36,218 bases of DNA from Candidatus Bathyarchaeota archaeon (GCA_003589585.1 QYYE01000007.1:1-36218), one strand, 5' to 3'; shown: positions 1-36,218, counted from the first letter of the stretch. Program-made: numbers and translations. The notes: generated from the letters alone by a model not told the origin.

Positions 1-45
1 AGCCCTTTTTTCCTTAAACTTTTTTGGCTTCTTTGGCGAAAGCCC

Positions 46-50
46 TTATA
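46..50 (+). promoter_or_regulatory. Candidate TATA box of the CooT-like gene
   Basis: The AT-rich motif TTATA lies about 38 bases before the preferred ATG at 86. A start of transcription about 25 bases downstream would leave a leader of roughly 10 bases. The motif is short and the call is weak. Confidence 0.3.
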
Positions 51-85
51 ACCCAGAAAGTGATTCTCCAAATGGTGAAATGGCA

Positions 86-271
86 ATGTGCGAGTTTAAC
101 GTTATTGTTAATGGTAAAGTGGAGTTTAAAGATGTAATTTATGCCAAAACTGACGGCGACAACGTTATAGTTAAGAATATTTTGGGTGAAGCCAAAGAGT
201 TCAAGAATTGCAAAATAGTTGAGGTTGATGTGCCTAACACGAGGCTTGTTCTCTCAGCCATAGACCTGTAA
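86..271 (+). CDS. CooT-like small nickel-binding protein
   Basis: This 61-residue protein begins MCEFNV and has the compact beta-rich pattern of the CooT/RNA_bind_2 family (PF10133), with a conserved D-G-D-N-V, an N-I-L-G-E segment and a C-terminal R-L-V-L. CooT proteins are small nickel chaperones linked to carbon monoxide dehydrogenase maturation. Their nickel ligand is the cysteine directly after the initiator methionine. An ATG at 80 would add Met-Ala before MCE, but GGTGA at 74-78 is spaced correctly only for the ATG at 86, and only that start puts Cys at position 2. No CODH gene is in the window. The nearest nickel-related genes are the hyp genes about 12 kb away. Family recognition is good; the exact metal client is unknown. 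Confidence 0.75.
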   Translation: MCEFNVIVNGKVEFKDVIYAKTDGDNVIVKNILGEAKEFKNCKIVEVDVPNTRLVLSAIDL

Positions 272-646
272 AAACATAAAGTTGCCAAGTTGAGTCTAAG
301 CCTAAAACAACCAGACAGAGTTCAGCCAGCTGTTAACTAAACCGCAAAGATAATCCTGTTGATGCAATCGCAAGAGACTACTAAGCCAGTTAGTTAATGT
401 TTACAACTGTTCTAAGCCTAGTTGTTCAGCTTGCTCCTCAACTCGGTAGATAATAACTGAGAAATCAAGTCTATTTAAGACTGCTTGTACAAAGCCTGCT
501 CAATCAATTCAGCCCAAAAACAAGGTTTAAACATTATTTTAGCGAAAAAATCACGAACCAACAGCCTGAAACATGTAAGCATGGACGATATTTAAGCAAA
601 ACAAGCCCTAAATAACTGCTCGGTTATGGTTTTGATACTTTTCGGC
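272..646. other. Intergenic stretch without a recognised gene
   Basis: About 375 bases with stops in all frames and no ORF with a recognisable product. The ten-base word TCTAAGCCTA occurs twice (near 294 and 412). No convincing RNA gene was found by eye. Confidence 0.5.
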
Positions 647-654
647 TTTATATA
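647..654 (+). promoter_or_regulatory. TATA box, near-leaderless promoter
   Basis: TTTATATA is centred about 26 bases before TTG 676 and 28 before ATG 679. That is the usual distance from an archaeal TATA box to the transcription start, so the mRNA is probably leaderless or nearly so. No Shine-Dalgarno sequence precedes the gene, which fits. Confidence 0.6.
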
Positions 655-678
655 CTCAAAAATCGATCTATTGTATTG

Positions 679-1350
679 ATGAGCGGCAGAGAAAAATTCG
701 ATCGTGACCTTACAACTCTCTTATCTAGGCTAACAAGAGAAACAGACTTGGAAGTGGAAAACAAGCTCAACATGCTTAAAGACTGGCTCATAAAGCTTCA
801 CACGGAAAACATCGTCAAAATCAACCACTCTGTTATGGAGCTTGTCTGCGCCAAATACCTCATCTTGAAAGGCTACGAGGTACAAATCGAGTACATTCTA
901 AATCCCATTTTAACCTGCGATTTATATGCCATAAAAGGTTTAGGAAATGAAATTGTTGAGATAGAAACAGGCTTCATTCCGCCTGAACATGCGTTGGCGC
1001 CCTTAACCTATACTTCTGCAAGGTTAGCAAGCAAAATAATACGTTACAGTAGTTTTGCTGGTAAATTCACTTTAGGCGTGCCACCACACTACATCCTGCC
1101 CTTTCCACCAGCGCTGGCAAAACAGCCGAGAAACAGAACAACCCAAGAAATCCAAGACATCAAAAAACTCTGCGACAAATACTACCAAAAACCCCCAGTC
1201 TTAACCGAAGACATACAAAACGCACGCATCCAAGAAATCTATATAATCGACGTTGACAGAGCAAAAGTCCAAGAAATCGATCCAGAAGCATACCTCAAAC
1301 GCGCAATCCAGAAAGGCATCGCCTTCAACTACATGCCACCAGACATCTAA
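679..1350 (+). CDS. Uncharacterised protein, restriction-endonuclease-like (PD-(D/E)XK) candidate
   Basis: A 223-residue soluble protein. Its middle part shows a helix with H-S-V-M-E-L, then a K-G-Y-E-V strand, then C-D-L-Y-A followed at short distance by E-I-V-E-I-E-T-G. The spacing of an Asp and a following E-x-E on a strand is what the PD-(D/E)XK nuclease fold shows, although the usual catalytic Lys is not in its normal place, so activity is uncertain. The C-terminal part is rich in lysine and glutamate. A TTG at 676 would add one Met; ATG 679 is preferred. The gene is followed after 14 bases by a GIY-YIG gene and then an alkyltransferase-like gene, suggesting a nucleic-acid-related operon. 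The fold call is inference from short motifs. Confidence 0.5.
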   Translation: MSGREKFDRDLTTLLSRLTRETDLEVENKLNMLKDWLIKLHTENIVKINHSVMELVCAKYLILKGYEVQIEYILNPILTCDLYAIKGLGNEIVEIETGFIPPEHALAPLTYTSARLASKIIRYSSFAGKFTLGVPPHYILPFPPALAKQPRNRTTQEIQDIKKLCDKYYQKPPVLTEDIQNARIQEIYIIDVDRAKVQEIDPEAYLKRAIQKGIAFNYMPPDI

Positions 1351-1364
1351 AGGAGCCAGAAAGC

Positions 1365-1613
1365 GTGAAGTTCTGTGTTTATATTCTGCAGTGTATGGAT
1401 GGCAGCTTCTACACAGGATACACAAAGAACCTGCAAGAGCGGCTCAAACAGCATGAGAATGGTAAGGGTGCAAAATATACTAAATCGCACAAGCCGCGCA
1501 GGGTTGCTTATGTGGAGAATTTTGATTCTCAAGCCCAAGCTATGAGAAGAGAGAAGGAAATAAAGAAGATGTCGCGTCAGCAAAAAATTAATTTAATCAA
1601 CTCAGAAAACTAG
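1365..1613 (+). CDS. GIY-YIG nuclease-like protein (YhbQ/UPF0213 type)
   Basis: An 82-residue single-domain protein. It begins with V-Y-I-L and continues with F-Y-T-G-Y-T-K-N-L-Q-E-R-L-K-Q-H, the GIY-YIG core in its Y-I-L/Y-T-G form with the conserved Arg. K-Y-T follows, then a second helix with the catalytic-type Glu in R-R-E-K-E-I-K. Length and layout match stand-alone YhbQ-type proteins, which are implicated in DNA damage processing in bacteria. The start is GTG with a good AGGAG at 1351-1355, nine bases upstream and directly after the previous stop codon, so the two genes are co-transcribed. The exact substrate is unknown. Confidence 0.88.
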   Translation: MKFCVYILQCMDGSFYTGYTKNLQERLKQHENGKGAKYTKSHKPRRVAYVENFDSQAQAMRREKEIKKMSRQQKINLINSEN

Positions 1614-1619
1614 CATTGG

Positions 1620-2102
1620 GTGAAGTGTACGCCTCCAAAAAAGCCGACTTGGCAGCAAAAACTAAACGATAACAAGGGTTTACCCAAAGTTGAGGAAATC
1701 ACCGGTAAAATGAGCACAAAATGGGGCACGGGAACCGTGGTTATTCCAGCGCCCATAGAAGTTAATGAACTCATGGCAAAAATTCCAAAAGGAAAACTCA
1801 CAACAATCAATCACATTCTCCAGGCTCTTGCAAAAAAACACAACGCCACCATCGGTTGCCCCATGACCACAGGCATATTCGCTTGGGTTGCAGCCAACGC
1901 CGCCGAGGAGCAGCGGCAACAGGGAAAAACCGACATTACCCCTTACTGGCGAACACTAAAAACAGGCGGATTGTTAAACGACAAATATCCTGGCGGAACA
2001 GACATCCAAAAGATTCTCTTAGAACAAGAAGGACATGTGGTGATTCAAAGGGGCAAGAAGTTCTTGGTTTTGGATTACGAAAAAGCCCTGTTTCCCATCT
2101 AA
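1620..2102 (+). CDS. MGMT/alkyltransferase-like (ATL-like) DNA-binding protein without the active-site Cys
   Basis: A 160-residue protein. A winged-helix-like segment, K-I-P-K-G-K-L-T-T-I-N-H-I, corresponds to the DNA-binding part of O6-alkylguanine alkyltransferases. Downstream comes I-T-P-Y-W-R-T-L-K-T-G-G followed by K-Y-P-G-G, which aligns in order with the P-C-H-R-V...G...GG active-site region. The Cys-His of true transferases, or Trp-His of ATL proteins, is replaced by Tyr-Trp, so no alkyl transfer is expected. A role in lesion recognition is plausible. The GTG at 1620 is chosen because the N-terminal segment belongs to the family's conserved region; ATG 1710 would drop it. It follows the GIY-YIG gene by 6 bases. 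Its stop overlaps the convergent gene's stop. Confidence 0.7.
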   Translation: MKCTPPKKPTWQQKLNDNKGLPKVEEITGKMSTKWGTGTVVIPAPIEVNELMAKIPKGKLTTINHILQALAKKHNATIGCPMTTGIFAWVAANAAEEQRQQGKTDITPYWRTLKTGGLLNDKYPGGTDIQKILLEQEGHVVIQRGKKFLVLDYEKALFPI

Positions 2103-3340
2103 ACACCAACCATCAGCGTCAAAGCTAAACCTGTAAACACAGGAACCAAAACGTTATCGTTAACCGGCAAAGGCAAAACCTCAATTGTCATGGCAATCGC
2201 TGCACCAGCCAAAGCAAAAACCGGCGGGACAAAAAATGCTCCAGCTAAAAAGGCAAACAAGAACCCAGCCAACGAGCCCTCTAAGGTCTTGCCCTTGTTA
2301 AATGGCAGGGTTTTGGAGACAATTCCTCCGAAAATTGAGGCTGTGCTGTCGCCTAAGCAGAACATGGCAATGGCGGCGCCGCCTGCAAGGGTGGGGAAAA
2401 GCAGCAGGGTCAACAGTATTCCGAAGGCAAAGTATAGGGGTGCAGCAGCAAACCCTTGGAGTTCAGTTTGGGAAGCTGCATGACGCGTAATCGCCGAAAA
2501 CACAGGCAGGTCTTTTCCTTCTAGGCGGTAAAGCTCAGAAACAAGATAGAGCAGTGAAACCACAAAAATTAAGGCGGCAACAATTGGGACGCCGATTAAG
2601 CCTGCTACGACGGGAACAAAAAAGCCTGCCGCGTGGATGTCCTCTCGCACAAAATCTTTTCTTGTGGGTAGGGAACGCTTGATGGGTTTTCCATCTATAA
2701 TAGGAAGGATTCGCGACAGTTTGCCTATTACCACTTTATCCGCTTTGACCCGCAATACAAAATCTGGGTTGTAGCCGATTTTGAGGGTTTGGGGCAGGAA
2801 TAGGCAGCGGTTGTTTCGGTCGTCAGCAACCACTACGCAATCGCGCAGGCTTAACCCTTCAGCTGCTAAAATCTGCTCCAAAATCTTCAGTTTCCCATTA
2901 AGCCCTATCGCGTCGCCCCAAATTTCACCCGTTAACACGCCGTCAACAGTGCCGACTTCAATGCCGAAAGCATAGTCTGCGCCGACTTCATCGGCTAACT
3001 TTTTGACAAGAACCGTTGGCAGCCCCGAGCTTATCAGGGCAATCTTGTAGTTTCTCATTTTAAGCTGGCAAAAAACGCTCTTGATGGAGGGTGTTGACGG
3101 CAGCTTCTCAAACATGCGCAAGAGCAGGTCCATTTTTACGCCTTGCAGGTTGCTGAAGATACGTTTTAGGGCTGACTCCAGCTTTAAGATGCCTGCTTCA
3201 TAGAGGAAACCGAAAAAAAGAAACTTTACTAGCCTGACAAGACCCAGATTTTTGCCGACTTCGAAAAAGAAGCGGTTCTTGGGAATCAGCACTCCTTCAA
3301 CATCGAAGACTGCTAGGCGGTTTTTCTCTTTAGCCGTCAT
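2099..3340 (-). CDS. Fusion of HAD-like phosphatase and CTP-type polyprenol/dolichol kinase
   Basis: A 413-residue protein with two parts. Residues 8-215 are a HAD domain: F-D-V-E-G-V-L at 12-18 (nucleophile Asp13, but Glu15 where Asp is usual), I-S-S-G at 103-106, Lys150 and A-D-D-R-N-N at 172-177. Residues about 233-413 are a multi-helix membrane domain with G-D-S-T-A-S at 330-335, K-G-K-T-L-E-G-S near 349-356 and N-D-N at 394-396, the signature order of SEC59/dolichol kinase and phytol kinase proteins. The membrane half probably phosphorylates an isoprenoid alcohol; the soluble half could act on a related phosphate. It has its own promoter. The two domain calls are firm; the joint reaction is inference. 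Confidence 0.8.
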   Translation of the reverse strand: MTAKEKNRLAVFDVEGVLIPKNRFFFEVGKNLGLVRLVKFLFFGFLYEAGILKLESALKRIFSNLQGVKMDLLLRMFEKLPSTPSIKSVFCQLKMRNYKIALISSGLPTVLVKKLADEVGADYAFGIEVGTVDGVLTGEIWGDAIGLNGKLKILEQILAAEGLSLRDCVVVADDRNNRCLFLPQTLKIGYNPDFVLRVKADKVVIGKLSRILPIIDGKPIKRSLPTRKDFVREDIHAAGFFVPVVAGLIGVPIVAALIFVVSLLYLVSELYRLEGKDLPVFSAITRHAASQTELQGFAAAPLYFAFGILLTLLLFPTLAGGAAIAMFCLGDSTASIFGGIVSKTLPFNKGKTLEGSLAGFLFAFLAGAFFVPPVFALAGAAIAMTIEVLPLPVNDNVLVPVFTGLALTLMVGV

Positions 3341-3365
3341 TTTCTTCCTTAACTCTTAAATCAGC

Positions 3366-3373
3366 GTTATATC
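3366..3373 (-). promoter_or_regulatory. Candidate TATA box of the HAD/kinase fusion gene
   Basis: On the minus strand GATATAAC lies 26-33 bases before the ATG at 3340, giving a very short leader. AAGGAAG just before the ATG may act as a ribosome binding site. This separates the fusion gene from the radical SAM gene upstream, whose stop is 73 bases away. Confidence 0.45.
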
Positions 3374-3413
3374 AAAAGAGAATGGTAGCTTGCTAAAGAT
3401 AAAACTATCCTGC

Positions 3414-4751
3414 CTAGCTGCAAACGCCCTTTTTATTTTGCAGTTCAAGCGGGCATCCACCGCCGCAAACCTGAAGTTCAGGGCAATCTCTGCATTTAGC
3501 CTCTGCATAGTCGCGGCTGCGTAGTTTTACGGCTATGGGGTTGTTCCAGATGCGCTCCCAAGAGTCCACTAGGATGTTGCCTAAACTTTCAAAGTAGCTT
3601 TGGCAGGGATATACATCGCCATTTGGACCCACACAAGCGTTAATGAGGGCGGCAGTGCAGGATTTTACGCCTAAACCAAGCTGTACAGGGTTAAACTCGC
3701 AGTACTGCGTTGGAGTGTACCACAGAAACTTTAGCCCCAGCAGGTTGGCTTTGTCGCGGATTTGGGGCAAAACCACGCTGAGCTCTTCTATGGTTAGGGC
3801 GAACTGTTGGCTTGCAGCGTTGGCTCTTCCTGAGTAGATGAGGCTGTTGCAGCCGAAAGCATCCACATCCAGCGCCTTGATAAAATCAATTGTGTCTAAG
3901 AATTCGCCTGCGTTTTGTTTGTTTAGTGTTGCGTTGGTTGAGACGTAAATTTGCGATTGTACAGCGTTTTTTATGCCAGCCACCGTTTCAGCCCAGCTGC
4001 CCTGCACCTTTGTTATTGCGTCGTGGACCTGCGGTTTGTGGGATTCAAGGGTGATTTGTATAAAATCCAGCCCAGCCTTCTCCAGCGCGTCCACATAGGC
4101 TTTGTCTTTTAGTTTTCGCCCATTAGTGATTAACCCTGAAACCATGCCTTTCTGCTGTGCATAATGCAAAAACTCAGGCAAATCCTCGCGCAGGGTGGGT
4201 TCTCCGCCTGTGAAGGTAACGATGAAAACGCCGACTTGGCTGAGTTTGTCGATGACTTGCTTCCACTCTGCTGTGGTTAGTTCGGCTGTTTGGTGTGGTC
4301 CGCCAGCATAGCAGTGCACGCAGTCGTTTTGGCACCGAAAAGTCACGGCTAAGTCCATGCGTAGGGGCGCGGAGTAGTGGTAGCTGAAGGGCTCTTCCTT
4401 CGCGATTTCCAAAAAAGACACGGGGTCAACTTTTTCGGTTTGCGCCAGCGTGCTGATGGTGTAGACGAGTTTCTCATAATCCGCCTTTGCCTCCTCAGCG
4501 CTAACGCGGTATAGGCGGCGAATCTTCTTTAAAACCTCACTCTCGGGCAGTCCCTGCATGAAGTAGTAGGCGTAGGCAGCGGCGGTTTCGTTGAGGTGGA
4601 GCACGGTGTTTGCGTTGATGACCAGTACGCCTCTTTTGCCGTGTTCAATGCGCAGCTGAAGGGACATGCCGGCGAACTCGTCAGTGCCCCGATAGGTGAA
4701 CCTGCCCTCTGGAATCTCAGGCGAATGCAAGATTCTCTTTAACCTGCTCAT
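3414..4751 (-). CDS. Radical SAM/SPASM peptide-modifying enzyme with PqqD-like N-terminus
   Basis: A 445-residue enzyme. Residues about 38-105 look like a PqqD-type peptide-recognition domain: G-V-L-V-I-N followed by L-N-E-T-A-A and helices. The radical SAM core starts with Cys140-x3-Cys144-x2-Cys147, which bind the 4Fe-4S cluster that cleaves S-adenosylmethionine, followed by F-T-G-G-E-P-T. The C-terminal third is a SPASM domain with about eight cysteines in the order expected for auxiliary clusters, ending C-G-G-G-C-P. Enzymes of this layout modify ribosomally made peptides, for example by thioether formation. Its start lies 3 bases after the stop of a membrane protein with a ten-cysteine tail, the obvious candidate substrate. 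The exact chemistry cannot be read from sequence. Confidence 0.9.
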   Translation of the reverse strand: MSRLKRILHSPEIPEGRFTYRGTDEFAGMSLQLRIEHGKRGVLVINANTVLHLNETAAAYAYYFMQGLPESEVLKKIRRLYRVSAEEAKADYEKLVYTISTLAQTEKVDPVSFLEIAKEEPFSYHYSAPLRMDLAVTFRCQNDCVHCYAGGPHQTAELTTAEWKQVIDKLSQVGVFIVTFTGGEPTLREDLPEFLHYAQQKGMVSGLITNGRKLKDKAYVDALEKAGLDFIQITLESHKPQVHDAITKVQGSWAETVAGIKNAVQSQIYVSTNATLNKQNAGEFLDTIDFIKALDVDAFGCNSLIYSGRANAASQQFALTIEELSVVLPQIRDKANLLGLKFLWYTPTQYCEFNPVQLGLGVKSCTAALINACVGPNGDVYPCQSYFESLGNILVDSWERIWNNPIAVKLRSRDYAEAKCRDCPELQVCGGGCPLELQNKKGVCS

Positions 4752-4754
4752 CCC

Positions 4755-6383
4755 TTAACCAACTCCTCCCCCCGCGCACGCACAAGCACATGAAACACAC
4801 GCGCAGGCACAGGCGCAAGCTGCACAAGCGCAAACGCAGTCCGCTCCGGCTCGTGCTGGTTTGTGGGATGCTTTTGGCGGCGGCGGAACAATGGCGTTAG
4901 CGAACTTTTCCAGGCTGACTACGATGTTGTTTGAGGTGATTTCCACGGCTGTGGCGATGTTGTCTGCGAATTGTCCGCCTGGAATGCTTGGGGGCTTGCC
5001 CGATTGTGTGGGAACATTGATGTTTGGCTTGTAGGTAGGGCGGGGATTGTAGGTTGAGTAGCTGTACCACCACCAGAACCACAAGGGGTTAGGCTCAAAG
5101 GTGCGGTCTCTGAACACGGTCTCTGTGCGGGTGCGCTGGTTAGGGTCAAGCATAAGCCATAGCAACTGCTCATCATAAGCGTTCGAAGCCAACTCCACCG
5201 TGCCGGCTTGCTCCACTTGGCTCCATGCTTGAGATACGATTTTGACGTAGTAGTCCACGGTGTCTTTTCTGCTGTACCCATGCATCTTCTGCTCCACCGT
5301 GTCGCGCAGAAACATGATGGCTCTCGCCAGCTTCTCCTCATCCAGCGAGCCGTCCGCCCTTAGCGCTCTGAGAAAATCAATTTCGTAGTAGCGCAAGGGA
5401 AATTCCTTGGTTCCTGTTTTGTTCTCATATGGCGGCAACACTCGGAGTTTAAGCGACGGCTTAGTCTCTTCAGCCCAAACTGCCCTTTTCTGGAGCAGGC
5501 TGTAGAGAATGGCGGTGACAATTTGCGGCGGCTTTAGATCCAAAAGGTAAGAGGCTTCGACGGCGGTTAAACCTCGTTTTATTCCCAAGGTTTCCATGCT
5601 GACCCGCGGCGTGGAGTAGCTGCTTTTTCTGGTAGCCAAGAAAATAATTACCGCAAGCACAACAATGACGAGCCCCGCCAAAAGAAACAGCACCATGTAG
5701 CCCTCTAACTCTCCAAAACCACCGTCCGGCGGGGGGGTGAAATCTGGCAGGTACGGAGCTGGAAAAGAAACGCCGACAAGGAAGATTTCGTTGGGTTGCA
5801 GGACGGGTTTTTCCCAGTAAACCGCCAATCTGCCCTCCACTATGGAGGTACTGTTGTAGAAGACCTCTGTGGTTTTCACCTCGTCAACCGTTACGTCGGG
5901 CGGCAGAACAATTTGAATTCGCACGTCGTTGATGGGCACGTCTTGGAGCCATTGGGGCGCAAACTGCATCCCATAGTTGCCAGGGTTTGTTGTGTCGTTG
6001 AATATCATGCGTGCCACGTTTGTGGTGACTGTGAACCAGACGGTGTTTCCAGCGGTCAACGGCTCAGCAAGGTCAACTCTGACGCGATAATTGCTTCCGC
6101 TACTGTCATCTGTGGCTTGCAGTTGCCGCCCGAACTGGTCCACGGCTTCTCCCACCGTAAAGTCGCCGTTTGGTTGACCTAGCCGCACAAAGTTTATGGG
6201 GTCGCCTGAACTCAGCGTTACGGTAACGTTGTAGGTTAAGTCAACTGTTCCATCCTGGTTGATAAAAAGCTGTGCCCACTGGTGGTCAAAATTAAAAACC
6301 CTTTGAGCGCTGGCAACGCCAATCGACATAGACGCCACAGCCAACACAAAAACAACGACGAAAAGGATGCTGCGCTTCACCAT
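4755..6383 (-). CDS. DUF2207-type membrane protein with C-terminal ten-Cys Cys-Ala tail (candidate modified substrate)
   Basis: A 542-residue protein. Residues 1-26 are a signal peptide ending in A-S-A. Residues 27-215 form a beta-rich outside domain. One membrane helix spans about 229-251. A winged-helix-like cytoplasmic segment follows at 270-305, then a helical region and an aromatic stretch W-F-W-W-W-Y near 435-440. The layout matches DUF2207 proteins. The end is unusual: residues 516-536 hold ten cysteines alternating mainly with alanine, followed by A-G-G-G-V-G. There is no other cysteine in the protein. With this topology the tail is cytoplasmic, within reach of the radical SAM enzyme encoded 3 bases downstream. 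The start overlaps the preceding gene by 7 bases and is served by GAGGAG. The substrate role is inferred from context. Confidence 0.88.
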   Translation of the reverse strand: MVKRSILFVVVFVLAVASMSIGVASAQRVFNFDHQWAQLFINQDGTVDLTYNVTVTLSSGDPINFVRLGQPNGDFTVGEAVDQFGRQLQATDDSSGSNYRVRVDLAEPLTAGNTVWFTVTTNVARMIFNDTTNPGNYGMQFAPQWLQDVPINDVRIQIVLPPDVTVDEVKTTEVFYNSTSIVEGRLAVYWEKPVLQPNEIFLVGVSFPAPYLPDFTPPPDGGFGELEGYMVLFLLAGLVIVVLAVIIFLATRKSSYSTPRVSMETLGIKRGLTAVEASYLLDLKPPQIVTAILYSLLQKRAVWAEETKPSLKLRVLPPYENKTGTKEFPLRYYEIDFLRALRADGSLDEEKLARAIMFLRDTVEQKMHGYSRKDTVDYYVKIVSQAWSQVEQAGTVELASNAYDEQLLWLMLDPNQRTRTETVFRDRTFEPNPLWFWWWYSYSTYNPRPTYKPNINVPTQSGKPPSIPGGQFADNIATAVEITSNNIVVSLEKFANAIVPPPPKASHKPARAGADCVCACAACACACACVSCACACAGGGVG

Positions 6384-6730
6384 TTTGGCTCCTCAACAAC
6401 CTCAAACGTGGTACCACAATACGGACACTTAACATATGGCACTCCCTGAACTATCTTGATTTCGCGCGGGTTGATGCTGCCGCCGCAGTTAGGACAGCGG
6501 ATTTGGGCAGCACTCATTCTGCCAGAAACCTCCAACCGCTGAATCACAGTCTTCGGCTTACGCGTAACATAGTAAACCCCAACAATAATTGCAAGCCCAA
6601 TAATGAAGAGGATTCCGCTTGTCGCCAAACGCGTCGCAGTAGCCTGCACGGAAGCCGCAAGCGCAAAAATCACTGCAAAAAAGAACACCACCGCCGCGGC
6701 GATACCGCCGATAACAGCAATTATTCTCAT
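6377..6730 (-). CDS. Two-helix membrane protein with cytoplasmic zinc ribbon
   Basis: A 117-residue protein. It has two hydrophobic helices (about 3-27 and 36-56), a basic R-K-P-K stretch, and then a zinc ribbon with C79-P-N-C82 and C102-P-Y-C105. It is the first gene of a tight three-gene operon; its last codons overlap the start of the DUF2207-type protein by 7 bases. By position it may be a partner or scaffold for the Cys-tailed protein or its modifying enzyme. No closer family is recognised and no enzymatic motif is visible. Confidence 0.8.
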   Translation of the reverse strand: MRIIAVIGGIAAAVVFFFAVIFALAASVQATATRLATSGILFIIGLAIIVGVYYVTRKPKTVIQRLEVSGRMSAAQIRCPNCGGSINPREIKIVQGVPYVKCPYCGTTFEVVEEPKW

Positions 6731-6755
6731 AACTAGTTGCTGAGTAAACCTTGAG

Positions 6756-6764
6756 AATTTAAAC
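6756..6764 (-). promoter_or_regulatory. TATA box of the zinc ribbon/DUF2207/radical SAM operon
   Basis: On the minus strand GTTTAAATT is centred about 30 bases before the ATG at 6730, so transcription should start only a few bases before the first codon. No Shine-Dalgarno sequence precedes that ATG, consistent with a leaderless first gene. Confidence 0.55.
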
Positions 6765-7070
6765 CTAATCCCACCGACTTAGCTAATTAGTTCGTTCTAC
6801 AGGAAGCAGAGCAACTAAAGCGCTGGTAGCCATTGCTGGTTTTTGGCGGTTCTTGTTTTGCGGTAATCGGTTAGATTGTTTGTTTGCGTTTGCTAGTCTT
6901 TTGGGCTTTGTGCAACGCTTTTAGGGGGGTATATAATGGAGGTTAGAGAGAAAACTGCGTCTATCTACAAGTTAAGCCTGCTTTGGCACTGTTGTGGCAG
7001 CTTGCATAACCAGCACAAAACCCATGCCATAATCTGGTGCAAAAAAGGATTGTTAGAGCTCCTCTGCACA
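6765..7070. other. Intergenic stretch, no supported gene
   Basis: About 300 bases without a convincing gene. A plus-strand ORF starts at 6936 after AGGGGGGTATATA, but most of it is antisense to the small membrane protein at 7071-7232 and its composition looks non-coding. Confidence 0.45.
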
Positions 7071-7232
7071 TTAAACGCTAAACTGGTCTGCGTCAGTGAT
7101 GAGCCAAACCATAAGAATGATAACCGCAAGCACAAGCAAAGGATGCAAAATCAAACCGACCGCGGGAAACAAAATCCAACTCAAAAGCCAAACCAAAACC
7201 ACAACCAAAGCTGCCCGCAAAAGAATAGACAT
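7071..7232 (-). CDS. Small hydrophobic membrane protein (53 residues)
   Basis: Reading the minus strand gives a 53-residue protein with two hydrophobic helices separated by F-P-A-V-G and L-H-P, ending D-A-D-Q-F-S-V. An AT-rich TTTAAAATA lies about 35-43 bases before the ATG and could be its TATA box. Codon use is that of a membrane protein, and the opposite strand reads as a polar, His/Asn/Gln-rich string typical of an antisense shadow. It lies 77 bases after the rpiA stop on the same strand. It resembles the general class of short two-helix membrane proteins found in bacteria and archaea; no function is assigned. Confidence 0.5.
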   Translation of the reverse strand: MSILLRAALVVVLVWLLSWILFPAVGLILHPLLVLAVIILMVWLITDADQFSV

Positions 7233-7309
7233 ACCTAAAACCTAACAAACAGAACATTTGCCTTCTTATTTTAAACTGTGTGACTGCAAACCATCAGCCA
7301 CATGCAACG

Positions 7310-8005
7310 CTATTTACTTAAGCGCTCAATTTTCTCCACAGAACTATCCGTTCCAAGATAAACAATATCAGTTAACCCGATAAAGAAGCCTGTTTCCACC
7401 ACTCCAGGAATCATCTTCAACCTCACATCCAACTCAGCAGGGTTCCCAATCTCTCCAAAGCTAGCATCAAAAAGCGCATTCCCGTTATCCGTAATCACAG
7501 GCCCCAACTTGCCCTTACCCTCACGCAAAACAGGAACGCCACCAACATCGACAATCTTCCGCTTAACCAACGAAATGGCAAAGGGCAAAACCTCAATGGG
7601 AACCACCTGATTGCCTTCCCCTAAAACCCGCACCCTCTTCTGCTTATCAGCAACAATAACATTAAGCTTTGAGGCTGAAGCAACAATTTTCTCACGCGCC
7701 AACGCCGCACCCATACCCTTAATCAAATGCAACTCAGGCGTAATTTGGTCTGCGCCATCAATAGTCACATCAACAACAGGATGCTCCTCAAGCGTTGTGA
7801 TTGGGACTCCACTTTCAACTGCAAGCAAGAAGGCTTGATAAGACGTAGGGACACCCATCACATGCAGGTTTTCCTGTTTTATTCTTTCACCTAATGCTTC
7901 TATGGCAAACGCTGTTGTACTTCCGCTTCCTAAACCAACAATAAAATTATCTTTAACATGCTTAACAGCCTCTAACGCAGCCTTCTTTTTAGCCACCTGG
8001 GCCAT
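7310..8005 (-). CDS. rpiA: Ribose-5-phosphate isomerase A
   Basis: A 231-residue enzyme interconverting ribose 5-phosphate and ribulose 5-phosphate, which supplies ribose for nucleotides and histidine. The RpiA signatures appear in order: G-L-G-S-G-S-T-T for phosphate binding, D-G-A-D-Q-I, and K-G-M-G-A-A-L-A-R-E-K with the catalytic Lys/Glu, then G-V-V-E-T-G-F-F. ATG 8005 is preferred. A TTG at 8023 would add six residues and overlap the upstream stop codon by 11 bases. It is the second gene of an operon with the coiled-coil protein upstream. Confidence 0.95.
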   Translation of the reverse strand: MAQVAKKKAALEAVKHVKDNFIVGLGSGSTTAFAIEALGERIKQENLHVMGVPTSYQAFLLAVESGVPITTLEEHPVVDVTIDGADQITPELHLIKGMGAALAREKIVASASKLNVIVADKQKRVRVLGEGNQVVPIEVLPFAISLVKRKIVDVGGVPVLREGKGKLGPVITDNGNALFDASFGEIGNPAELDVRLKMIPGVVETGFFIGLTDIVYLGTDSSVEKIERLSK

Positions 8006-8012
8006 GTCAAGG

Positions 8013-8762
8013 TTAGCCTTCAATTTCCATCTGCCCCAACTTATCTAAAACCTTTTCAACTTCGCTTCTAATTGACTCGATTCTTCGTTCCGCCTCAGAT
8101 TTCACATCAGCCTTCTCTACTGCAGGCTTACGCTTCTTTTTAGGCTGCTTCTCCTCCACCGTCACCTCTTCCTCTTCTTCCTCGTCCTCAACCTCGATTT
8201 GCGCTGGCTTAGATGTTTGGCTGGGTAATTTTACAGGTATCTCTTTTATTGGCTTCACGTCAATTCTGGACCGAAGCTCCTCAACTTTTGTGGTTAATTC
8301 TCCGAATCGTTCGCTGAAAAGCTTCATAAGGTCTTCCTGCATGCCCTCAAGCTCATGTAGGGCGACTATGCTTTCGTCTTTTTGGATGGATTCTTTGATG
8401 CTGTTCATGCGGTTCTTGTAGGTTGCTGCTAGTTTTTCTCGTTCTTGCTCAGAGATTTTGCCTTCTGCATGAGCCTCATATAGTCGTCTTATGGCGTCGC
8501 TAAGGATTTCCCGTTCTAGTTCGAGTATGCGCAGTTCATCTTTGGCGTTGGATGCCATGGTTGTTTGGATGCTTTTTGAGAGTTTGAGGGGTAATCCTGT
8601 TAGTTGGAGGTTTGGGTTTGAGTCTGAAGCTGATTGCTTGGATTTCTTCTGGGTTGGCGGTTTTTTTGTGAGTTTTTGCATGGCAAAGATTACTGTTGTG
8701 GCGGCGATGATTACCACTAGCGCTATTGCAGTAACCGTTAAGGGGTCATCGTACCAAGCCAT
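8013..8762 (-). CDS. Membrane-anchored coiled-coil protein, function unknown
   Basis: A 249-residue protein. It has one N-terminal membrane helix (about 9-28), a polar linker, and a long charged helical region (about 70-165) with heptad-like spacing that includes L-Y-E-A-H-A-E-G-K-I-S-E-Q-E-R-E, resembling short helical SHOCT-type segments. A very acidic patch of Glu/Asp (near 190-200), a K-K-K-R-K basic patch and a final amphipathic helix follow. It probably acts as a scaffold on the cytoplasmic face. It is the promoter-proximal gene before rpiA. GAGG lies about 12 bases before the ATG. No family is recognised. Confidence 0.75.
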   Translation of the reverse strand: MAWYDDPLTVTAIALVVIIAATTVIFAMQKLTKKPPTQKKSKQSASDSNPNLQLTGLPLKLSKSIQTTMASNAKDELRILELEREILSDAIRRLYEAHAEGKISEQEREKLAATYKNRMNSIKESIQKDESIVALHELEGMQEDLMKLFSERFGELTTKVEELRSRIDVKPIKEIPVKLPSQTSKPAQIEVEDEEEEEEVTVEEKQPKKKRKPAVEKADVKSEAERRIESIRSEVEKVLDKLGQMEIEG

Positions 8763-8797
8763 GCCGGGTTTTTCCTCTGTACTTGATTGCGTTTCAT

Positions 8798-8816
8798 GTA
8801 TATATTAATTTTATAT
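8798..8816 (-). promoter_or_regulatory. TATA region of the coiled-coil/rpiA operon
   Basis: On the minus strand the AT-only run CATATAAAATTAATATATA ends about 36 bases before the ATG at 8762. A start near 8780 would leave a leader of about 18 bases containing AGAGG. Confidence 0.55.
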
Positions 8817-8995
8817 GTTGGCTATTGTTTGTTTTTTGAAGTTTAAATAAATAACGCAAGATTCTTGCTGGTTTGTGGTTTTGGTGTTGGGCGGTGGCTG
8901 CGTGGTAACAGGGGTTGTTGCAAGCGTAGAGGCATGAATTGTTTTGTTGCTCTGCCGATAGACCCCTCCTCCTATATTAAGCACAGATTTTCAAC

Positions 8996-9079
8996 ATGTT
9001 AATCGACTGGTTTTCCGCCAATACAGACCCTCCCCTCTTAGGAGTCTTCTGCATAGTTTTGATATTAGGATGCAAATAG
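8996..9079 (+). CDS. Micro-ORF, 27 residues, repeated in decayed form near 19603
   Basis: The ORF encodes M-L-I-D-W-F-S-A-N-T followed by D-P-P-L-L-G and a hydrophobic end, V-F-C-I-V-L-I-L-G-C-K. TATATTAA at 8973-8980 lies just upstream, suggesting a near-leaderless transcript. A second, frameshifted copy with matching DNA blocks exists at about 19597-19678, and in both copies the conserved part coincides with the reading frame. It may be a small membrane peptide, or the repeat may have another role. Function is unknown. Confidence 0.4.
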   Translation: MLIDWFSANTDPPLLGVFCIVLILGCK

Positions 9080-9206
9080 CCAGTGAACAGGCAAGAGCTG
9101 AGAGCATTGCTGGATAGCCTTTGATGCATCAAAGAGAGGTGAACTGTTGAATTGTAGAAATAGTCTCCTAAACAGAATCACTGAAATTTCATTAACAGAT
9201 GACTAA

Positions 9207-9991
9207 ATGACGAGGTGTACAGGCTTAACTTTGGAGATGCTCAGTGACCTGCTTTTTTGAATTAGCAAACGAAGATAGGCTAAATATTCTTTTGGAAATT
9301 CAGAAAAAACCTAAAGGCTCACTCAAATTTCCAGCAAACTTGACCTCACCGTCCAAGAGACTTCCAGACACCTGTTAAGGTTAAGCGAGGCTAAACTGAT
9401 TGTAAAAGACGCGGAGGGCTTATACAACCTAATTCCCTACGGTGAATATGTGATTAGGCAATTGCATGGACTGAATTTCTCTCCCTGCATCGAGAATACT
9501 TTACCACTCATAACCCGTCTAATCTTCCACGAATACATAGCTAGAATCGGCGAACTAAAAAACTGCACATTCACCGGCTACATTATGGTTGCTTTTAGCA
9601 AGGCAGAAAACCTCATCGAGCAAGCCCAAGAATACATCTGGATAATAGGCAACCAAGTGCTCATGAGTACCTGCCCTATCTTGAAGTTGCCATAAAACGA
9701 GGCGCACAGTTCAGGCTCATACTGCATGAGGATTTAGTGCCGCCTCCAGGCTTTAAACCCCTCCCCACCATACCCAACCGCAGAGAAAGAAGAACCCTAA
9801 AACGCGTTCCATCATCATGACCATGTCAGAGAAGGAGGCGCGCGTCGGCTTTCTATCAACAGATGGAAAGCTGGAATCCCTCAGCGTTTGAATCAACAGA
9901 TGCGCAGGCGCACAAATGGTGCAAAGACCTCTACATGCATTACTGGGAGAGCGCCAAAACAGGAGGACCAAAAGGTTACCCATCACCCTAA
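9207..9991 (+). pseudogene. Decayed FilR1-like (HTH + DUF1724) transcriptional regulator
   Basis: Pieces in different frames join into one regulator. The first is L-S-D-L-L then F-E-L-A-N-E-D-R-L-N-I-L-L-E-I-Q-K-K-P. Next is an HTH piece, L-T-Q-I-S-S-K-L-D-L-T-V-Q-E-T-S-R-H-L. The middle domain holds Y-I-A-R-I-G-E-L and, in a shifted frame, R-G-A-Q-F-R-L-I-L-H-E-D. The C-terminal piece is D-A-Q-A-H-K-W-C-K-D-L-Y. The order matches archaeal winged-helix regulators with a FilR1 middle domain (PF08350). At least six frame changes are needed: in the T run near 9255, near 9315, near 9480, near 9530, near 9670 and in the 9820-9900 part. In-frame stops confirm decay. The start at 9207 is approximate. 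Confidence 0.75.
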
Positions 9992-10110
9992 GAAACCCCT
10001 TTTCACAGACAACCAAGGTTCTTAGCGGATATCGGCTGTTGGGATGTTAAAAGTTTAAATGAAAGAAGACAGACTAAAAAGACACGGCTACAAAAAAAAG
10101 GTGGTAAAAT

Positions 10111-10219
10111 GCCGGGGTAGCCTAGCCTGGCTAGGGCGCCAGACTCATAATCTGGAGAACAAAAGTGGCCAAGCGCCCATGTCCAGAAGTCGCGGGCTCG
10201 AATCCCGCCCCCGGCACCA
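10111..10219 (+). tRNA. tRNA-Met (CAU), elongator type, with an intron in the variable region
   Basis: The acceptor stem GCCGGGG pairs with CCCCGGC, followed by A and an encoded CCA at 10217-10219. The D arm is CCTAG...CTAGG. The anticodon arm CCAGA-CTCATAA-TCTGG gives CAU at 10146-10148. The T arm is GCGGG-CTCGAAT-CCCGC. Between the anticodon arm and T arm lie 36 bases where about 5 are expected. Removing 10158-10188 (31 bases) leaves AGGTC, the usual variable region, and a 78-base mature RNA. The intron end holds TCCAGA, able to pair with TCTGG of the 5' exon, as in bulge-helix-bulge processing. G1-C72 argues against initiator tRNA. Confidence 0.92.
10158..10188 (+). other. Inferred non-canonical tRNA intron (31 bases)
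   Basis: The limits are set by restoring a 5-base variable region (AGGTC). Most archaeal tRNA introns sit at 37/38 in the anticodon loop; this one falls at about 45/46. Exact cut sites depend on the bulge-helix-bulge fold and may move by a base or two. Confidence 0.65.
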
Positions 10220-10220
10220 C

Positions 10221-10254
10221 TTTTTAAATACTCTTTTGCCATATTTTCTGGCAA
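10221..10254 (+). promoter_or_regulatory. T-rich tRNA terminator overlapping the acyl-CoA ligase promoter, with inverted repeat
   Basis: TTTTTAAATA (10221-10230) directly follows the tRNA and can serve both as its T-run terminator and as the TATA box for the ligase gene. The predicted start of transcription near 10252 falls on the inverted repeat TTGCCA-tattttc-TGGCAA (10236-10254), a possible operator. Confidence 0.5.
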
Positions 10255-10270
10255 TAGGTGGCTCGTTTAA

Positions 10271-11893
10271 TTGACTATGGAAATTAGACCTTGGTTTAGT
10301 AAGTACCCTGCGGATGTACCAAGAACCATTAACTACCCTGATGTTTCCCTGCAAGAACTCCTGCACGAAACAGCTAAGGATTATCCTGAAAAAATTGCAT
10401 TAACCTGCTTTGAGCGGGAAATCACTTATGCCCAGCTGGATTTGCTTTCAAACCGGTTTGCCAACGCCCTTGCCAAGCTAGGTGTTGTGAAGGGTGACCG
10501 GGTCGGGGTTTTTTTGCCTAACATCCCCCAGTTCATAATCGCCTACTTTGGAGTTCTTAAGGCGGGCGGTGTGGTTACGTCGATTAGTCCGTTGCATCGG
10601 GAACGGGAAGTTGAGCATCAACTGTGCGATTCTCAAGCCCAAACCATGGTAGTTTTGGATACTCTTTTTGGCGTTGTGGAGAATATTTGGGCTAAAACCA
10701 AGCTAAAGAATGTCATAGCAACGGGTTTACAGGATTACAAGCCCCAAACAGGTTTATTTAGCAAGCAGGATGTGTGGTCTTTCAAGCAACTGCTCGAAGA
10801 AGCCAGCGAAACCCCGCTGGAAATCAGCATCAACCCATCAGAGGATTTGGCGGCTCTACAGTACACAGGTGGCACCACAGGAACAGCCAAAGGCGCCATG
10901 CTAACCCACTCCAACCTAGTCTCTAACGCGATGGCTTTTGCTGCTTGGATAAAAGGTACCGGAAAAGATGTTTTTCTTGCAGCGTTGCCGCTTTTCCACA
11001 TTTACGGCATGACCACAAGCATGAATGTGCCCATCGGTTTAGCCTCAAAAATAGTGCTTGTGCCCAAGTTTGAACCAGCCAAAGTCTTAGAAGCCATACA
11101 AAGGCACAAAGCCACGGTTTACTGTGGCTCCCCAACCATGTATTCAATACTCCTCGCCAACCCAGAGCTGGGTAAATATGATTTAAAATCGATTCGGGTT
11201 TGCATTTCAGGCGCTTCCCCGCTGCCACCACAAGTGCAGAATAAATTCATGGAGGTCACCGGCGGATTCCTCGCTGAAGGTTACGGGTTGACAGAAGCGT
11301 CGCCCGTTACCCATTGTACGCCCGTGGACAAGTCGATGAAAACGGTGAAAGTGGGCTCAATCGGTTTACCCATCCCAGATACTGAAGCGTGCATCGTTGA
11401 TTTGGAAACAGGTGAAAGGACACTTGGGACGGGCGAAACAGGCGAGCTTGCAGTGAAAGGACCACAGGTAATGGCGGGTTACTGGAGAAAGCCACAGGAA
11501 ACCGCCCTAGTGCTTCACAATGGCTGGCTCTTAACAGGGGACATTGCACGCATGGATGAGGACGGCTACTTCTACATTACTGACCGCAAAAAAGACCTCA
11601 TAAAATACAAAGACTACAGCGTTTACCCGCGGGAGCTTGAGGATGTCTTGTATGAGCATCTAGCCGTGAAACTATGCGCGGTCGTTGGCAAGCCTGAGCC
11701 TGTCGTGGGCGAGGTTCCAAAAGCCTTCATCGTGCTCAAAGAACGCGCTACTGCTTCCGCGGAGGAAGTCATGGCGTTTGTCAACGGTAAAGTGGCACCA
11801 TACAAAGCCATCCGCGAAGTCGAATTCAGAAGGGAGCTACCTATAAGCGGCGCAGGCAAAGTCCTAAGACGACAACTCAAAGAACAACCCTAA
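10271..11893 (+). CDS. Acyl-CoA ligase (long-chain fatty acid-CoA ligase-like, ANL superfamily)
   Basis: A 540-residue AMP-forming enzyme that activates a carboxylic acid with ATP and joins it to CoA. Visible ANL motifs in order are Y-T-G-G-T-T-G-T-A-K-G (ATP phosphate loop), G-Y-G-L-T-E-A-S-P, G-W-L-L-T-G-D, D-R-K-K-D-L-I-K-Y, and the C-terminal catalytic Lys in G-A-G-K-V-L-R-R. The hinge reads K-Y-K-D-Y-S-V-Y-P, with Asp where Gly is usual. The start is TTG 10271 because GGTGG at 10257-10261 sits 9 bases before it; ATG 10277 is the alternative. It is a single gene with its own promoter after the tRNA. The substrate could be a fatty, branched-chain or aromatic acid; sequence alone does not decide. 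Confidence 0.88.
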   Translation: MTMEIRPWFSKYPADVPRTINYPDVSLQELLHETAKDYPEKIALTCFEREITYAQLDLLSNRFANALAKLGVVKGDRVGVFLPNIPQFIIAYFGVLKAGGVVTSISPLHREREVEHQLCDSQAQTMVVLDTLFGVVENIWAKTKLKNVIATGLQDYKPQTGLFSKQDVWSFKQLLEEASETPLEISINPSEDLAALQYTGGTTGTAKGAMLTHSNLVSNAMAFAAWIKGTGKDVFLAALPLFHIYGMTTSMNVPIGLASKIVLVPKFEPAKVLEAIQRHKATVYCGSPTMYSILLANPELGKYDLKSIRVCISGASPLPPQVQNKFMEVTGGFLAEGYGLTEASPVTHCTPVDKSMKTVKVGSIGLPIPDTEACIVDLETGERTLGTGETGELAVKGPQVMAGYWRKPQETALVLHNGWLLTGDIARMDEDGYFYITDRKKDLIKYKDYSVYPRELEDVLYEHLAVKLCAVVGKPEPVVGEVPKAFIVLKERATASAEEVMAFVNGKVAPYKAIREVEFRRELPISGAGKVLRRQLKEQP

Positions 11894-11997
11894 AAGTCAA
11901 AAGCACGCGAGGTCTATCAACCTACCTCTTTCGTACCTAATAGATAGAAAAAGCCTAAACACCACCAGCCGCCGTTTTTTAGAGTTTGGTCGAAACC

Positions 11998-12003
11998 TAT
12001 AAG
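11998..12003 (+). promoter_or_regulatory. Candidate TATA box of the hypFCD operon
   Basis: TATAAG is preceded by a purine-rich GAAACC and lies about 40 bases before the TTG start of hypF. Transcription would start near 12026, leaving a short leader that contains GAAGG as a weak ribosome binding site. Confidence 0.45.
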
Positions 12004-12040
12004 AGAAAATCTCCATTCTCAAATAGCGAAGGCTCAACCC

Positions 12041-14323
12041 TTGCGCATAAAACTCAACGTCACAGGCATCGTTCAGGGCGTCGGCTTCCGACCGTTCATC
12101 TACCGCACGGCAGTGAAGCATGGCTTAGCAGGATACGTGCGCAACAGGGGTGATGCTGGAGTTGAAGTGCTCCTTGAGGGCGACGCGCAGAAAGTCAAGG
12201 GTTTTATGCGTGACTTGACTGAGCAAAAGCCGCCGCTAGCCCAAATCGACCAAGTTCAGACCAAGGAGCTTTCAGGCGAAAACCAGTACCGGCAATTTAC
12301 CATTTACAAGAGCACAGAGGAAGCGGAGCTTTCAGGCTCAGTCATCCCGCCAGACATAGCCATTTGCAACCAATGCCTCAAAGAGCTACGCGACCCCAAA
12401 AACCCACGCTTTGAGTACTTCTTCATAACCTGCACCGATTGCGGTCCACGCTTCACCATCATCGAGCGCCTGCCCTACGACCGAGAAAACACCACCATGC
12501 GCCAGTTCCCCCTCTGCGGTCTCTGCAAAAAAGAGTACGATGACCCAGCCAACAGGCGTTTCCACGCTCAAACCGTGGCGTGCCCGCCATGCGGACCAAA
12601 AGCCTACCTAACAACAAACACGGGCGAGATGGTTCAAGCCAAAGACCCAGTGCGGGAGGCTGGCAGGCTGCTCTCTGAGGGGCATGTTCTTGCCGCAAAA
12701 GGATATGGCGGCTTCCACATTGCGGCTTCAACAATCAAAGAAAAGCCCTTGCTGAGGCTTAGGGAAACCAAGCATCGTCGCGAGAAACCCTTCGCTATCA
12801 TGGCAAGGAGCTTGGAGGCTGCAAAAACCTTCGCCACAGTCAGCTCAAGAGAAGAGGAGTTGCTTTCTTCTCCTGCACGCCCAATCGTTCTACTAAACAA
12901 AAGCTCCAACTACAGCCTCTCAGGGCTTGTGGCTCCGAACCTGCATAATGTGGGTGTCATGCTGCCTTACACAGCCATGCACTACATGCTCTTTGACCAA
13001 GTGAGCGACATGGCGTTTGTGATGACTAGCGCCAACCCGCCAAACCAACCCATCGTAAAAGACAACCAAGAGGCACTAAGAACCCTTGGCGGCACAGTGG
13101 ATTACTTTTTGTTTCACAATCGCAACATTGCCCACCGATGTGACGACAGCGTCATGCGAGTCCACGGAGACCGCCAAGTTTTTCTTAGGCGAAGCCGAGG
13201 CTATGCCCCAGCACCCATACGGCTGAAAGCTAAAGCTAAACGTTGTGTCGTCGGTTTAGGCAGCGAATTAAACAACACAGCGTGCATACTGCTTGAGGAC
13301 AAAGCCTTCATCAGCCAACACATCGGCGATGTCGAGAACGTTGAAACACGCGGTTTCCTGCAAGAAGCCACCAGTCACCTAGCGCATTTGACCAACTGCA
13401 AAGGAGAAGTGGTGGCTTGCGATTTACACCCTAAATTCACCACAACCGCCATGGCAAAAGAAATGGCTGAACTGAACGGTTCACCGCTGGTTCAGGTACA
13501 ACATCACCATGCGCATGCCGCCGCTTTAATGGCAGAGCACAACTTGGAAGAGGTAATCGGCGTAGTCTGCGACGGATACGGCTATGGTACTGACGGAGGG
13601 GCTTGGGGCGGCGAAGTCCTGTTCTGCACGCGCGGGTCAATAGAGTTTGTGCATCTTGCCCATTTGGAGCCTCAACTTTTGCTTGGAGGCGACACAGCCA
13701 GCCGTTACCCATTGCGCGTGGCTGCTGCTATGCTTGCCAAAAGCGGCGAAAACGTTGAGTCTTGGCTGATGCAAAACAGTGCTCATTTGCCATATGGAGC
13801 GGCAGAGGCAAAACTAATCCTAAGCCAGCTGCAGAAGGGCGGTGGTTCGGTTGAGACGACGAGTTGCGGCAGGGTTTTGGACGCTGTGTCTGCTGTCTTG
13901 AGGGTTTGTTTTGAGCGCAGTTATGAGGGTGAGCCTGCCATGAAGCTGGAATCCGCTGCGATGGGTGGCACGGATGTGTTGAATCTTAAACCAGTTATGC
14001 ATAGTGACATACTGGATACAACGATAATGCTTAGAGCCATCTCTGACAACATTGGAAAAGTTTCAGTTGCCAATTTAGCTTATTCTGCCCACGCTTACCT
14101 AGCAAGAGGTTTAGCATCCTTGGCAGTGCAGAAAGCTATGGCTCAAGGTGTTAGAACGGTTGGTTTCTCTGGCGGCGCAGCCTGCAACCAAATCCTCACC
14201 CAAACCATGCGCAAAACAGTGGAGTCCGCTGGGCTGCGGTTTGTGGTTCATGAGCTGGTTCCAGCGGGTGATGGCGGGGTTTCGTTTGGGCAGGCAGTTG
14301 TGGCTGGTTTTTCCGATTTTTAG
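12041..14323 (+). CDS. hypF: Carbamoyltransferase HypF ([NiFe]-hydrogenase maturation)
   Basis: A 760-residue protein of full family length. It makes the carbamoyl group that becomes the cyanide ligands of the [NiFe] site, using carbamoyl phosphate and ATP, and passes it to the HypE C-terminal Cys. Domains in order: acylphosphatase (1-90, G-I-V-Q-G-V-G-F-R-P); two zinc fingers with CxxC pairs at 109/112, 131/134, 159/162 and 181/184; a YrdC-like domain (about 200-385, A-K-G-Y-G-G-F-H); and a Kae1-like domain with H-H-H-A-H-A-A near 488 and D-G-Y-G-Y-G-T-D-G. The start is TTG, supported by the full acylphosphatase motif directly after it. hypC follows after 49 bases. Confidence 0.97.
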   Translation: MRIKLNVTGIVQGVGFRPFIYRTAVKHGLAGYVRNRGDAGVEVLLEGDAQKVKGFMRDLTEQKPPLAQIDQVQTKELSGENQYRQFTIYKSTEEAELSGSVIPPDIAICNQCLKELRDPKNPRFEYFFITCTDCGPRFTIIERLPYDRENTTMRQFPLCGLCKKEYDDPANRRFHAQTVACPPCGPKAYLTTNTGEMVQAKDPVREAGRLLSEGHVLAAKGYGGFHIAASTIKEKPLLRLRETKHRREKPFAIMARSLEAAKTFATVSSREEELLSSPARPIVLLNKSSNYSLSGLVAPNLHNVGVMLPYTAMHYMLFDQVSDMAFVMTSANPPNQPIVKDNQEALRTLGGTVDYFLFHNRNIAHRCDDSVMRVHGDRQVFLRRSRGYAPAPIRLKAKAKRCVVGLGSELNNTACILLEDKAFISQHIGDVENVETRGFLQEATSHLAHLTNCKGEVVACDLHPKFTTTAMAKEMAELNGSPLVQVQHHHAHAAALMAEHNLEEVIGVVCDGYGYGTDGGAWGGEVLFCTRGSIEFVHLAHLEPQLLLGGDTASRYPLRVAAAMLAKSGENVESWLMQNSAHLPYGAAEAKLILSQLQKGGGSVETTSCGRVLDAVSAVLRVCFERSYEGEPAMKLESAAMGGTDVLNLKPVMHSDILDTTIMLRAISDNIGKVSVANLAYSAHAYLARGLASLAVQKAMAQGVRTVGFSGGAACNQILTQTMRKTVESAGLRFVVHELVPAGDGGVSFGQAVVAGFSDF

Positions 14324-14372
14324 ACCAATCTGTTTTTATCGCTGATTAAAGCGTTTTAAATACTGATTAAGC

Positions 14373-14600
14373 ATGTGTTTAGCGATTCCAGCCAAAGTAA
14401 TGAGCATAGACGGCATAAAAGCCAACGTAGATTTTGGTCAAGGCGTTCTGCGAGAAGTTAATGTGACGCTTGTTGACGCTAAAGTAGGCGACTACGTTTT
14501 GGTTCACGCAGGCTATGCCATACAAGTTATGGAAGAAAAAGAAGCTCTAGAAACCCTAAGTTTATGGAACGAGATTTTAGCATCTGGACAACAAGAATAA
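14373..14600 (+). CDS. hypC: Hydrogenase maturation chaperone HypC
   Basis: A 75-residue protein starting M-C-L-A-I-P-A-K-V, the HypC signature in which Cys2 is essential. It folds as a small beta barrel and binds HypD and the hydrogenase large-subunit precursor while carrying the Fe(CN)2CO unit. It lies between hypF and hypD and hypD follows after 18 bases. No clear Shine-Dalgarno sequence precedes the ATG; GTTTTAAATA at 14353-14362 is close but too near the start for an ordinary TATA box. Confidence 0.97.
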   Translation: MCLAIPAKVMSIDGIKANVDFGQGVLREVNVTLVDAKVGDYVLVHAGYAIQVMEEKEALETLSLWNEILASGQQE

Positions 14601-14618
14601 AGGGGGCAGTGAAGAGGT

Positions 14619-15707
14619 TTGACTGAAAAACTCCGCTTCCGCAACCCAGAACTCGCAAAAACCATAGCTACAAAAATCCAAGAGATCGCACCGAAAAAGG
14701 GAAAAATAAAAATCTGCCACGTATGCGGCACACACGAGTGGACAATAACCCACTTTGGCCTGCGCAGCCTTTTGCCCAAAAACGTTGAGGTTATTGCGGG
14801 TCCAGGATGCCCCGTCTGCATCGTTCCCGCGGCGGAAATTGATGAGGCAGTGCAGTTAGCCAAAAAAGGCATTGTCATAACCTGCTTTGGGGATGTTCTG
14901 CGGGTTCCAGGCAGTGAGACGTCACTGTTGGAAGCCAAAGCCGTTGGGGCTGACGTGCGGGTGGTTTACGCGGTTTCTGACGCGGTGGAAATGGCCAAAA
15001 AAGAACCGGACAAACAGTTTGTGTTTTCCGCGGTCGGCTTTGAAACGACAGCTCCTTCCACGGCGGTTGAGGCACTGGGTGATTTGCCTGGAAATTTTAG
15101 TTTTTTGGTTTCTCACCGTTTAATCCCCCCCGCCATGGAGCTCTTGCTGGGCGTCGGAGACCTAGAAATTGACGGTTTTATTGCTCCTGGGCATGTGAGC
15201 GCGATTATCGGGTTGAAACCTTACGAGTTGTTTCCGCGGGTTTATCGGATGCCTACGGTTGTTGCCGGCTTTGAACCGGTCGACGTGCTGATGGCAGTTT
15301 ACATGATTCTGAAACAGCACAGCGAAGGCAAGGCAAGACTTGAGAACGAGTATCCACGCGTGGTGAAACCTGAGGGTAACTTGAAAGCGTTGGAAATGAT
15401 GGACAAAGCCTTCACCGTCACAGGCGGTAACTGGCGGGGAATCGGCAGGCTCCCTGACTCGGCTCTGCAACTTCGCGAATCGCTCAAGCAGTTTGATGCA
15501 AGAGAAAAATTCGGCGTTCATGTGGAGCAGGGCAAGGACATCTTGCTTGGATGCGAATGCCACCTTGTAATCATCGGCAAAATCAAACCCGACGAGTGCC
15601 CCATGTTCATGAAGGCTTGCACGCCCGCAAAACCCGTTGGCGCCTGCATGGTCAGCAGTGAAGGCACCTGCCGCGTCTGGGCAAAAAACGTAGCTGTTCA
15701 GGCCTAG
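14619..15707 (+). CDS. hypD: Hydrogenase maturation protein HypD
   Basis: A 362-residue iron-sulfur protein that, with HypC, assembles the Fe(CN)2CO unit. Expected cysteine motifs are present in order: C-H-V-C-G-T-H-E, G-P-G-C-P-V-C near the first third, G-C-E-C-H, and a C-terminal C-T-P...G-A-C...G-T-C set that holds the 4Fe-4S cluster and redox thiols. The start is TTG; AGGGGG lies 12 bases upstream and GAGG immediately before it. It forms an operon with hypF and hypC. Its stop codon overlaps that of hypE on the other strand in a shared CTAG. Confidence 0.97.
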   Translation: MTEKLRFRNPELAKTIATKIQEIAPKKGKIKICHVCGTHEWTITHFGLRSLLPKNVEVIAGPGCPVCIVPAAEIDEAVQLAKKGIVITCFGDVLRVPGSETSLLEAKAVGADVRVVYAVSDAVEMAKKEPDKQFVFSAVGFETTAPSTAVEALGDLPGNFSFLVSHRLIPPAMELLLGVGDLEIDGFIAPGHVSAIIGLKPYELFPRVYRMPTVVAGFEPVDVLMAVYMILKQHSEGKARLENEYPRVVKPEGNLKALEMMDKAFTVTGGNWRGIGRLPDSALQLRESLKQFDAREKFGVHVEQGKDILLGCECHLVIIGKIKPDECPMFMKACTPAKPVGACMVSSEGTCRVWAKNVAVQA

Positions 15708-16768
15708 CAGATTCTGGGGACTGGGTCGCCGATTGGCCGCGCGATTATTCTTTTGCCACCGACCAGCGTCTGCATGGCTACGCCCTTGAACTGGGTTGTG
15801 GCTTCCCCGATTACTTGGGCATCTTTGCCTTCAGGGGTCTTCTTCAAAAACTCCAAGACCTCCTGCGCCTTCTCTGGGACTGCGCCGATGATTATTTTGC
15901 CCTCATTGCCAATCTCTAAGGGGTCTAAGCCGAGCATTTCGCAGGCTGTCTGCACATCCTCTCGAATCGGCACCTTGTCCTCCTCTATTAGTATGCCGAC
16001 TTTGGATTTTTCCGCATACTCATTTAACGCGTCAGCTAAGCCTCCGCGTGTCGGGTCTTTCATGGCTACCACACCGCCGACTTCGCCAAGCAGCTTTTGT
16101 ATCATGCGGTTTAGGGGTTTTACGTCTGATTGGATTTGGCTTCCAAACGTTAATCCCTGCTGAGCCGAAAGCACCGCCAAGCCGTGGTCACCAATGGTGC
16201 CTGATAAAATAATCTTGTCACCAGCGCTCAAGTTGGAATCAAGCACCCAACGAGAAGCAAACCCACTCCTGTACTGCTTAACCACTTTGAGGTTGCTCTC
16301 CAGTGCAGCGGTTCTTTTGCCAATTCCTGATACGTTCATGACGCAGCCGCCCAAACTGCCACGCTCAACCACCTTCGTATCGCCCGTGACTATGCCAACG
16401 TCAGCTTCAAGGCAGGTCTGCCTCATGCTCGCCAAAATCCTCTCCAAATCAGACATCGGCAAGCCTTCCTCAAGGACCAAACCGCAAGCCAAAGCGTAAG
16501 GCTGCGCACCTAGCGCTGATATGTCGTTTACTGTGCCTGAGATGGCTATGCGTCCGATGTCGCCGCCGGGAAAAAAGATTGGTTTAACCGCATGAGAATC
16601 GCTTTTGAACACGACATCGCCAACCACCGCAGCATCGTCCATGGCTTCAAGCGGAACGTCTGCGCTGCCTACGCCGCCAAAATATTTTACGACAACGTTT
16701 TTGACTAGGTCATGCATGACTGTGCCGCCTGCACCGTGCAGCATCGTTATCTTGGTATTTTTTTCCAC
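15704..16768 (-). CDS. hypE: Hydrogenase maturation protein HypE
   Basis: A 354-residue AIR-synthase-like ATPase that dehydrates the carbamoyl group on its C-terminal cysteine to thiocyanate. H-G-A-G-G near the start, M-D-D-A-A, G-G-D-I-G-R and D-P-T-R-G-G are visible, and the protein ends P-R-I-C, the hallmark acceptor tail. The start is GTG with AGGAG upstream. It is encoded opposite hypFCD and converges on hypD, sharing 4 bases. Upstream on its strand GTTTATTTTTCAC (16816-16828) could hold its TATA element. The protein looks complete and functional. Confidence 0.97.
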   Translation of the reverse strand: MEKNTKITMLHGAGGTVMHDLVKNVVVKYFGGVGSADVPLEAMDDAAVVGDVVFKSDSHAVKPIFFPGGDIGRIAISGTVNDISALGAQPYALACGLVLEEGLPMSDLERILASMRQTCLEADVGIVTGDTKVVERGSLGGCVMNVSGIGKRTAALESNLKVVKQYRSGFASRWVLDSNLSAGDKIILSGTIGDHGLAVLSAQQGLTFGSQIQSDVKPLNRMIQKLLGEVGGVVAMKDPTRGGLADALNEYAEKSKVGILIEEDKVPIREDVQTACEMLGLDPLEIGNEGKIIIGAVPEKAQEVLEFLKKTPEGKDAQVIGEATTQFKGVAMQTLVGGKRIIARPIGDPVPRIC

Positions 16769-16828
16769 GGTTTGCCTGCTCCTGTGTTTTAACTTGAATA
16801 GACTAAACCATAAATGTGAAAAATAAAC

Positions 16829-17396
16829 ACATCGTTAAAAATTGTCGAATTCTTTTGAACTTGCCTGAAAATTAAGCTCCAATTCTTTTATCACCAGAGT
16901 AGATTTTACCTGTGAAGGTCAAAGCTTCCTCGCCGAAATGGGAGGATGCAGATATTTTGTTTAGCAGCCCGCCATGGACGTGACTCAGGGTTCAGCCAAG
17001 ATTTATTCAACCATTTTAACCCCTACTTAACTATTATTTCAGCATTTCTCTGATACAAGCGCTACTAATAGGTACTGCAAAGTAACTAAAGGGTGGACGG
17101 TTTATTATCGGGATGGGACTAAAGAGATAAGGCAATGCCCGACAACGCGGAATGATGGGTATCGCCACACCCACATAAAGAGTGCATTAACAAAAAATCA
17201 AAACCGCATACAAAAATCAACATATCGATAAAAATCTTATCTACTGCTAAAGGGGAAGAGGGTCTATGGCAAAGCAAGCAAAGCCGACTGGTCCTGACTA
17301 GATAAAAGGGCTATAGATTTTCTAAGCTGCTAGCATTTTCCATGATATGGCGGCGAGTTAGCGAACTTTAAGAAAGGAAAAAAAGGCTTGCTTTTT
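16829..17396. other. Gene-poor stretch with possible gene remnants
   Basis: About 570 bases between the hypE promoter and the next gene. It holds no ORF of recognisable family. An open frame without a start codon runs 17051-17232 (W-T-V-Y-Y-R-D-G-T-K-E-I-R) and may be a gene remnant. At 17266-17301 a strong GGGGAAGAGGG precedes an ATG and an 11-codon ORF (M-A-K-Q-A-K-P-T-G-P-D), which looks like a truncated gene start. Confidence 0.4.
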
Positions 17397-17795
17397 CTAG
17401 CTTATGTACCTTATCGGGTCTTTCTTTGGCTTTTCCGGCTTGTTGCCCCATGTCAAAAGCCACTGATTCGAATCATTAGACAGCGGATTTCTATACATTG
17501 TTATTTCGGAAAAGTCAGCGTCTTTTGCATCCTTGTAGCTTGCCAAGAGGCTTTCCAGCAGGTCATCGGTCCAATTGCAAACGATGGAGGCTTCGCTTCC
17601 CTGAGGATTGGTGGCTACTAAGTGCAGAAAATAGTCACCTACTGGGATATCCTTGACTGGGCACCTGTCATCAGTCTTCTGCATTATTTCAATAGTATGC
17701 ACCCTAAACACACCCTCATGCTCCTTAATAACAAGACGAAAACCCTTTCCAACGAAACTCCTCATGAACTTTTTCATCAACGCAAGCTTTTTCAT
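17397..17795 (-). CDS. Hypothetical protein, 132 residues
   Basis: A soluble, slightly basic protein of mixed alpha/beta composition, with two cysteines (in D-R-C-P and I-V-C-N-W), no membrane helix and a lysine/proline-rich end. It is judged real because a TATA box (TTATATA) and GGAG, five bases before the ATG, are both well placed. Two further Met codons within the first 11 residues are alternative starts. It is divergent from ftsZ and shares its upstream region. No family is recognised. Confidence 0.7.
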   Translation of the reverse strand: MKKLALMKKFMRSFVGKGFRLVIKEHEGVFRVHTIEIMQKTDDRCPVKDIPVGDYFLHLVATNPQGSEASIVCNWTDDLLESLLASYKDAKDADFSEITMYRNPLSNDSNQWLLTWGNKPEKPKKDPIRYIS

Positions 17796-17826
17796 AAACT
17801 CTCCAAAATTGTTTTTGATACAGTCC

Positions 17827-17833
17827 TATATAA
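17827..17833 (-). promoter_or_regulatory. TATA box of the divergent hypothetical gene
   Basis: On the minus strand TTATATA lies 32-38 bases before the ATG at 17795. The predicted start of transcription near 17805 leaves a leader of about ten bases that contains GGAG. Confidence 0.6.
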
Positions 17834-17853
17834 GCTATATTACCAAAAACAAC

Positions 17854-17867
17854 TGTACAACAGTACA
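17854..17867. repeat. Inverted repeat TGTAC-AACA-GTACA
   Basis: Five-base arms separated by four bases, located upstream of the minus-strand TATA box and between the two divergent promoters. The short arms make chance possible; the position suits a regulator site. Confidence 0.35.
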
Positions 17868-17910
17868 AATGTTTTACAATAAAACAATTAATAGACATCC
17901 TGCATAAACC

Positions 17911-17943
17911 TTAAATATAAAGTATCGTAACTCTTACGATACT
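17911..17943 (+). promoter_or_regulatory. ftsZ promoter: TATA box followed by a perfect 10-bp inverted repeat
   Basis: TTAAATATAA (17911-17920) is a good archaeal TATA element. It is directly followed by AGTATCGTAA-CTC-TTACGATACT (17921-17943), two perfect ten-base arms around three bases, ending near the expected start of transcription. A protein bound there would block the promoter, so it reads as an operator; a 5' hairpin is the alternative. Confidence 0.7.
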
Positions 17944-18009
17944 GATTGGGGGTAATGAAAAATACAAACCGAAAACGATCAAACGTTTGAATATGCGGAG
18001 ACTCCTTAT

Positions 18010-19044
18010 GTGGAGACTCAAGAAGAGAAAATAGAGAAGTATGCAAGGATGGCTGCGCCTGCTGTTGTTGCTGTTGGTCTTGGCGGTGCTGGGTGCAACG
18101 TAATTACATGGGTTAAAGAGAAGGGCATTGTTGGTGGTAAGTTGGTTGCGGTGAATACTGATGCGACTCATTTGCGGATAACTAAGGCGGATAGGCGGAT
18201 TCTGATTGGTGAGAAGTTGACTAGAGGTCTTGGCAGTGGAGGTTACCCTGAGGTTGGAGAGAAAGCTCTGTATGAAACCGCTAACGAGGTTGTCCATGAA
18301 TTATCGAGAGCTAATATTGTTTTCATGGTGGCTGGGTTAGGCGGTGGAACAGGAACTGGCGCAATCGTTGGTTTAGCTGATGTTTTGCGCAAAAAGTGTG
18401 CAGGTTCTCCAACTTCGCCCTTGATTGTGGGTGTGGTTACTCTTCCGTTTGAAGTTGAGACCGCTAGGATGGCTGCTGCAAAGCGAGGCTTGAATCGGCT
18501 AAAGGCTGTGTGCGATACTGTTGTGGTCATTGACAACAATCGGCTGGTGAAGGTTGCAGGTAACTTGCCGTTCCGGGAAGCGTTAGGCGTTGCAAACACC
18601 ACTGTAGGCAAATTCGTTAAAGGTGTAACTGAAACCATAACCACTGCAAGCCTAATCAACATGGACTATGCGGATCTAAAGGCAATCATGAGCGATTCTG
18701 GCTTGGCTTCAATTGGCATCGGCGAAGGCAGCGGCGAAACCAGAGTTGAACAAGCAGTGGAAAAGGCTTTGAATGGGCGTTTGCTTGACATTGAAGACGT
18801 TACCAAAGCGAAAGGCTTGCTGATTCATGTTTCAGGCGGAGAAGACCTGACTCTTAGCGAAGTTAACAGGGCTGCGGAGATTATGAAACGTTCACTGCCA
18901 CCAAACGCGAAAATCATTTGGGGCGCAAGAGTTGATGCAGAGTTGCAGGGCGCTGTTTCAGTGATGGCTGTCGTCACAGGCGTTGAAAGTGCCTTCTTGC
19001 GCAAAAATGAGAAGCGTTTAGGTCCTATAAAATTCCACAGATAA
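18010..19044 (+). CDS. ftsZ: Cell division GTPase FtsZ
   Basis: A 344-residue tubulin-family GTPase that forms the division ring. G-L-G-G-A-G-C-N near residue 24, N-T-D, the tubulin signature G-L-G-G-G-T-G-T-G-A, and N-N-x-L are present. D-Y-A-D-L-K-A-I-M and the C-terminal W-G-A-R-V-D segment follow. No long variable tail or SepF/FtsA-type end peptide is obvious. The start is GTG 18010 with GGAG at 17997-18000. An in-frame coding-like stretch runs back to about 17959 and would join an ATG at 17955 if one A were removed from the A run, so the true N-terminus may be longer. It is expressed from its own promoter with an inverted repeat. Confidence 0.93.
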   Translation: METQEEKIEKYARMAAPAVVAVGLGGAGCNVITWVKEKGIVGGKLVAVNTDATHLRITKADRRILIGEKLTRGLGSGGYPEVGEKALYETANEVVHELSRANIVFMVAGLGGGTGTGAIVGLADVLRKKCAGSPTSPLIVGVVTLPFEVETARMAAAKRGLNRLKAVCDTVVVIDNNRLVKVAGNLPFREALGVANTTVGKFVKGVTETITTASLINMDYADLKAIMSDSGLASIGIGEGSGETRVEQAVEKALNGRLLDIEDVTKAKGLLIHVSGGEDLTLSEVNRAAEIMKRSLPPNAKIIWGARVDAELQGAVSVMAVVTGVESAFLRKNEKRLGPIKFHR

Positions 19045-19052
19045 AAAGCGAG

Positions 19053-19080
19053 TTCTCTCTCTCCTCTTTTTCTTTCAGTT
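19053..19080 (+). terminator. Pyrimidine-rich putative terminator after ftsZ
   Basis: A nearly pure C/T tract containing several T runs begins about 8 bases after the ftsZ stop, the type of U-rich sequence at which archaeal RNA polymerase stops. No hairpin is present. Confidence 0.45.
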
Positions 19081-19226
19081 TGCATTCTTCTACCAATGAA
19101 AAAATTAAGTCGAAATAATCTTAACTGACATCTTGAAAGCTTTAACGTTCTAAAAATCCATAGCTCCCTTTTTCATTAGTGGATTAAAATTTTTTGTTTG
19201 TATTGCGGCTCAATTGTTTTTCGAGT

Positions 19227-19526
19227 TTATGGAGCTTTTTCTCTTTTTTCTATGAAAATCTTTTCATGCCCCACTTCAATGAACGCTTGCGTTATGAGTT
19301 TTATGTTGGTGTGGCGGGTTTTAGTGTGCCACAAGACTGCTTGTGGTTCAGATTGCTTTTTGTGTTTGGCTTGTTTTTCTGCTTCTGCCTTGGTGTGGGA
19401 TAAGCATTTTTCTCCACACGCAGTACATGGGTGAATGTTGAAGCAGCCAGGATGTGGAAGCATGTTGAGTTTGCTTTTTTGCCCACAAGTGACCACAAAA
19501 GCACAATTACAATCAACTTCTAGCAT
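19227..19526 (-). CDS. Small Cys/His-rich protein, possible metal binder
   Basis: A 99-residue protein. C-N-C is followed by V-V-T-C-G-Q, then H-P-G-C-F-N-I-H-P-C-T-A-C-G-E-K-C and a His-rich part with T-K-T-R-H-T. The cluster of cysteines and histidines suggests zinc binding. ATG 19526 is preferred; a GTG at 19559 would add 11 residues. On the minus strand CTTTAAAGA (19581-19589) is about 25 bases before 19559, a plausible promoter. The opposite strand has no better candidate. It might be spurious; no family is recognised. Confidence 0.45.
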   Translation of the reverse strand: MLEVDCNCAFVVTCGQKSKLNMLPHPGCFNIHPCTACGEKCLSHTKAEAEKQAKHKKQSEPQAVLWHTKTRHTNIKLITQAFIEVGHEKIFIEKREKAP

Positions 19527-19596
19527 AGCCCACAATACACCTGTAACCCTGAAAACCACAAATTTTTTGATCGAATATTATCTTTAAAGCGCCAAT

Positions 19597-19678
19597 TTCA
19601 ACATGCTAATAGGGTTATTTTCCGCCAATACGTATCTCTCCTCTTAGGTTTGTTGTTTACTTGGTTATTAGGTGCAAA
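19597..19678 (+). repeat. Decayed second copy of the 8996-9079 micro-ORF element
   Basis: It shares TTTCAACATG, the 14-base TTTTCCGCCAATAC (19618-19631), CTCTTAGG (19641-19648) and ATTAGG/TGCAAAT with the first copy at about 8990-9077. One base is missing between the second and third blocks, so the reading frame stops at M-L-I-G-L-F-S-A-N-T-Y-L-S-S. A TTTAAAG motif lies upstream as in copy one. Confidence 0.6.
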
Positions 19679-19813
19679 TTTGATGTCTGCTGTCTTGCTC
19701 TCCGAGCTCTCTTCCTTATCTCTTAAAAATGCTTAGTCAAGAAAGTTTGACCAAGTTTGGTCAAGAAAGTTTTGACGATTAAACTTTTACTTGATGATTA
19801 AAATCTCAATATC

Positions 19814-20674
19814 ATGGTAGATAGCATGACTAAACCAACGTTTAGTGCAACACGCACTATTCAGTCACGTTTCGCATACTTTTCAATGGCGCTAAGAAAA
19901 AACTCGTTATTGGACTCTTCCTTGCGGTTATGATTCTTTCCTCATCGATAGCTATCTTCAGCACTCTTCCAAGCGCAAAAGCTGAGACTGTAATACCTAA
20001 GCTACCTGTTTCAGAATTCACTCTAAAATTTGAAGCGCATCCGTATGATGTGCCACCGACATATGCAATAGACCGGTACACAGGAAAGAACGCCATAACT
20101 AACACAGGTTGCCATGTGGAAAATAAATCGATAGTGGTTACGATTAAGGGGATTACAGTTAATACGCAAGCATTTACCGATTATTTGAATGGTACCGATT
20201 TCTGGTTGTCATATAATGTTCGGGTTAAGGGTCATTTTGAGGAGGGCTGGACTGAGCTTTCTAATTTAGCGCATTCCCTTCAGACAATTTTTGATTACAT
20301 AATAACAATTCCAGTGGAATATCCGCTTGAGGCGCAGGTAGATTTCCAAGTGCAGACGGTTGTAGAATATAATACTTGGGTTTTTGTCTCAGACAATCCC
20401 TTCCATCAATAGGCGGAGACTATAAACAAGTTAGCGTTATAGCAGGAACAAGCGATTGGAGAGAAACACAAACGATAACTATCGGTGCAACAGCAATCAA
20501 ACGCCAGAGCAATCTCAAGCCAACCAAAACCAAACCTCAAACCCAAACGACCAAACAGACAATCAAGCTACTGTAAATCAAAGAGGCTTACATTGGACTG
20601 AGATTGGTTTGTTTGCTGCGTTAGGCGTTATTGCTGCCTTGCTTGCGGTTATTGCGGTTTGCACAAAGAACTAA
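19814..20674 (+). pseudogene. Frameshifted secreted or cell-surface protein gene
   Basis: Three frames join into one protein. It starts M-V-D-S-M-T-K-P-T-F-S-A-T, then shifts into G-A-K-K-K-L-V-I-G-L-F-L-A-V-M, a signal peptide ending A-K-A. The outside domain is beta-rich (Y-T-G-K-N-A, F-W-L-S-Y-N-V-R-V-K-G, W-V-F-V-S-D-N-P-F). Near 20393 it shifts into P-S-I-G-G-D-Y-K-Q-V. Near 20500 it shifts again into a Gln/Asn-rich linker, then W-T-E-I-G-L-F-A-A-L-G-V-I and a C-terminal membrane helix ending C-T-K-N. This is the layout of a membrane-anchored surface protein. At least three frame changes are needed, so it is a pseudogene or carries sequence errors. Confidence 0.7.
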
Positions 20675-20692
20675 CGAAAAACGGGGCATAGC

Positions 20693-20752
20693 CCAGTGAA
20701 AAGCGGATGTGAGGCTTTTTTTGTGTTATTTGGCATGTTGGTTTTTCACTGG
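20693..20752. repeat. 10-bp inverted repeat CCAGTGAAAA...TTTTCACTGG
   Basis: Perfect ten-base arms (20693-20702 and 20743-20752) separated by 40 bases that include a seven-T run. It lies between the surface-protein pseudogene and the ilvB leader. It could be an RNA stem ending the upstream transcript. Confidence 0.45.
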
Positions 20753-20784
20753 TTGCTGTAAACAATTTGGTGAGACACCGCAAA

Positions 20785-20801
20785 CTTTTTATTTGTATAG
20801 C
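20785..20801 (+). promoter_or_regulatory. Candidate promoter of the ilvBN operon
   Basis: CTTTTTATTTGTATAGC contains two overlapping TATA-like elements about 200 bases before ilvB. A start near 20815-20825 would give a long leader (about 175-185 bases) carrying the small ORF at 20838-20894. Confidence 0.4.
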
Positions 20802-20837
20802 GCTGTAGGTTTCAAGGAACGTGGAATTCCAAGAGGT

Positions 20838-20894
20838 ATGAAAATGAGGGATCGTCACCTCAATAGCTGGGATCGTTGGGTACTTATTCGTTGA
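20838..20894 (+). CDS. Possible leader peptide of the ilv operon (18 residues)
   Basis: The ORF reads M-K-M-R-D-R-H-L-N, then S-W-D-R-W-V-L-I-R and stop, with AGAGGT directly before its first ATG (20838); ATG 20844 is also possible. Val-Leu-Ile, the three branched-chain amino acids, are consecutive just before the end. It lies in the long leader of ilvBN. Attenuation through such peptides is known in bacteria but not established in archaea, so this is a suggestion only. Confidence 0.3.
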   Translation: MKMRDRHLNSWDRWVLIR

Positions 20895-20997
20895 TTCACC
20901 CAGATTACCCTCTGAAAATGCCACTGAAAAATCTGCATTCAATTTTTCTTTCAGACGAGAGTATAGTCCATTCTTTAACAAAGGAGGCAAAAAGTAA

Positions 20998-22704
20998 ATG
21001 ACTAAAATGACTGGTGCACAAGCACTCATAGAATCCCTTGAACGACAAAATGTTGAAGTAATATTTGGCATATTAGGCGGTGCAATTCTCCCCGTATATG
21101 ACGTACTATGTGGCAACAAGAAGATACGCCACATCCTTGCAAGACACGAACAGGGAGCAGCACACGCTGCCGAAGGGTATGCACGAGCTAGCGGACGAGT
21201 TGGCGTTTGCATGTCTACAAGCGGTCCAGGCGCCACCAACCTAGTCACTGGAATCGCTAACGCTTACATGGACTCCTCGCCCATAATCGCATTGACAGGT
21301 CAAGTCCCATCTTCAGGCGCAAACACCAGCTACATGATTGGCAGAGACGCATTCCAAGAAGCAGATATTATCGGAATTACTACCCCCATCACTAAGTATA
21401 ATTTCCAGCCAAGAAACGCTGCTGAAATCCCAACAATCGTCAACACAGCATTCTACATTGCATCAACAGGCAGACCGGGACCAGTCCTGATTGACTTGCC
21501 AAAAAATGTTCAGGCGCAAACCTCTGAGGTTGAAGTAACCGACAGAATTGAGGCCAGAGGCTACAAATCCATGATTGAAATGGATTTAACAAAAATAAGC
21601 ATAGCCGCTAATTTGCTTGCAAAAGCCGAAAGACCAATCATTCTGTCAGGCGGCGGAATCATAATCTCAAACGCCACAGACGAGCTCATGCAAATATCAG
21701 ATTTGCTGATGGCACCAGTTGCCACAACATTCATGGGCAAAGGCTCATTCCCTGAAGGCCACCCCTTATCGGTTGGAAGCATCGGAATGCATGGAAACCC
21801 AGCGGCAAACAGGCTTATGGGCGAAGCAGATGTCCTCTTAGCGGTTGGAACCAGATTCTCTGACCGTGCAACAGCAAACCTAGACACGTTTGCCTCTAAC
21901 GCTAAAAAGATACACATTGACGTTGACGAGGCAGAGATAGGGAAAAACGTTGAAGTTGACGTGCCCTTAATTGGCGATGCAAAGGCCGCCCTGAAACTGC
22001 TACTTACCGCCTTAAAGGATAAACTGCACAAAACCGAGAGTACCGCTTGGGCAAAGCGAGTTAAAGAAGCCAAAGAACAACTAAGTCCACTGCTAAAAGA
22101 CAGACCTAAAGATATAGTGCCAAAAGCGCTACTGACCGAGCTTAGGAAACTGCTACCTGAAAATGCTATAGTCACCACTGAAGTCGGGCAAAATCAGATG
22201 TGGTCAGCCCTCTACTTTAAGGCATTAAAACCACGAACATTCATCAGTTCAGGCGGACTTGGAACCATGGGCTTTGGGTTCCCAGCAGCAATAGGAGCAA
22301 AAGTTGCCTGCCCAGACCGACCAGTCGTGGACATCGCGGGCGACGGCAGCTTCATAATGACCGAGCAGGAACTAGCCTGCAGCGTCATGGAGGACATTCC
22401 AGTCACCGTCATAGTGCTAAACAACTCTGTGCTGGGCATGGTGGCTCAGTGGCAAAGAGCACTCTACAACCGCCGCTACATGGCAGTACATCTTGGGAAA
22501 ACACCTGACTTTGTCAAGCTGGCAGAAGCTTACGGAGCACAAGGCTTTAGGGTAACTTCGATTGAAGAGTTCCAGAAAGCCGTTAAGACAGCGTTAACAA
22601 GTAAAGTTACAACAGTCATCGACGTGCCCATCGGCTCAGAGGAAGATGTCGTGCCCTTTGTTCCTCCGGGCTGCGGTTTACCACAACAGAGAGGTGACTA
22701 CTAA
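20998..22704 (+). CDS. ilvB: Acetolactate synthase, large (catalytic) subunit
   Basis: A 568-residue thiamine-diphosphate enzyme. It joins two pyruvates (or pyruvate and 2-oxobutyrate) in the first step of valine, leucine and isoleucine synthesis. The catalytic Glu is in R-H-E-Q-G-A-A-H-A-A; the central FAD-domain region follows; the TPP motif G-D-G-S-F-I-M...N-N is near residue 445. The length is typical. AGGAGG sits 11 bases before the ATG, one of the best ribosome sites in the window. ilvN begins directly after the stop codon. Confidence 0.97.
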   Translation: MTKMTGAQALIESLERQNVEVIFGILGGAILPVYDVLCGNKKIRHILARHEQGAAHAAEGYARASGRVGVCMSTSGPGATNLVTGIANAYMDSSPIIALTGQVPSSGANTSYMIGRDAFQEADIIGITTPITKYNFQPRNAAEIPTIVNTAFYIASTGRPGPVLIDLPKNVQAQTSEVEVTDRIEARGYKSMIEMDLTKISIAANLLAKAERPIILSGGGIIISNATDELMQISDLLMAPVATTFMGKGSFPEGHPLSVGSIGMHGNPAANRLMGEADVLLAVGTRFSDRATANLDTFASNAKKIHIDVDEAEIGKNVEVDVPLIGDAKAALKLLLTALKDKLHKTESTAWAKRVKEAKEQLSPLLKDRPKDIVPKALLTELRKLLPENAIVTTEVGQNQMWSALYFKALKPRTFISSGGLGTMGFGFPAAIGAKVACPDRPVVDIAGDGSFIMTEQELACSVMEDIPVTVIVLNNSVLGMVAQWQRALYNRRYMAVHLGKTPDFVKLAEAYGAQGFRVTSIEEFQKAVKTALTSKVTTVIDVPIGSEEDVVPFVPPGCGLPQQRGDY

Positions 22705-23217
22705 ATGGAAGTCGGAAAAACCAAAGTTATCTCCGTGCTCGTCGAAAACAAGCCAGGTGTCTTGCACGGAGTTGCTAACCTGTTTAGGCGGAGAAACTTT
22801 AACATTGAAAGCATCACCGTTGGACCCAGCGTGCAGCAAAACACCTCACGCATGACAATCACTGTCAATGGAGACCAGAAAACAATCGAGCAAGTGGTTA
22901 AGCAACTAGCTAAACTCATCGATGTGCTAACCGTCCAAGAGCTAGAGCAGGGGAACTTTGTCATGCGAGAACTAGCACTGATTAAGGTTAACGTGCCGAG
23001 CACTAAAGAACGCTCCGACATCATAAACTGCGTCGAGGTCTTTCGAGGCAGAGTCATCGACGTTTCAACCGACAGCTTAACCGTTGAAATCACTGGAATA
23101 CCCGACAAAATTGACGCGTTCCTTAACCTCATGAAAACCTTCGGCGTGCTGGAACTTGCAAGAACAGGCATAACCGCGCTGGCAAGGGGAGCAAAATCCG
23201 TAAGAATCGACGAATAA
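22705..23217 (+). CDS. ilvN: Acetolactate synthase, small (regulatory) subunit
   Basis: A 170-residue regulatory partner of IlvB. The N-terminal ACT domain reads V-L-V-E-N-K-P-G-V-L-H-G-V, then R-R-R-N-F-N-I-E-S-I, the valine-binding type. A C-terminal domain of the IlvN family follows (K-V-N-V-P, E-V-F-R-G-R-V-I-D-V, E-I-T-G-I-P-D-K). ATG directly follows the ilvB stop; AGAGG ten bases before serves as ribosome site. Feedback inhibition by valine is expected from family knowledge. Confidence 0.96.
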   Translation: MEVGKTKVISVLVENKPGVLHGVANLFRRRNFNIESITVGPSVQQNTSRMTITVNGDQKTIEQVVKQLAKLIDVLTVQELEQGNFVMRELALIKVNVPSTKERSDIINCVEVFRGRVIDVSTDSLTVEITGIPDKIDAFLNLMKTFGVLELARTGITALARGAKSVRIDE

Positions 23218-23221
23218 ACCC

Positions 23222-23237
23222 TTTTCGCTAGCGGAAA
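23222..23237. repeat. Near-palindrome TTTTCGCTAGCGGAAA after ilvN
   Basis: A 16-base near-palindrome with one mismatched pair starts 5 bases after the ilvN stop. It has no loop, so a protein site is more likely than a hairpin terminator. Confidence 0.35.
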
Positions 23238-23278
23238 TCCTTAATTGTCTGTTTCTTTAAAATCCCCATTATTCAATG

Positions 23279-23287
23279 TATATTTAA
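23279..23287 (+). promoter_or_regulatory. TATA box of the leuCDBA-pheA operon
   Basis: TATATTTAA is centred about 26 bases before the leuC ATG, the distance expected for a leaderless transcript. The leu genes thus seem to have their own promoter, separate from ilvBN. Confidence 0.6.
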
Positions 23288-23308
23288 GCTAATCAGGAAA
23301 AAGAAAAG

Positions 23309-24574
23309 ATGAACATTACAGAAAAAATCTTGGCTAAAGCCTCAGGAAAAAAATCTGTTAGCCCAGGAGAAATCGTGGATGCAAACGTTGACATGGTTAT
23401 GGTTCACGATTTAACTGGACCTTTAGCCGTGGAAGCCTTCAAAAAAATTGGCATTCCAAAAGTTTGGGATAACCAAAAAGTAGTGGTAATTCTAGACCAT
23501 CAAGTGCCCGCTGAATCCGTCAAGGCGGCAGAGTTGCACAAGACCATGCGGCAATTCGCCAAAGATCAAAACCTAACATTCTATGACGTAGGCAGAGGCG
23601 GAATCTGCCACCAGGTCATGCCAGAAAAAGGACACGTAACCCCCGGCACCATCATATTGGGCGCTGACTCCCACACCTGCACCTACGGCGCGTTCGGCGC
23701 TTTCGCCACAGGCATCGGCTCAACTGAGGCAGCCGCAGTTTTCGCCACCGGCAAAATTTGGCTGAAAGTCCCCTCAGCAATCAAAGTCAATGTCGCAGGA
23801 CAATTTCAAAAGTATGTTACTCCAAAAGACTTGGTCTTAGCCATAATTGGCAAGTTGAGTGTGGATGGCGCCATATACAAGAGCGCCGAGTTCACCGGTC
23901 CGACCATCAAAAACATGAGCATAGCCGGTAGAATGACGCTGTGCAACATGGCGGTGGAGATGGGCGCCAAGAACGGCATAATCGAACCCGACGAAGCAAC
24001 ACGCAGGTTCTTGGAAGGCAGAGTCAGCAGCTTACCAGATTTCCAAGCCTTAAAGAGCGATGCCGACGCGGTTTATGAACGAACAGTAGAGTTTGATGTG
24101 TCAGGTATGGAGCCGCAAGTAGCTTGCCCCTCATCGGTTGACAACGTTAAACCAGTCTCGGAAGTTGGCGACGTGCCAGTTGAGCAAGCCTTCATCGGTT
24201 CATGCACTAACGGCAGAATCGAAGACTTGCGCTTAGCGGCAGAGATTCTAAAAGGCAAGCGTGTAAAAGAGGGTGTGCGCGCTCTGGTTATTCCAGCTTC
24301 ACAAGAGGTTTACAAGCAGGCATTAAACGAGGGCTTAATCGAAATCTTCTCAGATGCAGGCGCCATCGTTTGCGGTTCAGCCTGTGGTCCATGCTTGGGC
24401 GGCCACATCGGATTATTGGCGGCTGATGAGGTTTGCGTTAGCACTTCGAACCGTAACTTTATTGGCAGAATGGGCAGCACCAAAGCCAGCGTCTACTTAG
24501 CTTCCCCAGCAACAGTCGCCGCGTCAGCAGTCACAGGAAAAATCACCAACCCAGCAACCTTGGAGGCACCATAA
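23309..24574 (+). CDS. leuC: 3-isopropylmalate dehydratase, large subunit
   Basis: A 421-residue aconitase-family protein that isomerises 2- to 3-isopropylmalate with LeuD. The 4Fe-4S ligands are Cys299 (S-C-T-N-G-R), Cys359 and Cys362 (C-G-P-C-L-G-G). D-S-H-T-C-T-Y-G and G-S-T-E-A-A-A are also present. The length matches the archaeal stand-alone large subunit. Archaeal paralogues acting on homocitrate or methylmalate look alike; the surrounding leu genes favour the leucine pathway. leuD starts 1 base after the stop. Confidence 0.94.
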   Translation: MNITEKILAKASGKKSVSPGEIVDANVDMVMVHDLTGPLAVEAFKKIGIPKVWDNQKVVVILDHQVPAESVKAAELHKTMRQFAKDQNLTFYDVGRGGICHQVMPEKGHVTPGTIILGADSHTCTYGAFGAFATGIGSTEAAAVFATGKIWLKVPSAIKVNVAGQFQKYVTPKDLVLAIIGKLSVDGAIYKSAEFTGPTIKNMSIAGRMTLCNMAVEMGAKNGIIEPDEATRRFLEGRVSSLPDFQALKSDADAVYERTVEFDVSGMEPQVACPSSVDNVKPVSEVGDVPVEQAFIGSCTNGRIEDLRLAAEILKGKRVKEGVRALVIPASQEVYKQALNEGLIEIFSDAGAIVCGSACGPCLGGHIGLLAADEVCVSTSNRNFIGRMGSTKASVYLASPATVAASAVTGKITNPATLEAP

Positions 24575-24575
24575 G

Positions 24576-25079
24576 ATGAACACTAAAATCCAAGCCCAAG
24601 CCATAGTATTTGGCAACAACATCGACACAGACGTGATTTTGCCAGGCAAATACTTGGTCTTGGTGGACCCTAACGAGTTGGCTAAACATGCCTTGGAAAG
24701 CTTAGACACCGAGTTCCCAGAGAAAGCCAAACAAGGCGTGATTGTGGTCGGAGGCAAAAACTTCGGCTGCGGCTCAAGCAGGGAACAAGCACCCTTAGCG
24801 TTAAAGTACGCTGGAGTAAAATGTGTGTTGGCTGAGTCGTTTGCAAGGATTTTCTTCCGAAACGCTATAAACATCGGTTTACCAGTAATCGAGTGCAAAG
24901 GCATATCAGACGCCGTGCAGACAGGCGACGAATTAGCTGTGGACTTTGAAGCCGGCACCATCGAGAACATGTCAAACGGCAAAAAGTTCCAAGTAAACAA
25001 GCTTCCACCCTTCATCTTAGAGATTCTCTCGGATGGAGGCTTAATAGAAAACCTAAGAAAGAGAATGAACAAGAAATGA
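24576..25079 (+). CDS. leuD: 3-isopropylmalate dehydratase, small subunit
   Basis: A 167-residue swivel-domain subunit that completes the active site with LeuC. N-I-D-T-D-V-I-L-P-G-K-Y-L and G-G-K-N-F-G-C-G-S-S-R-E-Q-A are the family signatures; the loop after the first motif determines substrate choice in archaeal enzymes. It sits between leuC (1-base gap) and leuB (4-base ATGA overlap), so translation is probably coupled. Confidence 0.95.
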   Translation: MNTKIQAQAIVFGNNIDTDVILPGKYLVLVDPNELAKHALESLDTEFPEKAKQGVIVVGGKNFGCGSSREQAPLALKYAGVKCVLAESFARIFFRNAINIGLPVIECKGISDAVQTGDELAVDFEAGTIENMSNGKKFQVNKLPPFILEILSDGGLIENLRKRMNKK

Positions 25080-26113
25080 CCGAATACAAAATATCCTTAA
25101 TCTCAGGCGACGGAATAGGACCCGAACTAACAGAAGCCACCCTGACCGTGCTAGAAGCGGTTCAGAAGAAATTTGACCTTAAACTAAAAATAATCGAAGC
25201 CGAAGCAGGCGATGGAACTCTGGCAAAAACAGGCGCAGCCCTGCCTGCAGAAAGCGTTGAAATAATCAAAGCTTCACACGCCTGCCTAAAAGGCCCTGTA
25301 GGAGAGAGCGCAGCAGACGTCATAGTCAAACTACGTTTAATGTTTGACCTGTATGCCAACCTGCGCCCGCTGAAGGCTTACCCGGCAGTCCAAGTTGCCC
25401 GCCCAGACATTGATATGATGTTTGTGAGGGAAAACACTGAGGACGTTTACAAGGGCTTAGAATTCACCATAGGCAACGACACTACCCTCTGCCTGCGAGT
25501 CATTACAAGAGCTAACTGTGAGCGTATAGCTAAGAAAGCTTTTGAAATGGCACGTTTACGCAACGGCAAAAAGAAAGTCACAGCCATACACAAAGCTAAC
25601 GTCATGCGAGTAACCGACGGCCTATTTGCCAGCGTCTGCCGCGAAGTATCAAAACAGTACCCAGACATCACCTTCAACGAACTGTACGTTGACGCTGCAT
25701 CCATGCGCCTAATCAAAGAACCACAGGAATTTGATGTCTTCTGCACCTGCAACATGTTCGGTGATATACTCTCCGATGAAGCAGCACAGTTAATCGGCGG
25801 ACTAGGCATGGCGCCGGGCGCAAACATAGGCGACAACTTTGCCCTCTTCGAACCCATCCACGGCTCCGCACCAAACAGAGCAGGAAAACAAACCGCAAAC
25901 CCAATCTCCATGATTCTGGCAGCAAAGATGATGCTGGATTGGCTGGGCGAGAAATACAGTGACAAGGCATGCTTAGACGCTGGAGCAGCCATAGAAAACG
26001 CGGTGGTTGAAGCGTTATGTACTGGTCAGTCTGTTCCTGACTGCGGCGGAGACACCACAACCTTGGGAATGGCAAAAGCCATCGCTGCAGTCATAACAAA
26101 AGAAAACGGTTGA
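25076..26113 (+). CDS. leuB: 3-isopropylmalate dehydrogenase
   Basis: A 345-residue NAD-dependent decarboxylating dehydrogenase giving 2-oxoisocaproate. Visible features: G-D-G-I-G-P-E-L; L-R-P with the substrate-binding Arg; R-E-N-T-E-D-V-Y-K-G; the catalytic Lys in H-K-A-N-V-M; the metal Asp region N-M-F-G-D-I-L-S-D-E; and G-S-A-P-N near the adenosine site. The start overlaps leuD by 4 bases. Isocitrate and homoisocitrate relatives share the fold; operon context favours LeuB. Confidence 0.93.
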   Translation: MTEYKISLISGDGIGPELTEATLTVLEAVQKKFDLKLKIIEAEAGDGTLAKTGAALPAESVEIIKASHACLKGPVGESAADVIVKLRLMFDLYANLRPLKAYPAVQVARPDIDMMFVRENTEDVYKGLEFTIGNDTTLCLRVITRANCERIAKKAFEMARLRNGKKKVTAIHKANVMRVTDGLFASVCREVSKQYPDITFNELYVDAASMRLIKEPQEFDVFCTCNMFGDILSDEAAQLIGGLGMAPGANIGDNFALFEPIHGSAPNRAGKQTANPISMILAAKMMLDWLGEKYSDKACLDAGAAIENAVVEALCTGQSVPDCGGDTTTLGMAKAIAAVITKENG

Positions 26114-26121
26114 TAAGCAGT

Positions 26122-27648
26122 ATGACCCCTAAAACCCCTAATTACATCCGAATTTTTGACACAACACTAAGAGACGGGGAACAAACCCCCGGAGTATCCC
26201 TGACTTCTGAAGACAAAATGGAGATAGCCCGCCAACTAAGCCTTCTGGGCGTTGATGTTATTGAGGCGGGTTTTCCCAGCTCTTCGGAAGGCGAAAGGAA
26301 AGTCGTCAAAGAAATAGCCAAGGCAGGTTTAACCTCGGAAATCTGCGCTTTATCGCGGGCAACAAAAGGCGATATTGATGCTGCCCTTAGCTGTGATGTT
26401 GACATAGTTCACGTTTTCATTCCGACTTCTCCTGTTCAAATGAAGTATGCCGTAAACTTGACTCCTGAACAGGTGCTGGCTTCCGCCGTTGATTCAATAG
26501 AGTACGTTAAGAAGCAGGGCGTAAAGTGCGAGTTTTCACCTATGGATGCCACACGGTCAGAGTTGCCCTTCTTGAAGCGGATTTGCAAGGCAGCGCAGGA
26601 CGCAGGCATGGACAGCCTAAACGTACCCGACACCGTCGGCATAATGATTCCCAAAACGACCATCAAGCTGATTGAGGAACTAAAAACCGTGGTTACCGTG
26701 CCCATAAGCACCCATTGCCATGATGATTTTGGCATGGCAGTCGCAAACAGCTTAGCCGCGGTTGAAGCAGGCGCATCCCAGGTGCATGTTGCCGTCAACG
26801 GTTTAGGCGAGCGGGCTGGCAATGCATCATTGGAAGAGGTTGTTATGGCTTTGCATATGCTGTACAAGTACAAGACAGGTGTCAACACACGCTTGCTATA
26901 CAGCACTTCCCGCATGGTCGCTTCACTAACAGGCATCACAGTGCAGGCTAATAAGGCAATTGTCGGCGAAAACGCCTTCGCACATGAGTCAGGAATCCAC
27001 ACGCGAGGCGTAACGGAGAAGCCGTTGACTTTTGAGCCGATAAAACCGGAATTGGTTGGAAGAAAAAGGAAACTTGTTGCTGGCAAGCTAGCTGGAACCC
27101 GCGGCATAAAAGCGGAACTGGAAGAAATCGGCATTCACCCCAGCGATGAGCAGCTAAAAGAAATCGTGCAGCGCGTCAAAGACTTAGGTGACAAGGGCAA
27201 AATGGTCACTGACGCCGATTTGCTGGCGTTGACTTCTGCGGTTATGGGCGAGGTTATTGGTGAGGAAAAAATCGTTGATTTATGCGACTTAGCCGTCATC
27301 ACAGGGCTAAAAGTTATCCCAACAGCTTCGGTGCGGCTTGTTTTGGACGGCAAAGAGTATGTTGCTGCAGAAACAGGCGTTGGACCAGTAGACGCAGTCC
27401 TAAAAGCCATCCAAAAATTAACCAGCAACCTTGAGAAAATCCGCCTAAGCGAGTACCGTCTTGAAGCCATAACAGGCGGCTCCAACGCAGTCGCTGAAGT
27501 CGTCATAAAAGTTGAAGATGAGCAGGGCAACATTGTCTCCGCGCGGGCAGCCAGAGAAGACATCGTTATGGCAAGCGTTGAAGCAATGATAAACGGTATA
27601 AACAAGTGCCTACTAAAGAATCACCGTAAGCAGGGAAACAAAAAGTGA
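26122..27648 (+). CDS. leuA: 2-isopropylmalate synthase
   Basis: A 508-residue enzyme condensing acetyl-CoA with 2-oxoisovalerate, the committed step of leucine synthesis. D-T-T-L-R-D-G-E-Q-T-P-G-V at the start, H-C-H-D-D-F-G-M-A with metal-binding His, and G-L-G-E-R-A-G-N-A are the HMGL-like signatures. The C-terminal part (about 390-500) is the LeuA dimer domain for leucine feedback. ATG 26122 is preferred; a TTG at 26110 would overlap leuB in TTGA. Citramalate or homocitrate synthase are alternatives, made less likely by the complete leu operon. Confidence 0.92.
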   Translation: MTPKTPNYIRIFDTTLRDGEQTPGVSLTSEDKMEIARQLSLLGVDVIEAGFPSSSEGERKVVKEIAKAGLTSEICALSRATKGDIDAALSCDVDIVHVFIPTSPVQMKYAVNLTPEQVLASAVDSIEYVKKQGVKCEFSPMDATRSELPFLKRICKAAQDAGMDSLNVPDTVGIMIPKTTIKLIEELKTVVTVPISTHCHDDFGMAVANSLAAVEAGASQVHVAVNGLGERAGNASLEEVVMALHMLYKYKTGVNTRLLYSTSRMVASLTGITVQANKAIVGENAFAHESGIHTRGVTEKPLTFEPIKPELVGRKRKLVAGKLAGTRGIKAELEEIGIHPSDEQLKEIVQRVKDLGDKGKMVTDADLLALTSAVMGEVIGEEKIVDLCDLAVITGLKVIPTASVRLVLDGKEYVAAETGVGPVDAVLKAIQKLTSNLEKIRLSEYRLEAITGGSNAVAEVVIKVEDEQGNIVSARAAREDIVMASVEAMINGINKCLLKNHRKQGNKK

Positions 27649-28463
27649 CAAAAGTAGCCTTCCAGGGCGAGCGCGGCGCATACAGCGAAAGCGCAGTCTA
27701 CCAGTACTTTGGAGAGGACACGCAGGTTAAACCCTGCAAGGACTTCCGAGACGTTTTTGAAAGCGTATGCACGGGGGAAACCGACTTTGGCGTTGTCCCG
27801 GTTGAGAACAGCTTGGAGGGCAGTGTTACCCAGAACTACGACCTCTTCTTGAAGTACGATTTGAAGGTACGCGGGGAAGTTGTCGTGAAGATTGAGCATT
27901 GCCTCATCGTTAACCCAGGCACCACCCTAGCCGACATTAAGGTTGTGTATTCGCATCCGCAGGCGTTGGCACAATGCAGAACATTCTTGGAGGAGTTTGG
28001 GCGCGAACTCATACCCACCTATGACACGGCAGGCAGCGTTAAAATGCTAAAAGAAAAAGGCTTAAAGAAGGCGGCGGCAATCGCCAGCCAAAGAGCAGCC
28101 AGCATCTATGACATGCACATCCTCGCCAAAGACATCGCAGACAACCCTGAAAACTACACCCGCTTCTTTGTCCTATCCACCAAGGATTCCCCGCCGACAG
28201 GCAAAGATAAAACCAGCATAATCTTCTCAGCAAAGCACGAGCCAGGCTCACTCTACAATGCGCTAGGCGAGTTCGCTAAACGAGGCATTAACCTGACAAA
28301 AATCGAGTCCAGACCAACCAAGAAAACTGCCTGGGAATACAATTTTTATCTAGATTTTGAGGGACACCGAACAGAGCAGAAATGCGCTGAAGCACTGGAT
28401 GCATTGGGTAAGTATGCGATATTCATTAAGATTTTGGGTTCATACCCCAAAGCGTCAAATTAA
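27645..28463 (+). CDS. pheA: Prephenate dehydratase
   Basis: A 272-residue enzyme turning prephenate into phenylpyruvate. The PDT domain starts F-Q-G-E-R-G-A-Y-S-E; V-P-V-E-N-S-L-E-G-S-V and T-R-F-F-V-L are the catalytic-site motifs. A C-terminal ACT domain (G-S-L-Y-N-A-L, then K-I-E-S-R-P and Y-N-F-Y-L-D) suggests phenylalanine inhibition. The GTG start overlaps the leuA stop (GTGA). There is no fused chorismate mutase; that activity is encoded separately in the convergent aro operon. Placement at the end of the leu operon is notable. Confidence 0.95.
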   Translation: MTKVAFQGERGAYSESAVYQYFGEDTQVKPCKDFRDVFESVCTGETDFGVVPVENSLEGSVTQNYDLFLKYDLKVRGEVVVKIEHCLIVNPGTTLADIKVVYSHPQALAQCRTFLEEFGRELIPTYDTAGSVKMLKEKGLKKAAAIASQRAASIYDMHILAKDIADNPENYTRFFVLSTKDSPPTGKDKTSIIFSAKHEPGSLYNALGEFAKRGINLTKIESRPTKKTAWEYNFYLDFEGHRTEQKCAEALDALGKYAIFIKILGSYPKASN

Positions 28464-28484
28464 ACCCTTGTCACCTACGAACCC

Positions 28485-28928
28485 TTAGTCTAGCAGAGTT
28501 TTAATCTTTTCATGTATGTCGGTTGGCTTGATTGGGTTGCCGCAGTGTTTGCAGATTAAGAGTTTACCGTTTTCTGGGATGTCAACCATGTTGCCGCATT
28601 TGGGGCAGTTATAAGCTGACATTACGACGCCGTTTTCTTTGAGGAACACTCGTAGAGAAGCAAAATCCACCATAGCGCCTGTTTTTACTTCTTGACCGCT
28701 AGGCAAGGCTGCTTTGCCCTCTGAAAAAGAGACGCCAGTGAACACTTCATGCGCACAGACTTGGCAGAGCTTCTTGCCAGTATATTGCGGGAACTCCTTG
28801 CGTTTACCCATCTCACGCGAGCCTATAACGTACCATTTTATGTAGCCATTCCTAAGTTGCTTATTCCAAAAAACCATTTTCTGTTCATGCCAAGCAAGTT
28901 CCTTACCGCACCTTGCACACGATTCCAT
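28485..28928 (-). CDS. Zinc-ribbon protein, function unknown
   Basis: A 147-residue protein with three CxxC pairs. The first, C-A-R-C-G, is at the N-terminus. C-Q-V-C is in the middle. A C-terminal ribbon has C-P-K-C-G-N then C-K-H-C-G-N. The middle part carries a W-Y-V-I-G-S-R stretch. At least one zinc is likely bound by the last ribbon. ATG 28928 is preferred over a GTG at 28937, because GTGGT sits just before it. It lies alone between the convergent amino-acid operons and no partner is evident. Confidence 0.75.
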   Translation of the reverse strand: MESCARCGKELAWHEQKMVFWNKQLRNGYIKWYVIGSREMGKRKEFPQYTGKKLCQVCAHEVFTGVSFSEGKAALPSGQEVKTGAMVDFASLRVFLKENGVVMSAYNCPKCGNMVDIPENGKLLICKHCGNPIKPTDIHEKIKTLLD

Positions 28929-29015
28929 AGATACCACATTGGATTATGCTTGGGGTTTGCAGTAATTAGATTTTTTGCTAAAACATAGCAGTTAGAGCAA
29001 ACAAATAAAGTTAGA

Positions 29016-29406
29016 TTAGTACAGCAATTGAGTGATTTGTATGAGATTGCCGAAGGTGTCATCAAGCACCGCTATAGTCGACCCAGTAACTTTTGTGGGT
29101 TCCATAGTGAACTTCACGCCGAGCTTCTTCAATCTCTCAAACTCCCCTTGAATATCATCTACAAAGAATGACGCTGCAGGAATACCCCTGATTAAAAATA
29201 GCTTCTTGATATGTTTTAGCAGCCGGGTTGTTGTTTGATTCAAGAACCAACTGCGTACCATCTTTATCTTCTGGCGATACGACAGTTAGCCATCTGTAAT
29301 CTCCTGCTTTTATATCCATTTTTTTAACAAAACCTAACTTCTCAGTATAAAACTTAAGCGCTTTGTCCTGGTCGCTGACGAAAATACTAGTTAATTCTAT
29401 TCTCAT
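29016..29406 (-). pseudogene. VOC (glyoxalase/dioxygenase-like) family protein interrupted by one frameshift
   Basis: The first part reads M-R-I-E-L-T-S-I-F-V-S-D, then A-L-K-F-Y-T-E-K-L-G-F, the start of a VOC metal-site domain. The frame breaks at C-A-G-G-G-G near 29190. With one G removed it continues I-P-A-A-S-F-F-V-D-D-I and F-E-R-L-K-K-L-G-V-K-F, ending D-D-T-F-G-N-L-I-Q-I. The joined protein would be about 129 residues, a normal length for the family. A sequencing error in the G run is as likely as true decay. Confidence 0.75.
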
Positions 29407-29516
29407 TAAAAATCACAGATATACTAACTCAAAATAGACTTATATGTCTACTCGCACGTGGGAGTCACGCGCGTTACTTTTCCATCTACTGAAGAAAGCG
29501 TAAATAAATGCTTTGA

Positions 29517-30389
29517 TTATTTTTCGGTTGATTCCAGCATCCTGTACATGACTTCGTAGGATTTTGCGAAGTCGCGGTCAGTTTCTTTGAGCTTCTTCCT
29601 TAGCTGCTCCATCCTCTCAACGATTGCTTGCGTGTCCTTCTTTTTAATCAGGCTTAGCCACTGTTGAGCTTTAGCCATAAACAAATCCTCAATCTTTCCA
29701 AGCTCAGGCAGGTTAGTCTGCAGGCTCGCGTATAGGTCAGGTGTTTCCAGCGCCGTTGCTTCCGCCAGCGTGAACAGCATCCGATAAGTGGTGCCAGCGA
29801 CCTTTTTGGTTTCAGGAAAATCCTTCTGTTCAAGGAGGGTTTCGCAGGCAACCAAGCCGAGGAAGTGAGGCAGACCCAAGACGACTGACATTAACTCGTC
29901 GTGTTTTTTGGGCGTCATTATGAAAACGTGCGCTTCTTCCTCATCAAGCCACTGCTTGAATTTTTCCGCAAACTCTTGCTCTTTAGCGTTTGTTGGTGTT
30001 AGGATGTAGGCTTTATGTTTGACGCCGTTGCTTCCTGGTCCAAAAACGGGGTGTGTGCCCAAGACTAAGCCCCCTTTTATATACTCGTGCATGGTTTTGA
30101 CTGGGGCTTCTTTGATGGATGCGATGTCCATGACAACTTGCCCCTCATGGATGGCTGGGCTGATTGTTTTGGCGACTTCCTCGATAGCGTTTATGGATAC
30201 GCAAAGCAGAATCTGGTCGGCGTCTTTTACTGCTTGCCTAAAATCGGCGGTCAGGTCAACCTGCAAGTCTTTTACCGCATCTAATTTTTCCTGTTTCCTG
30301 TCCGCTAAAACAACACTATAACCTTTAGATTGAAAAAAGCGGGCGAACCAAACGCCCATCTTCCCCGCGCCGATAACGGCAAGTCTCAT
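29517..30389 (-). CDS. tyrA: Prephenate dehydrogenase
   Basis: A 290-residue NAD(P)-dependent enzyme turning prephenate into 4-hydroxyphenylpyruvate. The dinucleotide site is V-I-G-A-G-K-M-G-V-W-F; G-T-H-P-V-F-G-P-G holds the catalytic-type His region; the C-terminal helical dimer domain follows. ATG 30389 lies 1 base after the stop of the aminotransferase gene; a GTG at 30407 would overlap it by 17 bases and precede the Rossmann strand with extra residues, so it is less likely. It is the last gene of the aromatic operon. Confidence 0.93.
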   Translation of the reverse strand: MRLAVIGAGKMGVWFARFFQSKGYSVVLADRKQEKLDAVKDLQVDLTADFRQAVKDADQILLCVSINAIEEVAKTISPAIHEGQVVMDIASIKEAPVKTMHEYIKGGLVLGTHPVFGPGSNGVKHKAYILTPTNAKEQEFAEKFKQWLDEEEAHVFIMTPKKHDELMSVVLGLPHFLGLVACETLLEQKDFPETKKVAGTTYRMLFTLAEATALETPDLYASLQTNLPELGKIEDLFMAKAQQWLSLIKKKDTQAIVERMEQLRKKLKETDRDFAKSYEVMYRMLESTEK

Positions 30390-30390
30390 C

Positions 30391-31470
30391 TCATCCAAGC
30401 GCCTCACTAATCTTATCCAACGCCACCTTTATTTCTTCTCTTGGCGCAGTCAAAGAGATTCGGAAGTGTTCCCGGTAATCGCCAAATGAAGTGCCTGGAG
30501 CCACCGCAACACCTTTATCAAGCAAATCCAAAGTGAATTTTTCCGAGTCTAAGCCTGGACGCTTGGGAAATACATAGAAGGGTGCATCAGGTTGCGAGAA
30601 TGAGAGTCCGGCTTTGGCTAAGGTTTTGCTTGCCATCTTTGCGCGTTCCTCATACTCAAGTTTTATAGCTGAACTGATTTTCTCTCTTAGTTCTAATCCT
30701 TTCAAGGCAGCCTCCTGTATAAAGACTGGTACATTGTTGACGGTGATTTGGTTTAGCTTGGTTATGTTGTCTACAAGTAGCTTGTTGGCTATTATGTAGC
30801 CTATGCGCCAGCCTGTCATGGTGAACGTTTTGGAAAAACCATTGGAAAGTATGTGTTTGCAGTCACCATCATATTCTAGGATGCTTTTTGTTTTGGTGAA
30901 CGCAATTGCGCCATAAACTTCGTCTGAGAGGATAGTGACGCCCCTCTTGGTAGCAATTTCCACTATGCCGTCAAGGGTTTCCTCATCCATGACTTTACTT
31001 GTGGGATTGTTCGGGTTGTTGAGTATTATCATGCGTGTATCCTTGTCAATCATGCCTTCAAGCTTGTCAAGATCGACTTTCCAGTCGTCCTCAAGCTCGG
31101 TTCGCAGCAGCTTGGTTTGGGCACCGAGAGTTTTAGCTATTAACTCGTAAGCTGTCCAGTAAGGCGTGGGGACAATAACGTTTCCTCCACCCTTTAGCAT
31201 CAAAAACATAGTGGCGAAAACACCCCATTTAGAGCCAGGCGTTATAACAACATTCTCAGCCTTAACGCCATGAATCTCGGCGATTTTTTCCCTGAGCTTC
31301 TTCTCGCCATAAGAAGAAGAATACTTGGTTTTACCAGCCTTCATAGCGGCATAGGCAGCCTCCACTATTTCAGGCGGCGTAGCCATATCTGGGTCGCCTA
31401 AGTTTAATCGAATTATTTTTCTTCCTTCACTTTCAAGTTTAAGGGCTTTCTCGTTTATCTCATATAGCAT
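30391..31470 (-). CDS. Class I/II aminotransferase, probable aromatic/aspartate aminotransferase
   Basis: A 359-residue PLP enzyme. N-L-G-D-P-D, Y-S-S-S-Y-G, N-N-P-N-N-P-T-S, S-D-E-V-Y, the PLP-binding Lys in S-N-G-F-S-K-T-F-T-M-T-G-W-R-I-G-Y and the C-terminal Arg in F-R-I-S-L are all present. Lying between chorismate mutase and tyrA, it most likely transfers amino groups to phenylpyruvate and hydroxyphenylpyruvate in the last step of Phe and Tyr synthesis. Aspartate or other substrates cannot be excluded. Confidence 0.88.
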   Translation of the reverse strand: MLYEINEKALKLESEGRKIIRLNLGDPDMATPPEIVEAAYAAMKAGKTKYSSSYGEKKLREKIAEIHGVKAENVVITPGSKWGVFATMFLMLKGGGNVIVPTPYWTAYELIAKTLGAQTKLLRTELEDDWKVDLDKLEGMIDKDTRMIILNNPNNPTSKVMDEETLDGIVEIATKRGVTILSDEVYGAIAFTKTKSILEYDGDCKHILSNGFSKTFTMTGWRIGYIIANKLLVDNITKLNQITVNNVPVFIQEAALKGLELREKISSAIKLEYEERAKMASKTLAKAGLSFSQPDAPFYVFPKRPGLDSEKFTLDLLDKGVAVAPGTSFGDYREHFRISLTAPREEIKVALDKISEALG

Positions 31471-31497
31471 ATTCGGACTCTCCGTTAAGAGTTCTTT

Positions 31498-31758
31498 CTA
31501 CTCCTGAACAGCACTGCACATATTAACTATTTCGCGGTAAACCGCCTCAACCTGGGCTGGATCAAGATGGAGCAAAATTGATTTCTCTTTAACCCGCTGG
31601 TACACCTGATTTTCTCTTGAGGAATCCCTAACCGCTACGCCTTGCTTTTTCTTTGCTGAGCCGATGGCTTGGCAGATTTTTACGCGTTCACTTAGGGCTT
31701 GCAGAATCTGCTCATCGACCTCATCTATTCGTTTTCTAAGTTGCTCTATCTCTTGCAT
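31498..31758 (-). CDS. Chorismate mutase, AroQ type
   Basis: An 86-residue all-helical enzyme rearranging chorismate to prephenate. L-R-K-R-I-D-E-V-D-E-Q-I-L and E-R-V-K-I-C-Q-A-I-G-S-A-K-K carry the expected active-site Arg and Lys, and R-D-S-S-R-E-N-Q-V the later Arg/Glu. It is stand-alone, not fused to pheA or tyrA. Start 3 bases after the aroC stop. Confidence 0.95.
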   Translation of the reverse strand: MQEIEQLRKRIDEVDEQILQALSERVKICQAIGSAKKKQGVAVRDSSRENQVYQRVKEKSILLHLDPAQVEAVYREIVNMCSAVQE

Positions 31759-31761
31759 GTT

Positions 31762-32871
31762 TTACTGCTCCTTTAGAACCCTCGGTATGACTCCTGACCT
31801 AATCATGTGGTCTGCCAAGGTTATGGCAACTGCTGCTTCGATGGCTGGCACCGCTTTAGGAACCACACAAGGGTCATGTCTGCCTTTGACGCTTAGGATT
31901 GCCTCTTCCATGGTGGACAGGTTAACGGTTTTTTGCTCTTTGGCTATGGATGGTGTTGGTTTTATCGCCACTCTTACCATGATGGGCATGCCGTTGGACA
32001 GTCCGCCTAAGATGCCTCCTGCGTTATCAGTTGAAGTTGCCACCCTTCCGCTTTGCAGTATGTAGGGGTCGTTGCTTTCAGAGCCTTTCAATTCGGCAAG
32101 GCTAAAGCCCAAACCGAACTCCACCGCCTTCACCGCGGGCACACCGAACAAAGCTTTAGCCAAATCAGCGTCCAGTGAGTCAAACAGTGGCTCACCCACA
32201 CCAACAGGCATGTTAAGCGCGACGCATTCGACGACTCCGCCAAGACTGTCGCCTTCTTTCCTAATATCCACGATGGCTTGCTCCATTCTCTCAGCACACG
32301 CCAAGTCTGGGCACCGGGTTGCAGCTTTATAGCGGTTCTTGCGAATTTCCTCAAAACTCAGCTGCCCCTCCATCTGCACCTTGCCAATAGCCCTGGTGTA
32401 TGCCAAGACGTCAACGTCAAATCGGCTGAGAAGTTTTTTAGCGATTGCGCCAGCCATGATAAGTGCCACGGTGACTCTGCCAGAGAATCGCCCGCCCCCA
32501 CGGTAGTCGTTGAAGCCGCCGTACTTGATGCGGGCTGGGTAGTCTGAGTGGCTTGGTCTTGGCAGGTCCTTGATTGCTTCGTAATCGCTGGACCGTGTTT
32601 CCTTGTTCTCGACCATGATGACTATTGGTGCGCCTGTTGTGTAGCCGTTGAAGACTCCGCTGAGGATTTTGGCTATGTCTTTTTCAACTCTGCCTGAAAC
32701 GATCTTAGGCTGGGCTGGAATCCTCCTATCCAACTCCACCTGAATGTCCTCTTCAGAAAGCGGCAAACCCGCTGGGCAACCATCCACAACTACGCCGACG
32801 ACTTTTCCATGGCTCTCGCCGAAACTGGTTACTGTGAATTCTTTACCTATCGAATTCCCCGCCAACAACAT
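31762..32871 (-). CDS. aroC: Chorismate synthase
   Basis: A 369-residue FMN-dependent enzyme making chorismate from EPSP. N-S-I-G-K-E-F near the start, G-E-S-H-G-K, R-P-S-H-S-D-Y, and G-G-R-F-S-G-R-V-T match the family signatures; K-G-R-H-D-P-C is near the end. The start ATG lies inside aroA, giving a 29-base overlap, the largest in the operon. Residues from the third codon on match the family start, so the assigned start is reasonable. Confidence 0.96.
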   Translation of the reverse strand: MLLAGNSIGKEFTVTSFGESHGKVVGVVVDGCPAGLPLSEEDIQVELDRRIPAQPKIVSGRVEKDIAKILSGVFNGYTTGAPIVIMVENKETRSSDYEAIKDLPRPSHSDYPARIKYGGFNDYRGGGRFSGRVTVALIMAGAIAKKLLSRFDVDVLAYTRAIGKVQMEGQLSFEEIRKNRYKAATRCPDLACAERMEQAIVDIRKEGDSLGGVVECVALNMPVGVGEPLFDSLDADLAKALFGVPAVKAVEFGLGFSLAELKGSESNDPYILQSGRVATSTDNAGGILGGLSNGMPIMVRVAIKPTPSIAKEQKTVNLSTMEEAILSVKGRHDPCVVPKAVPAIEAAVAITLADHMIRSGVIPRVLKEQ

Positions 32872-34147
32872 CAGCTCCTAACATGCGTAAATGAGTGAAG
32901 AACTGCGGATAAGATTTTCTAACGCATTCAGCATTTCGAATCGTGGTTTCGCCCTCCGCGCCTAAAGCCGCAGCCGCGCAAGCCATTGCAATGCGGTGGT
33001 CGTTGTAGGGGTCAACCTCTGCCCCCTGCAACACTCGGCGACCTACAATGGTTAGGCTGTCTTCGTTCATTTCGACCTGCGCACCCATCTTCTTCAAATT
33101 AACGTAGAGTGAGAGTAGCCTGTTGGATTCCTTCATTCTGAGCCTTTGAGCGTTGAATATCCGAGACGTGCCCTGAGCATAACAGGCAAGAACCGCACAG
33201 GCAGGAACCAAGTCAGGAATATTCTTCGCGTCAACATCCACAGCATCAAGCAAACTCTCTGAACTTTCAACCTCAACACGGTCCTCGCAAACTTTTCCAG
33301 CTACACCCATCCGCTTGAGAACAGTCAAAATTTCCTTGTCACCTTGCACGCTTCTATAGTCGAGGTTGCCGATTTGCACTTCCGAGTTGGTTATGGCGGC
33401 TGCGGCTAAGAGGAAAGCTGCTGAGGAGAAGTCGCCTGGAACCTTGCCGTCAGCTGGCTTGTAGGTTTGGTTGGCTGGTATGATTATTTTTGAGAAGTCG
33501 TTTGGGATGTTGACTTTCACTTGGTGCTTGGCTAGAACATCCTTTGTCATTAAAACGTAATCTTGAGACTCTAAAGGTGAAGTAAGCATTATTTCCGTAT
33601 CCTTCTTAGCCATGGGGCAAGCAAACATTAGCCCAGAAATGAATTGTGAGCTGACATCGCCGGGAATAGATGTTTCGCCACCGAGGATTCCGCCGCCATC
33701 CACAAACACCGCGTCGCTATCGCCAACCTTTCCAGTATGCGCCTTGACGCCGAGTTCTTTGAGACTTTCAAGCAAAGGCTCCACAGGCCGCCGCTCAAGA
33801 GAACCTCTAAACACCAAAGCTGAAGAGCCAGAAGCCAACGCTGCCACAGGTATCATGAAACGCAGAGTCGCACCAGACTCGCCGCAGTCAATTGGCTCGT
33901 TTGCGGCTATAAGCGGGATGGCTCCTTGGACCGTCCAGCAGCCTTCAGCAGTGTTTATTTTTGCGCCTAAGGCGGTAACTGCACGAACGGCGGCTTCCGT
34001 ATCCTCCGACAGCAAGGGACTTGAAACCTTGGACTTGCCGTCTGAGAGTGCAGAGGCTATAACCATTCTTTGCGTGTAAGACTTCGACGGCGGAGCACAA
34101 ACCTGACCATCCAGCCTCTCAGTCTTCCTAACAATCACATCAACCAT
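32843..34147 (-). CDS. aroA: 3-phosphoshikimate 1-carboxyvinyltransferase (EPSP synthase)
   Basis: A 434-residue enzyme joining phosphoenolpyruvate to shikimate 3-phosphate. P-P-S-K-S-Y-T-Q-R near the N-terminus, C-G-E-S-G-A-T-L-R-F-M, R-R-P-V-E-P-L and the C-terminal D-P-Y-N-D-H-R-I-A-M-A are the known substrate-binding motifs. Lys18 and the later Arg residues are present. It starts 2 bases after the shikimate kinase stop. Confidence 0.96.
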   Translation of the reverse strand: MVDVIVRKTERLDGQVCAPPSKSYTQRMVIASALSDGKSKVSSPLLSEDTEAAVRAVTALGAKINTAEGCWTVQGAIPLIAANEPIDCGESGATLRFMIPVAALASGSSALVFRGSLERRPVEPLLESLKELGVKAHTGKVGDSDAVFVDGGGILGGETSIPGDVSSQFISGLMFACPMAKKDTEIMLTSPLESQDYVLMTKDVLAKHQVKVNIPNDFSKIIIPANQTYKPADGKVPGDFSSAAFLLAAAAITNSEVQIGNLDYRSVQGDKEILTVLKRMGVAGKVCEDRVEVESSESLLDAVDVDAKNIPDLVPACAVLACYAQGTSRIFNAQRLRMKESNRLLSLYVNLKKMGAQVEMNEDSLTIVGRRVLQGAEVDPYNDHRIAMACAAAALGAEGETTIRNAECVRKSYPQFFTHLRMLGADVVGGEFDR

Positions 34148-34149
34148 CG

Positions 34150-35019
34150 TTAGAGCACCTTGGCTTTCTCACGGTTCACCTGCGCCTGCAAAACCTCCCC
34201 GTCATACCTCTGCAACGCCGCCTTCACAGAATCAACCCTATCTTTTGGAGCCACGGCGGTTACGGCTGGTCCTTTGCCGCAGAGCCCAGCTGCCACTGCT
34301 CCAGCAGCCAATGCGTCAATGGCAATTGACGTGTTGAGGTTTGAAGCTGATGAGTAGATTAAGCCGTTTAACGTTAGTGCTTCCCAGACCTTGCCCTCCA
34401 AAGCCGTGTCGAAGGCAACTTCTACAAGGGGCTTAACGGTTTGTAGCCTGTTTACGTTTGAGTCGATGGTGTAGGCTTTTTGCGGCGGCACATGGAAGAG
34501 CACTGTTAAGTCTTGGGGTACTGGCAGTTGCTTTATGATTTCCCTATTCAGGTTATCCGTAATCACTGCGCCGCCAAAGTATGAAGCGCAAGCATCATCA
34601 AACGCTCCCGTCACCGTAACTTTCGCATCAAAAGCGGCTTCAACCCCGATTTTCACAACCGCCAAATCATCAAGCGACTTGCCCAGTGCCGCTATTGTTG
34701 CCAGAGCTACAGCGTTTGCGGCTGCACTGCTGCTTTTTAGTCCACGGGCGATGGGTATGTTTGATTTGGTTTTTACTTTAGCGCCAAAAGCCTTCTCCAA
34801 ATTGAAGTGCTGCAGGACTCTTGTGACGGTTTTTTCTATCAGCAGGGTGCTTTCTTTTGGGTCAGAGGTTATCTCTGCCTTGATAACGTCTGGTTCACTG
34901 GTTAACTTGACTTCTGCTTTGGTCCACAAGTCAACGCCGAAAGCTGCGCCTTTTCCAAGTGCGATGGCGTTAACAATTGTGGCTGCGCCATGAGCTATCA
35001 CTGAGGCTTTCCCTGTCAT
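34150..35019 (-). CDS. aroK: Shikimate kinase, archaeal GHMP type
   Basis: A 289-residue GHMP-superfamily kinase, unrelated to the bacterial P-loop shikimate kinase. A-H-G-A-A-T-I-V near the start, the ATP-binding G-L-K-S-S-S-A-A-A-N-A-V, and the C-terminal G-K-G-P-A-V-T-A are visible. The aro operon context removes doubt about other GHMP kinases. The start overlaps aroE by 4 bases. This enzyme type is a strong sign that the organism is an archaeon. Confidence 0.96.
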   Translation of the reverse strand: MTGKASVIAHGAATIVNAIALGKGAAFGVDLWTKAEVKLTSEPDVIKAEITSDPKESTLLIEKTVTRVLQHFNLEKAFGAKVKTKSNIPIARGLKSSSAAANAVALATIAALGKSLDDLAVVKIGVEAAFDAKVTVTGAFDDACASYFGGAVITDNLNREIIKQLPVPQDLTVLFHVPPQKAYTIDSNVNRLQTVKPLVEVAFDTALEGKVWEALTLNGLIYSSASNLNTSIAIDALAAGAVAAGLCGKGPAVTAVAPKDRVDSVKAALQRYDGEVLQAQVNREKAKVL

Positions 35020-35879
35020 GTTTGCACCTTCTTCAAGTGGTTTAACGCTGACTCCCTCATAACTTCAACTGGCGGTTTGCAGCCTGTCCAGATTTCAAAA
35101 GACGCCGCGCCCTGGTAAATTAGCATTTCAACCCCGCTTACCACTTTAGCTCCTGCCGCTTTAGCGTCTTTGGCGAGTTTTGTTTCAATTGGGTTGTAGA
35201 CTATGTCCATTACGGCTAAGTTGGGCTTTAACCATTCAGGCAGCACAGGACTGTGACCCGCGTTGGGTTTCATTCCGATGGAAGTTGCGTTGACAAGAAT
35301 GTCTGTGCCGCTGAGGCTTTGTTGGATTACGCTTGGAGTGAGTGCTCCAGCTGAGACTTTTTTGTTGCGTGCCCTCTTTATGAGTCCTGCTAAGGCTTCT
35401 GCCTGTTTAACTGTTCGATTCAGAACCACCAGTTCATCAACCTCCTTAGCCAGCATGTAGGCTATGGCTCTTGCAGCTCCACCCGCGCCCAGCAGCACAA
35501 CCTTTTTTCCCCTTGGATCTGCGCCGTTTTCTCTTAAAGCCCTGACCGCACCCATGCCATCCGTGTTGAAACCAAACAGCCTGCCGCTCTTGTTGCGTAT
35601 GGTGTTGACTGCACTGAGGAATCGGGCGGATTGGTCTACTTCGTCAAGGTAGTTAATGACTGCTTTTTTATGGGGCATGGTTACGTTTAAGCCGAGAATG
35701 TTTAGGGCTCGCATGCCAGCTATGGCGGCTCCAACTTCGGCGGGTTTGACTTTGAAGGCTAAGAAAGCGATGTCCAGATTTAGGCTGTTGAAGGCTGCAT
35801 TATACATGATGGGGCTTAGCGTGTGCTCTATGGGGTCGCCGATGACTCCGCAGACGCGTGTCTTCCCCGAGATGTCCAT
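35016..35879 (-). CDS. aroE: Shikimate dehydrogenase
   Basis: A 287-residue NADPH-dependent enzyme reducing 3-dehydroshikimate. G-D-P-I-E-H-T-L-S-P binds shikimate; N-V-T-M-P-H-K holds the catalytic Lys; G-A-G-G-A-A-R-A-I is the nucleotide loop; N-A-T-S-I-G-M and Y-Q-G-A follow. The start ATG shares one base with the aroD stop (TAATG), so the genes are coupled. Confidence 0.96.
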   Translation of the reverse strand: MDISGKTRVCGVIGDPIEHTLSPIMYNAAFNSLNLDIAFLAFKVKPAEVGAAIAGMRALNILGLNVTMPHKKAVINYLDEVDQSARFLSAVNTIRNKSGRLFGFNTDGMGAVRALRENGADPRGKKVVLLGAGGAARAIAYMLAKEVDELVVLNRTVKQAEALAGLIKRARNKKVSAGALTPSVIQQSLSGTDILVNATSIGMKPNAGHSPVLPEWLKPNLAVMDIVYNPIETKLAKDAKAAGAKVVSGVEMLIYQGAASFEIWTGCKPPVEVMRESALNHLKKVQT

Positions 35880-36218
35880 TATTGTTTTTGCTCCAAGAGG
35901 CTATAGGCTGCCCTCATCTCGCCAATGTTCATTTGCCCAGGCGCGGTTTGGCTGCCCTGCTCTAACGAGGCGAACGTGAAGTAGGCGCCAAACATGGGAG
36001 AGAGTAACCTTGAGATTTTGCCAAGTTCACCCATGCAAAAACAAACAAGCTTTGCATTCTTTGAATTTGTGGAAACAAAATTGAGTACTGAAAGGTTGTT
36101 TTCAACCTGCTTTGCCGTGGTTACGATTTTGCAAACATCTGCTCCAGCATCAACCTGCTTTTCCAGTATGCTACTCATTTCTGGAACACTTAAGGCACCA
36201 TCAAACTTATGGTAGGAA
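35879..36218 (-). CDS. aroD: 3-dehydroquinate dehydratase, type I (5' end cut by window edge)
   Basis: The frame stays open to the right edge, so the N-terminal half is missing. Visible are S-Y-H-K-F-D-G, the catalytic-type His region, A-D-V-C-K-I-V-T with the Schiff-base Lys, C-M-G-E-L-G-K-I-S-R, and the C-terminal T-A-P-G-Q substrate loop. This is the type I (class I aldolase) enzyme making 3-dehydroshikimate. An internal ATG at 36178 would drop the conserved S-Y-H, so it is not the start. The first gene(s) of the operon lie beyond the window. Confidence 0.93.
   Translation of the reverse strand, partial: SYHKFDGALSVPEMSSILEKQVDAGADVCKIVTTAKQVENNLSVLNFVSTNSKNAKLVCFCMGELGKISRLLSPMFGAYFTFASLEQGSQTAPGQMNIGEMRAAYSLLEQKQ

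Follow-up and report, generated by a model that had tools for sequence, protein, structure and literature searches.

What does a radical SAM/SPASM enzyme of the peptide-modifying type act on when the gene beside it encodes a large membrane protein that ends in alternating cysteine and alanine residues? This question is raised by a three-gene cassette in the window, as the whole stretch of 36,218 nucleotides of Bathyarchaeota DNA analysed here is called. The cassette, the conservation of the Cys-Ala tail and the distribution of tail and enzyme across genomes are described below, followed by the chemistry that the enzyme might perform and the explanations that compete with it.

The cassette and its products

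The cassette consists of three open reading frames on the minus strand, which encode, in the direction of reading, a zinc-ribbon membrane protein of 117 amino acids (6377..6730), the membrane protein with the Cys-Ala tail, hereafter the carrier, of 542 amino acids (4755..6383), and a radical SAM/SPASM enzyme of 445 amino acids (3414..4751). The reading frames are as tightly linked as the first-pass annotation had described, with a 7-base overlap between the first two genes (6377-6383) and a 3-base gap between the second and the third (4752-4754). About 30 nt before the zinc-ribbon ATG at 6730, a candidate TATA-like element, TTTAAA, can be read from the sequence on the same strand (6758-6763), which would make the near-leaderless promoter of the first-pass annotation plausible. 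The order zinc ribbon, carrier, enzyme is retained across distant phyla, and the flanking genes differ. Neighbouring genes for a HAD-family protein and a ribose-5-phosphate isomerase were considered as further parts of the cassette and rejected, since they adjoin it in close relatives only. Elsewhere in the window (12041-16768) lie genes that resemble hypF, hypD and hypE of hydrogenase maturation, which would suit an anaerobe.

The zinc-ribbon protein was characterized from its reading frame and a transmembrane scan. Two transmembrane segments (residues 3-21 and 35-53) are followed by a C-terminal CxxC...CxxC ribbon and the terminal residues EEPKW, and its matches to zinc-ribbon families in Pfam are sub-threshold. 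A zinc-ribbon gene with an EEPKW-type end (E-x-P-x-W) lies directly upstream of the carrier gene in 79 of the 140 loci examined; 22 of the 61 loci without such a gene are cut on that side.

The carrier was described from its reading frame, a transmembrane scan and an AlphaFold2 model (pLDDT 82), in which a signal or transmembrane segment is predicted to be followed by an exported beta-sandwich, one transmembrane segment, a region of winged-helix-like and helical structure and, at the end, a disordered tail. The exported domain (residues 29-208; 5760..6299, minus strand), delimited by the model and a fold search, has a predicted fold that resembles ribophorin I and the N-terminal domain of M1 aminopeptidases. 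The second transmembrane segment covers residues 231-249 in the transmembrane scan (5637..5693, minus strand) and residues 223-255 in the AlphaFold2 model. Because basic residues (ATRK) come after this segment, the C-terminal part of the carrier is predicted to be cytosolic, which would place the tail in the compartment where the enzyme works. Assignment of the carrier to DUF2207, as originally proposed, stands as a remote similarity but not as family membership: the window carrier scores 13.2 bits against PF09972, below the gathering cut-off of 24.4 (Pfam E=0.1), the best DUF2207 score among 59 carrier homologues is E=1.6e-5, and the hhalign alignment with Escherichia coli YciQ (E=1.5e-4) is confined to the cytoplasmic domain. 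No NCBIfam family matched the carrier, and carriers as a group range from 320 to 800 residues.

The enzyme was defined by its reading frame, Pfam matches and a structure model. Its radical SAM motif CX3CX2C (C140/C144/C147; 4311..4334, minus strand) is invariant in 56 homologues, in which the full set of SPASM cysteines is likewise invariant or nearly so. The SPASM domain (3420..3659, minus strand), recognized by Pfam (7.9e-11) and by invariant columns, has the motif C365-x12-G378-x4-C383, C420-x2-C423-x5-C429-x3-C433, and C444. The PqqD-like recognition domain reported earlier also withstands closer inspection, as residues 30-104 (4440..4664, minus strand) adopt the beta3-alpha3 fold of an RRE in the AlphaFold2 model with a pLDDT of about 90; the corresponding Pfam PqqD match is sub-threshold (E=5e-4). 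By both sequence and fold, the closest solved structures are SkfB, SuiB, CteB and PqqE, and the fold matches further include anSME and the radical SAM epimerase EpeE. The enzyme falls below every listed NCBIfam equivalog cut-off, the best being NirJ2 (141 bits versus 500). Matches to pVip in PADLOC (E=1e-21) span the generic radical SAM core only, and the RRE and SPASM domains argue against viperin specificity. A defence system is regarded as unlikely, since the PADLOC matches are generic radical SAM cores and one generic methyltransferase.

Conservation of the Cys-Ala tail

The carrier ends in CVCACAACACACACVSCACACAGGGVG (residues 516-542; 4758..4838, minus strand), a tail with the ten cysteines that had been counted at the outset and, from its conservation, the putative site of modification. 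Among Bathyarchaeia homologues the mean pairwise identity of the tail is 0.92 versus 0.49 for the whole protein, the latter being a mean over 25-column windows of which the highest clear of the tail reaches 0.70; nearly all of the archaeal homologues used for the tail value came from a whole-protein search. The 20 residues just before the tail have an identity of 0.41 in the archaeal homologues. An alignment of 59 carriers, partly ascertained by the tail pattern, has 17 invariant columns, 10 of which fall in the last 18 residues. The alanine positions and the GG(G) end of the tail are as fixed as the cysteines.

In 34 genes selected for the peptide CACACVSCACACA, each of the four possible third bases occurs among the alanine codons of the tail, and both possible ones among its cysteine codons, with no residue change. 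Since third codon positions are saturated, selection on the tail acts on the peptide and not on the DNA. A DNA-level cause of the underlying TGYGCN repeat, such as a repeat or Z-DNA tract, was rejected because every synonymous base is used. The commonest tail forms are CACACACAGCACACAGGGR (40 among the matches listed) and variants in strand length. A putative Lachnospiraceae reading frame with a long Cys-Gly alternation (CGCGCG...) was also seen (L090:1-211).

Co-occurrence of tail and enzyme

Searching with the whole protein, without selection for the tail, recovered the carrier from 34 of the 91 family genomes and from 20 of the 300 phylum genomes. In the loci that were read and where the contig continues, the tail is present and near letter-identical and the enzyme adjoins, with one exception (L038) at a contig end. 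At one locus (L041) the enzyme is found on the opposite side of the carrier, and at another (L030, genome G075) frame changes and a TAG stop interrupt the enzyme gene, with the carrier tail intact. When the 300 phylum genomes were scanned with the degenerate DNA pattern CXCXCX-x-CXCXC, 18 genomes matched, all of them carrier genomes. The enzyme (E<=1e-50) is present in 19 of the 300, including 18 carrier genomes, which corresponds to a hypergeometric value of 1e-25 (20 carrier, 19 enzyme, 18 both); the carrier gene is at a contig end in the two carrier-only genomes (G005 and G237).

The same association is found in a second unselected sample, a Chloroflexi class, where the tail pattern occurs in 18 of 199 genomes, every one of them within the set of 25 genomes that have a strong enzyme match (hypergeometric 3e-20), strong being at least 39% identity, with a clear gap to a second group at 32-37%. 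The hypergeometric values ignore relatedness and thus overstate independence; the pattern of tail and enzyme is far beyond chance. Seven Chloroflexi genomes have the enzyme and fall outside the tail pattern: in three the Cys tail is shorter (of the SCACAGCACACAGGGR type), in three a contig end truncates the locus, and in the seventh (G384, L235) the enzyme adjoins a methyltransferase and no tail was detected in the genome. A tail protein was likewise not detected in genome G322, which has an orthologous enzyme (L227/L241) and is the one genome of the phylum sample with the enzyme alone. These two tail-less genomes possibly reflect gaps in the MAG or assembly, or a different substrate. The second enzyme group, at 32-37% identity, occurs in 24 of the 199 Chloroflexi-class genomes, with the exact tail in none of them.

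The first-pass annotation had named a large number of tails lacking an adjacent radical SAM gene as the observation that would speak against its reading. This test did not refute it. The enzyme was found at the same locus for 87 of the 100 tails listed, and 81 of these 87 same-locus cases, among the matches listed, place it within 300 bases of the carrier as measured by ORF ends. The other 13 listed tails are mostly cut by the edge of the locus; genome-wide searches for 12 of them recovered an enzyme homologue in every case (ten at E<=1e-95, one at 1e-76 and one weaker, at 1e-36), and the last of the 13 (L133) is a fragment of 924 bases. Because these loci were chosen by their tail, the conservation of their tails is not independent evidence, whereas the adjoining enzyme is. 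Distances between carriers and between enzymes correlate (r=0.94), a value that shared vertical descent would also yield, and co-occurrence alone does not identify the tail as the substrate.

Phylogenetic range and locus variants

A scan of the DNA of genome contigs for the tail pattern yielded at least 119 stretches, at least 100 of them true C-terminal tails, in more than 10 phyla; 19 of the 119 listed matches were discarded as chance or unrelated Cys-rich frames. The archaeal range among the matches listed includes Bathyarchaeota, other Thermoproteota, Heimdall-, Hod- and Sigynarchaeota, Methanocella, and Thermococci/Theionarchaea. The bacterial range among the matches listed includes Chloroflexota, Aminicenantes, Acidobacteriota, Zixi-, Coates- and Edwardsbacteria, Fermentibacterota, Planctomycetota, Armatimonadota, Krumholzibacteria, an actinobacterial lineage, and Clostridia. 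The archaeal setting in which the cassette was first placed is too narrow, as many bacterial phyla also have it. In a tree of the enzyme, the sequences of Chloroflexota, of Asgard archaea and of other archaea each form a supported group, which would fit an old system passed on largely within host lineages. Spread by phage was rejected, since the two matches on viral contigs sit in other reading frames, without carrier or enzyme.

The cassette varies in composition. Many Chloroflexota loci have a second enzyme homologue without CX3CX2C and with hardly any cysteines left (typically 1-4 per ~400 residues), a pseudo-radical-SAM partner whose gene lies directly or soon after that of the active enzyme (L073:4111-5316, L084:3469-4677, L095:2118-3296). 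A gene for a class I methyltransferase (Methyltransf_11) is present downstream in at least 25 bacterial loci, such as L103:391-1125, and one also adjoins the tail-less enzyme of G384. Clostridia and some further phyla have the enzyme upstream and a reduced carrier, made up of an ectodomain, one transmembrane segment, a Gly/Ser linker and the tail, which bears a short extension, AGCSxKDF or AGCSRK (L078, L141, L148, L174, L087, L100, L102, L165). The minimal carrier of L174 has a zinc-ribbon-like CxxC...CxxC segment within the linker.

A putative tail modification and its alternatives

An enzyme of a peptide-modifying type, together with a near-invariant, peptide-like element on an otherwise drifting protein, fits an enzyme-substrate pair. 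The original suggestion that the tail of a large membrane protein is the substrate is supported by the near-complete pairing of tail and enzyme, by the conservation of the tail and by the family of the enzyme; the substrate role is an inference, and the enzyme probably modifies the carrier tail. The carrier would hold its beta-sandwich outside the cell, cross the membrane and leave the Cys-Ala tail in the cytosol, where the RRE of the enzyme would bind the carrier, either at the linker or at the tail. The enzyme would make 5'-deoxyadenosyl radicals and then alter the tail. Thioether bonds are a first guess because the cysteines are invariant and the enzyme is sactisynthase-like; the sulfurs of the tail cysteines would be joined to backbone or side-chain carbons of the tail, and a tail of the form CACAC-xx-CACAC-AGGG could form a hairpin with Cys facing Cys. 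Thioether formation, the likeliest single reaction, is proposed tentatively, at somewhat less than an even chance. The zinc-ribbon membrane protein may be an accessory, probably in contact with the carrier, and any downstream function, such as the sensing of redox state or metals by anaerobes, is a guess.

Other reactions on the same substrate have to be considered, such as epimerisation, oxidation of cysteine to formylglycine, or desulfurisation. The presence of EpeE and anSME among the fold matches points in this direction, and the strict two-residue alternation would suit an enzyme acting at every second position; however, the top fold matches, SkfB, SuiB and CteB, are sactisynthases and cyclases, and invariant cysteines suit S-linked products. 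Neither of these counterpoints is decisive, and a non-thioether reaction is regarded as rather unlikely. The tail may instead be an unmodified, metallothionein-like ligand for metal or iron-sulfur, with the enzyme acting on another component of the pathway. The cysteines are invariant and their dense CxC spacing would bind soft metals, but the alanine positions and the GG(G) end are fixed as strongly, and a metal site would need no enzyme with a peptide-binding RRE alongside in nearly every genome, so that this explanation is improbable.

An equally low probability is given to the carrier being a RiPP precursor from which the tail is cleaved and released as a small modified peptide. The linker ahead of the tail is variable (41% identity), as a cleavage region might be, and the maturase is of the RRE type, yet carriers are 320-800 residues long with conserved exported and membrane domains, and no recurrent protease or exporter gene was found among the ORFs of the 100 loci listed. 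Ordinary DUF2207 proteins, including E. coli YciQ, end Gly-rich, and the tail could in principle have arisen by low-complexity drift of such an end, or the gene order by chance; the residues are invariant despite saturated synonymous change, and the co-occurrence statistics (1e-25 and 3e-20) make this explanation exceedingly improbable.

Relation to known systems

A search of the open literature yielded no paper that joins DUF2207 and radical SAM, and nothing closer than the TIGR04222 membrane proteins, which have been proposed as substrates of adjoining MNIO (DUF692) enzymes (PMC12452194). Both systems pair a large membrane protein that has a Cys-containing, low-complexity C-terminal tail with the gene of a peptide-modifying metalloenzyme, an MNIO there and a radical SAM enzyme here (PMC12452194). 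The TIGR04222 tails are Ser/Gly-rich with scattered cysteines and predicted to be periplasmic, whereas the present tails are near-invariant and predicted to be cytosolic; moreover, one third of the TIGR04222 genomes lack an MNIO (PMC12452194), and the present tail and enzyme are almost always paired. The carrier has no match to NCBIfam TIGR04222 at E<=0.01. DUF2207 proteins such as E. coli YciQ and Streptococcus mutans SMU.243 (PMC10457818) share with the carrier a signal, an exported domain, a transmembrane segment, a cytoplasmic domain and a low-complexity tail, but in YciQ-like members the tail is Gly-rich and free of cysteine.

With the RRE-bearing RiPP maturases SkfB, AlbA, SuiB, CteB and PqqE, which provide its best sequence and fold matches in the PDB, the enzyme shares the order RRE, radical SAM, SPASM. 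Those enzymes act with a short leader-core peptide, whereas the partner here is a large membrane protein; no recurrent ORF fitting a short leader-core precursor was found beside the enzyme among the ORFs of at least 100 aa that were clustered from the 100 loci listed. Radical SAM enzymes that modify whole proteins include anSME, which acts on sulfatases, QhpD and Mmp10. Their substrates are proteins, as proposed here, but their families and target motifs differ, and we know of none that acts on the Cys-Ala tail of a membrane protein.

What appears to be new is the joining of RRE-guided radical SAM modification, itself known, to a putative substrate that is a large membrane protein. Because peptide-modifying radical SAM enzymes are sought beside small precursor peptides, a family with such a substrate would be missed. 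It is conceivable, though on balance doubtful, that the cassette represents an ancient system, shared by Bacteria and Archaea, whereby multiple cross-links are introduced into the cytosolic Cys-Ala tail of a membrane-spanning, receptor-like protein by a radical SAM enzyme, in many cases accompanied by a Cys-free pseudo-enzyme, to give a functional element and thus a new class of protein modification with no secreted peptide. If the proposal is true, it would add a protein modification that Bathyarchaeia and Asgard archaea have in common with Chloroflexota, Planctomycetota and Clostridia, and whose genes are present in named strains such as Ornatilinea apprima P3M-1 and Leptolinea sp. HRD-7.
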